Assembly: GCA_021767785.1 (NCBI GenBank)
Contig: JAASSR010000003.1
Coordinates: 1 to 64,000, forward strand
Direction: 5' to 3'
Source of the DNA: Methanolobus sp.
Lineage (GTDB): Archaea > Halobacteriota > Methanosarcinia > Methanosarcinales > Methanosarcinaceae
Length of the DNA: 64,000 bases
Numbering within the stretch: the first letter of the stretch is position 1; each line of letters opens with the position of its first letter. Below the pieces are notes generated by a model. It searched no databases. It was not told the origin of the DNA and worked only from the letters and a program-made list of their open reading frames with translations. The position numbers and the translations under genes are program-made. Below, one piece after another: positions 1-64,000 of this stretch.

Positions 1-219
1 AACATCAAGGAAATTATCACATTGGCTAAGATGGTAAAAAGGAATTCTCATGGGATATTGGAATCAATTAAACAAGGTATCAGTAATGGTGTTGTTGAAG
101 GATTGAACAACAAGATTAAGACTGCTTTTAAGAGATCATATGGATTAAAGACTGAGAAGTGTAGGAATACTATGATATTCTTGATGGCAGGTAAACTCAG
201 TTTACCCACACGATGTTAA
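1..219 (+). pseudogene. C-terminal part of an ISL3-like transposase (cut by window edge, or a remnant)
   Basis: Reading frame is open from base 1; translation NGVVEGLNNKIKTAFKRSYGLKTEKCRNTMIFLMAGKL resembles the ISL3-type DDE transposase C-terminus; followed by TTTACCCACACGATGTTAAAGAGATCC, which resembles an IS end. Confidence 0.7.
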
Positions 220-242
220 AGAGATCCGGTTTTTTAAATTTG

Positions 243-304
<62 letters not shown>

Positions 305-422
305 TGCTATTTAAAATTATTTTAAAGAAAGTATGAATACAAAAAATGTGAAGATAATTATATATAGAAGAACAAACAATCTACTTTCGCTTAGAAATGA
401 TACCATACCTAAGGGGAAAATT

Positions 423-1280
423 ATGGGAAACATGCTAAAAACCACTTTATTACTTGCTTCTCTTACAGGTTTACTTGTTATAGTAGGCCGTATGATAGGA
501 GGAGTATCCGGAATGATAATTGCATTTGCATTTGCAATAATCATGAACTTCGGAAGTTACTGGTATAGTGACAAGATAGTCCTGAAAATGTACCGTGCTC
601 AGGAGGTCACAGAAGCAGAGGCACCACAACTTCATGGAATCGTCCAGAAACTGGCCATGCGCGCAAACCTTCCGATGCCAAAGGTCTACATAGTCAATAC
701 TTCAATGCCAAACGCATTTGCAACAGGCAGAGACCCTCAACATGCGGCAGTTGCAGCAACAACCGGGATTCTGGACCTGCTGACATCTGAAGAACTGGAA
801 GGTGTACTGGCGCATGAAATGGCTCACGTCAAGAACCGTGACACTCTGATAAGTGCCATTGCAGCAACAATTGCAGGTGTTATTACAATGATAGCTACCT
901 GGGTCAAATGGGCAGCCATATTCGGAGGAATCGGAGGAAGAGATAACAACGGTGCAAACAATATCATCGGCTTTCTCGCACTGGCAATCGTTGCACCACT
1001 GGCAGCTACGATAATACAACTTGCCATTTCAAGATCAAGGGAATTCGCAGCCGATGAAGAAGGGGCACGTATCTCCCAGAAACCCTGGGCACTTGCAAGT
1101 GCGCTTGAAAAACTGGAATACGGAAGTTCTCACTATCGTCAGAGAAGAGGCGACGTACAACCTTCAGAGTCGACCGCCCACATGTTCATCGTAAACCCTC
1201 TTAAGGGCAGCTCGATAATGAACCTGTTCAGAACACACCCAGTAACAGAAGAGCGTATCAAACGCCTGCGTTCCATGTGA
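423..1280 (+). CDS. htpX: HtpX-like M48 zinc metalloprotease
   Basis: HEMAH zinc motif, TM segments, [13 protein letters not shown]; start at 423 (MGNMLKT) preferred over the ORF-track start at 333. Confidence 0.9.
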
Positions 1281-1307
1281 GAATGATAATTACCCAGAAT
1301 ATCAGAT

Positions 1308-1757
1308 CTAAAAATTAAAGAGGCTTGTCTGTCCCCTTTCCACAAGATGGATGACCTCTATGTCTTTTTCTTCAAATTTTACGGACAGATAGTTTCGGTG
1401 GCAACCCTTAGGACTCTTTTCCGCACACATCAACACCAATCGTCCATCAGCTTCATTAACTTTCCTGATCAGATCTATAAGTCTCTCCAGACTCTTTCTG
1501 AAAGAATCCGTAGACATATATTCAATATAAGTAGAGTCACGCATACCACCCACACCTTCACAATGAGAATAGGATATTCCGATCTTCGGAAGTAACTTTT
1601 CCAGTGATTCCCTGTCATAATCCTTAAATGTGGACTGTGGGTATCTTCTTATATCCACCAGATGTGTTATTTTGTTCGCTGTCAGCATATCCATAAAATC
1701 ATTTATCTGCCGATTTCCATATCCTATTGTGTAGCATTTCATTCCTGGCACCATCAA
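1308..1757 (-). CDS. DUF488 family protein
   Basis: CYTIGYGNRQINDFMDML...LVDIRRYPQS...LMCAEKSPKGCHRNYL pattern of DUF488. Confidence 0.85.
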   Translation of the reverse strand: MMVPGMKCYTIGYGNRQINDFMDMLTANKITHLVDIRRYPQSTFKDYDRESLEKLLPKIGISYSHCEGVGGMRDSTYIEYMSTDSFRKSLERLIDLIRKVNEADGRLVLMCAEKSPKGCHRNYLSVKFEEKDIEVIHLVERGQTSLFNF

Positions 1758-2070
1758 TTACCCATAAGTTGTGATAATTCAAATTTAAACGAATGTTATT
1801 AGCATGTTTGCTGCATCCGATAAAAACAGTTCGGAACAATTATGTTCTACAGACCTCTAATATTATCTTCAATGAGCTATAATCCATTGTCATCGATAAG
1901 AATATCATTAAGAACCGCTATTTTTCTTCTGATCATTACAGTATAAGGAAAAATTCATATTGGTCTTGAATAAACTTAATGTGGAAATTCCTTTGTATTC
2001 AATATAGGGAATGGTATCTGAAGGATATCAAATGAGTACACTTTATTCAAACTTTAATCAAGAGGATAAA

Positions 2071-3348
2071 ATGAAAGTATCTGTCAGCACTTCAAAGATA
2101 AAAGGTGAAGTTTTTGCACCACCGTCTAAAAGTTATACCCACCGGGCGATAACAGTTGCCGCCCTGTCGGATGAATGTGTCATCCGCAGACCCCTCATGT
2201 CAGCTGATACACTTGCAACAATACGTGCATGCGAAGATTTCGGAGCAAACATAGAACAGTCCGAAGGTAAATTAAAAATAGTGGGGTTGAACGGCAAACC
2301 GTTTGTTCCAAATAACGTGATAGATGTTGCAAATTCGGGAACCACCCTGCGATTTATGACAGCCGTTGCCGCACTCACAAATGGTGTGACAGTACTTACT
2401 GGTGACAGTTCAGTCAGGAATCGTCCAAATCAGCCACTTCTGGACGTACTCAACAGGCTTGGCGTAGAAGCATATTCTACCAGAGGAAACGGATGTGCAC
2501 CTCTTGTGGTGCGTGGTGGTCTGAAAGGTGCAATTACAACCATAGACGGGTCGATCAGTTCACAGTTCATTTCCGCACTTCTTATAGCATGTCCTCTGAC
2601 TACCAAGAGTACAACCCTGTCCATAAAAGGAGAGATGAAATCAAGGCCCTATGTGAACGTTACAATGGAAATTATCGAAAAGGCCGGTGCAGAGATACTC
2701 ATACAGGAAGGGAACACTATCAAGTTCATAATACCGGCTAATCAGAAATACAACCTCAAGGATTACACGGTTCCCGGAGATTTCTCATCAGCTTCCTATT
2801 TGCTGGCTGCTGCTGCAATGACAGGGTCAACTGTAACAGTGAAGAATCTCTTCCCATCCAACCAGGGAGATGTTGAGATCATCGACGTACTTGAACGTAT
2901 GGGAGCAGATATAACATGGGATAAGGAAGAAGGAGTCGTAAAGATAACAGGGAACGGTCTGAAAGGTACCGTCTTCGATGCCGGTGCGACACCCGATCTG
3001 GTACCCACCATTGCAGTACTGGCAGCATGTGCAGACGGTGTTACTGTAATTGAGAACGCAGAACATGTACGGTATAAGGAAACCGACAGATTGCATGCAA
3101 TGGCAATGGAATTGACGAAAATGGGTGTAGCTGTAAAAGAAGAACCGGACCAGTTGACAATTACCGGCGGGAAACTTCGAGGAGCAAAACTGCACGGATG
3201 GCACGATCACCGAATAATAATGGCACTTACAATTGCCGGAATGGTCGCAGGAGATACTGTGATAGATACAGCAGAATCAGTGGATATCTCCTTCCCCGAC
3301 TTCTTTGAAGTAATGCAGGGTCTGGGAGCGCATATCAATCCGTTCTGA
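2071..3348 (+). CDS. aroA: 3-phosphoshikimate 1-carboxyvinyltransferase (EPSP synthase)
   Basis: PPSKSYTHRA, NSGTTLRFM, GDSSVRNRPNQPLLD, SSQFISALL, RYKETDRL, DHRIIMAL motifs; likely start at 2071 (MKVSVSTSKIKG). Confidence 0.95.
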   Translation: MKVSVSTSKIKGEVFAPPSKSYTHRAITVAALSDECVIRRPLMSADTLATIRACEDFGANIEQSEGKLKIVGLNGKPFVPNNVIDVANSGTTLRFMTAVAALTNGVTVLTGDSSVRNRPNQPLLDVLNRLGVEAYSTRGNGCAPLVVRGGLKGAITTIDGSISSQFISALLIACPLTTKSTTLSIKGEMKSRPYVNVTMEIIEKAGAEILIQEGNTIKFIIPANQKYNLKDYTVPGDFSSASYLLAAAAMTGSTVTVKNLFPSNQGDVEIIDVLERMGADITWDKEEGVVKITGNGLKGTVFDAGATPDLVPTIAVLAACADGVTVIENAEHVRYKETDRLHAMAMELTKMGVAVKEEPDQLTITGGKLRGAKLHGWHDHRIIMALTIAGMVAGDTVIDTAESVDISFPDFFEVMQGLGAHINPF

Positions 3349-3360
3349 TATAAGAATTAA

Positions 3361-3387
3361 AGAAAAAGGAAGAATCCTTCCCTTTTT
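3361..3387. terminator. Candidate bidirectional terminator between convergent aroA and the hydantoinase gene
   Basis: AAAAAGGAAGAATCCTTCCCTTTTTT inverted repeat with A/T tracts on both flanks. Confidence 0.6.
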
Positions 3388-5436
3388 TCATTTTCCTGAA
3401 TAAGAACCGTTGGCAGTTCTGCTACTAATTGCTTTTTTGCGCATGTAATCAGGAATTACATCTTTTTCCACAACAAGTTTGGATGTACCTATACCGACTA
3501 CAATTACCTTACTTTCAACGGGTTCTTCACCTTCTCTTACCATCAGGTCCTTTTTTCTCACTTCTATCTCTACCTCATCTTTTGAATAACCTGCAGACCT
3601 CATATAATCCATGATGAAATCCTTGCCGGTCTTTCTGGCAAAATCAAAAGCCTGAGCATAGTCAGGGAAGATCTCCCTTCCATCAGGAGTGAAAACAAAA
3701 TAACTTACAACCTCTTTTGCACTTTTCAGTTCCTCATCTGTTACATCCTCACCTGTTATCGGAGCGAAATCTCTCTTGATAAGTATCTCTATGCGCTTGA
3801 TACCTTTACCTACTAGTGCACCTACGGCATTCCCCACACGTGCGTATTCGGGAACAACAATGTTGGCTTCGATGAGATCTTCCATCTCTTTCTTATAAGC
3901 AACAACAGGACCACCCAGAAGTATCACAGGAGTTTCAACTTTAAAGCGTGTATAATTCTCTCCGGAGAGCATCTGATCAATTACAGACTGAGGAATTCCG
4001 TCAACAAGATAAGATACAAGATCCGAGGCCATGTTCTTTGCTACCTTCTTCTTTACCATGGTAGCGACCTCTTCCTTAGTGACACGCAATTGTTTTGCAA
4101 GTTTTTCAGCACCTATCATAGAAGCTTCTGTTTCCCAGTTCCTGAAGTCTCCAAGGACATGCAGAGCATCTGTAGGTGTGAAACCAATTGCCTGCACAAG
4201 ACGCTTCTGGATAAGACCATCAAGTGCACGGACACTCGGCTGTTTTTTCAAACGGCGGAAAAGTTCAACATAAGATATCGGAGTTCCCTGTATGACATCA
4301 TATACCTCTTCCTCACTCCTGCTAAGTTCAAGTGGTCTGAGCCCTGTACGTACAAAGAACTTTGTTGGCTGTATATTCTCACAGAGAAGTTTTCTTGAAG
4401 GGGATTTTGACTCCTTCAATCTCTCAAGGAAACCTGCATATTCAACTGCAGCACGACAGAGAGGGATTACTCTTCTGGGGCCAACATAGAATTTCTGATC
4501 CTGTACCCAGATGTGACTATCTCCACCGGTTGCGGAAGTCTCCATTCTGATGGCTTTTACCATGGTCTTCCAGCCACCTACAACAGCACCCTGGTTACTG
4601 AGTTCAGGAACACCGTCTCTTATAAGGGCAACATCGGTACTGGTGCCTCCCACATCTATCATGGCACATGTATCACATTTTGTAAGGAAGGATGCGCCTA
4701 CAAGACTTGCAGCAGGTCCGGAAAATATTGATTCTATGGGACGCTCCAGAGCCTCATCCATACCTACAATTGAACCATCACATTTTAGCATGAGCAAATT
4801 GGCATCCATACCCCTGGATTTTATGTCCTGCATAATTGACTGGATGAACTTATGAGTAATGGGCAAAAGCTGGGCATTAAGATAGGCGGTAATAGCCCTG
4901 TCGTATGCACCAACTTCCTGGGATAGTTCGTGTCCGCATACAACAGGAAGTCCGGTGAGTTCACGGATAATCTCCTTAACACGAAGTTCATGTTCTGAGT
5001 TACGGTTACTGAAGAAGGATGATACCGAAAATGCCGCAACATGATCCTTTACCTCAAGGGCAAACCTCTTAACTCCTTCCTCATCAAGCGGAGCAGCTTC
5101 TTCTCCGTTACTTGTATGACCACCACTCAACTGGACATAATAAGGTGCAGGGAACCCTTCTTTTGGAATAACATAATCACCTACAAGAATAACACCAACT
5201 GGAAAACCCGTATCTTCAAGTATAGTATTAGTAGAAAGAGTGGTTGAGACTGAAACCAACTTTACGTCCTGAACATATTCAGGATTCAGCGAATCTATTA
5301 CTTTTTTAATACCCCCAATTGGGTCCGGATAGGTGGTGAGTTCTTTTGTGGCATCCATAATCACACCATCCGAGTCACGAATTATTACACCGTCTGTAAA
5401 GGTTCCTCCGGCATCAATGCCCAGACTGTATTGCAT
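3388..5436 (-). CDS. Hydantoinase/oxoprolinase (HyuA-like) family protein
   Basis: LGIDAGGTFTDGVI, STTLSTNTILE, IFSGPAASLVGA, IDVGGTSTDVALI motifs of the HyuA/oxoprolinase ASKHA family. Confidence 0.9.
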   Translation of the reverse strand: MQYSLGIDAGGTFTDGVIIRDSDGVIMDATKELTTYPDPIGGIKKVIDSLNPEYVQDVKLVSVSTTLSTNTILEDTGFPVGVILVGDYVIPKEGFPAPYYVQLSGGHTSNGEEAAPLDEEGVKRFALEVKDHVAAFSVSSFFSNRNSEHELRVKEIIRELTGLPVVCGHELSQEVGAYDRAITAYLNAQLLPITHKFIQSIMQDIKSRGMDANLLMLKCDGSIVGMDEALERPIESIFSGPAASLVGASFLTKCDTCAMIDVGGTSTDVALIRDGVPELSNQGAVVGGWKTMVKAIRMETSATGGDSHIWVQDQKFYVGPRRVIPLCRAAVEYAGFLERLKESKSPSRKLLCENIQPTKFFVRTGLRPLELSRSEEEVYDVIQGTPISYVELFRRLKKQPSVRALDGLIQKRLVQAIGFTPTDALHVLGDFRNWETEASMIGAEKLAKQLRVTKEEVATMVKKKVAKNMASDLVSYLVDGIPQSVIDQMLSGENYTRFKVETPVILLGGPVVAYKKEMEDLIEANIVVPEYARVGNAVGALVGKGIKRIEILIKRDFAPITGEDVTDEELKSAKEVVSYFVFTPDGREIFPDYAQAFDFARKTGKDFIMDYMRSAGYSKDEVEIEVRKKDLMVREGEEPVESKVIVVGIGTSKLVVEKDVIPDYMRKKAISSRTANGSYSGK

Positions 5437-5589
5437 TTTGATTCACTCCTTTAAAACAAAATCAAATTTAATAATTGATAGTGTAAAAAAGAACAGTTTT
5501 GCAATATTTAAGCATTACCATGTGATGCAGAAATAAAAAGAATAGAAACGAGAATTAAGTAAAGAATGTGTTTTGCACAAAAAGTGTAA

Positions 5590-5612
5590 GTAGCAGGCAA
5601 GAAGCCTGCACT
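5590..5612 (-). terminator. Stem-loop downstream of mcrA
   Basis: Perfect GCAGGC-AAGAA-GCCTGC (5593-5609) 14 nt past the mcrA stop, followed on the minus strand by an interrupted T-rich stretch. Confidence 0.6.
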
Positions 5613-5622
5613 TGTTTTAAAT

Positions 5623-7341
5623 TTATTTTGCTGGTATGATGAGTGATCTCTCACCAGCAGGCTCGAACTCTCTGAGAGCTCCCTTTGCAAACTCCTTCCT
5701 TGGCTGTGTGAAGTCAAATGGCAGGAGCTTGTCTGCGAAAGCGACCTTGATCAATGGGTTGACTGCGAATGCGTCTCCACGACCGGCGTGTGCACCGGAG
5801 GTGATTGCTGCATATCCACCCTGGTGACCTACGTTCATTGCGTAGTTCGGATAGTTTGGTCCACGCAGTTCAAGAGCCAGGCCTTCGTCGGACTGGTATG
5901 AGAGTACGTTTGTGGCACCACACTGGTCCTGCAGGTCGTATCCGAAGAAACCGAGTCTTCCGAGTGCTTCCTTGTGGAGGTACATACAGAGGTACCATCC
6001 GGACAGACCAGCATTTCCGTTTCCTGTTGCGATTGAAACAGCGGAACCTGCTGCTGCGGAAAGACTTGTTGCTCTCTGGGATCCACCGAAGTGGTCTTCG
6101 AGTGTTGTTGGGTACTTCTCGTAGTTCTCGATACCGTAGATGGTGGATTCTGTTGCAATATCCTTTACTACATCGAGGCTTGCCTGTACCTTGTTGTCTG
6201 TACCCTTGTTTGCTGCACCATCGTACTTGTCGTTGATGTAGTCAACGTTGTAGTAGAGGTTGTCATCAAGGATATTGTTACAGTATGCTGCTGTTGCGTA
6301 CTGGGTGAAACCTACACCACCGGACATGTATGAACCGAGCCAGATCTGGTCGTAAAGCATACATCCTGCACCGACTACTTCAAGAGCTACGTGTGCTGGG
6401 TCTTCTGCGTCTACACGGCTTGTCTGTACGATATCTGCCATGTGACCGAATGGAACTCCTCCAGGCTCGTTTGGTGCACGTGCACGTCTTGCTGGAAGCA
6501 TGTCACCCATCTGGATAACACCAGCGTGCTTTGCTGCATATGAAAGGTCAGCTACTGCTGCTTCACCGGCACACATGCTGTATGCTGAAATGAATGACAT
6601 ACCGACCTGCATAGCCATCCACCTGCTTGTCTGACCACCGTCTGTGGTTCTGCTGACAATTGTTGGGATGTGTGCTGCCTGCCATGATGTCTTTCCGATT
6701 GCTGCCTTGATCTGTTCTGCCTGCTCTTCAGGGAATTCCTTGTTGATGTCAAGAAGGAACTGACTGTCGATCTCGTCTGCAAGTTCATCGTCACCTGTGA
6801 ACATCTTGACATAACAGTCATCTACAAGAGCAGGGTGTGTTTCGACCATGTGTTCCTGAACAACTGCTCCTCCTGGAAGTGCGTGGTTGAGTGTTTCAAG
6901 ATAATGGTTGATTGTCTCTGGTGTGACTTCGATACCGAGCCTCTTTTCGAGTGTCTCGTGAGCCATGTCCATTCCGACAATTACGGTCCTTCTGATGTCA
7001 TCCCACATCTGCTGCATTGCAGCGTTGTTGACGTAGTGAAGGTCATCGATCTCTACCATGTCATCTGTTCCGGAAAGGAAAGATGGGGTAAGTGCTCTCT
7101 GACCGAGTGGTATACCACCACAGTGCATCATTGGATTGTAACCGACAAGTCCTCTCTTCTTTGCGATATCCTGACCTGCCTTTTTCATCTCTAATTTACG
7201 TGGGTTCTGTTCAACACCAAGTCTGTAGTATTCTACAGTCTTGTCTGTGATGTCGCCACCTTCCATTTTGTTAGTACCATGTTCTTTTGTGTACTTAATC
7301 TCCATGTGTTTTGCAAACTTTCTCTGTCTGTCGTCTGCCAT
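5623..7341 (-). CDS. mcrA: Methyl-coenzyme M reductase alpha subunit
   Basis: [61 protein letters not shown]; start at 7341 rather than 7413. Confidence 0.99.
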
Positions 7342-7351
7342 TATAATCACC

Positions 7352-8101
7352 TCAGTTCTCCGGCTTGAAACCATAAGCGGTTCTCTGATCGAATACCCTG
7401 TGTACCCATTCAATTACTTCGGAGTCGTCTCTGAATGCTACGTTGTCAACACGGTATATGGTTGTTCTCTTTGCTGCTTCATCTGCAGACATTGGTTTTC
7501 CGAGATTGACCTTCTTGTCGATCGGTCTTCCTACCTGGTCCTTGTGCATTATGATTACATCGCCTTCTTTTCTGCACCTGTCGAGCATGTCAAACATCAC
7601 ACCGTCTTCTGGAAGTCTGAGTGAGTGACCGTGTACTGTTGCACCTCTGAGACTTGCAAGTGCAGGGCATGTCATTTCAGTTTCCATCTGGAACTTTGCG
7701 ATCTCTTCCATGTCCCTTTCACGAGCCTCAACGACCTGACGACCGGAAAGTGTACCTGGGTCGACACCTCTGAAGTTGATTGCTGCGTTGTAGGATCTGA
7801 AGTATGGTGTTGCTGGTGCGTTGTACATTGAGTCAACAAACTGTACATATCTTACCCTGTCACCAGCCTTTGCTCCTGCCGTTGGTTCTACGAGTTCCCT
7901 GATGGAACACTCTGGTTCACCCATTTCTGCAAGAGGTGGGTGTGTGCTTGGGTAGTCGCTACCTGGTGCACGGTGTCCGAGAACAAGTGTCAGGTCATCG
8001 TCGGAGATCTCTCTGAGCTTCTCGACCTTACCGGACATGTGTTTTCTTCTGTTTTCAGCAACTGACGTTGCTCCTGGATAATATTGTGGTTCATATGCCA
8101 T
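7352..8101 (-). CDS. mcrG: Methyl-coenzyme M reductase gamma subunit
   Basis: [45 protein letters not shown]. Confidence 0.99.
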
Positions 8102-8113
8102 AATTATTCACTC

Positions 8114-8728
8114 CTAATTCTCTAATGATCTCATTGTGGTTTTCACGGCTTTCACGAGTTCGTTCAGTTTTTCCCTCGAACATGATTCGCCTCGTGTAAC
8201 TCCCGTCACAATTTCCATTACCCTTCCTTTCGCTAAAATATCACTATCCTGTGGTTTTACAAGTCTTGTCCTTATTCCTGCCATTGCAAAATCCTCGAAA
8301 TCAACGAGGGTCTGACAAACAACTACCGCAGGAATATCCGCTTCTTCAAGTATTGCTTTTACTTTTCTTACCACATGGTCCCTTATGTTCCCCGTGTGGA
8401 TAACAGCAACTTTGTGCCTGTTGATCTGTGCTATCTCCTCAGGACTTATACCAAAAGAGCCGGAACCCATATTGGTGTCCGGTACACCGGAACCGGTGTT
8501 AAGCACAAGCACACTTACCTGAATTTCCTCGCGGCGCATACCATATGTGAGTTCACACACAGGTTTTGTGATATGTCTTCTGCCGGGACTCATTGCAACT
8601 GCGATGACATCCGGTCTTCCGGTTTCGGAAAGAGTACCACGCTGGGCGAGTCCTCCTCCTCTGCCAAGACCCATACCATGTCTGCAATCAACAACCTGTG
8701 TTTCCCGATCGAACACTATATCACTCAT
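8114..8728 (-). CDS. mcrC: Methyl-coenzyme M reductase operon protein C
   Basis: CRHGMGLGRGGGLAQRGTLSE, MSPGRRHITKPVCELTYGMRREEIQVSVLVLN; position in mcrBDCGA. Confidence 0.97.
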   Translation of the reverse strand: MSDIVFDRETQVVDCRHGMGLGRGGGLAQRGTLSETGRPDVIAVAMSPGRRHITKPVCELTYGMRREEIQVSVLVLNTGSGVPDTNMGSGSFGISPEEIAQINRHKVAVIHTGNIRDHVVRKVKAILEEADIPAVVVCQTLVDFEDFAMAGIRTRLVKPQDSDILAKGRVMEIVTGVTRGESCSREKLNELVKAVKTTMRSLEN

Positions 8729-9215
8729 CCTTTTCAGGTTTAAGGATACATACGGGATGATTTTTCAGTTTTCCTTTCGGATCTGTCATTCCGATCATCA
8801 TTGGATCAGCACCCGGACCTCTTTTTGCATAGTCGGTTACGGTCTGCCTTCTCGGAATGAAATTACCTTCCCTGAATTCAAATGATACAGGAAGAAGATC
8901 TTCACAAACTTCCCTGACCTGCTCTTTTACATCTGCGTCTATAACCTCCATACGGATGCTACCGACATATACAGCAAGTTCTATCGCCTGGCCTCCAACT
9001 TCTATAACAGTATTCCCCGGATGGTTCACAGGCATTCCTGTGGCAGGTCCGTAAGGAACGGTCTGGGGAAGTCTGGGGCCATGAACAAACAACCTGATAA
9101 CACCACTAAGGTCAGCTATCTCGTTGAGTAAGTTCTGGGCCGTTTCGGGTTTAAGCAACCTTGAAGGGAATATTTCAAGCTGCAAAGTGTTTGTGTCTGA
9201 AAAAGCTTCGGACAT
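8721..9215 (-). CDS. mcrD: Methyl-coenzyme M reductase operon protein D
   Basis: LQLEIFPSRLLKPETAQNLLNEI, VHGPRLP; overlaps mcrC by 8 bp. Confidence 0.96.
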   Translation of the reverse strand: MSEAFSDTNTLQLEIFPSRLLKPETAQNLLNEIADLSGVIRLFVHGPRLPQTVPYGPATGMPVNHPGNTVIEVGGQAIELAVYVGSIRMEVIDADVKEQVREVCEDLLPVSFEFREGNFIPRRQTVTDYAKRGPGADPMMIGMTDPKGKLKNHPVCILKPEKDE

Positions 9216-9262
9216 TGTTTTACCTTTATAATTTGTGATATTTAAAGGAGGGAATTTGTGTC

Positions 9263-10567
9263 TTAGAGAGCTCCTGCTACTGCCTTTATTGGCTCCTTGA
9301 ACTCTTTGATTGATCCAAATACGCTTCCGACAAGTCCTGATGTCTTCTCTACGGAGAACATCTGAGTACCTGCATCAAGTGAGACTGCTGCACATACACA
9401 TGGAATTGCGAAACCTCTGGAGTGCCTGGTTACTACGTGGTTACCGTTGAAGATACCTGGCCCACCGCCACCATAGATGGAGTGACTGAAGAATGAGAAT
9501 CCTACTGCGGTACCCTGTGCTCTACCCATGTCACAGCCTGGAAGACCTGTTTCCTTCTCAAGCATATCGTTGAAGTAGAGAATGGTTGAGGATACGTTCT
9601 GAGCTGCTCTGCCTGCACCACAGTTCACCATGGTTGCTGCAAGCTGACCTGCTGCTGCACATGCATTCCACATTGAAACGTCATTTGCCTTGTAGAAGTT
9701 GTAGCCGGATGGTGCTGTCTTGTCAACTGATATCACATCAAGTTCAAGAGCCTTGTCGACTACGGACTGGATCACAGTACCTATTGTACCGTCCTTACCG
9801 TTCTCTTTTACAAGATCGTAAACTACATTGTTTGCGTTAAGACCCTGATATGCAAGACCGAGTAACTGGTGTCTCTCGAATTGTCCCACAGCATTACCCA
9901 TCTCGTACATACCTACCTGCTCGTAGATGGATGAAAGTGCTGCTGCATTCATTGCCTTCTTACCGGTGATTGCTGCAATGTGGTTTGTTGTGATGTTCCT
10001 CAGAGAGTAACCAAGACCTTCGTTCTTCTGCGGGATACTGAGAATGGACTGAACATTACCACCGGACATATCCATTGTCTGAGGGTAGCTTCCCCATACA
10101 GCGGACTTTACGATAGGTGCATCGAACATGTCAGTGTTGAACATGTCAATGATGGTCTGGACCACTGCTGCACCTGTTACGGTACTTGCGGATACGAAAT
10201 CTGCACCCACCTGTGATCTTACGCTTGGAACCTGGACGATCATCTGCTTTCCGCCACCAAGTTCCTTTACATTGGTGTCATCATCATCGCTTACGCTTAC
10301 CAGTTTTGCTACAGCATCCTGGATTGCGCCTGCATTGCCAACGATATCATAATCAAGTTCCCTACCAAGGATCTTCTTCTTCTTTCCACCTAATGCACCT
10401 GTCTTAAGTGCTTTTTCGATTCCTGCGAGATTAACTGCAACAGTCCTCTTGGTGTCTTTTATGATATTTTGTATTGCTGTGTTTCTTGTTGGCGCAATAT
10501 CTATGAGATCAACGCCGCTTTCCAACAGTTTACCTCTGTCGTCGTAAATGTCTATTTTATCAGACAC
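9263..10567 (-). CDS. mcrB: Methyl-coenzyme M reductase beta subunit (GTG start)
   Basis: [35 protein letters not shown]; codon at 10567-10565 is GTG, preceded by AGGAGG. Confidence 0.99.
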
Positions 10568-10927
10568 GTATATTTTCCTCCTATGTTTCTATTCAGAAAT
10601 CACCCATTCTGGAAACGTACAGATTATAATGAAAGGTTAATTACTCTGTACCACACAGTAATTTCTGCACGAATAATTTCCACTGGGAATTCTCGGAATT
10701 ATTAAGCAACAATGACGTTTAAACCTTTTGCATCGTTTTTGACAATATCGTTATCATCTAACGCATGTAAACGCCATTGATGAAAAAATTTGACTATGTA
10801 TCCTGAAAAAATCCTGACAAATACAAATACCATTGATCATAAGATAAGGTCAAATTGCTGTAAAACCCCATAAAAGAGTCCGATCATCCATAAATATTAA
10901 GTATCCACATAATGTCTAATCCGTTCT

Positions 10928-12163
10928 ATGGAGATCACCGCTGACGTAGGAGGCAATCCGGGAATAGATTGCAAGGGCTTCTGCACATACTGTTATTTTA
11001 AAAAAGTGAAAGAGAACCCTCCTTTTGGTTGCAAATACTGCTTACCCTTTAAAAAGGGATGCGATTACTGTACCAGAGGAGTAAGAGAAGCCTATTCCGG
11101 ATTCAAACCGGGAGAGTATGTATTCCAGGAACTGTACCAGAAACTCAGGATGAGTTCCGACAACATAGACAAAATAACAGTTAGTGGCGGAGGCGATATA
11201 AGTTGTTATCCGGACCTTATGGAACTTGTGGCAAACCTTGCGCAGTTCGGGCTTCCAATACACCTTGGATATACAAGTGGAAAAGGTTTTAATAAAGGTG
11301 ATGAAGCTGATTTCTTCATAGAATACGGAGTGGCCGAGGTCTCGTTCACTGTATTTGCAACAGACCCTGAACTGAGAAGAGAGTATATGCGTGACCCTGA
11401 GCCAGAAGCTTCAATTGAAGTCCTTCGTCGTTTCTGTCAGTATTGCGATGTTTATGCTGCAATAGTACTGATCCCGGGAGTAAATGACGGTGAAGTACTT
11501 GACAAGACACTTCAGGATCTGGAAGAGATGGGTGCAAAAGGTGCAATACTCATGCGTTTTGCAAACAAAACGGACCAGGGACTTATTCTGAACAACGCTC
11601 CTGTAATTGAAGATATAGAAGCACACTCAATAGAAGAGTTCCTTCAGATCGTTAGGGATGCTGATTCAAAGACTGACATACGCGTAACCGGAACACCACT
11701 TGAAGACCCAATGATCGGATGTCCTTATGCGATCAGAAACGAACAGAACGCACTGGAAAAACTTCCTGAGATAAAAAAAGAGGCAACTGTTCTTACAAGC
11801 AGAGCTTCAAAGAAAAGGCTTCAGGAAATATTCACTAAACTTGGAAGCAATGTAAATGTGGTTGCCACCGGCAAAGATATCGGGTGCCTTATAACCATAG
11901 AAGATCTGAAAGACCTTGATCTTTCAGAAGTTAAAGAAACGATTATCATCCCGGGCAGGGCGTTCGTGCATGACCCGGAAGCTACAAATGTGCTTTCAAA
12001 AGACGGGGTTTCACGTTTTGTGCGCAGAGGACCTGATATGCTCACCTATGATGGAGAGATGTCCATAGGCCTTTCGAAGAATGAAGTGCTCGAATTCGAG
12101 ATCCGCCAGTTCACAGAACTTATAAACGGGATCAATGCCCTCGGTCTTCCGGTTAAAGAATAA
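10928..12163 (+). CDS. mmp10: Methanogenesis marker protein 10 (radical SAM; McrA arginine C-methyltransferase)
   Basis: [27 protein letters not shown] with CxxxCxxC radical-SAM motif; divergent from mcr, as in Methanosarcina. Confidence 0.93.
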
Positions 12164-12213
12164 GTAATGAAGCGCTGAAAATAAGATATTCATATATTTA
12201 ATATTTCAGGGAT

Positions 12214-15200
12214 CTACATGAACTCAAGAAGGCCTGCCTGCTTAGACCTGTCATTCTCAAAGAGTGATTTCATATCAAGCCCCAAAAGTTCGATCCTCTG
12301 TTTTGTATAGCTTGAAACATTGTACTCATGCGCAACCTTCTTTGAAACCTCAAGATATTTTTTCACAGCACCTTCGTGAACCGTCAGTATTACGCGACCT
12401 CCGCATTTTGGACAGATACCCGTAAGAGGAGGTCTTCGAAACTTTGCTGCACATTTGAGACATCTGGTGCCCTGCCTTGAAAATGCCCTGAGATTACCGA
12501 ACATATCCGGCAGGAAGTGAGAGATAAGAACCCTTTCGGCAACATCGGAGGAATCCACAGCACGGATCTTATCAGCCAGTGCAAGCTGGGCATCCATTTT
12601 CTCTACCATACTTCCAAGGGTCTTGTATGCACTGTGAAGAGGGCCAGAGGCTATATCGGATGTATCATGGGTGAACATAAAATGGTCATATTGTTCGGTA
12701 GTTCCAAGTCTCCCACTTACCAGGTCGATCGTGGACTCCAGTTCTTTTGGATTGGTATAATTCAGCGTAGCTTCGTAGAACTCAAGAGGATAATGATCAC
12801 AAACATCAATATTATGAGCCTCCTTATCAACTTCGTTTGGATCTATACGGGTGGTCAGTACAAGAGGAGCATCCATTTTTCCACCTCGTTTCACCGGCAG
12901 ATAATCCCTTGAGAAATTCAGCAGGCCATCCATAAGCAGCATAACACAGTCCTCATCACCATCACAGTTCCTTCTTTTCGCTGCATGGAAGAAGGGATGT
13001 GCATAGCCCACGGAAGCCTTTGTAAAACCTACCAGTCTCCCAAGTACACCTGCCGATGTATGAGGTGCAAGACCCATAAGCATAACTCCTACAAGATCTT
13101 CAAGTTTCTCTGCCCTGTAATAAGGTTCCTCTCCATAGTACTTCACAAGCAGATCATCGATATACTTCGTGGTTCTAAGGAGATATTCACCACATTCACG
13201 TGAAACAACCAGATCCTGGACCTTCAGGGAGACCACCTGATCATCACGCTGGAGAGGATCACCGTAAATATCTTCAGTATAGCCTATCTGCTTCAGTTTC
13301 TCAAAACCGATCCCGAGTTCATCTGCACGAATGTGCGTAAGCGGTATATCTGACATATCGTACCTGACAGTGCCATCCTTGAAAGTATAAAGCTCATATT
13401 TTGCACGCAGAATGCCTTTCTCAAGAGGTTCCGGCGTCATTGTGCCGGACATCATGCGCTTTACACCTTTAACTTCAATATTCTCACGTTCACCAAGTTT
13501 TGCAAAGGCAGCCTGATATATTTCCCTGAAATTTATGTCCTGCATCTTCACACAGGTTGTTTTAGAGCCGCATTTCGGACATTCTTCCTTCTGCACCGAG
13601 ATACCGCACCTGGGACAGAATAATCTGGGCACAGTGAATTCACCACAGCCGCAACGATACATGAAACTCTCCGTCCCGCATGCAGGACACACCCTCTCAC
13701 CTATTTCAACTCTTATCCTTCCTACCTTCCCGTTCATTGAGGACATATAGCTTGCTGCAGCTTCCATTTTTCGGGTATTGCCGGCAGAATCCCCGATAGG
13801 GAACAATACATGCGGAGCAGGGGACATTTTTCTCCTGTTAGATTTTTCCGGTCGCCCCATCCGTGCACCTATCCTTATTGGAGCACGGGCCCGAACGAGC
13901 ATACCACTTATTTCATTTACAGCTTCCAGAGTTTCGGTAGCCTGCACACTGTCCTGTTTAATGGAAAGATCCCTGTTAAGTCCGAGGCATCTTACAAACG
14001 GGAGAGGTTCATCAATGATTATTGTGTCATCAGCTACTTTGTGCAGAACAAGAAGTTTCTCAAGAATGGTCTTTATCCCGCTATTGTCTGCAAGTTCAAG
14101 AGGTAGTTTCAGGGAATCGCCCACTGTTGAAATCTCTCCGTATCCTGATACAAAAGAAGCAAGTGTTCTGTATTCGTTTATAGAGATGTCATGCCAGAGA
14201 TGAGTATGGGCAGGATGCAGAGGGACATTATAAGTATCACATATTTCCAGTGCTATTTCCTGTGAAGGTGAGCTCAGTTCTTCCCTTGAATAAGGCGAAT
14301 CATCAACAGCTTTCTCAAATTCCTGAATCCACCATTCAAAACAATATGAAGAAGGTACAAGCGGATGATTGTTCTCAAGAAAATCCCCGTAATTGATAAG
14401 GATCTCACCAATATCTATAATACATTCCACTTCAGGATGGATATCTATAGCCATCTGCTCATCGTCAACCCTTATTAAGTCTCCTGACCTTAGCCTTACC
14501 GTAGGACCTTCTATGCTGTCCACCGGAGCCATTCCCGCAGCTTTACCCGGGCGTTCAACTTTCAACTGAGTACCTGCAACAATGAAACTGTCCATTATAT
14601 ACATACTTGCAGGACTAATGCCTGCTGCCGCAAATGAAGTATTGCGGGAGCGACCGTATCTTAATCTGAAACCACCCGGACGCATGGGATGGGAGAAAAC
14701 AGGTCTGCCGGCAATCAGATCCCGCAGATATTTGTCCTTGGGTTTCACACCAACGAAATCTTCGTTATCATCATCCTCTGAGCCCTTGGTTCCGGCTATG
14801 AGCGTATCAAGCCATTCCCATCCATCCATGTTAAGTTTGTTCACATGTTTCTGGATCTTTGGAGCTTTTAGGGCCATACCTTCAGCAAGGACCAGAGCCA
14901 TACCGCCACGTGCCCTGTTTGTCTCTATCCTGTCAAGATTCCTGTAACCTTCAACTTCCTCGGCCTCTGTGGGCTCTCCATCCACACATATAGGACAATT
15001 GTCAACTATCAATCTTATTTCATCTTCCGAGGGAGTGTACTGAAGGGTTGCAACACGCCTGTAGAGCAGGATCTCCTCAACATACCTTTCAACTTCTTCC
15101 TTACGGGGCTTGAACTTATCAATACCTACCGCACGGCGCACATAATCTCCCACAAGTACCGAAAGTGCCTGGGCAGTACCCCCGGCACTGCGTATGGGGC

Positions 15201-15636
15201 CGGAGTAATATATCCTTATGAATTCAGTGCCATCATCGTTCTTGTCGATGGCAACCCGATCAATACCTTCAATCGGCGCGGCAACAACACCCTCTGTGAG
15301 CATTGCCACGGAGACACGGATAGCAGCCTCGATGGCTTCCTCCCTGGACTCGAACTCGCCCACAACACCTTCTGCAACTGCTTTACCTATTGCCAGGGCA
15401 CCTTCTTCACGGGACATGGTCTCATCGAATATGCGTATCTGTTCCGCAACACCTTTAACACCGATCAGATTCTCTACCCTGTCAGCAAGGTCCTTGGCCA
15501 GAGGAATCTCTATATGTGGTTTTGGATCTCTGCCCTTTGAACGCGCACCGTTTGCAATTTCAATCTCTTTATGCAGTTTGGACTCAAGTGTCCTGAAGTA
15601 TTCCCTCATGGAATCGCTAACTACTATCTCGCCCAT
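12214..15636 (-). CDS. polC: DNA polymerase II (PolD) large subunit DP2, no obvious intein
   Basis: [76 protein letters not shown]-terminal zinc finger. Confidence 0.97.
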
Positions 15637-15775
15637 TAAGAATCGTCCTCAATAAAATCGGAATATGTATTTGTTCTTCAAATTTGTTTTCCTGAGAGTA
15701 AACAGGTTATTATTTATGTATAAAAGCAATAAATAAAATAATATAAAAATATACTCAATATTCGGGAGGATATGG

Positions 15776-16237
15776 ATGAAAAACCAATTAATGATTCTAA
15801 TAATACTACTAGCAACCCTTGTTCCGGCTGCAAGTGCCGATATTGTCAATGATCTTGACATAAAGGTAAATGAATACAATGAATATACAGAACAGGTACC
15901 TTCGTTCCTTAAAACCCTTCTGGGAAATGAGGTCATAAAACTGGTAATAATGACAAATGAAGGAGAGGAAGTATATATAAAAGCGGTCACAGAGGATGCT
16001 TTTATTACTACCTTTGAGGAAATCGACGAGAACACCCAGATCGATGAAACGATGATAGTTGGAACCGATGAAGAAACAATTCAGAACATACTTAGTTCAG
16101 AGGATCCGCTGGGAACGTTCATCGATGCAAAAGAAAATGGCAAAATAATAATTAAGCCCGTTGGTATTGTGAACAATGTTACATTTACTATGGCAAACGT
16201 AATATTGAAATTGTCACAATTCCTGGGACTTGCATAA
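15776..16237 (+). CDS. Secreted hypothetical protein
   Basis: N-terminal signal-peptide-like MKNQLMILIILLATLVPAASA; upstream AGGAGG. Confidence 0.65.
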   Translation: MKNQLMILIILLATLVPAASADIVNDLDIKVNEYNEYTEQVPSFLKTLLGNEVIKLVIMTNEGEEVYIKAVTEDAFITTFEEIDENTQIDETMIVGTDEETIQNILSSEDPLGTFIDAKENGKIIIKPVGIVNNVTFTMANVILKLSQFLGLA

Positions 16238-16288
16238 AAAACAGTCATATACAAAGATTACTTTTAGAAACAATGTTAAGTAAGCCGG

Positions 16289-16501
16289 TCAGCGAATATC
16301 CAGTTCACTGGCCATTTCTTTATACACCTTACCTTTGTCAGTAGTGACAAACATGTTACCTTTCTGTTCGATCAATTGTTTATCTTCCAATCTTTCAAGA
16401 TATTTATTTGCAATTGTTGAATTGAGATTTGCCCCATAAACAATCTGTGTCTTCTTTGCGCCTTGCATGGCTATCTTTAAGATAGCAATTGTAATATCCA
16501 A
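16289..16501 (-). CDS. Archaeal winged-helix DNA-binding protein (start uncertain)
   Basis: DITIAILKIAMQGAKKTQIVYGANLNSTIANKYLERLEDKQLIEQKGNMFVTTDKG matches archaeal SSO10a-like wHTH proteins; the track uses a TTG start, and the frame extends upstream to 16534. Confidence 0.75.
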   Translation of the reverse strand: MDITIAILKIAMQGAKKTQIVYGANLNSTIANKYLERLEDKQLIEQKGNMFVTTDKGKVYKEMASELDIR

Positions 16502-16774
16502 CCTACTACGCCTGATAGTAATGCCCCCAGCATCCTATAATATATTGTACCACAATAAATCTTTGATATAAAATCAGCCACACTAAACTAATTTGCTGAT
16601 TACCACTATCTGTAAAAAGTATAATTCACTATCTATTTAAGACCTTCGATGCTAAATTACTCAGTAAATATGTTACTAATAATATAATGTGAAAATCAGA
16701 ATGAACAGCTTACCTGCAGACAACAGTTAAATTTATAATAAATACGGCAATAGAGGTATCGTTGAATCTCGAAT

Positions 16775-16860
16775 GCGGGAGTAACCAAGCGGCCAACGGT
16801 GGCAGACTCAAGATCTGCTCGCGCAGGCGTTCGGGGGTTCGAATCCCTTCTCCCGCACCA
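16775..16860 (+). tRNA. tRNA-Leu (CAA), with encoded CCA
   Basis: GCGGGAG...CTCCCGC acceptor stem, GCAGA-CTCAAGA-TCTGC anticodon arm (anticodon CAA), long variable arm, GGGTTCGAATCCC T-arm, 3' ACCA. Confidence 0.96.
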
Positions 16861-16878
16861 CACTAAAGGTGATCTTTT

Positions 16879-17718
16879 TTGCCAAATTCAATTGATCATG
16901 ATACTGTTATGTCGGCTGTTATTGATATTTTAAGAGAGGCTGAGACCGTACTGCCAGATGATGTTACAAAGGCACTGAAAAAAGCGGCATCTGAAGAAAG
17001 CTCACCTGTGGCCGGGGAACAACTTGCAGCGATCCTGAAGAACATAGAGGTCGCATCCGGTAAAAAAGTTCCCATGTGTCAGGATACAGGCATTCTTATT
17101 TTCTTCGTTGAGATCGGACGCGATTTGGAACTGGATTTCAGACTGGAGGATGCTATTATTGAAGGCGTCAAAAAAGCAACACAATCAATACCACTGCGTC
17201 CCAATGCCGTGGATCCTATAAACCGCAATAACAGCGGAAATAATACAGGCAACGGTATTCCCGATATTAAGTACGAATTTGTCGAAGGTAATAGTTTAAA
17301 GATAACTGTCGCCCCGAAGGGGGCGGGTTCAGAGAACATGAGTGCTATTAAGATGTTCAATCCCACAGAAAAGGACAGTATACGTAATTTTGTACTTGAG
17401 ACCGTGCTGAATGCCGGAGGAAAACCCTGTCCTCCTGTAATTGTAGGCGTGGGTATTGGCGGTTCCTTTGACAAAGCTGCAAGACTTGCAAAATCCGCTC
17501 TGCTCAAAAAAACAGATGATATGGATGATGAAGAAAAAAACCTGTTAAAAGAAATAAATGATCTGGGAATAGGTCCAATGGGACTCGGAGGTAACACAAC
17601 CGCACTTGCAGTACACATTAAAAAAGCTCACTGTCATACAGCCTCCCTCCCGGTTGCTGTGAACATCCAGTGCTGGGCAAATCGTCATGCTTCAGTGGTC
17701 CTGGGCGGTGATGCATAA
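16879..17718 (+). CDS. Fumarate hydratase (class I) alpha subunit, TTG start
   Basis: [54 protein letters not shown]; upstream AAAGGTGATC. Confidence 0.92.
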
Positions 17719-18293
17719 TGGAATACAGACTTAACACACCACTGAAAAAAGAAGATGTAATAAACTTAAAAGCCGGAGATATTGTTTATTTAAGTGGCAG
17801 AATCTTCACTGCAAGAGACGAAGCACATGCAAGAATTCTTGAAATGGCAAAAGAAAATAAAGAGCTGCCATTTGAACTTGAGGGTTCTGTGATATACCAT
17901 TGCGGACCTCTCATGAAAGAAAAAGAGAACGGATGGGATGTAATTGCCGCCGGACCCACCACAAGCACCCGCATGTCCAAAATGACACCTGAACTCCTGA
18001 AGATACATGCAGTACGTGCCTTTGTAGGTAAAGGAGGAATGGATAACGTTGCGGATTCAATGAACGAGAAAGCTGTTTATCTGGCATTTACAGGCGGCTG
18101 TGCAGCACTTGCGGCAATAAGCATTGAAAAAGTAAATGCCGTACACTGGATTGACCTTGGCATGCCTGAAGCAGTCTGGGAACTTGAAGTTGAGAATTTC
18201 GGACCACTTGTTGTAGGAATAGATTCCCATGGAAGTGATCTTTTCACAGACGTCAGAAATAAAGCAATGGAAACTTATTCAAAAATTGAATAA
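17718..18293 (+). CDS. Fumarate hydratase (class I) beta subunit
   Basis: [52 protein letters not shown]; directly follows the alpha subunit. Confidence 0.92.
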
Positions 18294-18326
18294 GTTATAT
18301 TTTTACTTTATTGAACGATCTTTTTC

Positions 18327-19313
18327 TCAGATAACGAACGTAAATACCGCCCAGGCGATCAGTGTCAGTATAATAGAGTGCTTAAGTCCCTGGAACACAG
18401 AACCTTCACCCATCTGTCCTGCCACAAGTCCACTCATAAAACCCTGGATAACACCAGTGTGCATCATCAAACGGGTATATTTTGCCGGATCAAAGGCTCC
18501 TATGAACTGACTTCCTGCTCCTGCTGCCTGAGCAGCTTTGCCTGCCTCTGCCATGGTAGGAACAAATGTTGATGTAAGCATACCAATTACAAAAAGGAAA
18601 ACAAAGAACGACATGTAACTGATGACCACATAAACCATCATGTTACCACGTCTTTCTCTTTCCAGCAGTTTTACTTCCCTTGCATCACGGGCTGCAGCTT
18701 CAAGAACAGATGCTACACGACCTCCTGCAGTGCTTGCCTGCGTTATGAGGGAAACGGAACGAACAATGATAGGAGTTGATATTCTTTTTGCGAAATTGTT
18801 CAGTGATTCTTCAAAAGAAACACCCCAGGACATTGAATTATCCATACTCTGGACTTCTTTGGTCAGGGCACCATATTCGCCTTTTGCAACCGTATTAACA
18901 GCTCTTGGAAGGGTAAGTCCCGCCCTGCTCATTTCAGATATATCTCTCAAAAATGTTGGAAGGTATTCTTCGATGGTGTCGGTTCTTTTGAACTTTTTAT
19001 GAAAAGTGATTGCAGGAGGAGTAATAGATATGAGAACAGTAAAAATGATCACATCATCTATCAATGGAGTGCCCCATGTAGCTGTCATACCTATAGCGAA
19101 AAATATCAAAGCGAAAGGCACACTGAGCAGGAAAGTATATTCAGGATACAGATAAAGTGTTTTAAAGGGATCCTTGAAGAATTCCTTCACAAGCACATTC
19201 TTTGCAGCTTCTTCCATTTTACTGTCAATAAGAGTATCTTCAAGCTCTGAAAGCTCCTCCTCTGTCAGAGACTCAGTGGATTGTGGTTGTTTAAAAATAT
19301 CCATGATCTTCAT
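18327..19313 (-). CDS. Type II/IV secretion F-family (TadC/FlaJ-like) membrane protein
   Basis: LPTFLRDISEMSRAGLTLPRAV...GGRVASVLEAAARDAREVKLLERERRGNMMVYVVISYMSFFVFL. Confidence 0.85.
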   Translation of the reverse strand: MKIMDIFKQPQSTESLTEEELSELEDTLIDSKMEEAAKNVLVKEFFKDPFKTLYLYPEYTFLLSVPFALIFFAIGMTATWGTPLIDDVIIFTVLISITPPAITFHKKFKRTDTIEEYLPTFLRDISEMSRAGLTLPRAVNTVAKGEYGALTKEVQSMDNSMSWGVSFEESLNNFAKRISTPIIVRSVSLITQASTAGGRVASVLEAAARDAREVKLLERERRGNMMVYVVISYMSFFVFLFVIGMLTSTFVPTMAEAGKAAQAAGAGSQFIGAFDPAKYTRLMMHTGVIQGFMSGLVAGQMGEGSVFQGLKHSIILTLIAWAVFTFVI

Positions 19314-19314
19314 T

Positions 19315-20238
19315 TCAGGCCTCCGGAGTAAGTGTGCTGATAAGTACTACATATATTATGCTGCCAATGGGTATCAAAGCATAGATGATAACATAAAGGA
19401 ATATGAGTTGCGCATTTCCCATAATGGACATGATGGATATTACCACCACAAGGAAAAGAGGACCTGCTACAAAAGCAGTAACATAGGTCTCTCCCAGAAG
19501 ACCCAGCGTCTCCAGGAATTCTTTCTGGTTCTGACGATTTTCCATTATATACTGTTCTGTCTTAACCTGAAAATAAGGTTCAAGATGACCTCCCGAAGTA
19601 ACAACTGTAATTGCTCCCTGAAGGAAATCCTGCAATGCAGGAGAAGGAGTTGTTACTGAAAGGTTTTTCATGGCAGTTACAAGGTCATGCCCGAGTAACT
19701 CTATATCACGTACAAGATAACGACATTCCACTGACATCTCACCATATATATCATTATTTGCAAGTGATCTGAAAAGATCCACAGGAAGAACTCCTGCACC
19801 TGACATTGCAGACATGTAGTTCACAGCATAGGGAAGCATACTGTCAATTCTTCTTTTCCTGTCACCTGCCATGATAACTGGATAAAGCAGGAAAAGTTTG
19901 TAAACGAGCCCAAAAGCAAGAACTGTAACAACTATTCCGAAAAAGATGCCCAGAAACAGGGACTTATACTGCAGATATGGTGCAACCCATGCAGGAAACA
20001 TTATTCTTGTAGGAGAGACTTCAGGTACACCGAATACTAACAAAAGGAAAGAAATAACAATAAGAGCCACCAGTGCACTTAAGATCGAACTTAGCAATGC
20101 ACCTGACATATAAACATCAAAGGCCATATCGATCCTGTTCTTCAGGAGATCATGGCGCAGACCGAAGTATTCGATCCTCTTTTTCTCGTAGTGTTTACCA
20201 AAAAGATTGTACGCTAAGACAAAATACGGATTAGCCAT
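19315..20238 (-). CDS. Type II/IV secretion F-family (TadB/FlaJ-like) membrane protein
   Basis: RRIDSMLPYAVNYMSAMSGAGVLPVDLFRSLA...ETYVTAFVAGPLFLVVVISIMS. Confidence 0.85.
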   Translation of the reverse strand: MANPYFVLAYNLFGKHYEKKRIEYFGLRHDLLKNRIDMAFDVYMSGALLSSILSALVALIVISFLLLVFGVPEVSPTRIMFPAWVAPYLQYKSLFLGIFFGIVVTVLAFGLVYKLFLLYPVIMAGDRKRRIDSMLPYAVNYMSAMSGAGVLPVDLFRSLANNDIYGEMSVECRYLVRDIELLGHDLVTAMKNLSVTTPSPALQDFLQGAITVVTSGGHLEPYFQVKTEQYIMENRQNQKEFLETLGLLGETYVTAFVAGPLFLVVVISIMSIMGNAQLIFLYVIIYALIPIGSIIYVVLISTLTPEA

Positions 20239-22315
20239 ATAATTCCTGCCTTACGAGTTTCATAATCATCTCTGGCTCGCGGTTGTAACCTACAACTATC
20301 TTTGCAAAGTCCCTGAAGTGTGTGATATTTTTATCCCGGGCCCATTCAAGGATATCCTGTCGCCTTTTTAGTTCATCTCGAACCTTCTCTTCTGTCCATC
20401 CACGGCTTTCCATGACACTTTCAATTATGTAGGACCTTCCTGAATACTGGAACATATCCTTTGCAGCATCCCATACGAAAACATCATTCGTAAGCAATTC
20501 ACCGGTTCTTGGATCCACACCTACGATCTCTGTTAATGTCTTACAACGCCTGACACGCTCCTCGCCAACCTTGACCTGTACCTGGATAGCTACAAGGTCC
20601 AGTGCCTGTATCATTATCCTTGGTACATTTATAGGAGGATTTTCAAGCCTGTGCACAACAGACTGGACAGAATCAGCATGCATGGTTGAAAATGTAGTGT
20701 GTCCTGTGGACATAGCCTGGAAAAGCACATATGCTTCGGCTCCTCGGACCTCACCTACAAGTATATATTCCGGCCTTTGTCGCAGAGATGCTCTCAGAAG
20801 TTCATACATTTCAATTGAACCTTTATCCTCTCCGGCAAATGCCTGTCTCGTAACTCCGGGAATCCAGTTAGGATGTGTGAGGTTCAACTCCCTTGTATCC
20901 TCTATGGAAACGATCTTCATTTCCGGCTGAATGAAAAGTGATACGGCATTCATAGCTGTTGTTTTACCTGAAGCAGTACCACCCGCAAAGATGAGACTTT
21001 TGCTGGAATCCACAGCAAGCCACATGTAGGCCATCATTGCTGTAGAGAATGTATGGAACTCGATAAGATTGGCCGGAGTTATAGGATTGTCCCTGAATCT
21101 CCTGATAGTAAAAGTACTGCCTCTGGTTGTGATCTCACGTCCCAGGGTCATCTGGATACGTGAACCGTCAGGCATGGTTGCATCAAGCAGGGGTTTTGCA
21201 ATGGATATGTGTCTGCCGCATATCTGGGCTATCCTGATAGCAAAAGAATCCAGTTCTTCATCCGATGTGAATTCTATATCTGTGGGTATTGAGTTGTATT
21301 CCTTGTGATAGATATAGACCGGCGTGTTCGGACCGTCACAGGAAATATCTTCAAGATACTGATCTCTCATCAGAACATCGATCTCTCCGTAACCCACATA
21401 GTCACGAACTATATGATACATTATCCTCTCACGCTTTCTGGGAGAGATATCTATCTTGAATTCCTGAAGATATTTGATGACATTGTCCTTAAGATATTGC
21501 TCCGCATTCTTACGGGATATCTCTTTCAGATTAACATCAAGAGTCTCGATGAATTTTAGCTTAATGGCCTCCAGGAGTTCCTGTTCCTTATCGGTGAGAA
21601 CAGGTTCTATAGCCTGATACTGGAACTCATGGGATTCCGGATCATAGGCGATCCTTACGTAGGCATACAAAGGATTTACCTCGTATAGCTCTACTTCCCT
21701 GTAAGGACTATCTGCGGGCATAGTAAGATCAACCACTGGTCCGTGTTCCACAACGTTATAAGGTTCAAGAATAGAACTATTCCTGGAAAAGAGTTTGGCA
21801 GCGCGATCAAGTAACGATGGTTTGCTTTCCTCTTCCTCCAAAAAATCATCTTCAATGGGTTCCAAATTGAAAAGCTCGGAAATAGTATTTTGCCAGAAGG
21901 ACTCCCTTTCATCCGTAACTGTATCACTGTATGAACTAATGGAAATATCACCTGTCCTGCTTTTCAGGCTCTCGATGCTTACAGGTTCAGAATCAGGCAG
22001 AATGAGGTCCGCAAGCTCATCGATGACACTGTCCTCATCTACAGGTAGATCATTCTCCGGGAATTCATCTTCACTGGAAGTATCGTCATTCCGGAACCCT
22101 TCAACATCAGGTCTCAAGGAAGAGAATGATTCCGTATTTTCTGTTGAAAGTTCATCGAATATTTCTTCTATTGGTTCTTCCGGATATAATCGGGATTCTG
22201 TAGACCGGTATGAGACGGGACCATCATCATCCATTACATCGATAGGAAGACCACTTATATCATCATTTTTTTCAGTTCGGTCATCTGGATCATTATTCAA
22301 TATTACCAACCCCAT
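20231..22315 (-). CDS. Type II/IV secretion system ATPase with acidic N-terminal extension
   Basis: Walker A GGTASGKTTAMNA, IEDTRELNL, RPEYILVGEVRGAEAYVLFQAMSTGHTTFSTMHAD; first ~190 aa are Asp/Glu/Ser-rich. Confidence 0.93.
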   Translation of the reverse strand: MGLVILNNDPDDRTEKNDDISGLPIDVMDDDGPVSYRSTESRLYPEEPIEEIFDELSTENTESFSSLRPDVEGFRNDDTSSEDEFPENDLPVDEDSVIDELADLILPDSEPVSIESLKSRTGDISISSYSDTVTDERESFWQNTISELFNLEPIEDDFLEEEESKPSLLDRAAKLFSRNSSILEPYNVVEHGPVVDLTMPADSPYREVELYEVNPLYAYVRIAYDPESHEFQYQAIEPVLTDKEQELLEAIKLKFIETLDVNLKEISRKNAEQYLKDNVIKYLQEFKIDISPRKRERIMYHIVRDYVGYGEIDVLMRDQYLEDISCDGPNTPVYIYHKEYNSIPTDIEFTSDEELDSFAIRIAQICGRHISIAKPLLDATMPDGSRIQMTLGREITTRGSTFTIRRFRDNPITPANLIEFHTFSTAMMAYMWLAVDSSKSLIFAGGTASGKTTAMNAVSLFIQPEMKIVSIEDTRELNLTHPNWIPGVTRQAFAGEDKGSIEMYELLRASLRQRPEYILVGEVRGAEAYVLFQAMSTGHTTFSTMHADSVQSVVHRLENPPINVPRIMIQALDLVAIQVQVKVGEERVRRCKTLTEIVGVDPRTGELLTNDVFVWDAAKDMFQYSGRSYIIESVMESRGWTEEKVRDELKRRQDILEWARDKNITHFRDFAKIVVGYNREPEMIMKLVRQELYG

Positions 22316-22381
22316 TCATAGTGGTCATTAAAATCATCATCAGACTCTTTCTTTTAGTTAATCATAAGAAACAAAAGGAAC

Positions 22382-23176
22382 TTACTTTCTGTTCTTTGAC
22401 AAAGAGAATTTCCTGCTTTTCTTTTTCTTTTCCTTTATGTCACCGGGTTGCTCATCGATCGGAACCTTTATGCCTGCTATCTCGGCTGCCTGACGGTTGA
22501 AGCTTACTGCCATCTGAGATCCCGGATATTTGATCACCACTGGTGCTTTGAAAACCAGAGAATTCTTTGCATTACTGTCCTCAGGTATTATTTCCAAAAC
22601 CCTGAGGCCAAGTGTACTCTCTATTTTTTCGGGGCTCAATTCATTCTGAGTTACACCTGTCCGATTAAGCATGACCCCAAGGAATTGTTTTTCCATATTG
22701 TCAGAAATATTTTTGATCTTCATTGCCCCGGCAAGTGATACAATATCCGGATTTACTACCTGTATCAGTTCATCTGCAAGTGATATTGCCAAAAGTGAAT
22801 TCCTGTTGATACCTGTTGGAGAGTCGATCACAATAAAATCATATTTTTCTTTTACACTTTCTACAATATCGCCAAGTATATCGGAATTTGCATTTACAAA
22901 GCTCTGCAGAGAAATACTTCCCGGAAGAACATGAAGATTGTTAGGAGCGTCATATATGGCCTCTTTTAGTTCTGCAGTGCCTGCAAGGACGTCATGAAGA
23001 TTTGCTCCGGAAGTTTCAAGTCCGAGCATCAGCCCGATGGTGGGCATTCCTACATCACCATCAATAATCAGAGTTTTTTTTGCAAACCCTGCAATAGCAG
23101 CACTAATATTTATAGCAGTTGTAGTTACACCAGTGCCACCCTTTCCTGAAACAATAGTAATAATTGTCGCTGTCAT
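22382..23176 (-). CDS. MinD/ParA-like ATPase
   Basis: Deviant Walker A SGKGGTGVTTTAIN, IDGDVGMPTIGLMLGLE, FIVIDSPTGI. Confidence 0.9.
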   Translation of the reverse strand: MTATIITIVSGKGGTGVTTTAINISAAIAGFAKKTLIIDGDVGMPTIGLMLGLETSGANLHDVLAGTAELKEAIYDAPNNLHVLPGSISLQSFVNANSDILGDIVESVKEKYDFIVIDSPTGINRNSLLAISLADELIQVVNPDIVSLAGAMKIKNISDNMEKQFLGVMLNRTGVTQNELSPEKIESTLGLRVLEIIPEDSNAKNSLVFKAPVVIKYPGSQMAVSFNRQAAEIAGIKVPIDEQPGDIKEKKKKSRKFSLSKNRK

Positions 23177-23366
23177 AAAATGCCTCGGTTGATGATTATA
23201 ATTGAATTGTACCCTTAGATAGAATCTCTTTAGAATTTATATTATGTACCATATATCCAGTACTAAATATAACTTATAAATATAAATAAATATCTATATT
23301 ATTTAATGAAAACTAAATTGAACTATGGCATTATCATTCATATAGAATCAGAACTCATCTTGTTCC

Positions 23367-23891
23367 ATGAAACCTGATGAAAAAAAAGACATCAAACTTT
23401 TCCTTTATCATGCAAAACAATGTGACCCAAAAAAGTGCACAGGTAAAAAAATGGCACGATTCGGGCTGGTGAACCTTTTTGAAAAGGTCAATAAAATACC
23501 ATCAAGATCCATATTACTGGACCCCATGGCAGAAAAAGCCCTGTCGCCGGCAGATGATACAAAAAAAGGGATAACGGTTCTCGACTGTTCATGGGAAGAA
23601 GTCGAGAGAGTATTTCCCCAGCTTGTAAGAATGAGACTAGAGCACCGTGCACTGCCATATCTGGTAGCGGGTAATCCTGTGAACTTCGGAAGGCCTTTCA
23701 AGCTCACTTCCGTTGAAGCTTTCGCAGCAGCCCTTTACATACTCGGGAATAAACAACAGGCTGAAAAGATAATGTCCAAGTTCAGCTGGGGGCATACGTT
23801 TCTGGAGCTGAACCATGAACCTCTGGAAGAGTATTCCCGGGCAAAGGACAGTAAAGATATCCTGAGAATACAAAGTGAGTACATACAATGA
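23367..23891 (+). CDS. tsr3: DUF367 / Tsr3-type rRNA aminocarboxypropyltransferase
   Basis: [74 protein letters not shown]. Confidence 0.93.
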
Positions 23892-23942
23892 GCAACAACA
23901 GGTAGATGTTTCAAAGAAAGCAGAATTAAGGGAAGGTAAAAT

Positions 23943-24395
23943 ATGATACAGATAGGAGTTATTGGTGCCGGTTCATGCGATGATAACCTGAGAAGCAAAG
24001 CTAAAAAGGTTGGGTCAGCGATCGCAAAAAATCATGCAGTCCTCATCTGCGGAGGTCTTGGAGGTGTTATGGAAGCGTCCGCATGCGGTGCAAAGAAAAA
24101 AGGAGGTATTACAATCGGAATCCTGCCGGGTGACAGCCGCAAAGATGCGAATGCCTGTATAGATATAGCGATAGTAACCGAAATGGGTCATGCCAGAAAT
24201 GTGATAATCGCACGTTCTGCAGATGCTCTGATAGCCATCGGCGGAGAGTACGGTACTCTTTCGGAAATAGCACATTCACTAAAAATGGGGAAGACAGTTG
24301 TTACACTGGAATCAAAATGGGAAATAGATGGGACAATTAAGGCAAAAGATGCAGAAGATGCCGTCAGACTGGCAATCGACAGCATCCATTCCTAA
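23943..24395 (+). CDS. TIGR00725/LOG-family (Rossmann-fold) protein
   Basis: IGVIGAGSCDD, ICGGLGGVMEASACGAKKKGGITIGILPG, GGEYGTLSEIAHSLKMGK. Confidence 0.88.
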   Translation: MIQIGVIGAGSCDDNLRSKAKKVGSAIAKNHAVLICGGLGGVMEASACGAKKKGGITIGILPGDSRKDANACIDIAIVTEMGHARNVIIARSADALIAIGGEYGTLSEIAHSLKMGKTVVTLESKWEIDGTIKAKDAEDAVRLAIDSIHS

Positions 24396-24417
24396 ATTAT
24401 GTTACTATGACAGAAAT

Positions 24418-25191
24418 CTATATTTCAAGATCAATACCTATGGGACAATGATCAGAACCCATTACATCTGATAGTATAAATGAATCTTTTATGTTATCTT
24501 TAGCATTTTCACTTACAAAGAAATAATCGAGTCTCCAGCCAACGTTCCTTTCCCTTGCCCTGGTCCTCAGACTCCACCAGGTATAATTATCAGGTTCTGT
24601 ATTGAACATTCTAAAAGTATCTACATATCCGCTATCAAGCAATTTATCTATCCAGGCACGTTCTTCCGGAAGAAAACCGGATATCTTTTCATTCTCTTTG
24701 GGCCGGGCAAGATCTATTTCTTTATGCGCGGTATTAACGTCTCCACAGACAATGATCTTCTTACCTCTGGATTTGAGAGTGTTCGCATATTCAAGAAAAG
24801 CATCATAGAACTCCATCTTATAGTCAAGTCTTTCAGCAGATGCTTTGCCATTGGGGAAATATATATTGAACAACACAAAATCCCCGAAATCTGCAATTTG
24901 CGTGCGCCCTTCATTATCGAATTTCTCTATCCCGAAGCCGCATTTGATGTCATCAGGTTCTCTATTGGTGTAAAGTGCAACTCCGCTGTAACCTTTTTTT
25001 TCAGCTGAGGCAAAGTAATTGTAATAGCCATCTGTTTCCAGAAGTGCTTTTGGAAGCTGCTCCCTGCGTGCCTTTGTTTCCTGAATGCAGAGTATGTCAG
25101 GCTTTTCTTCATTGAACCAGTCAAGAAAACCCTTTTTGTGAACCGCTCTGATGCCATTTACATTCCATGATATGATCCTGATCGTACTCAT
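24418..25191 (-). CDS. xth: Exodeoxyribonuclease III
   Basis: [69 protein letters not shown]. Confidence 0.95.
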
Positions 25192-25411
25192 TTTGAATCT
25201 CCGGAATTTGTATGTTATTTGATAGCTAATCTCATAAGTAACTTGCTTACCACTCTTTTTTGATAAGCATCCACTAACCTAAAAATAATATATAGTTCTA
25301 AATAGATCAAAATATTAAATAAGAATAAAGCTTAAATAATAACAATTACAATTTAGGATTGTTTCTTACATAAGAAATGTTAGATACAATAGAACTACAA
25401 GTGGGACAAAT

Positions 25412-25807
25412 ATGAAAAAAGCAGACATCAAGTACACAAACCAGAGGATTGCGATCCTGGAGTTCCTCAGGGAATTTGATGGTCATCCTACGGTAGATGA
25501 TGTCTATGAGGGAGTAAGGCAAAAGCTGACCCGCATAAGTAAAGCGACAGTTTATAATAATCTCAAATTTTTGGCTGAAAAGGGCCTGATAAAGGAGGTG
25601 AATGTCAAGGGTGTTTCGAGGTTTGAATCCAATCTGGTACCTCACCACCACACAATATGCCTTGAGTGCGGAGAAATAGCAGACTACGAATCAGAAGAGC
25701 TTAGCGAATATGCTATGAAAATAGCAGAAGAGATAGATGACTTCAAAATAGAATCAGCAGACACTAACTTTTACGGAATTTGTAAGAAATGTATGGAGAT
25801 GGAGTAA
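25412..25807 (+). CDS. Fur/PerR family transcriptional regulator
   Basis: YTNQRIAILEFLREFDGHPTVDDVYEGVRQKLTRISKATVYNNLKFLAEKGLIKEV, HHHTICLECG. Confidence 0.93.
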   Translation: MKKADIKYTNQRIAILEFLREFDGHPTVDDVYEGVRQKLTRISKATVYNNLKFLAEKGLIKEVNVKGVSRFESNLVPHHHTICLECGEIADYESEELSEYAMKIAEEIDDFKIESADTNFYGICKKCMEME

Positions 25808-25808
25808 T

Positions 25809-26483
25809 ATGGAAGAAGAAATGGTAACAATGCCACTTATCGGCGATGACGCACCAAGTTTTAAAGCAGTGACAACAAACGGAGAAATCAATTTCCCTAA
25901 AGATTACAAGGGGAAGTGGGTAATTCTTTTCAGTCACCCTGCAGACTTTACACCTGTATGTACAACTGAATTTATGACATTCGCAACTATGCAGGAAGAG
26001 TTCAGGGAACTGAACACAGAACTTATCGGTCTGTCCATTGACAGTATCTATGCGCACATTGCATGGTTGCGCACAATCAAAGAAAAGATCGAATACAAGG
26101 GTATGAAGGATGTTGAAGTTACATTCCCTATCATTGAAGACCTTAAAATGGAAGTTGCAAAGAAATTCGGAATGCTTCAGCCAAACGCCTCCACAACCCA
26201 GGCTGTCAGGGCAGTTTTTATCATGGATCCGAAGGCAAAGATAAGGGCAATACTCTACTATCCACTGTCCAACGGCAGGAACATGGATGAGATCAAGAGG
26301 ATCATACTTGCAATGCAGAAGTCTGATGCAGAGAACGTTGCAACACCTGCCAACTGGCAACCCGGAGATGATGTCATAATCCCACCACCGGGATCATGTG
26401 GAACTGCAAAGGAAAGAGTTGAGACAGAGGAAGAAGGTAAATATTGTCTTGACTGGTTCATGTGCTTCAGGAAACAGTCTTAA
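25809..26483 (+). CDS. Peroxiredoxin (Prx6-like)
   Basis: LFSHPADFTPVCTTEF active site and RAVFIMDPKAKIRAILYYPLSNGRNMDEI. Confidence 0.94.
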   Translation: MEEEMVTMPLIGDDAPSFKAVTTNGEINFPKDYKGKWVILFSHPADFTPVCTTEFMTFATMQEEFRELNTELIGLSIDSIYAHIAWLRTIKEKIEYKGMKDVEVTFPIIEDLKMEVAKKFGMLQPNASTTQAVRAVFIMDPKAKIRAILYYPLSNGRNMDEIKRIILAMQKSDAENVATPANWQPGDDVIIPPPGSCGTAKERVETEEEGKYCLDWFMCFRKQS

Positions 26484-26521
26484 ATACAAACCAAGGTTAT
26501 TATTAAGAGGTGACATATTTT

Positions 26522-27019
26522 ATGGGAACAAAAGGCGTGGAAATACTAGGATTAGACGTTAATGAACTAATAGAGATGATGAACAAGGCATTAGCAGATG
26601 AGTGGCTTGCATACTACCAGTACTGGGTTGGAGCAAAGGTTATCAAAGGACCTATGAGAGAAGCCGCTGCTGCAGAACTCATAGAGCATGCAAATGATGA
26701 ACTGCGTCACGCAGACATGCTTGCTAACAGGATAGTTCAGCTCGGGGGAACACCAGTTCTGTCCCCACATGAGTGGGAAGAGATCACAAACTGCGGATAT
26801 GCATCCCCGGAGGATCCTTTTGTAAAGAAGATCCTTGAGCAGAACATCGAAGGGGAGCAGTGTGCCATTCAGGTCTACAATACTATCCTTGAAAAAGTAA
26901 AGGACAAAGATCCTGTTACATACGAGATAGTGTTAGAGATACTTACAGACGAGATCGAACATGAAGATGACCTGCAGGCAGTTTTGGAAGATATTGAACT
27001 GATGCAGAGAAGAGACTGA
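26522..27019 (+). CDS. Ferritin-like / DPS-type protein
   Basis: ALADEWLAYYQYWVGAKVIKGPMREAAAAELIEHANDELRHADMLANRIVQLGG; AGAGGTGA 12 nt before ATG 26522. Confidence 0.88.
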   Translation: MGTKGVEILGLDVNELIEMMNKALADEWLAYYQYWVGAKVIKGPMREAAAAELIEHANDELRHADMLANRIVQLGGTPVLSPHEWEEITNCGYASPEDPFVKKILEQNIEGEQCAIQVYNTILEKVKDKDPVTYEIVLEILTDEIEHEDDLQAVLEDIELMQRRD

Positions 27020-27048
27020 CATTCTGCAATCAAACAGAATCGACACAT

Positions 27049-27080
27049 CCTGTTCCTGACAAGGAACAGGAATATTCTTT
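27049..27080 (+). terminator. Stem-loop terminator after the ferritin-like gene
   Basis: CCTGTTCCT-GACA-AGGAACAGG perfect 9-bp stem, followed by AATATTCTTTTTG. Confidence 0.75.
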
Positions 27081-27407
27081 TTGTGACATGTTCTGATATT
27101 TTATAGTTTTTTTAATATAGCGCTCTTATTAACAACAGTTGATCAAATAATTAGTATTAACCAGTATTGTATTCTACTGATCTTTTTTACACAGTTGTCA
27201 ATATACATTAAGTTAGTCTATTGATGTGTATTTTTCATCTTTTTGCTTTTTCTTTTGACTTCCATGGTTTTGCGATAGATATATTTAGAAGAATGTTTGT
27301 TAGATTAGTTCATTAAATAACCCTGTAAAAATAAAGATTTTCTATCGAAAGTCCCAGATATTAAATCATTTTATCATCTATTGTATTTCAAAATCCATGG
27401 AGATAAC

Positions 27408-29642
27408 ATGCATCTCATCATAGCAGAAAAACATATCGCAGCAAAAAGGATAGCCAAGATCCTTGCCCCTGGCAAACCCAAACAGGTTAGAGTGAGCGGG
27501 GTGGACACATATGAATATGAAGAAGATGAAGAGAAAAAAGTGTTCATTGGTCTCAGCGGGCACATCGTTAAACTTGATTTTCCAAAGGCTTACAATAACT
27601 GGCAAAAGGTCGAAGCAAAAGAACTTGTAGGAGCAGACATAATCACCGCCTCAACTCAGGTCAAGATCGTAGCTGCACTCAAAAAACTTGGGAAAAAAGC
27701 CACCAGAGTAACCATAGCAACTGACTATGACAGGGAAGGAGAACTCATAGGAGTTGAAGCCCTAGATATAATCAAAGATGTAAATCCTGATATTCAGTTC
27801 CAGCGTGTACATTACAGTGCCATCACACCGAAGGCTATTGACAAAGCATTTTCAAACCCATTAAACGTTGATTTCGATCTGGCGGATGCAGGACATTCCC
27901 GCCAGGTCATCGACCTTGTATGGGGTGCTTCACTGACCCGATACATCTCCCTTGCTGCAGGTCGTCTCGGAAAGATGTTCCTTTCGGTGGGCAGGGTACA
28001 GTCACCCACCCTTTCACTGATAGTAGAACGTGAAAAGGAGAGAGAGGCCTTCATACCTAAACCTTATTGGGAAATTTCGGCAGTCTTAAAAGATAAGAAC
28101 GGTGAGAAGTTCAATGTAGAACACCGAAAAAGACGCTTCTGGGACAAAGCAGAGGTCGATGCCGTCATGGCGAGAATCTCAAAGGGTGATGAAGCAGTTG
28201 TCACGGAACTTGCAACCTCCGAAAAAACAGACAAACCACCAACTCCATTTAATACTACCGAATTCATCAGTGCCGCAAGTTCTATTGGATTTACGGCAGC
28301 TAACGCAATGAGAATTGCCGAGTCGCTTTATACAAATGGTTATATCTCATACCCCAGAACCGATAACACAGTCTATCCTGACAGCCTGGACCTCCGGGCC
28401 CAGATAGAGATATTCAAAAAAGGTGCTTTCAAGCAATATGCTCTGAAACTGCTTGAAAAGAAAAAGCTAGTACCGACAAAAGGTAAAAAAGAGACAACCG
28501 ATCATCCACCTATCTATCCTGCTTCACTTGCTAAAAAATCAGATATGAACGAGCAGGAATGGAAACTATACGAACTTGTGGTCAGGAGATTCTTCGCAAC
28601 ATTTGCCGATCCTGCAAAATGGGAGACCATCAGGGCAAAATTCGATATCAAAGGAGAGGATTTCAAAGCCAATGGAGCAAGACTTGTTGTACCCGGCTGG
28701 AGATGGTATTACCATTATAATGCCCCTGAAGACAGATTGCTGCCTAAAATGGAAGAAGGTGACAAACACATTGTCAATGAGATCGAAATGGTGGCAAAAG
28801 AGACAAAGCCCCCGGGAAGATACGGACAGGGACGTCTGATCAAGATCATGGAAGAAATGGGACTTGGAACGAAAGCCACCAGGCATGATATCATAAGTAA
28901 GCTTTATTCCAGGGCCTATGTGCATGGAAATCCCCTGCAACCTACAAAAACCGCTGTTGCTGTTGTCGATACTCTGGAAAAGTTCGCTCCAACGATATCC
29001 AAACCTGATATGACCAGCAAACTTGAGGCTGATATGGATCGGATAGCAGAAGGAGAGATACCTGAAGAAGAGGTTTTAAACGAATCAAGAGAAATGCTGG
29101 AGATTATCTTCAACGATCTTGAAAAGAACAGAGAGGACATCAGCGAATCACTACGTGCCGGTCTGCGAGAGGACAAGATAATAGGTAAATGCTCACAATG
29201 CGGATCCAACCTTATGGTTATGAGATCAAAAAGAGGAGGACGTTTTATAGGTTGTGAAGGATATCCGGACTGTAATTTCTCATTGCCACTTCCCAAGTCA
29301 GGAAAGATAGTGGTTACCGATAAATCCTGTGAAGAGCACGGCTTGTACCACATACGCATTATAACTTCCGGGAAAAGACCCTGGAACCTTGGATGCGCTC
29401 ATTGTAATTTCATAGAATGGCAAAAGACCCGGGAAGAGGAAAAAGAAAAACAGGATGAAAACAAAGAGCGTCCTGAAAGTCTTGGTGATATATCAGGAAT
29501 TGGTAAAGTTACCGAGGAAAAGCTTGCTGATGCCGGAATTTGTACTGTCGAGGATTTATGCGAAGCTGATGCCTTTGAACTTGCAAAAACTACAAGTATA
29601 TCTGTAAAGAAAATAAAGAACTGGCAATCCGAGATTGTCTGA
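27408..29642 (+). CDS. topA: DNA topoisomerase I
   Basis: MHLIIAEKHIAAKRIAKIL, ATDYDREGELIG, VGRVQSPTLSLIVERE, SYPRTDNTVYP, C-terminal zinc finger and HhH. Confidence 0.95.
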   Translation: MHLIIAEKHIAAKRIAKILAPGKPKQVRVSGVDTYEYEEDEEKKVFIGLSGHIVKLDFPKAYNNWQKVEAKELVGADIITASTQVKIVAALKKLGKKATRVTIATDYDREGELIGVEALDIIKDVNPDIQFQRVHYSAITPKAIDKAFSNPLNVDFDLADAGHSRQVIDLVWGASLTRYISLAAGRLGKMFLSVGRVQSPTLSLIVEREKEREAFIPKPYWEISAVLKDKNGEKFNVEHRKRRFWDKAEVDAVMARISKGDEAVVTELATSEKTDKPPTPFNTTEFISAASSIGFTAANAMRIAESLYTNGYISYPRTDNTVYPDSLDLRAQIEIFKKGAFKQYALKLLEKKKLVPTKGKKETTDHPPIYPASLAKKSDMNEQEWKLYELVVRRFFATFADPAKWETIRAKFDIKGEDFKANGARLVVPGWRWYYHYNAPEDRLLPKMEEGDKHIVNEIEMVAKETKPPGRYGQGRLIKIMEEMGLGTKATRHDIISKLYSRAYVHGNPLQPTKTAVAVVDTLEKFAPTISKPDMTSKLEADMDRIAEGEIPEEEVLNESREMLEIIFNDLEKNREDISESLRAGLREDKIIGKCSQCGSNLMVMRSKRGGRFIGCEGYPDCNFSLPLPKSGKIVVTDKSCEEHGLYHIRIITSGKRPWNLGCAHCNFIEWQKTREEEKEKQDENKERPESLGDISGIGKVTEEKLADAGICTVEDLCEADAFELAKTTSISVKKIKNWQSEIV

Positions 29643-29657
29643 AGGAGAAATATATAC

Positions 29658-30896
29658 ATGGAGCTGGAGTTCAAGGGTGCATGCAGGGAGGTCGGAAGGT
29701 CTGCGGTTCTTGTGGATGAGAAATTGATGGTGGATTACGGAGTATCACCAGGAGAGAATGTTAAATATCCTGTAAACGGATCCAGACCTGAAGCAGTACT
29801 TGTATCCCATGCACATATAGATCACTCCGGTGCAGTGCCAAACCTCATGGATCTGAATCCTGATGTATATATGACACCACCTACCTTTGATCTTTCACAC
29901 ATGCTGGCAAAGGATACTCTCAGGATCGCCGAAAGAGAGGGAGAGCTCCCGGCATACGATTCCATCGAGCTGACCAAATTTGCCCATAGAACAAAACAAA
30001 TAGATACGGGAATTAAGTTCCACACACATGGATTTGAAGCTGAGTTCCTTGATGCAGGACACATACCCGGTGCATCATCGATACACCTCAGGAATAAAGA
30101 AAACAAGAGCATTTTCTACACAGGTGATATCAATACCCTGGACACAAGACTTGTATCCGGTGCAACTGATCTTCCGGACTCTGACGTACTTATCACAGAG
30201 AGTACTTATTTCGGAGATGAGCATCCACCCCGTAAAGAAGTGGAAAAAAAGTTCATAGATTCCTTAATGGATACACTGAACATCGGAGGAAATGTCATCA
30301 TACCAGCCTTTGCTATTGGAAGGACCCAGGAGATACTCATGCTTCTGGATGCACATGGTATCAGAGCCTATGTCGATGGAATGGGAATACAGGCATACAG
30401 GATAATGTCCAGACACCCCGAATATATACGCAATCCCACACACCTCAAAAGGGCGTTCAATAATGCTATAATGGTCAGCGGGCGAAAAAGAGCAAACATA
30501 CCCCTGGAATCATCTGTTGTTGTGACAACCGCAGGGATGCTCAATGGCGGACCTGTACTATATTATATAAAAAAGTTATACAAGGATCCCAAATCAAAGA
30601 TAATACTCACCGGATACCAGGTTGAAGGCACAAATGGCAGAATGGCAATGGACACCGGCAATATAGAGAACGACGGGATCATACAGCATCTGAAACCGAA
30701 GATCGAGCAATATGATTTCTCAGCCCACTCAGGTGACAGGGAACTCAAAGAAATGGTAAAGGACTTCTGCAACCGTGGAACCGAACGTGTATTCACCATG
30801 CATGGAGATAACTGTGAAGGGTTTGCAGACTGGATCAAAGAAGAAGTAGGTGTTGAAGCACATGCTCCCGAACTCGGACAGCGCTTTACAGTCTGA
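29658..30896 (+). CDS. Beta-CASP metallo-beta-lactamase ribonuclease (archaeal CPSF-like)
   Basis: VSHAHIDHSGAVPNL, FYTGDIN, ITESTYFGDEHPPR, IPAFAIGRTQEIL, TTAGMLNGGP, FSAHSGDREL. Confidence 0.92.
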   Translation: MELEFKGACREVGRSAVLVDEKLMVDYGVSPGENVKYPVNGSRPEAVLVSHAHIDHSGAVPNLMDLNPDVYMTPPTFDLSHMLAKDTLRIAEREGELPAYDSIELTKFAHRTKQIDTGIKFHTHGFEAEFLDAGHIPGASSIHLRNKENKSIFYTGDINTLDTRLVSGATDLPDSDVLITESTYFGDEHPPRKEVEKKFIDSLMDTLNIGGNVIIPAFAIGRTQEILMLLDAHGIRAYVDGMGIQAYRIMSRHPEYIRNPTHLKRAFNNAIMVSGRKRANIPLESSVVVTTAGMLNGGPVLYYIKKLYKDPKSKIILTGYQVEGTNGRMAMDTGNIENDGIIQHLKPKIEQYDFSAHSGDRELKEMVKDFCNRGTERVFTMHGDNCEGFADWIKEEVGVEAHAPELGQRFTV

Positions 30897-30956
30897 TTAT
30901 TTAAAAGGTTTTAGGTACCGAAAACATTGGACATGTATCTTATAAGAATAAGTTTT

Positions 30957-31610
30957 TTAAATACATGAAGTACCTGAATATTTCATATCATCGTTCATTC
31001 GCTTTACCCTGGACATTGTAACTTTAAGGTTCTCTATAGCATCTATATGTTCGGGATCGATCTTAAGCACCCTGGAGAAACATTCTGCTGCAGCCTCATA
31101 TTTCCCAAGACCGAAATATGCCAGACCCTTTTTGTTCCATACAACTGCAAACTTGTTATCCAGCTCGATCTCCTTGTGAACCTTGCTATAACATTCAATT
31201 GCTTCGTTGTGAGCTCCCATCATTCCAAGAATGTCACCTTTGTTGATCCAGGCGTTTTCATTAGTAGGATCGAGCTTAAGCACATGATTATAACATTTGA
31301 TAGCTGCTCTATTATTGCCGGTCTTGAAAAGAACAGCACCCATGTTACACCAGACATCTACATCATTTTTATTCAGACGGACGGATCTTTTGAAACATTC
31401 AAGGGCTTCATCGTCCTGTCCAAGAAAAGAAAGCGCAATTCCCTTATTATTCCATACAAGTGCTATTGCTTCGTCACTCCATAGTTCCGGGTCAAGATCC
31501 TCATGTTCCAGTATCAAAGTAAAATATTCTATTTTCTCTTCCGGATCTTCGGCATCAAAAGCTAATTTGAACCAATCCTCCGGTTTGTCAGAATCCATCC
31601 AGCCAACCAA
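30957..31610 (-). CDS. Tetratricopeptide repeat protein
   Basis: Repeated TPR units such as VWNNKGIALSFLGQDDEALECFKRSVRLNKNDVDVWCNMGAVLF. Confidence 0.9.
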   Translation of the reverse strand: MVGWMDSDKPEDWFKLAFDAEDPEEKIEYFTLILEHEDLDPELWSDEAIALVWNNKGIALSFLGQDDEALECFKRSVRLNKNDVDVWCNMGAVLFKTGNNRAAIKCYNHVLKLDPTNENAWINKGDILGMMGAHNEAIECYSKVHKEIELDNKFAVVWNKKGLAYFGLGKYEAAAECFSRVLKIDPEHIDAIENLKVTMSRVKRMNDDMKYSGTSCI

Positions 31611-31826
31611 CTCCAGAATTAATAGGGACTTAACATAATATTATGTTTTTGCCAATACATTCCAAGTTATACTTTTCCTTAATGCATATAACATATTAAT
31701 TAAGTTATCGAAATAATCCAGAAAATAATCATATGTTCATAATATACCTAATTAAGTGTAAAAAATGAAAAATCACCAGAAATAGCGATCAGCAAAATAA
31801 GTTTCAATTATCCTGCAATTATCCTG

Positions 31827-32357
31827 TTAATTACCTTTTTCAGGTAATTCTCTTCTGATATCATCGATATGGACAATTCTATTGGCATCAATACCTACCA
31901 GACACATGCCTTTTTTATCCATTGCCCAGCATCTGTCCTCTATATCCTCTGGTATTTTTTCAGATGGCAATTCTTCGGGGTCGATACTGCATGATCTGAG
32001 ACCCGGATATGCGTCAGGATTTAGCTCCATTATAGTTATGACCTTCTTCAACAGAGACAGGAGGACATTTATATCCTCATGGTCCCATTTCCGTATCCTG
32101 TCACATATAACAGAAATAATAGACTTTGCTACTCCCGGATTGGAAAGTATCTTACTTGAAAGGCAAATGGATGCATTATCATACTTGACATTATCATTCG
32201 GTCCGCGGAAACAGAATATTCCTTCACTGACCATTTCATCAAGGTCAAGAGGTGTGTCCGAGTTCTTTATGGCATTTTCTACTGTCACAATATCAAGATC
32301 ATAATCATCCGCAATTCTTCTGATAGCTTTTTCTATAACAACACCATTGTCTATCAT
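31827..32357 (-). CDS. Hypothetical protein
   Basis: Sole long ORF downstream of mobA on the same strand; no family recognised. Confidence 0.6.
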   Translation of the reverse strand: MIDNGVVIEKAIRRIADDYDLDIVTVENAIKNSDTPLDLDEMVSEGIFCFRGPNDNVKYDNASICLSSKILSNPGVAKSIISVICDRIRKWDHEDINVLLSLLKKVITIMELNPDAYPGLRSCSIDPEELPSEKIPEDIEDRCWAMDKKGMCLVGIDANRIVHIDDIRRELPEKGN

Positions 32358-32384
32358 TCTGACACTTCCCGACCGGCAGAATAA

Positions 32385-33005
32385 TCATAAACGATCATAT
32401 ATCCGATTTTCCAGTTCGATCATATCCGATGGTGTATTAATGTTAACAAGGCTTTTAAGCTCTTTGTCTACTTTTTTTATCACTTCGGCATCAATATACA
32501 GTACATCTTCTAATAATGAAACAGGTGCAAGTATGCTCCTTTTGCCTTCCTTTATTGAACATACAACAGCATCAAGCATTGTATCTCTGCGATATATAGA
32601 ATGTAAGGTTTCCTTAGTTCCATGCTCATTTACAGGTATAATGGCATCATGCTCGTCCACCATATCGAACATCATGCTGATCAACATTTCATTGAGAAAA
32701 GGCATGTCACAGGCAACCGTAAAAACGTAATCCCCATGAGCTCTTTTAAAACCCGCAAAAATACCTGCAAGTGGCCCGGCATTTCTCATACTATCGGTCA
32801 CAACTTTCCTGTTAACCGTATGGTGAGAAAACTTCTTCCATTGCTCTTCATCTCTCAGGGAAACAATAACTTCATCGGATACATTATCCAGAACCGCAAG
32901 TGACCGTTCAAGCAAAGTTTTTTGCTGACACATGATCAAAGCTTTTTCCCTTCCATTCATCCTTGAACCAAGACCTCCTGCCAGCAATAGAGAAGAGCGT
33001 TTCAT
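32385..33005 (-). CDS. mobA: Molybdenum cofactor guanylyltransferase (MobA-like)
   Basis: LLLAGGLGSRMNGREKALIM, VTDSMRNAGPLAGIFAGF, VFTVACDMPFLN; start at 33005 (MKRSSLLLAGG). Confidence 0.9.
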   Translation of the reverse strand: MKRSSLLLAGGLGSRMNGREKALIMCQQKTLLERSLAVLDNVSDEVIVSLRDEEQWKKFSHHTVNRKVVTDSMRNAGPLAGIFAGFKRAHGDYVFTVACDMPFLNEMLISMMFDMVDEHDAIIPVNEHGTKETLHSIYRRDTMLDAVVCSIKEGKRSILAPVSLLEDVLYIDAEVIKKVDKELKSLVNINTPSDMIELENRIYDRL

Positions 33006-33078
33006 AAATACAGACCCCTGATCATACACATCAAATTTCAACTATCTACTACTATCAAATACCAGCACACAGCAGAGT

Positions 33079-35079
33079 TCAGACAAGCCCCCTTCTGCGT
33101 TCACTTCTGTATTCATCAAGAATTGATTTTACCTGTTCATGTTCCTTTTCACGGCGGCGTTCTTCTGCTTTTTTCTCCCATTGATCAATGGCATTCTCAA
33201 GTATTTCGGGATTGACAGAAGCAAGATCACCGACACGGTGAACCCGTATATCCTTCAGGACCGGGACTTCATAATCATAGAAGGATTCCAGTGCCGCATG
33301 AGGCATATCTTCATCTTCCTTGATCAATACTGCCCTGACCCTGGCCTCGGAAAGCAATGAAGCTGTGACAGGACCGCCACCACTGGCATCATTCAGGAAT
33401 ATGACGTCATTTTCCTTGATACCGTACAGTTCTTTAGTATGCTGTATGGCTTCCCTTGTAAATGAAGAGATAACCTTTACAGGAATACCTTCACCTTTCA
33501 CTTCCTTTTTACGGATCTGTTTCAAACGTTTGTTCTGCTTGCGCTGTTTGCGCAGGGATCTGCGGGTTTTGGAAAGTTCCTTATTCAGCCTTTCTATTTC
33601 CTTATCTCTTATATTCATCTCTTTTTCTCTTCTTACCTGTCTATAGACTGAATTCCTGACCTTGTTGATCCGCATTTCCAGTGACTCTATTTTCCTGTCC
33701 TTTTGTCCTGATTCATATTTCAATTCGGCCACATAATCCTTGAGCTGTTTTACCTGAGCATTTTTCAGGTTGATTTCCTCACGCAGTTTCCTTATCTGCT
33801 CATCCTGCTCTGAATCTTCCTCCTTTACAGGCTCATGTTGCGGCTCAGGCTTCATCTTCACATTGATCTTTGATTCTGAAGCAACCTTTTCAATAGCTTC
33901 ATCTATTGAAGCACCATTGATAACATAGAACTTTATACTGTCAAGATCAAGATATTTAGGCGCTCGCTTTTCAACCCTTGAGAAAACATTCTTGTATGCT
34001 TTATAAGTAGCCATTGCAGCCGTCAGAGAATCACGTTCATGATCATTGGAATAACCGAATTTACGTGCAAGTGCAATTTTCTCCTCTGCCCTGATCTCAC
34101 CACCGGGACTCCAGATAACCGCATTGAAACTCCGACGTATCTTTTCCACTGCCGAGGGAACGGGATAAACATCAGTAGCCACTATTGCAGGTTTACCATA
34201 TTCAGCTATCATCCTGACAACCTCATCATGTGAAATTCCGCGTATACTTTCCGACAAAAGAAGTTCACCGTCAAAAGATAGAATAGCTATGCCTACAGTG
34301 GTTCCCGGATCGATTCCGACAATCGTGTACTTTCGTCCTGTTTTCTTAATGGGAATATATTGTATCTTGTCTCTTTCCACACTTTTTACCTTGACCTGCA
34401 CATCGGCGTTTGAAGATGATTTGACCGGAATTAAGCTACGTCTTGCATTTACGGTATATTCGGCCCGTACATACCCACCGAATCCTTTTTTGATGTTTTC
34501 GGTATATGTATATCCGGTATCCCGGGAGAATTTGCGCAGAATACTGTCGATCTCCCTGCTTTTTTCCTTAACAGCTCCGTGGACCTTTCTTCTATAACGG
34601 TTCTGGCTCCAGCCGCCCCTTCCAAGAGAACGGGCACGGCTTACTTTTATACGGGTAATATCCTCGAACAGTGAGACCTCAACACCTACACCCAGACTTG
34701 CCAGTATAGCACAGACTTCTGCTTCCTGAACCGGGTCGAACTGATTGAAAGATAGACCATGTTCTTTACCCAGACGAATAAGTGATTTCTGGTGAATACC
34801 TCCGGTAACCTGCACAAGTTTCGTATTCTCAGGTAGTTTTTCAAGGAGACGGATGAGATCCCTTTTGTCTGCTGCAAGCTCGAAAATGTTGTCAACGGCA
34901 ATATAATCAGGACGGTCGCGGTTCAGCATCCGCAATATCCTGTGGAGCCGTATCATTGTATAATGTTCTATTTCCCCGTCTTTCAGAACGGCAACAGCAT
35001 ACCTGGGAACTTCCTGTGCCCTGGAAGAACCCTTTGCTATGTCGATCCCGTATATAACCCCGTTTTGCATACAATTCAA
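33079..35079 (-). CDS. DUF460 family protein (RNase H-like fold plus coiled coil)
   Basis: YTIVGIDPGTTVGIAILSFDGELLLSESIRGISHDEVVRMI; long central coiled coil. Confidence 0.88.
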   Translation of the reverse strand: MNCMQNGVIYGIDIAKGSSRAQEVPRYAVAVLKDGEIEHYTMIRLHRILRMLNRDRPDYIAVDNIFELAADKRDLIRLLEKLPENTKLVQVTGGIHQKSLIRLGKEHGLSFNQFDPVQEAEVCAILASLGVGVEVSLFEDITRIKVSRARSLGRGGWSQNRYRRKVHGAVKEKSREIDSILRKFSRDTGYTYTENIKKGFGGYVRAEYTVNARRSLIPVKSSSNADVQVKVKSVERDKIQYIPIKKTGRKYTIVGIDPGTTVGIAILSFDGELLLSESIRGISHDEVVRMIAEYGKPAIVATDVYPVPSAVEKIRRSFNAVIWSPGGEIRAEEKIALARKFGYSNDHERDSLTAAMATYKAYKNVFSRVEKRAPKYLDLDSIKFYVINGASIDEAIEKVASESKINVKMKPEPQHEPVKEEDSEQDEQIRKLREEINLKNAQVKQLKDYVAELKYESGQKDRKIESLEMRINKVRNSVYRQVRREKEMNIRDKEIERLNKELSKTRRSLRKQRKQNKRLKQIRKKEVKGEGIPVKVISSFTREAIQHTKELYGIKENDVIFLNDASGGGPVTASLLSEARVRAVLIKEDEDMPHAALESFYDYEVPVLKDIRVHRVGDLASVNPEILENAIDQWEKKAEERRREKEHEQVKSILDEYRSERRRGLV

Positions 35080-35102
35080 TTTATGTCGCTACTAAGATAT
35101 AT

Positions 35103-36011
35103 TTATGACTGCACACTGTTTTTTATATCGGATATGATCTCTTCAATATCTCTTTCGATCTTACAGTTGCCCTTATACTTGCGTTTGAAATGTTTCAGGA
35201 CGTTGGAGACATCCCTTCTGAGTAATTCGTCCGCATGGGGATGAGTTGTTTCTATATACTGGGGCCAGTCTATGAACTGCACTCCATCCTCATTTACGAA
35301 AATGTTGTATTCGCTGAGATCAGAGTGGATATAACCTTCTTTATAGATCAGACCGATCTGACGGATTACCTCATCAAAGAACCACTGAGGTTCAAGTACT
35401 CTGGTCTTGTAGAGAAGTGTGCCCTTTGCGACATCCATGACAAGAGCATGACGATTATTATCAAGAAGTTTCGGGACAGATACTTTAGGGTACAGTTTTT
35501 TAAGAATTTCCGCTTCCCTCTTTGCTGCAAGTCTTGCTGCGTATATCCATGAGAAATGTTCCCTGTCCTTGAGATGAGAACGTGTTCTTTTAACAGTTTT
35601 GAAACTGGTTCTGCCTTCACGATGGAACTTCAGAATGACACCTTTTGCTTCCCCGATGGCAAGCTCAGGTTCTTTCACAGCCTCATGAACAACGGATTCC
35701 TTACCAACACCGATCTCGTCTCCTATTGCACTGATGATGCCTCTTTTAACAAAAGCATTGAGAGCAAGAGCATCGTATCCGTCAAAGTATATCTGATAGC
35801 CTTCATAGGGATTCTTGATACCAAGAACCATATTGTTCTTTATCAGTAAACTCAGTTTATACTCAAGTGTAGAAACAGGAAGGCGAGTATATTTTATTAG
35901 TTCCTCAATGGGAACCCACTCAAAATGCTTCATCCCGATCTCAATACCAGTAAGTATGCGCAGATCCTTACTGTCCAGTTCCCTGAATAATTTCACAACG
36001 TCATCTATCAT
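35103..36011 (-). CDS. rio2: RIO2-type serine/threonine protein kinase
   Basis: N-terminal wHTH, IGVGKESVVHEAV, LKFHREGRTSFKTVKRTRSH, GYIHSDLSEYNIFVNEDGVQFIDWPQ. Confidence 0.95.
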   Translation of the reverse strand: MIDDVVKLFRELDSKDLRILTGIEIGMKHFEWVPIEELIKYTRLPVSTLEYKLSLLIKNNMVLGIKNPYEGYQIYFDGYDALALNAFVKRGIISAIGDEIGVGKESVVHEAVKEPELAIGEAKGVILKFHREGRTSFKTVKRTRSHLKDREHFSWIYAARLAAKREAEILKKLYPKVSVPKLLDNNRHALVMDVAKGTLLYKTRVLEPQWFFDEVIRQIGLIYKEGYIHSDLSEYNIFVNEDGVQFIDWPQYIETTHPHADELLRRDVSNVLKHFKRKYKGNCKIERDIEEIISDIKNSVQS

Positions 36012-36109
36012 TTGCTCCCTAATTGATGCGATGGTTTAGATGATTTTTGGTAGAGTGTGCGGGCCCAGAGAAATTAAGACAAAAGCTAAAACCGAAGATT
36101 GCCGAATGT

Positions 36110-37315
36110 TCAGGTAAATTCGCCCCAACCTTCTTCCTCTACACGCCTTATAACTTCCTTGAGCGGCAGACCAACTTTATCGGCAACCCTGCGGCAATCC
36201 TCGTACTCGGCAGAGATGTGTAATATCTCACCGGTTCTGTCCTGTGCAATTTTTACGGCAACCATGAATTCCTCACCTTTAAGCCGTATTTTGACTTTAT
36301 CCAGCCTTCGGTCGGCTACGAAACGATGGACCGTGGGTATCACACGGATTCCCAGAGTACCGGTTTCTTTCATAATTTGCCTGGCGATACGTTCACTGTT
36401 CCGGGATTTTGTTATTACCTTAATAATATGGCCGGATCTGCCTTTTTTCATTATTGTAGGAGTGATGGCAACGTCCCTTGCTCCAGCAGCAAGCAGTTTG
36501 TCGAAAAGATTTCCTAGAACCTCACCGGTGACATCATCCACATTGGTTTCCAGAACCTCGATACTGTCCTTTGTCAGTACATCATCCATTTCTATTAAGA
36601 TACTCCGCAGCACGTTGGGATCTTCTGTGTCTGCATCACCGGCTCCGTAACCTACTGAAAGGACCTTGCCTTTTGGAAGACTTTCAATGGGTCTTGCAAA
36701 ATGAGACAGTAAAGCGGCTCCTGTGGGTGTGAGCAACTCCCGGTCTCCTGAACCATAGGAATGAAGCCTGCCTGCCCGCAGAATTTCAAGGGTTGCCGGA
36801 GCAGGAACTGCCATATATCCATGGGCCGCCCTGACCCTGCCACCTCCAACATTGACAGGAGTGCAGAATATTGAATCCGCAGATAACTCATGGATCGCTG
36901 CACAGGAACCTATGACATCAGCAAGGGCATCGTTCTGTCCGACTTCATGGAAATGCAGCTCTTCCGGTGACTCTCCATGAACCTTTGATTCTGCTTTGGC
37001 CATTATCGCAAAAACATCAAGAGCACTTTTTTCCACCATTGCCGGAAGTCCGGCAGATATTATAATGTCCACAAGATCACTGTAACGTCTTGAATGCTCA
37101 TCATGTACTGAATCTATGTGTACATCAACTGCATGGATACCTTTTTTGCTGACACTGCCAACGGATACTGACACATCCACTGCGGATTCTATGATCTCAA
37201 TTATCTTTGGAGCGTCTGCTCCAAGACTGATAAGACTTCCAAGTACCATATCTCCGGCTGCACCTGAGAAAGGATCGAATATAAGAGACTTCATTTTATC
37301 ATTTCCAAATTGCAT
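36110..37315 (-). CDS. larC: Nickel-pincer cofactor biosynthesis protein LarC
   Basis: LIFDPFSGAAGDMVLGSLISLGAD, HFHEVGQNDALADVIGSCAAIHEL, LETNVDDVTGEVLG. Confidence 0.93.
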   Translation of the reverse strand: MQFGNDKMKSLIFDPFSGAAGDMVLGSLISLGADAPKIIEIIESAVDVSVSVGSVSKKGIHAVDVHIDSVHDEHSRRYSDLVDIIISAGLPAMVEKSALDVFAIMAKAESKVHGESPEELHFHEVGQNDALADVIGSCAAIHELSADSIFCTPVNVGGGRVRAAHGYMAVPAPATLEILRAGRLHSYGSGDRELLTPTGAALLSHFARPIESLPKGKVLSVGYGAGDADTEDPNVLRSILIEMDDVLTKDSIEVLETNVDDVTGEVLGNLFDKLLAAGARDVAITPTIMKKGRSGHIIKVITKSRNSERIARQIMKETGTLGIRVIPTVHRFVADRRLDKVKIRLKGEEFMVAVKIAQDRTGEILHISAEYEDCRRVADKVGLPLKEVIRRVEEEGWGEFT

Positions 37316-37357
37316 GTTGAAATTTTAAACAGCAGGTCAATCTGTTCTGTGGAACTA

Positions 37358-38128
37358 TCATTCTCTTGCTTCTGCAACCCTGTTGGCTATCCTTGCTGCA
37401 AAGGCACCTGCAACAAAACCGGCATCTATATTCACAACAGAAAGAACCGAACATGACTGTAACATAGAAAGCAGTGCAGCCTCACCTTTCGCACCGGCAC
37501 CGTATCCGGTAGATACCGGCAACCCGATCACAGGAACATCCAGAAGACCGGAAACTACAGTCGGCAAAGTACCTTCTCTTCCTGCAGCCACTACAACAGA
37601 ATCCGGTTTTTTGTCCCTGAGCCTCTGCATTTCACCGATGAGCCTGTGAAACCCGGCAACTCCCACATCATAGATAGCAATGGTATCACAGCCCATTTCA
37701 GATGCCACCATCCTTGCCTCTTCAGCAGCATCAATATCCGCAGTACCGGCAGTGATTATGGCAACCACTCCTCCGCTCCTTGGAGCAGGTGTGCCGTTGT
37801 GGACCACCACGGCTGTGGAATGAAGATCCCATTCAAGTTCGTCGGCTTTGAAACTGGAAAGTATCATTTCTCTGTGTTTATCCCCGAGCCTTGTTATAAG
37901 CACCCGACCTGTTGCAGATATCTGGGCCTTTGCTATTTCAACAACATCTGCAGGGTCTTTACCCTCTGCAAGTATGGCTTCCATTATACCTGTTCGATGT
38001 TTTCGGAAAATATCGATCTTGGCAATGTCGGTAACAGGAACGTATCCCATGGAGCGGATATGAGATTCTGCAGTATCTATATCGGTCTCGTTGTTCTTCA
38101 GCTTGTTTAATACACTTTTAAGGTCCAT
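37358..38128 (-). CDS. larB: Nickel-pincer cofactor biosynthesis protein LarB (AIRC-like)
   Basis: AGTADIDAAEEARMVASEMG, VVAAGREGTLPTVVSGLLDVPVIGLPVSTGYGAGAKGEAALLSMLQSCSVLSVVNIDAG. Confidence 0.94.
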   Translation of the reverse strand: MDLKSVLNKLKNNETDIDTAESHIRSMGYVPVTDIAKIDIFRKHRTGIMEAILAEGKDPADVVEIAKAQISATGRVLITRLGDKHREMILSSFKADELEWDLHSTAVVVHNGTPAPRSGGVVAIITAGTADIDAAEEARMVASEMGCDTIAIYDVGVAGFHRLIGEMQRLRDKKPDSVVVAAGREGTLPTVVSGLLDVPVIGLPVSTGYGAGAKGEAALLSMLQSCSVLSVVNIDAGFVAGAFAARIANRVAEARE

Positions 38129-38259
38129 TTTTACTCCTGCTCTATTTTAGATAAACTGCTATTTAAGCCTAATAATAGGTAATTAACAAATAAGTATAAT
38201 TCGTATAATATTGTGAAGTGAATAGAAAACTATAATATAGATTAGACGGTGTTCAAATT

Positions 38260-38469
38260 ATGGAAGGACCACTTGGAAAACTATATGATATGCCAGCAAC
38301 TGTACTGATGATAATTGGCCTGGTGTTGAGTGCTTTCCTTTTCTATAGTCTTATGAAGGCGGCGGAAAACGGAAATCTCTTGATGGTGATATTACTCGCT
38401 GTCTCAATATCCATTGTAGCCTTTGTAGTAAGCAGGGCAATTAAACATCAAAAAATAAAAGAGTTATAA
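38260..38469 (+). CDS. Small membrane protein, hypothetical
   Basis: 69 aa with two predicted TM segments. Confidence 0.6.
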   Translation: MEGPLGKLYDMPATVLMIIGLVLSAFLFYSLMKAAENGNLLMVILLAVSISIVAFVVSRAIKHQKIKEL

Positions 38470-38494
38470 ATGAACCTGTGAGATCGCTGATATT

Positions 38495-38914
38495 TCACTT
38501 CATTTTTCTCCTTGACTCTTCCACTTCATCGATAACACCTGGATATTCCCTGAACATTGAAAGTATATCAAGGGCGGCTACAAGGTCCACAACTCCTATT
38601 GCACCTATTGCCTCACCCCGTACCGTTCTAATAGGGGCAACGACAACAGATTTACCTCTGTATACGCCTTCGGAGGGAACTGTTCTAATGATTGAATTTG
38701 TCTTCATTACCTCTTCCAGCACCGGCCCGGTGTAGTCCCTGTCCATGATGACTCCTCTTTCCATACGGATTCCTTTACAATTGAGGCTGCGCATGGTTAT
38801 CGGGATTCCCAGGAGGGTGTGTATTGCACTTGCTATGGGTTCCAGATCATCCGCCGTGGAATCGGAGCATATTTTCAGACAAATATCACCATTAAGTTCT
38901 TCATCGCATGTCAT
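38495..38914 (-). CDS. DUF2111 family protein
   Basis: IASAIHTLLGIPITMRSLNCKGIRMERGVIMDRDYTGPVLEEVM...GEAIGAIGVVDL; recalled as a methanogen-associated DUF. Confidence 0.75.
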   Translation of the reverse strand: MTCDEELNGDICLKICSDSTADDLEPIASAIHTLLGIPITMRSLNCKGIRMERGVIMDRDYTGPVLEEVMKTNSIIRTVPSEGVYRGKSVVVAPIRTVRGEAIGAIGVVDLVAALDILSMFREYPGVIDEVEESRRKMK

Positions 38915-38952
38915 TTTTAACTCACCTTTCTATTTAAACGGAAGAGATTTCA

Positions 38953-39864
38953 TCAATCGTATTTCACAGATGTTATGTACTCATGGGCAGATATAGCTGC
39001 AACAGCACCATCCGAAACAGCGGTTACTACCTGCCACATGGAAGTTCGACGGCAATCTCCTGCTGCGAATATTCCGCTAACCGAGCTTTCCATCCTGTCA
39101 TCTGTAACAATGAAACCTGCATCTGTCTTTTCAACATCCACCATTGATGTATTGGGACTGATGCCCACATAAATGAAAACACCATCTATTTTCATTTCAG
39201 TCAGTTCATCTGTTTTTACATTTTTCAGGATAACTTTGTCCACAAGTTCCTCACCTTTTATCTCCTGGACAACAGTGTCCCAGATGAAAGTAATATTCCC
39301 TTTGCCAAATGCCCGTTTCTGAAGTACGGAGCATGCTCTGAGCTCATCACGTCTGTGCACCACATAGACCTTACTGGCAATATCCGAAAGTATAAGAGCG
39401 TCAGTAATAGCAGAATCACCCCCTCCCACAACAATGACTTCCTGACCTCCATAGAAAGGACCATCACAGGTGGCACAATAAGAAACTCCTTTGGTCATGA
39501 ATTGGTTCTCACCCGGAACTCCGAGACGTTTGGGGTTTGCACCGGTGGCGACTATCACTGCAAGAGCTTCGAATTCGCCTTCGTCTGTTATGACAACTTT
39601 TCTGTCACTTTCAGCCCTTACAGCACTTACATCAGCATTCTGTATATTAACACCGGTGTTTTCTGCATGTACCTTGAACTTCTGCATCAGCTCCATTCCT
39701 GATATAGAGGGGATACCCGGATAGTTCTCAACCCTGTCAGCTGTTGATATCTGACCGGCCACAACGTTCTTTTCAAGCACCAGTGTATCAAGACCGTCAC
39801 GTACGGCGTAGATTCCTGCTGTCATCCCCGCAGGTCCTCCGCCTATAATGATAAGATCATACAT
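38953..39864 (-). CDS. trxB: Thioredoxin-disulfide reductase
   Basis: IIGGGPAGMTAGIYAVRDGLDTLVLEK, SYCATCDGPFY, GGGDSAITDAL, GIFAAGDCR. Confidence 0.95.
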   Translation of the reverse strand: MYDLIIIGGGPAGMTAGIYAVRDGLDTLVLEKNVVAGQISTADRVENYPGIPSISGMELMQKFKVHAENTGVNIQNADVSAVRAESDRKVVITDEGEFEALAVIVATGANPKRLGVPGENQFMTKGVSYCATCDGPFYGGQEVIVVGGGDSAITDALILSDIASKVYVVHRRDELRACSVLQKRAFGKGNITFIWDTVVQEIKGEELVDKVILKNVKTDELTEMKIDGVFIYVGISPNTSMVDVEKTDAGFIVTDDRMESSVSGIFAAGDCRRTSMWQVVTAVSDGAVAAISAHEYITSVKYD

Positions 39865-39869
39865 GTTGA

Positions 39870-40118
39870 TCAGCTATTATCACAAACATCGCTTGCCTGT
39901 TCTTTGTCAGGAACTCCTACAAAGGCAACCTTATCGTCAATAATAGTTGTAGGTATTGAGCGTATCTTGAACTTCTTTGCAAGCTCCTTTCCTTCAGGAG
40001 TGTCCAGTTCTACTTCCTCGTATTCAAAATCGCACTGTTCGTTTAATTCCCGCCATATTTTCTTTGCAGTAGGACAAAAATGACACCATTCTGAATGTAC
40101 TAAAGTAACCTTTACCAT
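39870..40118 (-). CDS. Thioredoxin/glutaredoxin-like protein
   Basis: LVHSEWCHFCPTAKKIW redox motif, FKIRSIPTTII; paired with trxB. Confidence 0.88.
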   Translation of the reverse strand: MVKVTLVHSEWCHFCPTAKKIWRELNEQCDFEYEEVELDTPEGKELAKKFKIRSIPTTIIDDKVAFVGVPDKEQASDVCDNS

Positions 40119-40284
40119 ATTATTCCACACTCCTTTTATTGCTCATTATTCTATTAGTTAGGAGGGTATATCAAATTAATGACTGTAAAAAATTGAATTT
40201 TGATATTCAATTACCATATATACAAAATGATGTTTCAAAAGGTATATTTCTAATAAACAATATTTATAAAGAGGAGGGATTGAT

Positions 40285-40980
40285 ATTTCAAAATATTCCA
40301 TCGATGAGTTTGTAAGAAACACAGGACAAAAAGACCTCGGACAAGGAAAATTCGAACTTGAACGTGACAGAATGCTGGAAGTCAACCTTGACGGGCATAT
40401 CTGGATGAAAATGGGTGTAATGGTTGCATATAGAGGTAATGTGAAATTCACAAGAGAGGGTATGCTTGAACACGGACTCGGCAAATTTATGAAAAAGGCA
40501 GTTACAGGTGAAGGAATTACCCTTACAAAAGCAGAAGGTAACGGTAAAGTCTACCTTGCTGACAGCGGAAAGAAGATATCCATACTAAACCTTGACAATG
40601 ACTCCATTTACGTGAATGGTAATGACCTGCTTGCCTTTGAGGAAAGTATCAGCTGGGATATAAAAATGATGAAAAAAGTAGCAGGGATGATGTCCGGAGG
40701 GCTTTTCAATGTCAAGCTGGAAGGTAGTGGAATGATAGCCATCACAACCCATTATGATCCACTCACACTCAGAGTGTCTCCTGAAAGGCCGGTTTACACT
40801 GACCCGAATGCAACTGTTGCCTGGTCAGGAAACCTGCAACCGGACATAAAAACAGATATTTCACTGAAAACACTGGTCGGAAGGTCAAGTGGTGAAAGCC
40901 TGCAGATGGCATTTAAAGACGAAGGTTTTGTTGTGATACAGCCGTTCGAAGAGATTCCATATGTAACACCAACGGCATGA
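40285..40980 (+). CDS. AIM24 family protein; proposed ATT start codon
   Basis: Frame reads (I)[36 protein letters not shown]..., conserved from the first residues; no in-frame ATG/GTG/TTG between the stop at 40267 and Met at 40372; GAGGAGGG at 40271-40278 is 6 nt before ATT 40285. Confidence 0.85.
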
Positions 40981-41003
40981 CCTGCCTTTACTTTTTTTAA
41001 TCT

Positions 41004-41723
41004 TTAACCTTTTGTTATAAGATCATAACTGACATCAGCTTTCCTTATCTCAGGTACATCGCCCCAGAATCCCATATATTCATTCTGAATAACAATAGCA
41101 CCCTTGATACTATCAACATCTTTCACAACATCAAAAGACCTTTCAACTGCTTCCCTGCCGATATCTGTTGCATTTCCAAGAGCTGTAGCTGCCGCATCAG
41201 CAAGGGAGACATCATCAGAAAACACAACCGCAGCGTCAGCCATCCCGAAACTTATAGAAGGACCGACACTTCCCGATGAAGTACAGATACCTGTAATGGA
41301 ATCACGTGGTTCAATTTCAAAGCCCAGATCTTTCAATGGAGAATTGCCGGCATAGATACCTATTACCACAGGTCGGTCGTTTATGATAGCTATATCGCCA
41401 CCATTATCAACTATAGCAAATTCTGCCCCTGCATCTGCCATTGCTTCCACGGTCAGGGAAGAGATAGTACCTGCAACCGCACTCATGGGACCTATACCCA
41501 TAGTGTTTCCGGCCATGATCATCCTCTTGATAATCTCAGGAAAATCGCCTTTTGAATCGTATGGTTCAAGAGTGCTTCTGAAGAAGGGATCCGAAGAAAT
41601 GTATGATTCCAGTTCCCTTCGATGAAACCTTATGACTTCTTTGGCAAGCTCTATGTATGAAAGCGAGTCCGCCTGGATGGTAACAATGGTCTCTTTCAGC
41701 CTGAAATGCTCTTTCATAGTCAA
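41004..41723 (-). CDS. UPF0280 / COG2122 family protein (homocysteine biosynthesis associated)
   Basis: [50 protein letters not shown]-like [27 protein letters not shown]. Confidence 0.9.
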
Positions 41724-41743
41724 TATAAATAAAATAAAAGGTC

Positions 41744-42136
41744 TTATCCGTTATTTCCGAGTGAGAGAGCATTGTGCGGACACATTGCAACACATGTTCC
41801 ACACTGAATGCATTTGGTTTCATCCACCTGCAGATTGAACTCATCGTCCAGTGAAAAGACCTTTGTAGGACAAACAGATAGACAGGCTCCGCATTCAACA
41901 CATTCATTCTCATCCCAGTTTATTGGAGTATCCAGCTTTTTGACCACAGCCCCTTTGCTGGTTAAAGATTCGCACATCATCTCAAATTTATCTTCAAGTA
42001 CATCTGCAACGACCTCTCCCCGGGAACGGTCAAAATGTGCCTGGGATATATTAAGCAACACACCTGTCTCAAGTATTGCTTCTGCCATAATTGGTTTTGT
42101 GATAATATCACTGGAAATGTTGATCTTGATCTTCAA
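41744..42136 (-). CDS. NIL domain plus 2x[4Fe-4S] ferredoxin protein
   Basis: N-terminal NIL domain, [16 protein letters not shown] and [16 protein letters not shown]. Confidence 0.93.
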
Positions 42137-42138
42137 AT

Positions 42139-43641
42139 TTATGACCTCCTGCCATATAGTTTACTGATATCATCACTTGTGATAATACCGATCACCTGCT
42201 TATTCTTATCTATAACAGGCATTGCAGAAACCGAATTCTGGTCCATTCTTCTTGCAATAACAGCTACATTTTCATCTGAATTTGCTGTAATGACCTTGCG
42301 TGTCATGATATCTTCAACAAGATCGAACTTGTTCTTAGAAACAGCTTTGGAAATGTCCCATGCAGTAACAATTCCTGCAAGGGTATTATCGCCGTTGATA
42401 ACAGGAAGATGATTAAAAGCAGTATCCATTATTGTCCTTGCAGCATCATACACACTGGCATCCTTTCCGATAGTTACCACACTCACGGCCATGATATCGG
42501 AAACAAGGGCTATTCCTTCAGTTTGTTTCATGGGCTTTGCAGATATGCCTTTGGGTACCTTTTCAACAGGCATGGAAACAAAGAAATCACCCTTTGATAT
42601 CCAGTTTTTAAGTTCTTTTGCAATGGCCCTTGATTTCTTAAAACTGGAAAGCGAAGATGTAGGTACATCATTTCCATCGATCTCAACAGAACCGCTGCGC
42701 AATTCCTCATAGGTCACCTGACGAAGGGCAGGCCTGTCCCTGCTGGGAATACCATAATCAAGAACATTCGTTGTTACTCCCGCATCACTGACAGCTGTGG
42801 CCTGTGCTATCTGTTCGTTGAGTACAGGGATAGGAACTCCCATTCCCACATAGAGAGACGTTCCGTAACCTGTGAAATTAGCTGCCCTTATGTAATCTGA
42901 ACTCATCTGTTTTAGATCACCCTGTACCATCAGGGTTCCAAAACCACCACCAGATGAATGCTGAGTTCCCTCACCTACTATATAGCCCTGAGCACCTCCA
43001 AGGAATATCCTTGTTCCGGTACCTATAGTTGTATAATCAGGATCGTTGGAAAGGGGCGAAAGGACACCTGCTCCGGAATAGGTCACATTACCCAGGGACG
43101 GAAGGAGGGTTCCCATATAAGTGTACAATGTATTCTTAGTGCTGTTGGTAGCTGCATTGTATTTCTGATACGCATTGCGCGGATTCATCATAACAGCCTG
43201 GTTCATGTCCTCAAGTGTAAGGTTCGTGTCAAGTACTTTACGGGGATAACAATCGGTTCCATGAGATGTAGCATGAAGATGAACGGACTTACCCCTGATC
43301 AGGTCCTCAATGACATGGGCACCGCCATATTCCATCTCCAGGGACTCGGATAATTGTGTGGCACCTATGAAAGCATCAACTGCAGCAACACCCGTGTAAG
43401 CTTCAACGTCATTCAAAAATATTTTCTGCATCTTAATAGGAGGTTCCGAATGACCAAAGTTCAACCAGACACCCGAGGAACACATGGCTCCAAAGGTACC
43501 TGTAGTTACCACATCAACTTCCTTTGCTGCACCGTCTGCTCCAAGTTCATCGACAATATGAACCATCTCTTCGGCAGTAACTACATTGACACTTCCATCT
43601 TTAATTCTACCGTTGATTTCATGAATTGTTTTTTTGACCAT
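42139..43641 (-). CDS. DUF39 (COG1900) homocysteine biosynthesis protein with C-terminal CBS pair
   Basis: TTGTFGAMCSSGVWLNFGHSEPPIKM, FLGGAQGYIVGEGTQHSSGGGFGTLMVQGDLKQM; two CBS repeats. Confidence 0.93.
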   Translation of the reverse strand: MVKKTIHEINGRIKDGSVNVVTAEEMVHIVDELGADGAAKEVDVVTTGTFGAMCSSGVWLNFGHSEPPIKMQKIFLNDVEAYTGVAAVDAFIGATQLSESLEMEYGGAHVIEDLIRGKSVHLHATSHGTDCYPRKVLDTNLTLEDMNQAVMMNPRNAYQKYNAATNSTKNTLYTYMGTLLPSLGNVTYSGAGVLSPLSNDPDYTTIGTGTRIFLGGAQGYIVGEGTQHSSGGGFGTLMVQGDLKQMSSDYIRAANFTGYGTSLYVGMGVPIPVLNEQIAQATAVSDAGVTTNVLDYGIPSRDRPALRQVTYEELRSGSVEIDGNDVPTSSLSSFKKSRAIAKELKNWISKGDFFVSMPVEKVPKGISAKPMKQTEGIALVSDIMAVSVVTIGKDASVYDAARTIMDTAFNHLPVINGDNTLAGIVTAWDISKAVSKNKFDLVEDIMTRKVITANSDENVAVIARRMDQNSVSAMPVIDKNKQVIGIITSDDISKLYGRRS

Positions 43642-43904
43642 TCGACATACCTCTTAGACCACAAAAGTAATTTTTAGGCTTCTATATATTACTTATGGTA
43701 ATTTGTGTTTGGAAAAATATACCGGAACAATAAACAAAGACCAATTTATACCTGCAACTCTTTATTAAAGTTGTCATTCAAAATTATCATAACAACACGC
43801 TAATTCTTCATCATATCATCCCAGCACCAGACTGGTTCTTTAGAGCTCCCACGAAAAAAATCAAATCAAAAATCTTATATCCATGTTCTTCACTATATAA
43901 AGTG

Positions 43905-44060
43905 AATCAAACGTGGGGGTGGTCTCATATGAGGCAGGCAGTGCTCCCTGACAAATGCTCATGGAGTTCTGCCTGCTTCTCCCCCTGAACACATGGGAAA
44001 ATGAGATAGTGGATTGAACAGCATTTCCACCCCCACTCCTGATTCCTCTGCTATTTTTAT
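43905..44060 (+). ncRNA. Candidate structured, pseudoknotted non-coding RNA (family unknown; strand tentative)
   Basis: P1 GTGGGGGTGG 43913-43922 / CCACCCCCAC 44027-44036; P2 TCTCAT 43923-43928 / ATGAGA 44001-44006; P3 GAGGCAGGCAG 43931-43941 / CTGCCTGCTTC 43969-43979 (one G-U); P3b CTCC 43944-43947 / GGAG 43963-43966; pseudoknot AAATGCT 43953-43959 / AGCATTT 44020-44026. TATA-like at 43875-43880 and 43894-43900; CTATTTTTATA after the element. Confidence 0.7.
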
Positions 44061-44178
44061 ATACCTAAGGGTTTATATGCATAAAATATGCTCTTTAACA
44101 GAGCACAGAAGTAAAAAGCAGGATCAATATGGAGAAACTTTTTTTGTTAACAAATTGAACCGGAAAACTGTATTAATG

Positions 44179-45477
44179 TCAGTTCTCTACAGGAATACTA
44201 AAAGAGAATTTGCTACCTTTCCCAGGTTCGCTTTCAAGCCATATTTTCCCTTTGTGCATTTCCACAAAACTTCTGACAAGAGCAAGACCGAGTCCTGTAC
44301 CCTTCTTCTCTTTTGATACAGAAGAATTTACCTGAGAGAATGATTCAAAAATCCTGCTGTGATAATCCGGATGAATACCAATACCTGTATCTTTCACGGA
44401 TATCTCTATCCGGTCATCAGTTTGTTTTGCAATAACATCGACAGACCCTGAATCAGGTGTGAATTTTATAGCATTGCTGAGAAGATTGATCATTATCTGT
44501 TTGATCTTATCGGAATCCGCCTTTAAACTAAGATCATCTGATTCTATATTAAACGCAAGTGAAATGTTCTTTTCTGAAGCCATGGGATAGACCATGTTCT
44601 CAACTTCATCAAAGATATTTTTAAGATTTACATCCTCTGAATTAAGCTCCATTTTCCCTGATTCTATCTTTGAAAGATCAAGAAGGTCATTAATAAGATT
44701 AAGAAGATGTGTTCCACTATTTTCTATATAGGTGAGGTAGTGCCTCTGTTCATCATTAATTTCACCAGCATCTCCTCTTAAAAGAACATCTGAAAACCCT
44801 ATCACAGAAGTTAAAGGTGTTCGAAGTTCATGACTCATAGTTGCCAGGAAACTACTTTTTGTGTTGTTTGCTTCTTCTGCTGCAAGCATAGCTTTGCGAA
44901 TAGCTGCTTCCGCATTCTTACGCTCTGTTATATCATTGAATGTGATAAGTATCAACGGAACTTTCTTTTCATTTTCCAAAAAAACGAACTGATCCATTAC
45001 TTCTTTCCTTCCCCTTATCTCCATGTAAATGATTTCTTCTTTCCCTTTGATCCTCAATTCCAGCATTTTTCCTTCGGGTTTTTTAAAGAAGGCCCGGAAT
45101 CTGGACATATAGATAACCCTGTCTTCTTCCAGTATATATCTTGACAGTGGTTCATTTATAATATCACATCTAGGAAAATCAAGTATTTCACAGAGTAATT
45201 GATTTGCCTTTCTGATAATTCCATTACCATCCAGAAGAGCGTATCCTACAGGAGCTTTATGGAATAAATGAAAATAACTTTCACGCTGAAGAACAAGTTC
45301 TTCCTGGGATCTTTTTAATTCTTCGTTCTGAATTTCCAGTTCTATCTGATGTACCCGAAGATTGTGAAGTAAAGAACGAATTTCTTCCTCAGTGAGTATT
45401 TGGATGTTCTCTTTTTTTTCTTTTTCATCCAAGATCTTACAGGCATCATTTTTCATTTCCTCAAAGATATCATCCAT
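44179..45477 (-). CDS. PAS-domain sensor histidine kinase
   Basis: PAS region YFHLFHKAPVGYALLDGNG; SFLATMSHELRTPLTSVIGFSDVL; DKIKQIMINLLSNAIKFTP; GTGLGLALVRSFVEMH. Confidence 0.95.
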   Translation of the reverse strand: MDDIFEEMKNDACKILDEKEKKENIQILTEEEIRSLLHNLRVHQIELEIQNEELKRSQEELVLQRESYFHLFHKAPVGYALLDGNGIIRKANQLLCEILDFPRCDIINEPLSRYILEEDRVIYMSRFRAFFKKPEGKMLELRIKGKEEIIYMEIRGRKEVMDQFVFLENEKKVPLILITFNDITERKNAEAAIRKAMLAAEEANNTKSSFLATMSHELRTPLTSVIGFSDVLLRGDAGEINDEQRHYLTYIENSGTHLLNLINDLLDLSKIESGKMELNSEDVNLKNIFDEVENMVYPMASEKNISLAFNIESDDLSLKADSDKIKQIMINLLSNAIKFTPDSGSVDVIAKQTDDRIEISVKDTGIGIHPDYHSRIFESFSQVNSSVSKEKKGTGLGLALVRSFVEMHKGKIWLESEPGKGSKFSFSIPVEN

Positions 45478-45516
45478 TATAATAACCCCGGCCTGGAAAA
45501 TCAGCTCCCTTTTCTG

Positions 45517-48500
45517 TCACGTAATATTTTTGTTTGTATCTGATTTTACATCGTTCTTCTTATAGAAAATACTGACAATATCCTCACATGGAAGTTTGTA
45601 AATGAATATTTCAAAAGCACCTTTGAACGGATCCTGTTCAAAACTGATCGATTTTATGTGAGCAGAAGTGCTGGTGCCTCTGACTTCTGAGTATGCCTTT
45701 TTCAACACTCCGTCCTGTGAGGGTAATAATGTCATAAGGTCTTTTCCTACCAGATCTTTATGGTCCATTGAAAAAAACTGCTCCCCGGCACAATTTATTT
45801 CTTTGATAATGAATCTTCCATTGCCATCATTTTTACAGACAATGGTTGGACTGGTAATCGTTTCATAGAGTTCTTTGTACTTTGTCCTTGTTTCCTTCAG
45901 TTCTCTTTCAGTTATAGTTTGTTCTGTGATGTCCTGAAAAGAACCATACACCCTTTTTATATTATTACCGTCTCTTTCGGCTTTACCCATCACCCTGACC
46001 CATTTATTATTACCCTTTGCTGTTTTAAACCGAAGTTTGAGGTCAAAAGGCTTACCATTTTCAAGAGCATTTGACACAGCTGTTTCTATTTTCTTTCTGT
46101 CAACAGGATCATAGAACTCAATACCAGTGTTGACATCATGTTTGAAATCGTATCCTACTTCATGTATCTTATAGACCTCTTCGGTCCAGTATGTGCGCAT
46201 TGTCTCGGGATCGATCTCCCATCCACCTATCTTTGCAAGTGAAGCTGCCTGCTTGAGCCATATTTCCTTCTTCTCAAGCGAACGTTGTGTATTTTTCAGG
46301 GTCGTTATATCTATTATAGTGACAACAACTCCTGAATAGGTATCCCGGGCTATTTTATAAGGGACTATTTTCAGAAGATACCATTTTTCATCCCAGGTCT
46401 GCACTTCAGTCTCAAAACTATTATTGGTTTCCTGAACGCCCCCAATAAGCTCCAGTACATTTATATCCTTTAGTTTGTCATTGATCCCTTCTAGAGGCCT
46501 GCCAATATCATTATCAACCAGATGGAATACATTTTTCATCATAGTGGTGAATTTTCGGACCTCAAGGTTCTCATCAAGGAATAAAATACCAATCTGAGTA
46601 TTTGACATAAGGTTTTCTATATCCTGATTCAGTTCGGTGAGTTCGATGATCTTGGCCTGATATTCCGCATTGACCGTATGGAGCTCTTCATTAACCGATT
46701 GTAGTTCTTCATTTGTAGACTGCAGTTCTTCATTACTGGCGAACAGTTCTTCATTTGTTGCCTGGAGTTCCTCATTGGAAGTTTCAAGCTCTTCTATTGT
46801 TGCCTGCAGATTCTCTCTTGTGAACTGCAATTCCTGTTCAAGATCGCTGATACGCTGTTCCACAACCTCATCCATGTCATAATGTACCTGGTCACCGTCG
46901 CCACAAATTTCATTAGGAGTAGTTTCCATCAGAAATATTGCAGCAAGAGGTTCCTGATTTTGTCTGGATGGTAACATTTTTATCCTGATGTTAAGTTTCT
47001 TTTTCACTCCATGGATATTTGTCCTTACATTGGTGTACCTGACATCCTCTTTGTTGTTGAATACCTTCTGTAATCCTGTGGTTATAGGAATTGACAGATC
47101 CTTTGTTGCCATTTTAGTTATGTTATAGACCATCTTTCCTGAAGGGACCTTGAAATAACCTTCAGTATCCCCAAGGGTGTAGACCACTTCCATATTCCCG
47201 TTGGCTATGATAACAAGAGGAAGATAATCATCTTTGAGACTGTCAAATATCCTTTCAAGCAGCTTTTCTTCCTGATTATGCCTCCATGCTCTTGGTGCAG
47301 GACTGTAATCCATTCTCGTTTTTGAGGCATCGGTGGTTATATTCCGAATTTTCTGCATGTCGATAACCTTTGATTTTCCTCTGGAACGATATATCTTCCA
47401 TTTGTGGTTCATTGGCTCAAAGCGATCAGACATGTCACCGGTGGTCTCACTTGGCCCGAGGAAAAGGATTCCTTTTGGCTTAAGGGAATAATTGAAAAGT
47501 TCCAGTACTCTGGCCTGCATCATTGGCTGGAGATAAATGAGGAGGTTCCTGCAACTTATCAGGTCAATATTTGGAAAAGGAGGATCGGTGAGGACATCAT
47601 GTTTTGCAAACACCACCATTTCCCTTATATCCCTGCTGATCTGGAACTCATTTTCAACAGGAGTGAAATGCTTTTTAAGTATGTCAGCACTCACATCCGC
47701 AATAATACTCTCAGGAAAACGACCATTCGCCGCTTTAACGATGGCCTCTTCATCGATATCCGTTGCGAAGATCTTAATATTCACATCCTTCTCAAGCATT
47801 TCCATGTTCTCTTTCAAAAGTATGGCAATGCTGTAAGGTTCTTCACCGGTGGAACAACCTGCAACCCATATGCGTATCTCTTTTTCGTCCTCATTTTCTA
47901 TTATATCCCTGATACATCTGGACGTCAGAAAATCAAATGCTTCTTTATCTCTGAAGAAGTGAGTGACTCCTATCAGGAGTTCTTTATAAAGATTGGTGAT
48001 CTCATGAGGACTGTCTTCAAGGTAACGCACATAATCCCGGAATTCATCTATGTGGGTAACCATCATCCTTCTTTCTACCCTTCTGACAACGGTAGTCATT
48101 TTATAATGTGTGAAATCTACCTTATGTTTCTTTCTCAAAAGAGCAAAGAGCCTGTCCATATTTTCCTGATCAGTGAGCAGAGATATTGTATTCTTCTGAC
48201 TGGTTGCATACGGATGATCTATAAATGATATTAATTGCTCGGGCATATCCTCTGTGGGAAGAATGAAATCAACTATGCCGGTGGATATTGCACTTTTTGG
48301 CATTCCATCGAATTTAGCATTATCCTCATTCTGTACCATGGCCATACCACCCTTTTCCTTAATCTCTTTAATACCACGCATACCATCACTGCCGGTACCG
48401 GATAAAATTATTCCTATGGCACGTTTACCCTTATCTTCTGCAAGTGATTCGAAAAATATATCTATCGGAAAATTGAGACCCCTAGATTGTCCCTGTTCAC

Positions 48501-48810
48501 TCAGTAGTAGTTTTCCATGGAAGATGGTAAGATTATTTTTAGGGGGAATAAGATAGACCTTATTAGGTTCAACAATCATTCCTTCGGCTGCTCTGAGTAC
48601 TTCCATCTTTGTTCTTTTGGAGAGAAGTTCAACCATAAGACTCTTGTAATCAGGTGAAAGATGCTGAATGACCACAAATGCCATTCCCGTGTCATGCGGC
48701 ATATGATCAAAAAAAGTTTCGATGGCTTCCAGACCACCTGCAGATGCCCCGATACCGACAATGTAAAAGCCGTTATCGTTGTTATTCCCATAATCGCCTT
48801 TTTCATCCAT
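45517..48810 (-). CDS. CheB-CheR-PAS fusion protein (chemotaxis-type methylesterase/methyltransferase with coiled coil and PAS domains)
   Basis: Che[17 protein letters not shown]; Che[36 protein letters not shown]; heptad coiled coil [28 protein letters not shown] repeats; no kinase domain seen. Confidence 0.93.
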
Positions 48811-49201
48811 CTTAATTCCACTCCCTGAGGTAGCATTAATATTACAAAGTCAGTATGTCCAAGCTTAAAAAACATTTATAGAATATCAGCTGCAAAGTAA
48901 ATTATCCATAAAAGTTATAAACCAATTTATACGACTTGCCTATTGTATATAGAATAAATTATTTTATTTAATACTTTCATATAAGAACAGGATATTAAAC
49001 GTTTTATATGTATTTTACTATATGAGTTTCTTTGAAATAAAATATCATCATGAATATATAAAAAATACTTACAGAATCCATAATTGACGAACATAGAGCA
49101 TTAAATAATATTATAAGTATGGTATTTTTAATCTTTTTGTTGAAGGTAAAACAAAAATTAATAAATCAGGAGTTTCTACTCTATTCTGGGAGGTTTTAGT
49201 T

Positions 49202-49420
49202 ATAGTACATATATTAAGATGCAGGGACCTTGGATTCAATGATGACTTCATTGTGGTTGACAACGATCCTAAAAAAGCAAAAGAAAGAATGATAGATCAT
49301 GTGAAGGATAAGCATAAGGACGAGTTCGAAAAGTTATCCGAATTTCATCAGGACGAGATTATTTCAAAAATAGATTATCTGCTGAACCGCGGCTGCGGCT
49401 GTGGTGTTCTTAAGCTTTGA
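49202..49420 (+). CDS. DUF1059-like small protein; proposed ATA start codon; missing from the ORF track
   Basis: Manual translation (I)VHILRCRDLGFNDDFIVVDNDPKKAKERMIDHVKDKHKDEFEKLSEFHQDEIISKIDYLLNRGCGCGVLKL*; CRDLGF motif; GGGAGG 49188-49193 is 8 nt before ATA; no in-frame ATG/GTG/TTG from the stop at 49106 through the motif. Confidence 0.75.
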   Translation: MVHILRCRDLGFNDDFIVVDNDPKKAKERMIDHVKDKHKDEFEKLSEFHQDEIISKIDYLLNRGCGCGVLKL

Positions 49421-49440
49421 TCTGCCTGCATAGTTAAAAT

Positions 49441-49680
49441 TTATTCTTCCAGATATCTGCCTATTCTCATCCTGGCAAAGAAGTAAATTGCTGCCAGTAT
49501 GAGAGGCAATCCGATTCCCAACAATAGTGCACCGTATCCATATTCTGCCATGTCCAGATCACCAACACTGAAAATCCGGGTATTGGTTTCGGAAACAGCT
49601 CCTGAGAACAGAATCAGTAGCATGATTGTCAGTACAGTGATACCTGCGATAAGATATCGATTATATTTCATACCAACCAT
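49441..49680 (-). CDS. Small membrane protein, hypothetical
   Basis: 79 aa with two TM-like segments. Confidence 0.6.
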   Translation of the reverse strand: MVGMKYNRYLIAGITVLTIMLLILFSGAVSETNTRIFSVGDLDMAEYGYGALLLGIGLPLILAAIYFFARMRIGRYLEE

Positions 49681-49847
49681 TTAATGGTTTCATGAAGTTC
49701 TTAATAAATGTTTCGATTCAGGACTAATTATTTAATAATTACATAGAATATTTTAAAGGCATTTAAAATTAATTGTTTTTAAATAGATAAATAAAGGATA
49801 TCTGCAAAGCCAGAAAATATATATTGTTTGAATTTCGTCTCATTCCA

Positions 49848-50228
49848 TGAGAGAGGAAGGACGGCTGCCGGGTCATTTGGCCTGAGGAAAGTCTCCCCAC
49901 CTTCTAAACACACGAATACCTGTAAAGGGTATCGGGCGAGAGCCCGGGCAGTTGCATTGCAACTCATGCGCAAAGCGCATGCTGGCACAGAAACGATACC
50001 GTACCATGTCAATGCTGTGATACTGAAAAGTTGAGGTCGCATGGATCACGGATGGAACGGCGAATCCTCGTGGGTGCAAGTCGGAAGTAGGGGTTCAATG
50101 GTTGTTTAGACCATTCCCGAAGTTTATTGGCGCGTAGCCGAATGCCGTCAATGCAGCTCTTATGAGCGCGTCATCCTGTCTGTCGGGATGAATGTATTGC
50201 ATTAACAGAAGGGAGCTTACTCTCCTCA
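49848..50228 (+). ncRNA. rnpB: RNase P RNA (archaeal, type A-like)
   Basis: GAGGAAAGTCTCCCCACC (CR-I), ACAGAAACGATACC, GGATGGAACGGCGAATCCTCGTGGGTGCAAGTCGGAAGTAGG (CR-IV region), ACAGAAGGGAGCTTACTCTCCTC (CR-V and P1). Ends approximate. Confidence 0.93.
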
Positions 50229-51380
50229 CTCATTATAATCATTTTTTTTGAGCCATGCGAGCTTGAAATTATATACGATCCATTTTATCAGATCCTTATA
50301 GGTCTTTTTAAATGCTACAACATCAAAGAAACTATCCAGAATTTCTGTATCGTTTATAAAAGCGTTGAAGGACCTTTCAGGAAAATAATGCATTATTTTG
50401 GAGAAGAACAGTGAATATCTAAGGTGCTCACCGAATTCAGAATTACATCTTTTTTTATAATCTTCAAGTTCTGATAGGTCTGATCTTTTTCCGATAAGCT
50501 CTGCAATAACATCTGATGCAAGTTGCCCTGATCTGATGGCATAAGCAAGTCCCTCACCTGTAAATGCATCAACAAATCCTGCTGCATCCCCACTTAGCAA
50601 TATTCTTCCCCTTAGAATTTCTCTTTTATATCCACCACAGGGTATTACATGACCATTAAGTTTATGTTCTCCTGTAAACCCATTGAAACGAAGATAATCC
50701 TTCACAGCTTTTTTGGGATTATCAAGATGATCTGCCATAACACTTCCAGCACCCACTGAGTAATAACCTCTGTGCGGAAAAATCCAACCATAACCTGCTC
50801 CTGAAACACCAAACTGCATTTCAATTATATTTTTCAGATATTGATCTATTTTTTCATCATTTTCTTCAATCTCTGTTACAAGACATACACCATACTCTTC
50901 CTTTCCATCTGGTCGTCTTACCAGATGTTTTAAACTTCCCTGGGAACCTGTGGCAATGATCACAAACCTTGATCTATAAACTGTATTTCTGCTTTTTACA
51001 CAAACATAAGCCTTTTTTTGTGTGATATCCGTGACCTTTTCATTCAAACGAAAATCAATACCTGTCTCTCTGGCTTTTTCCAGAAGATAGCTGTCAAATA
51101 TACTTCTTGTAACGATAACAGACAGACGTTGATCTTTGTAATGATCTATACTATTATCATGGAACCGAATTCTTCCCCCGAAAATCTCTTTTTCGATCAT
51201 ACTTTCTGGCAGTTCAAAATCAAGATAGGAGATTGCATGTTCGGATAATGCTCCTCCACATGGTTTGTACCTGGGAAAATCCTCTTTTTCAAGCAGGAGC
51301 GTTTTCAGTCCTTTAATTCCGGCTATCCTTCCGGCAGACGAACCTGAAGGTCCGCCTCCGACTATTATAAGGTCATACAT
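50226..51380 (-). CDS. Geranylgeranyl reductase-family FAD oxidoreductase
   Basis: YDLIIVGGGPSGSSAGRIAGIKGLKTLLLEKEDFPRYKPCGGALS, GYGWIFPHRGYYSVGAG, LLSGDAAGFVDAFTGEGLAYAIRSGQLA. Confidence 0.92.
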   Translation of the reverse strand: MYDLIIVGGGPSGSSAGRIAGIKGLKTLLLEKEDFPRYKPCGGALSEHAISYLDFELPESMIEKEIFGGRIRFHDNSIDHYKDQRLSVIVTRSIFDSYLLEKARETGIDFRLNEKVTDITQKKAYVCVKSRNTVYRSRFVIIATGSQGSLKHLVRRPDGKEEYGVCLVTEIEENDEKIDQYLKNIIEMQFGVSGAGYGWIFPHRGYYSVGAGSVMADHLDNPKKAVKDYLRFNGFTGEHKLNGHVIPCGGYKREILRGRILLSGDAAGFVDAFTGEGLAYAIRSGQLASDVIAELIGKRSDLSELEDYKKRCNSEFGEHLRYSLFFSKIMHYFPERSFNAFINDTEILDSFFDVVAFKKTYKDLIKWIVYNFKLAWLKKNDYNE

Positions 51381-51404
51381 ATGAAGCAGCGTCCATTAAA
51401 GTTC

Positions 51405-52025
51405 TCAACCTGAAAGCATTTCAAGTGTTTCAATTACTTTTTCATATTCAACTTTTGTATTGAAACATCCGTCATTGAGCATGGGAATCCCATAGGTCAC
51501 AATATTCTTGCCCTTGAGTCCCATCATAACCTTGTTTAATTCATAGTCACAGGCTATTAACAGGGCTCCATCATAGTCTTTTTCCTTTATCACATATTTA
51601 ACAAAGGATGAGCCTGTGACAATGTAAAGATCATATCCATATTTAGGCGCTATATCTTTTAGTTTTGTGAAAACACATTTTCCACAGGAAATACATTGTA
51701 TGCCGGTCCTTGTGGATGATGCAGGACAATCCATTGAGCGCATACAGTGTGGAGCTATTATCATGCGTTTTTTTGTCCTTTTGAAAGCTTCCAGATTGGC
51801 AATGTTCTTCAGGGAAACCATCCATTTATGTAGTATCCTTGTGTCTGAGAGCTTGAAAAAGAAATATTTGAGCGGCATGTAAAAAAAATCAAGTACTCCT
51901 GCAAAGAACCCTGCAAGCCACACATGTCTGTAAAGACTTATGCGGCTCATGATCAGCGCCAGTGCGGCCAGTACGAAAGAAAAGGCGAGGAGAACAGTAA
52001 TGATAATTCCTATTGTTTCATACAT
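51405..52025 (-). CDS. DUF116 family protein
   Basis: TM N-terminus, MIAPHCMRSMDCPASSTRTGIQCISCGKC, VTGSSFVKYVIKEKDYDGALLIACDYEL. Confidence 0.88.
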   Translation of the reverse strand: MYETIGIIITVLLAFSFVLAALALIMSRISLYRHVWLAGFFAGVLDFFYMPLKYFFFKLSDTRILHKWMVSLKNIANLEAFKRTKKRMIIAPHCMRSMDCPASSTRTGIQCISCGKCVFTKLKDIAPKYGYDLYIVTGSSFVKYVIKEKDYDGALLIACDYELNKVMMGLKGKNIVTYGIPMLNDGCFNTKVEYEKVIETLEMLSG

Positions 52026-52656
52026 CGCACTCCTCCATCTTTCTTATCACTTCATCAACATCGACTTTAGTATTATAACATCCGTCTTTTAAAAGAGAAA
52101 TTCCCTGAACTATCATGAAAGGGGAAGCCCCCTGCATAGACTCTGAAAGTTCAGGATAACATGCCACACCTATGCAGCTCTCCGGCTGCCGTTCTTTAAT
52201 GATTTTCTTAACAAAGCTGCCACCCGGAATGACATAAACTTCAAATCCCCGTTTCTTTGCTTCTTTACATATAGTTCCGATCTCGCATTTTCCGCATATC
52301 TTACATTCATATCCTAATAAAGGATCACAGCGTGCTTTACAATCAGGATGCCTGAGACACTGTGGCAAGAAAATAACTCTTCGCTTCTTTATTTCTTTAA
52401 ATTTGTCAAGCATGACAGCATTACGGACTTCCACAAGAATTTCATCTACTATAGTATCTTTGATACCGAATACTCTGCAGATCCATTTTGCAGGTCCGTA
52501 GAAAAGATAAAGGATGAACAGTATGAAGTTAGGAAAAAGGATCTTTTTCTTCTTAAAGCTGTAAGCGCCAAGTAGCAATGCTATTCCCAGCACTATAAGT
52601 GCAACAAATGCAATCAGAATGAATATTTTACCAAGTAATTCATAAGGAATTTGCAT
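52018..52656 (-). CDS. DUF116 family protein (tandem paralogue)
   Basis: FLPQCLRHPDCKARCDPLLGYECKICGKCEIGTI, IPGGSFVKKIIKERQPESCIGVACYPEL. Confidence 0.88.
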   Translation of the reverse strand: MQIPYELLGKIFILIAFVALIVLGIALLLGAYSFKKKKILFPNFILFILYLFYGPAKWICRVFGIKDTIVDEILVEVRNAVMLDKFKEIKKRRVIFLPQCLRHPDCKARCDPLLGYECKICGKCEIGTICKEAKKRGFEVYVIPGGSFVKKIIKERQPESCIGVACYPELSESMQGASPFMIVQGISLLKDGCYNTKVDVDEVIRKMEECDV

Positions 52657-52727
52657 GAGAAAAGTAGATTACAATTTATAAGTATATTCAATTTTTCCTA
52701 TAATAAAGAAAAAAAAGAGTGATAAGA

Positions 52728-53972
52728 TCACTCTGGCGTGTCGCTAAGGTCGATTCCCATTGCTTCTGCAGTCAGAACAATGACATCTTCGACCTCAAGT
52801 TCCTGTGCACCGATTGCATCCCTGCCGTCACTGAGATTTCGTTTACAGAAAGGACAGGCACTTGAAAGAACGTCTGAGTTTGTCGCAAGCGCGTCTTCAA
52901 CACGTGTTGAAGCAACACCCAGTGCAAGATCAGGAATACCGGCTTTCACACCACCGCCTGCTCCACAGCAGCGCTGGTTCTCTTTTATTCTGTCCATCTC
53001 TATGAACTCGATTCCAGGAATTGCCTCAAGGACAGCTCTTGGTGGTTCAAAGACACCAACATGACGACCAAGGTGGCATGGATCATGGTATGTGACCTTT
53101 TTGTCAATTGATTTCTCCCACTTGATCTCACCTTTTTCTATAAGATCCTGAAGGAACTCCGTAATATGAACAACCTTGAATGGAAGTTCCTTACCGGTGA
53201 GTCTTGGCCAGTCAACTAGTGACGCTCTGTAACAACCAGCACATGCATAAAGTACGATCTTTGCTCCTTTTGCAACGATGTTGTCAATGTTCTTCTGGGC
53301 ATTGACCTTTGCAGTGTCTTCTACAAAGTATTGTCCAGTTCTGATGAGCGCAGATCCGCAGCATATCTCATCCTCACCAAGCATTGTGAACTTGATACCA
53401 AGTTTATTGAGAACACGTGCAGTTGCAAGTGCAAGCTTTCTCTGCCTTAGCTCTGCAGTACATCCGCCATAATAAAGAACCTCTGCCTTATCTTCGATCT
53501 GGACATCTTCAGGGAACCAGTTGGTCCTGTCTTTGTTATCCGCCATGTAAGGATTCTTGTATTCTCCTATAAGTTTGAGGAAAGCACCCTGCTTCCCGTA
53601 TGGACCATTTCCGCGCTTTACAAGGTTTGCACGCATGGACTCCCACAGTTCTACCGTATTGATTGCGGATTCACATACAGTTGCACACATACCACAGGTT
53701 GTACAGCCATAAACATCATCCTTGAACTCTTCGATATCTTCCTCAGGAATCTCCTTTGGGCCGAAGAGCTTTGCACGAAGTCCGTAGGACTTGTTCATGT
53801 ACTCTCTCCATCTGAGGATCTTGTCCCTTGGTGCAAGTCCCGGATCCTTTCCTGATGCATCATATGTCGGACACCATTCAACACATTCGCCGCAGCGACT
53901 GCATGAGTCAAGTTCCATAAGCTGAACCGCTGTAAAATTCTCTGTATTAATAGAAGGTTCACGTTTTGCCAT
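52728..53972 (-). CDS. hdrD: CoB-CoM heterodisulfide reductase subunit D
   Basis: [33 protein letters not shown], two CCG-type motifs ([26 protein letters not shown]); followed by the hdrE-like gene. Confidence 0.96.
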
Positions 53973-53974
53973 TT

Positions 53975-54766
53975 TTATTCTCCTCCCTTATTTGCAAGGA
54001 GTGCAAGTGGTATTGCTATCATGTGTATGTATTTACTGAATGGGATGTATGCAATACAGAAAAGCAGTGAAATGATCACATGGAAAAGCGCTGCCGGTGG
54101 GGCCCATTCATAAGGCATATCGAATCCCCAGAACCTGCCGGTTCTGATACCGTCTGCAATAAAGCCGGTGATTGTGATCACGGTAAGTCCGATAAGAAGA
54201 ATAGAATCGTATGCGATTGTAGCTTCTCTTACTTTGGTAACGAACAATCTTCTGTAAATAGCAATTATAATCCCTGTTAGCAATATATAACTGAATATAT
54301 CATTTGGTACTGCAAGCAGTTCTCTGAAAACTGCGGGGTTCATGAACTCCGGAAGTGAATGAGCAGCTTCACCCGCAACCATGTGAATCATTTCTACAAG
54401 GAACATTGCAAGAGAGAGTGCAAAAAGTGCCATCCATCCGAAGAATATGGTGAAATGCATGAACCATCTGAGTGGACTTCTTCTCAGAATCCTTCTCTGG
54501 AAGAGAATATCAAGAACAAACGTTTCCAGTACCGATTGGTTGTGGACATGGGCATGTTCGTTCATCTGATACATCAGGGTTTTAGGAAAAGCCAATACAC
54601 TTTTTGAAGGTGCATCGCCATATCCCGTGGAGCCCATACCCCACTTCTTTAAGTTTATATACATTCCAATTAAAAAAATACCAATGGACAGGGTTGCTAA
54701 AATCATAACCTGCACAAATGTAAGTCTTAAGGCATCGGATATGCCTGCAAAATACTCCATAGCCAT
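53975..54766 (-). CDS. hdrE: CoB-CoM heterodisulfide reductase subunit E (cytochrome b)
   Basis: Multi-[36 protein letters not shown]; adjacent to hdrD. Confidence 0.95.
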
Positions 54767-55026
54767 TTAATTATCTCCTATATTATAACATAAGCTTACA
54801 ATTATTAAAGGACTGAAATCATTTTTTACTTATAAGTAACCGGTTTGGTTTGCATGACTGTGGCTTCAATAATATTTAAACATTTTCATCAAGGAAACTC
54901 TATCGGGAGACGTATTGTAACCTTTGAAACAAAACAAAAGGTAACTTCTGACTAATTAAACTTATATGCCCTTACATGCTGTAGTAGCGCAAATTACAAA
55001 AAAAATCGATTGGTAGTATATTTCAA

Positions 55027-55749
55027 ATGGAACTGAGAATTGTACTTGTAGAACCCCTTTATCAGGGAAATGTCGGATCTGTGGCAAGGGCAATGAAGAA
55101 CTTCGGATTTTCAGATCTTGTCCTTGTGAATCCATGCAAACTTGAGGGTGAAGCAAGAGCTATGTCCTCGCATGCAAGGGACCTATTGGAGAATGCAAGA
55201 AAGGTCAATAACTTTGAAAAGGCAATTGATGACTGCAGTATTGTCATAGGAACCACCGGAATAGCAGGTTCCAGGTTCGATCTCCATCTGAGGATTCCGG
55301 GATATTCACCTGCTGAAATGAAAAAACGTCTCATCGGTGTGAATGGCAAAATTGCAGTACTCTTTGGAAGAGAAGATAACGGCTTTACAAAAGAGGAACT
55401 TAAAAAATGTGATATGATCATGACCATTCCAACCTCGGAAGTATATCCTGTCATGAACCTTTCTCATGCAGTAGCTGTCGTTCTCTACGAGTTCAGTGAC
55501 GTAAAAGGTGGAGATACACCACTGGCTGATCCTTTTGATATAAGACTTCTGTACGAGCATATATCGGAACTCCTTAAAGATATCGATTATCCTGAGCACA
55601 AAAGGGAAAAGACAGATCTTATGCTCAAAAGAATATTTGGCAGAGCCTGCCTTCTTCCCAGGGAGGTACAGACGCTTCGAGGAATAATACGTAAAGTACA
55701 GAGGAACTATGAAGCCGGGAATGAAAGTGCTGAAGGAAAACCGAAATAA
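55027..55749 (+). CDS. TrmJ-like SPOUT RNA methyltransferase
   Basis: IVLVEPLYQGNVGSVARAMKNFGFSDLVLVNPC, IGTTGIAG, VLFGREDNGFTKEELKKCDMIMTIPTSEVYPVMNLSHAVAVVLYE. Confidence 0.93.
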   Translation: MELRIVLVEPLYQGNVGSVARAMKNFGFSDLVLVNPCKLEGEARAMSSHARDLLENARKVNNFEKAIDDCSIVIGTTGIAGSRFDLHLRIPGYSPAEMKKRLIGVNGKIAVLFGREDNGFTKEELKKCDMIMTIPTSEVYPVMNLSHAVAVVLYEFSDVKGGDTPLADPFDIRLLYEHISELLKDIDYPEHKREKTDLMLKRIFGRACLLPREVQTLRGIIRKVQRNYEAGNESAEGKPK

Positions 55750-55883
55750 GATCATCCGGTAATGATCAACAGAATAGAAGAAAAAATATGTTTCGAAATA
55801 TTCATATCATTTGAAACCTATGTTGCATTCCTTAAATCCGTTTTAACTAATTATGACATTAATTATTGATATATTGTGTAAAT

Positions 55884-57974
55884 ATGACTGAAGGTAAGTG
55901 GGACGAAAAATTCGTAGTGTTCCTTAAAAAATATTACTGGGATAGTATCCTGCAGCTTGCTAACAATTATCCCGACCAGCGTAGTCTTGAAGTTGATTTC
56001 TATGATCTTGAGGTCTTTGACAGGGATATCGCCAGTGAACTCCTTTTCGATCCGGATGAGGTAATTCCAAGTGCTGACAATGCTCTCCAGCAAATAGATC
56101 TGCCCGTGGAGAAGAGCCTTGATGATGCAAAGGTACGTTTCATAAAGATCCCTAACAAGATCCCGAACAGAGATCTGCGAAGCAAACATCTTATGCAGTT
56201 CGTTGCCATTGAAGGGATGATCCGCAAGGCAACAGAAGTCCGGCCGAAGGTAGTCAATGCTGCGTTCAAATGTCTGCGTTGTGAACACGTGACAATGGTT
56301 CCTCAGAACGAGGTTAAATTCGTAGAACCCCATGAGTGTGAGAACGAAACCTGTGGCAGGAAAGGACCTTTTAAGATCGATGTTAACCAGTCAGTTTTTT
56401 TAGATGCACAGAAGCTCCAGTTACAGGAATCTCCCGAGAACCTCAAAGGTGGCTCACAGCCTCAAAGTCTTGATGTTGATGTTGAGGATGATCTTGCGGG
56501 TATTGTGAAACCCGGAGATCGTGTTATAATCAATGGAATACTGCGTTCACATCAGAGAACCACAAGAGAAGGAAAGTCCCCTTTTTATGACCTGGTATTA
56601 CATGCCAATTCTATCGAGTATACAGACCTTGAGTTCGATGAACTTGAAATAAGTCCTGAAGAGGAAGAAGAGATACTTGCAATGAGCCAGGACCCGGAAA
56701 TATACAAAAAGGTCATTGGTTCTATAGCTCCCTCCATTTATGGTTATGATGAAGTGAAGGAAGCCCTTTCGCTTCAGTTGTTCTCAGGGGTTCCAAAACA
56801 TCTTCCCGACGGCTCCAGAGTGCGTGGAGATATCCACATGCTCTTTGTAGGAGACCCCGGTGTTGCTAAGAGTCAGATGCTGCGTTACATGGTTAAATTG
56901 TCCCCACGTGGTGTTTTTGCATCCGGTAAAAGTGCATCGTCAAGTGGTCTTACTGCTGCTGCTGTCCGTGATGATCTGGGAGACGGTCGCTGGACACTTG
57001 AAGCCGGTGCGCTTGTAATGGCGGATATGGGTGTTGCCGCAGTAGATGAAATGGATAAGATGAGCACAGAGGATAAAAGTGCACTCCATGAGGCAATGGA
57101 ACAACAGACCATCAGTGTTGCAAAAGCAGGCATACTTGCAACTCTTAAATCCAGATGTGCACTTCTTGGTGCAGCCAATCCTAAATACGGGCGTTTCGAC
57201 AGGTACGAAGGAATTTCCCAGCAAATTAACATGCCACCTGCTCTTATTTCCAGATTTGACATGATTTTTGTTATGCTTGATACTCCCAACGAAGACATGG
57301 ATTCCAGGATCGCAAAGCATATTCTCAAGTCACACTATGCAGGAGAACTTTCAGAACAGCGTAAGAACCTGCCAGCGAGTACCATCACCCAGGAACAGGT
57401 CGATGACCATATGGAGGTTATCAGACCTGCCATTGAAGCTGACCTGCTGAGAAAATATGTGGCCTATTCAAGACGTAACATCTTCCCGGTAATGGAAGAT
57501 GAGGCACGTGAACATCTTGTCAAGTTCTATATGGACCTGAGAAAAATGGGGGATGGCAAAGACGCTCCTGTTCCTGTGACTGCACGTCAGCTTGAGGCAC
57601 TTGTCAGACTTGCCGAGGCAAGTGCGCGTCTAAGGCTCAGTAATGTTGCAACTCTGGAAGATGCTAAAAGGACAACACGTATAGTTTATTCATGTCTCAG
57701 ACAGGTCGGTGTTGATCCGGACACCGGTGCATTCGATATAGATGTCATAGCTTCCGGAACAAGCAAAAGCCAGCGAGACAGAATCAAGATGATCAAGGAG
57801 ATCATTAAAATGGTCGGTGAAAAACATCCGGGAGGAAAAGCTCCTCTTGAAGAGGTCTATGAAGAAGCCGCAAATCAGCAGATAGATAGGCAACATGTAG
57901 AGGACCTTATATCAAAGATGCGTCGGTCAGGTGACTTGATAAAACCTGATAAAGAACATGTAAAAGTAGTTTAA
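55884..57974 (+). CDS. mcm: Minichromosome maintenance (MCM) helicase
   Basis: GDPGVAKSQMLRYM, GVAAVDEMDKMSTEDKSALHEAMEQQTISVAKAGI, LISRFDMIFV; start at 55884 (MTEGKWDEKF). Confidence 0.97.
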   Translation: MTEGKWDEKFVVFLKKYYWDSILQLANNYPDQRSLEVDFYDLEVFDRDIASELLFDPDEVIPSADNALQQIDLPVEKSLDDAKVRFIKIPNKIPNRDLRSKHLMQFVAIEGMIRKATEVRPKVVNAAFKCLRCEHVTMVPQNEVKFVEPHECENETCGRKGPFKIDVNQSVFLDAQKLQLQESPENLKGGSQPQSLDVDVEDDLAGIVKPGDRVIINGILRSHQRTTREGKSPFYDLVLHANSIEYTDLEFDELEISPEEEEEILAMSQDPEIYKKVIGSIAPSIYGYDEVKEALSLQLFSGVPKHLPDGSRVRGDIHMLFVGDPGVAKSQMLRYMVKLSPRGVFASGKSASSSGLTAAAVRDDLGDGRWTLEAGALVMADMGVAAVDEMDKMSTEDKSALHEAMEQQTISVAKAGILATLKSRCALLGAANPKYGRFDRYEGISQQINMPPALISRFDMIFVMLDTPNEDMDSRIAKHILKSHYAGELSEQRKNLPASTITQEQVDDHMEVIRPAIEADLLRKYVAYSRRNIFPVMEDEAREHLVKFYMDLRKMGDGKDAPVPVTARQLEALVRLAEASARLRLSNVATLEDAKRTTRIVYSCLRQVGVDPDTGAFDIDVIASGTSKSQRDRIKMIKEIIKMVGEKHPGGKAPLEEVYEEAANQQIDRQHVEDLISKMRRSGDLIKPDKEHVKVV

Positions 57975-57987
57975 AGAAAGTGATCAC

Positions 57988-58278
57988 ATGTATCTAAAGA
58001 TCCATAAATCCGGTGACAATACCATCGTTGCCCTGTGCGACAGAGAGCTTATAGGAAAGACACTTAAAGAAGGCAATATAAATGTTACTATAACAGAAGA
58101 TTTCTACAAAGGAGATGCAATATCAGAAGATGAAGCCATTGACATCCTTTCAGAAGCAGGCAATATAAATATCTTCGGTGAAAAGGCAGTTTCCTGTGCA
58201 GTAAAATGCGGAGTTGTAGATAAAAGTAATATAAGGATCATTGATGAAGTAGCACATGCCCAGGTATTCAGGATATAA
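57988..58278 (+). CDS. DUF424 family protein
   Basis: IVALCDRELIGKTLKEGNINVTITEDFYKGD...ANIFGEKAVSCAV-type pattern. Confidence 0.85.
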   Translation: MYLKIHKSGDNTIVALCDRELIGKTLKEGNINVTITEDFYKGDAISEDEAIDILSEAGNINIFGEKAVSCAVKCGVVDKSNIRIIDEVAHAQVFRI

Positions 58279-58983
58279 ATGCTACGAGGTTTTGTTATGA
58301 ACAACGATACGATGATTTCGGGTGACGGGGACAATATACCGCACACCTTTGATAGAAAAGAGCTGATTGAAGGAGTTCTCCAGAAACATAAGAAGTTTCT
58401 GGAAGAATACAATTCCGAGCTAAATGAGCTTGGTAATAAATTAAAAGAACTTCAGGAAAATATAGAGTCTTCAAAGAAGGGAAAAGCTGAAGTAATTGAT
58501 ATGATTGAAATACTGACCGAAAAAAGGCAGCTTTTTTATCACCAGGCTGAAAAATCTCTTGATGAAATAGGAGATTCAATAACCAATGAGCATAATAATT
58601 TTGATGATATATCCAGAGAATTATCCTATATCAGAGAGAAACTTTCAAAGGTCAAAGGTTCGTTAAGTCCTGAAGAAGAACAAAAACAGATTAACACAAT
58701 AATGGAAGGTCTTTCTTCCCTCAGCTCTAAAGTACCCGAAATCACCGATCGCTTTGATTCTGTTAAGAAAAAGATCAATGCGGCCTTTGAATCTAAAAAG
58801 GAATTAAGCGCCATTGACAATTCCGAAGAAGATCATGACAATAATATATCTTCATATGAAGAAAGTATAAAAGAGATAGAACCCCGGTATAAATGGCTGG
58901 AAAAAAGAATAAAAAGTCATAAAGAGGCTCTGGAATACTGGGAAAAACAGCCTTTTGTGGATGCAGAAGAGGTTAAAGCATGA
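58279..58983 (+). CDS. Coiled-coil protein, hypothetical (start may be 58297 or later)
   Basis: Extended Lys/Glu heptads; stop overlaps the start of the next coiled-coil gene. Confidence 0.75.
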   Translation: MLRGFVMNNDTMISGDGDNIPHTFDRKELIEGVLQKHKKFLEEYNSELNELGNKLKELQENIESSKKGKAEVIDMIEILTEKRQLFYHQAEKSLDEIGDSITNEHNNFDDISRELSYIREKLSKVKGSLSPEEEQKQINTIMEGLSSLSSKVPEITDRFDSVKKKINAAFESKKELSAIDNSEEDHDNNISSYEESIKEIEPRYKWLEKRIKSHKEALEYWEKQPFVDAEEVKA

Positions 58984-59903
58984 AAGACGCAGATGTTTCT
59001 TCAATGAGTGAGAAAGACCTGAAGAACAAAGTGAATGATCTTCGATCCCAAATAAGAAATCATGAGCGTGAACTTAAGGGAATTTTCCACGAGTTAAAAC
59101 TACATCGTACCAACACTGACGAATTGAAAGAGAAGCGTAACAATCTGAATGCTCAGGTAAAGGAGCTTGTAGGAAAAGCTCATGATGAAAAAGAAAAGAG
59201 GGATTCTATCAATGCAAAGATAGCCTCACTCAAATCAAACAAAGAAGAAGTGAACCAGAAAAGCCGGCAGTTCTCAGACGACATAAATGACCTTAAAACA
59301 AAAAGGGATGAACTTAATAAACAATCCAAAGGAAGTGTTGAGACCCTTTCTAAAGCCTACGCTGCTGACCTTGAAACTTTCATGAATGCTGATATTCCGC
59401 TGAACCATGAGATTGATCTTTTCGGTCGTTTACTGGAGCTGAAAGAACGCCTTGGAGCTGCATTTGATGCAAATGAGATGCATCAGAAACTCATGGAAAC
59501 ATACAAGGAATCAAAGGAAGTCTTTGAATCAAGAGAAGATTTCGGCAGCGAAATAAAGAAGCTTGCGGATGAATCACAGGAACATCACCTTAAAATGATA
59601 GAATACTATAAACAGGCTGATGAAATTAGAAAAGAAGCAGATACAGCTCATTCACAGATATCCGAAAAATATGCTGCAACCGCTCCAATAAGAGAGAAGA
59701 TAGATCCTCTTAAGAAGAAAATTGCTCTTCTCAGAGAGGAACTAGATGTCTATCTTGAGAAATTAAATGATATCCAGATCGAAAAGGACGACAAGAAAAA
59801 GGAAGAACACCTTGTTGCTGCAAAAGAAAAACTGGAAAAGAGCGATCGATTGAGTCTTGAAGACCTTAAAGTCCTGATGGAAAAAGGTGATCTGAAGTTC
59901 TGA
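58980..59903 (+). CDS. Archaeal coiled-coil protein (COG1340-like)
   Basis: VNDLRSQIRNHERELKGIFHELKLHRTNTDELKEKRNNLNAQVKELVGKAHDEKEKRDSINAKI. Confidence 0.85.
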   Translation: MKDADVSSMSEKDLKNKVNDLRSQIRNHERELKGIFHELKLHRTNTDELKEKRNNLNAQVKELVGKAHDEKEKRDSINAKIASLKSNKEEVNQKSRQFSDDINDLKTKRDELNKQSKGSVETLSKAYAADLETFMNADIPLNHEIDLFGRLLELKERLGAAFDANEMHQKLMETYKESKEVFESREDFGSEIKKLADESQEHHLKMIEYYKQADEIRKEADTAHSQISEKYAATAPIREKIDPLKKKIALLREELDVYLEKLNDIQIEKDDKKKEEHLVAAKEKLEKSDRLSLEDLKVLMEKGDLKF

Positions 59904-59946
59904 TCTTCATTTTTCATTTTTCTTATAACCTGGATTTCATCACTTT

Positions 59947-60489
59947 TTACTTCTCTTTCTTAATCAGTTTGGTCAATATGGTAATCAATGATAAACAGGC
60001 AACTGCCTGGATAATTGTAAAACCATCTGTCTGACCGCCGACATCATTATCCCCGGAAATCTGACTTTCATTATCCTTTCCGATTACGCTGTTATCATCT
60101 TCTACGGCAGGTTCCGGCAGGTCCATATCCTGATACTGATACACCGGTTTGAAAGTGATAAGTTCCCCTCCGGGACTGATATATATAGTATCAAGAGTGA
60201 TATTCAATATTTCCTCATTCTTTGAATAGACTAATGAATCTTTTTCTGACAGAATCTGTTCTTTCAGAAGTTCATCATCATGTAGTAGCTTCACCCATGC
60301 CTGTTTTTGTTCAAGGTTCACACTCGTGACAGTAAGAGTATATCCCTGATAAAAATCCCACGAATCACCTGTGGTTAGAAAAATTCCTGTCCCGTTAATG
60401 AGAACCGGACTGGAAAATGCTGCTCCTGAAATTGATAAAAAAAATAGAAAGGCAATTGCCACATTACAGCTTACCTTAAGGTATTGCAT
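59947..60489 (-). CDS. Signal-peptide and C-terminal TM-anchored protein with S-layer-like beta domain
   Basis: Signal peptide; GDSWDFYQGYTLTVTSVNLEQKQAWVKLLHDDELLKEQILSEKDSLVYSKNE resembles the repeated domain of Methanosarcinales S-layer proteins; acidic linker and C-terminal TM. Confidence 0.75.
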   Translation of the reverse strand: MQYLKVSCNVAIAFLFFLSISGAAFSSPVLINGTGIFLTTGDSWDFYQGYTLTVTSVNLEQKQAWVKLLHDDELLKEQILSEKDSLVYSKNEEILNITLDTIYISPGGELITFKPVYQYQDMDLPEPAVEDDNSVIGKDNESQISGDNDVGGQTDGFTIIQAVACLSLITILTKLIKKEK

Positions 60490-60509
60490 ACAGGCACCAC
60501 TTCACCGGA

Positions 60510-61481
60510 TCAATTACTGTAATGGCAGTTTCCTGCTATAATCTCTTGTCTCTTTTTATTTTTGTCGAGGACGACAAGAGCTCCTCTTTCAGTAATTCCC
60601 ACGGCTTTGCCTTCTATGAGCTTGTGCGGGGTTGTGACCCTGACCTCCCTTCCTATAGTATCGGAAAGGTTAATCCATTCATCAACAATATCTGCGAACT
60701 GTTTTGTTTCGAACCTGATATATTGTTGTTCAAGTTCATAAAGAAGATTTGCTAAAAATACTGTTCTGTCAACTGTATTACCTGTCTCGTTCACAATACT
60801 TGTGGAATTTTTCCTTATCTCATACTTAAGATCTGAAAGTTTCACATTTGCATTGATACCTATTCCCAGGATAACATGATCGACCTTATCAACTTCCGCA
60901 CTCACTTCCGTAAGTATACCACATATCTTTTTTCCATTTACAAGTACATCATTAGGCCATTTGATCCTTGCACTAATGTCCATATTCCTTAATGTGTTCG
61001 TGACCGCTATACCTGCCACAAGTGTTATCTTTGAGACATTTTCCAGTGGTATAGCCGGTTTCAAGATCAAAGATAACCACACACCACCCGCTATAGACTG
61101 CCATTCAGAACCCATCCTCCCCCTGCCCTTTTTCTGGGTCTCGGCAATAACAACGGTCCCTTCTGAAACATTAGATGCAATTTCACGGGCAGTACTGTTA
61201 GTAGATTCAAGCTCTGAAAAATACCTGATATCCTTTCCTATAAGACTGGTCTGAAGAATCTTTTTTAACTCCCCGGGATCTATCCTGTCAGGAGAAGAAT
61301 CAAGTATATAACCAGTTTTAGGGGAAGAGCGAATATCGAAGCCTTCTTTGCGGAGGGCTTTTATATATTTCCAGACCATTGCCCTGGTAATACCAAGTTT
61401 CTCACCTATCTCCTGGCCTGACACAGGACTACCTTCGGATTCCTTCAGCAGCCGAACTATCTCTTTCTTATTGTCATTCAC
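60510..61481 (-). CDS. birA: Bifunctional biotin-protein ligase / HTH repressor
   Basis: N-terminal HTH; LESTNSTAREIA, ETQKKGRGRMGSEWQS, GGVWLSLILKP, KWPNDVLVNGKKICGILTE. Confidence 0.94.
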   Translation of the reverse strand: MNDNKKEIVRLLKESEGSPVSGQEIGEKLGITRAMVWKYIKALRKEGFDIRSSPKTGYILDSSPDRIDPGELKKILQTSLIGKDIRYFSELESTNSTAREIASNVSEGTVVIAETQKKGRGRMGSEWQSIAGGVWLSLILKPAIPLENVSKITLVAGIAVTNTLRNMDISARIKWPNDVLVNGKKICGILTEVSAEVDKVDHVILGIGINANVKLSDLKYEIRKNSTSIVNETGNTVDRTVFLANLLYELEQQYIRFETKQFADIVDEWINLSDTIGREVRVTTPHKLIEGKAVGITERGALVVLDKNKKRQEIIAGNCHYSN

Positions 61482-61538
61482 AGGTATTCCACCGTACGAA
61501 TGTTTACTCCCTATTAATTATATGTAATCAAAGGTTTA

Positions 61539-63020
61539 TTACTTTGTCTGTTTTTTGGTAGCATTCACATAGGAACCAACCGCAGCAGTAACAGCAGCTA
61601 CTTTTTTATCCTTGTCAGCAAGCGCCGATGCAAGTGTGGATCCCTTGGCGGAATCTTCCTCTACAACCCTTCTGACATCCTCTATGATGTTATAGTCATC
61701 TATGAAATGAGTTGTTAGTTTTCCTTCTCTGAATGCAGGATGTCTCATGACCGCTTTATGGAACGGTATATTGGTTGTAACACCTACTACAACATATTCA
61801 TAGAGTGCTCGCTGCATCCTGTCTATGGCCTCGTTCCTGTCACTGCCCCAGGCACAGAGCTTTGAGATCATGGAATCATAATAAGGTGAAATAGTATAGC
61901 CCATGTGAACTCCACTGTCAACCCTGATACCTGGTCCTCCTGCAGAACGGTACCTCCTTATCTTACCAGGAGATGGTGAAAAGTCATTGAGAGGGTCCTC
62001 TGCATTGAGCCTGCATTCTATAGCCCAGCCTCTGATGCTTATATCTTCCTGTTTGAAAGGTAATTTCTCCCCACATGCGATGTGAAGCTGTTGTTTTGCA
62101 AGGTCTATACCGGTGATCATCTCACTGATCGTATGCTCCACCTGTAGTCTGGTGTTCACTTCAAGGAAATAGAAATCTCCTTTGGAATAAAGGAACTCAA
62201 CTGTGCCTGCATTCTCATATCCAATAGCCTTTGCAGCCTTTACAGCGGTTTCACCCATCTGTTTTCTTAGTTCAGGTGTCATTACAGGAGAAGGAGCCTC
62301 CTCAATGAGCTTCTGATGTCTGCGCTGTATGGAACATTCCCTTTCCATTACGTATACGGCATTTCCATACTTGTCCGCAAGTATCTGGAATTCTATGTGC
62401 CTTGGTTCCTCTACGTATTTTTCAATGAAAACCGTTGGATCACCAAAAGCTGACTCGGCCACAGACTGGATCGAATTAAGCGCATTTCCAAACTCATTTC
62501 TGGAATGGACTATCTTCATTCCGATACCGCCACCACCGGCAGATGCTTTGATAATTACAGGATAACCGATGCTATCTGCGACATCTGCTGCTGCTTCGGG
62601 ATCTGATATAGCTTCATTGGTACCAGGAACAACAGGAACGCCAGCCTCTATCATAGTGTTCCTTGCTGCGATCTTGCTACCCATCTGCTCAATAGCCTTA
62701 CTTGAAGGGCCGATAAAAGTTATGCCGGCCTCTTCACACCTCCGGGCGAAATTGGCATTCTCGGAAAGAAAACCATACCCAGGATGAACTCCCTCTGCCC
62801 CGGACTTGAGTGCCACATCTATGATATTGTCAATATTCAGATAACTCTGGCTTGAAGGAGCAGGGCCTATATTATATGCTTCGTCAGCATACTTTGCAAA
62901 AAGGGCATTGTTATCTGCATCAGAATGGATTGCTACGGTCTTCACACCCAGTTCCCGGCATGCACGCATTGCGCGGATGGCGATCTCACCCCTGTTGGCT
63001 ATAAGTACTTTCTTGAACAT
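61539..63020 (-). CDS. pycA: Pyruvate carboxylase subunit A (biotin carboxylase)
   Basis: [81 protein letters not shown]. Confidence 0.96.
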
Positions 63021-63030
63021 GTCAGTTCAC

Positions 63031-64000
63031 CTACTCAATGCTCATCAGAACATCGCCGGATTTCACAGCATCACCTTCAGCAATAAGTATCGCTTTAACG
63101 GTTCCACCATGTGGTGCATGGATAGCATTCTCCATTTTCATGGCCTCTATGACACATACAGTGTCACCTTCTTCAATTATATCGCCGACCTTTGCCTTAA
63201 CGGACAATATCATTCCCTGCATATGGCTTGTAACAGCACCTGCCAGGGAATCAGCACTTGGTTTTTCTCCTTCACCAGCGCCTTCTTCAACTACCTTAAC
63301 TGATCCACCCACAGGGTTTACCTTGACATTGAATATCTCTCCGTCAACCTCTACACTGTATTCGGTAGGTATGCCGGAAACATCTGCTGTTGCACAAGGA
63401 TGTTTCTTTTCCATGATCGGTGTGAGATCTTCCTCTTCAAGTTCACCTTTCAGGAATGCAGGAGCAATTGCAGGATATAGTATGTAAGTAAGGATGTCCT
63501 CCTCCTTGTGTATGATGCCCATGTCTTCAGCTTCCTTTTTCATCCTCTCATATTCAGGCTTGAGAAGATCTGCCGGTCTGCAGGTGATAGGTTCTTCATC
63601 ACCTATAATCTTTGCAATTATCTCGGCACTGATCTTCTTTGGTGGTCTGCCGTAAAGACCACGAACATAATCCTTTACCTCTTTTGGAATTACCTTATAT
63701 CTCTCACCCATAAGCACGTTAAGTACTGCCTGAGTACCGACTATCTGGCTTGTAGGTGTGACAAGTGGAGGATATCCGAGTTCTGCACGGACCTTTGGCA
63801 TTTCATGAAGTACATCCTTGAATTTGTCCAGTGCATTCTGCTCCTTAAGCTGTGATACAAGATTTGAAAGCATACCTCCGGGAACCTGATAGAGCAACAC
63901 GTTAGTGTCTATCTGTTCAGATATTGGGTCGAGTATGCAGCGGTATTGCTCTTTTATACCTTTGAAATAATCCGATATCTCGGAAATAAGTTCAAGATCC
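63031..64000 (-). CDS. pycB: Pyruvate carboxylase subunit B, C-terminal part (5' end beyond window)
   Basis: Biotinyl motif VIEAMKMENAIHAPHGGTVKAI; frame remains open upstream to base 64000 (DLELISEISDYFKGIKEQYRCILDPISEQIDTNVLLYQVPGG). Confidence 0.95.
   Translation of the reverse strand, partial: DLELISEISDYFKGIKEQYRCILDPISEQIDTNVLLYQVPGGMLSNLVSQLKEQNALDKFKDVLHEMPKVRAELGYPPLVTPTSQIVGTQAVLNVLMGERYKVIPKEVKDYVRGLYGRPPKKISAEIIAKIIGDEEPITCRPADLLKPEYERMKKEAEDMGIIHKEEDILTYILYPAIAPAFLKGELEEEDLTPIMEKKHPCATADVSGIPTEYSVEVDGEIFNVKVNPVGGSVKVVEEGAGEGEKPSADSLAGAVTSHMQGMILSVKAKVGDIIEEGDTVCVIEAMKMENAIHAPHGGTVKAILIAEGDAVKSGDVLMSIE

Follow-up and report, generated by a model that had tools for sequence, protein, structure and literature searches.

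Pairing with mRNAs has precedent among the small RNAs of methanogens (PMC5867862). The Methanosarcina mazei RNA sRNA154 is reported to have a stable structure and to contact mRNAs through two loops (PMC5867862), and sRNA154, sRNA162 and sRNA41 are all stand-alone intergenic small RNAs. Within the genus Methanolobus, 195 intergenic sRNAs, some of them cold-induced, have been reported for Methanolobus psychrophilus R15 (PMC5378194). Other stand-alone RNAs of archaea are the box C/D and H/ACA guide RNAs, which are small and have paired ends, and the structured SRP and RNase P RNAs.

Here we describe an intergenic element of a Methanolobus genome, located in the 64,000-nucleotide stretch of DNA that was analysed as a whole (the window). 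As judged from genome comparison, it is a gene that encodes a folded RNA of ~145 nt and had not been catalogued before, which belongs to one branch of Methanolobus and whose fold has been kept by evolution. It comes from the same archaeal family as the M. mazei RNAs and is likewise stand-alone and intergenic. With the R15 sRNAs it shares the genus and the kind of transcript. The reported fold of sRNA154 consists of two stem loops, whereas the Methanolobus RNA is built on a three-way junction; in a model scan that covered other genera of the family, no sign of homology to the M. mazei sRNAs appeared.

Results

The element folds as a compact RNA outside the known families

Over 156 nt, the + strand of the element was predicted to fold with −63 kcal/mol (z = −4.8), and trimming to 145 nt gave z = −5.7 (Table 1); no shuffled sequence folded as well in either case. 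An earlier note on this DNA had judged the helices to be beyond chance and had described a compact structured RNA belonging to no known family, and both statements hold, the second being strongly supported across 13 genomes. The P1, P2 and P3 pairings that it drew are present as given in Table 1, as are P3b (43944-43947/43963-43966) and a 7-nt complementarity between 43953-43959 and 44020-44026. It had overlooked two helices, P0 and P4. When the element was scanned against Rfam 15 (RNase P, SRP, tRNA, riboswitches, ribozymes and others), no family reached its gathering score, and none of note appeared at a permissive threshold. Elsewhere in the window, Rfam places a tRNA at 16775-16857 and the RNase P RNA at 49849-50231, so that the latter is a separate locus, as the note had it.

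Comparison supports a consensus architecture of five helices on the + strand, in which P0, P1 and P2 lead to a three-way junction whose other arms are P3 and P4. In the 13-sequence alignment, G-U cells exceed A-C cells (36 vs 10), which favours the + strand as the RNA. The 5′ end would lie at about 43905. None of the short ATG open reading frames inside the RNA is shared among the 13 sequences, and each genome has a single copy.

Table 1. Positions of the RNA, its helices and its putative signals in the window.
Feature	Positions	Strand	Evidence
Putative promoter: TATA-like box CTTATATC (43874-43881) with an A-rich, BRE-like stretch	43865-43881	+	Sequence, spacing in homologues
Structured RNA, covariance-model match (145 nt)	43905-44049	+	Model score 118-122 bits; fold z −5.7; compensatory changes
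P0 5′ strand AATCA, partner 44040-44044 (TGATT)	43905-43909	+	UAUC/GAUA in most homologues
P1 5′ strand GTGGGGGTGG, partner 44027-44036	43913-43922	+	96.8% of cells paired
P2 5′ strand TCTCAT, partner 44001-44006; stacks on P1	43923-43928	+	Both-side changes in 4/6 pairs
P3 5′ strand, partner 43969-43979	43931-43941	+	Both-side changes in 9/12 modelled pairs
Variable P3 apical hairpin	43942-43968	+	Covaries in unguided alignment; absent in G007
P4 hairpin TCCC/GGGA (43980-43983/43995-43998), loop CCTGAACACAT	43980-43998	+	96.2% of cells paired
J2/1, 3′ joining strand with conserved AACAGCAT	44007-44026	+	Unpaired in consensus
P1 3′ strand (44027-44036) and P0 3′ strand (44040-44044)	44027-44044	+	Partners of the 5′ strands
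T-rich stretch TATTTTTA, candidate oligo-T terminator	44052-44059	+	T-rich DNA 3′ of most homologues

The helices are kept in relatives and the proposed pseudoknot is not

The alignment of 13 sequences, one of them decayed (G015), was fitted to the covariance model. Both-side changes were found in 22 of its 36 pairs and 93.5% of cells were paired, a result that none of 500 shuffles equalled; sliding one strand of the alignment lowered the pairing to 43-50%. From an unguided MAFFT alignment, RNAalifold recovered P1, P3 including its apex, and P4; 17 of 29 pairs had compensatory changes. P2 and P0 were not recovered from this alignment, in which the 3′ strand of P2 is misaligned in some rows. 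The copy of G094, a genome of another genus, has P2 wholly swapped for ACCGACG/CGUCGGU and P1 one base shorter on each side, and P1 and P2 are thus strongly supported. The two P1 strands are the most conserved sequence in the RNA although they are paired (identity 0.97 and 0.91). P0 is the weakest helix (82.7% of cells paired), and P4 shows both-side changes in two of its four pairs.

Two segments are conserved without a supported partner within the RNA: the P4 loop (consensus GCUYGAAYAMAU, identity 0.85) and the J2/1 strand, where the motif AACARCAU or a near-variant occurs in most homologues. When the alignment was scanned for further long-range conserved helices, none was judged convincing.

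The earlier note had joined the P3b loop to what is here the J2/1 strand in a pseudoknot. While P1, P2 and P3 are kept in relatives with compensatory changes, the pseudoknot pairs are not: the 7-nt complement exists in the window copy (7/7 pairs), but the other copies can form only 0-5 of the pairs, and G007 has no loop sequence there. Moreover, the energies between P3 loop and strand were no better for a copy's own partner than for species-swapped partners (fraction 0.80). The pseudoknot was thus rejected as a feature of the family. It had been a main reason for likening the element to riboswitches and ribozymes.

The RNA has a putative promoter of its own and varying neighbours

In the window, the TATA-like box is centred 27 nt upstream of the modelled 5′ end. 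This distance is 25-27 nt in 11 of the 13 copies, the spacing expected for an archaeal promoter, and 22-23 nt in the remaining two. Such spacing points to a gene of its own for the RNA.

The window copy lies in the opposite orientation to both of its neighbours, the HcyBio-CBS gene and a convergent histidine kinase gene, and no gene lies on its own strand before the latter. In several other carriers a same-strand gene begins 60-150 nt 3′ of the RNA. These downstream genes vary, encoding an 88-aa protein, a cytochrome-like protein, a rubrerythrin or a YggS-like protein, and several are preceded by a TATA-like box of their own. We found no neighbour gene common to all carriers.

Two features of the surroundings are recorded here in their own right. 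On the − strand of the window, a cluster comprises HcyBio-CBS (42139-43641), a ferredoxin-domain protein (41744-42136) and a third protein that matches nothing in Pfam (41004-41723); the proteins of this cluster were not found around the other RNA copies. The second feature is a conserved peptide of 35 aa (MNN.AIISAKKVGLM...), putatively a membrane peptide, whose gene lies on the opposite strand, divergent from the RNA and about 140-290 nt on its upstream side (loci L037-L042, L045, L046 and L048). Considered as a partner gene it was rejected: it adjoins nine RNA copies, but beside four others it was not found, and it is present too in two genomes devoid of the RNA, G022 and G009. No such gene was found near the window copy.

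Within Methanolobus the RNA is confined to one clade, with signs of decay and loss

BLAST found partial relatives within Methanolobus. With one mismatch allowed, the pattern GTGGGGGTGGTCTCA located 11 true copies within Methanolobus, its three further matches being unrelated DNA. Matches of the exact pattern beyond the genus were inspected and lacked the fold. With a covariance model built from eight copies and then rebuilt from 13, homologues were identified in 12 of the 27 genomes of Methanolobus and also in G094, which belongs to a different genus of the same family. The carriers include the cultured M. vulcani, M. bombayensis and M. profundi, and a MAG. The remaining genomes among the 188 of the order gave no match or only matches with E > 0.001, in large scans that ran Infernal's stricter filters, with which weak relatives can be lost. 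These weak matches (G081, G008, G004 and others) were judged on inspection to be chance; G177 (E 0.005) and G087 (E 0.52) lie outside that inspection. Among further genera of the family that were examined beyond g8, including four genomes of the genus of G036 (E up to 1), the model found no relative. It has no match either in G026, which we take to be M. psychrophilus R15, and the present RNA should therefore not be among the sRNAs of that strain.

In an rpoB′ tree, all Methanolobus carriers fall into a single clade (support 100/99) that comprises 16 species; 12 of these have the RNA, and the members without it are G002, G004, G009 and G022. The copy of G015, the sister of G002, G004 and G009, no longer folds (z +0.7). 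At the syntenic locus of G022, the flanking genes are retained and the stretch holding promoter and RNA is missing. The clade-wise presence, the unfolded copy of G015 and the syntenic absence in G022 fit vertical inheritance with decay and loss. The G015 copy itself (L034 1501-1644; G015:C16:29346-29489) is still recognisable and is a candidate RNA pseudogene. The G094 copy has a different neighbourhood, a few hundred bases from an SRP RNA and a tRNA gene (L033 940-1254), and may be either an old retention or a transfer. A mobile or viral origin was rejected, the RNA having no match among viral contigs, plasmids and phages.

Discussion

Comparison of genomes bears out the existence of the RNA gene and, with it, the strand, the fold and the mode of inheritance of the RNA. 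Among described RNAs, the element matches neither SRP RNA nor RNase P RNA, both of which the Rfam scan detects at other places, the one beside the G094 copy and the other apart in the window. In place of the two-sided pocket of guide RNAs, the present RNA has a three-way junction and a joining strand on one side only. A box C/D guide in particular requires boxes C (RUGAUGA) and D (CUGA), and was rejected since box C is absent from all 13 sequences. We file the RNA as a new family of a known kind, the archaeal stand-alone small RNA. No description of it was found in the open-access literature searched, and a table published elsewhere may list it as a transcript without a name.

The explanation that we place first, with about an even chance of being right, is that of a stand-alone structured sRNA of ~145 nt with its own promoter, carried by one Methanolobus clade and most likely acting in trans by pairing with mRNAs. 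The RNA would be transcribed from its own promoter on the + strand; P0 and P1 would close its ends, and P2, P3 and P4 would meet in the three-way junction to give a stable body. This body would present the P4 loop and the J2/1 strand as the presumed contacts of a trans-acting RNA, and by pairing with mRNAs these segments may alter translation or stability, as reported for sRNA154 and sRNA41 of M. mazei. Action in trans is favoured by the variety of downstream genes and by the window copy, which is followed by no gene of its own orientation. Pairing with mRNA leads only because of the M. mazei precedent (PMC5867862). Across the 27 genomes, sequences complementary to the P4 loop and to J2/1 occurred at near-chance frequency apart from the RNA genes themselves, and gave no convincing target. 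The only site to stand out, which G017 and its sister species G024 share in front of a gene for a MarR-like regulator (L141 and L153, around position 1500), has TTGCATCWGCAA repeats on either side and resembles an operator region, possibly an autoregulatory one.

A close rival, to which we give a good third of the weight, keeps the same stand-alone RNA and makes it a ribonucleoprotein, P1/P2 and the junction binding a protein for which the RNA would be scaffold, decoy or regulator. The part most conserved in sequence is the paired P1, which is a counterpoint to mRNA pairing and would suit protein binding equally; the P4 loop and J2/1, conserved with neither an internal partner nor a convincing mRNA complement, also agree with it. 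Against this, no protein partner is indicated, a neighbour gene common to all carriers is absent, and the archaeal ribonucleoprotein RNAs known in Rfam do not match. A bolder possibility, which we hold to be rather unlikely, is a new functional RNA class, neither known guide nor simple antisense: a lineage-specific ribonucleoprotein or trans-acting sensor built on the P1-P2 rod and the three-way junction, and retained by a single Methanolobus clade and one distant relative.

The other explanations are much less probable. A self-cleaving ribozyme or other catalytic RNA would account for the compact multi-helix fold and the conserved unpaired segments, but no Rfam ribozyme family matches and the pseudoknot is not conserved, and we consider it improbable. 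Hardly better placed, and marginally the worse of the two, is a cis-acting leader (riboswitch or attenuator) of a downstream gene: several carriers do have a same-strand gene 60-150 nt beyond the RNA, but these genes differ, several with their own TATA-like box, and the window has none before the histidine kinase. Since the downstream genes differ, the RNA is not a riboswitch leader. Thus, from the earlier note's list of riboswitch, ribozyme and structured sRNA, the first is contradicted by the context and a stand-alone small RNA fits best. We regard as very improbable an RNA read from the − strand, such as a HcyBio leader; the complement of the element folds well (z −4.4) and is preceded by a TATA-like TATATAAAAA at about 44055-44064, but the conserved promoter spacing and the G-U cells favour the + strand, and other carriers do not have HcyBio as a neighbour. 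Just as little credit goes to a DNA-level element without RNA product, whether inverted repeat, protein-binding site or end of a mobile element. The 19-nt inverted repeat at P1 and its strong conservation would suit such an element, but the compensatory changes across helices, the promoter spacing, the single copy per genome and the lack of viral, plasmid or phage matches speak against it.

Strong comparative structure combined with a clear pattern of retention and loss is rare among archaeal small RNAs. With a consensus, a promoter, cultured carriers and close relatives devoid of the RNA, G022 among them, the function of this Methanolobus RNA is directly testable.
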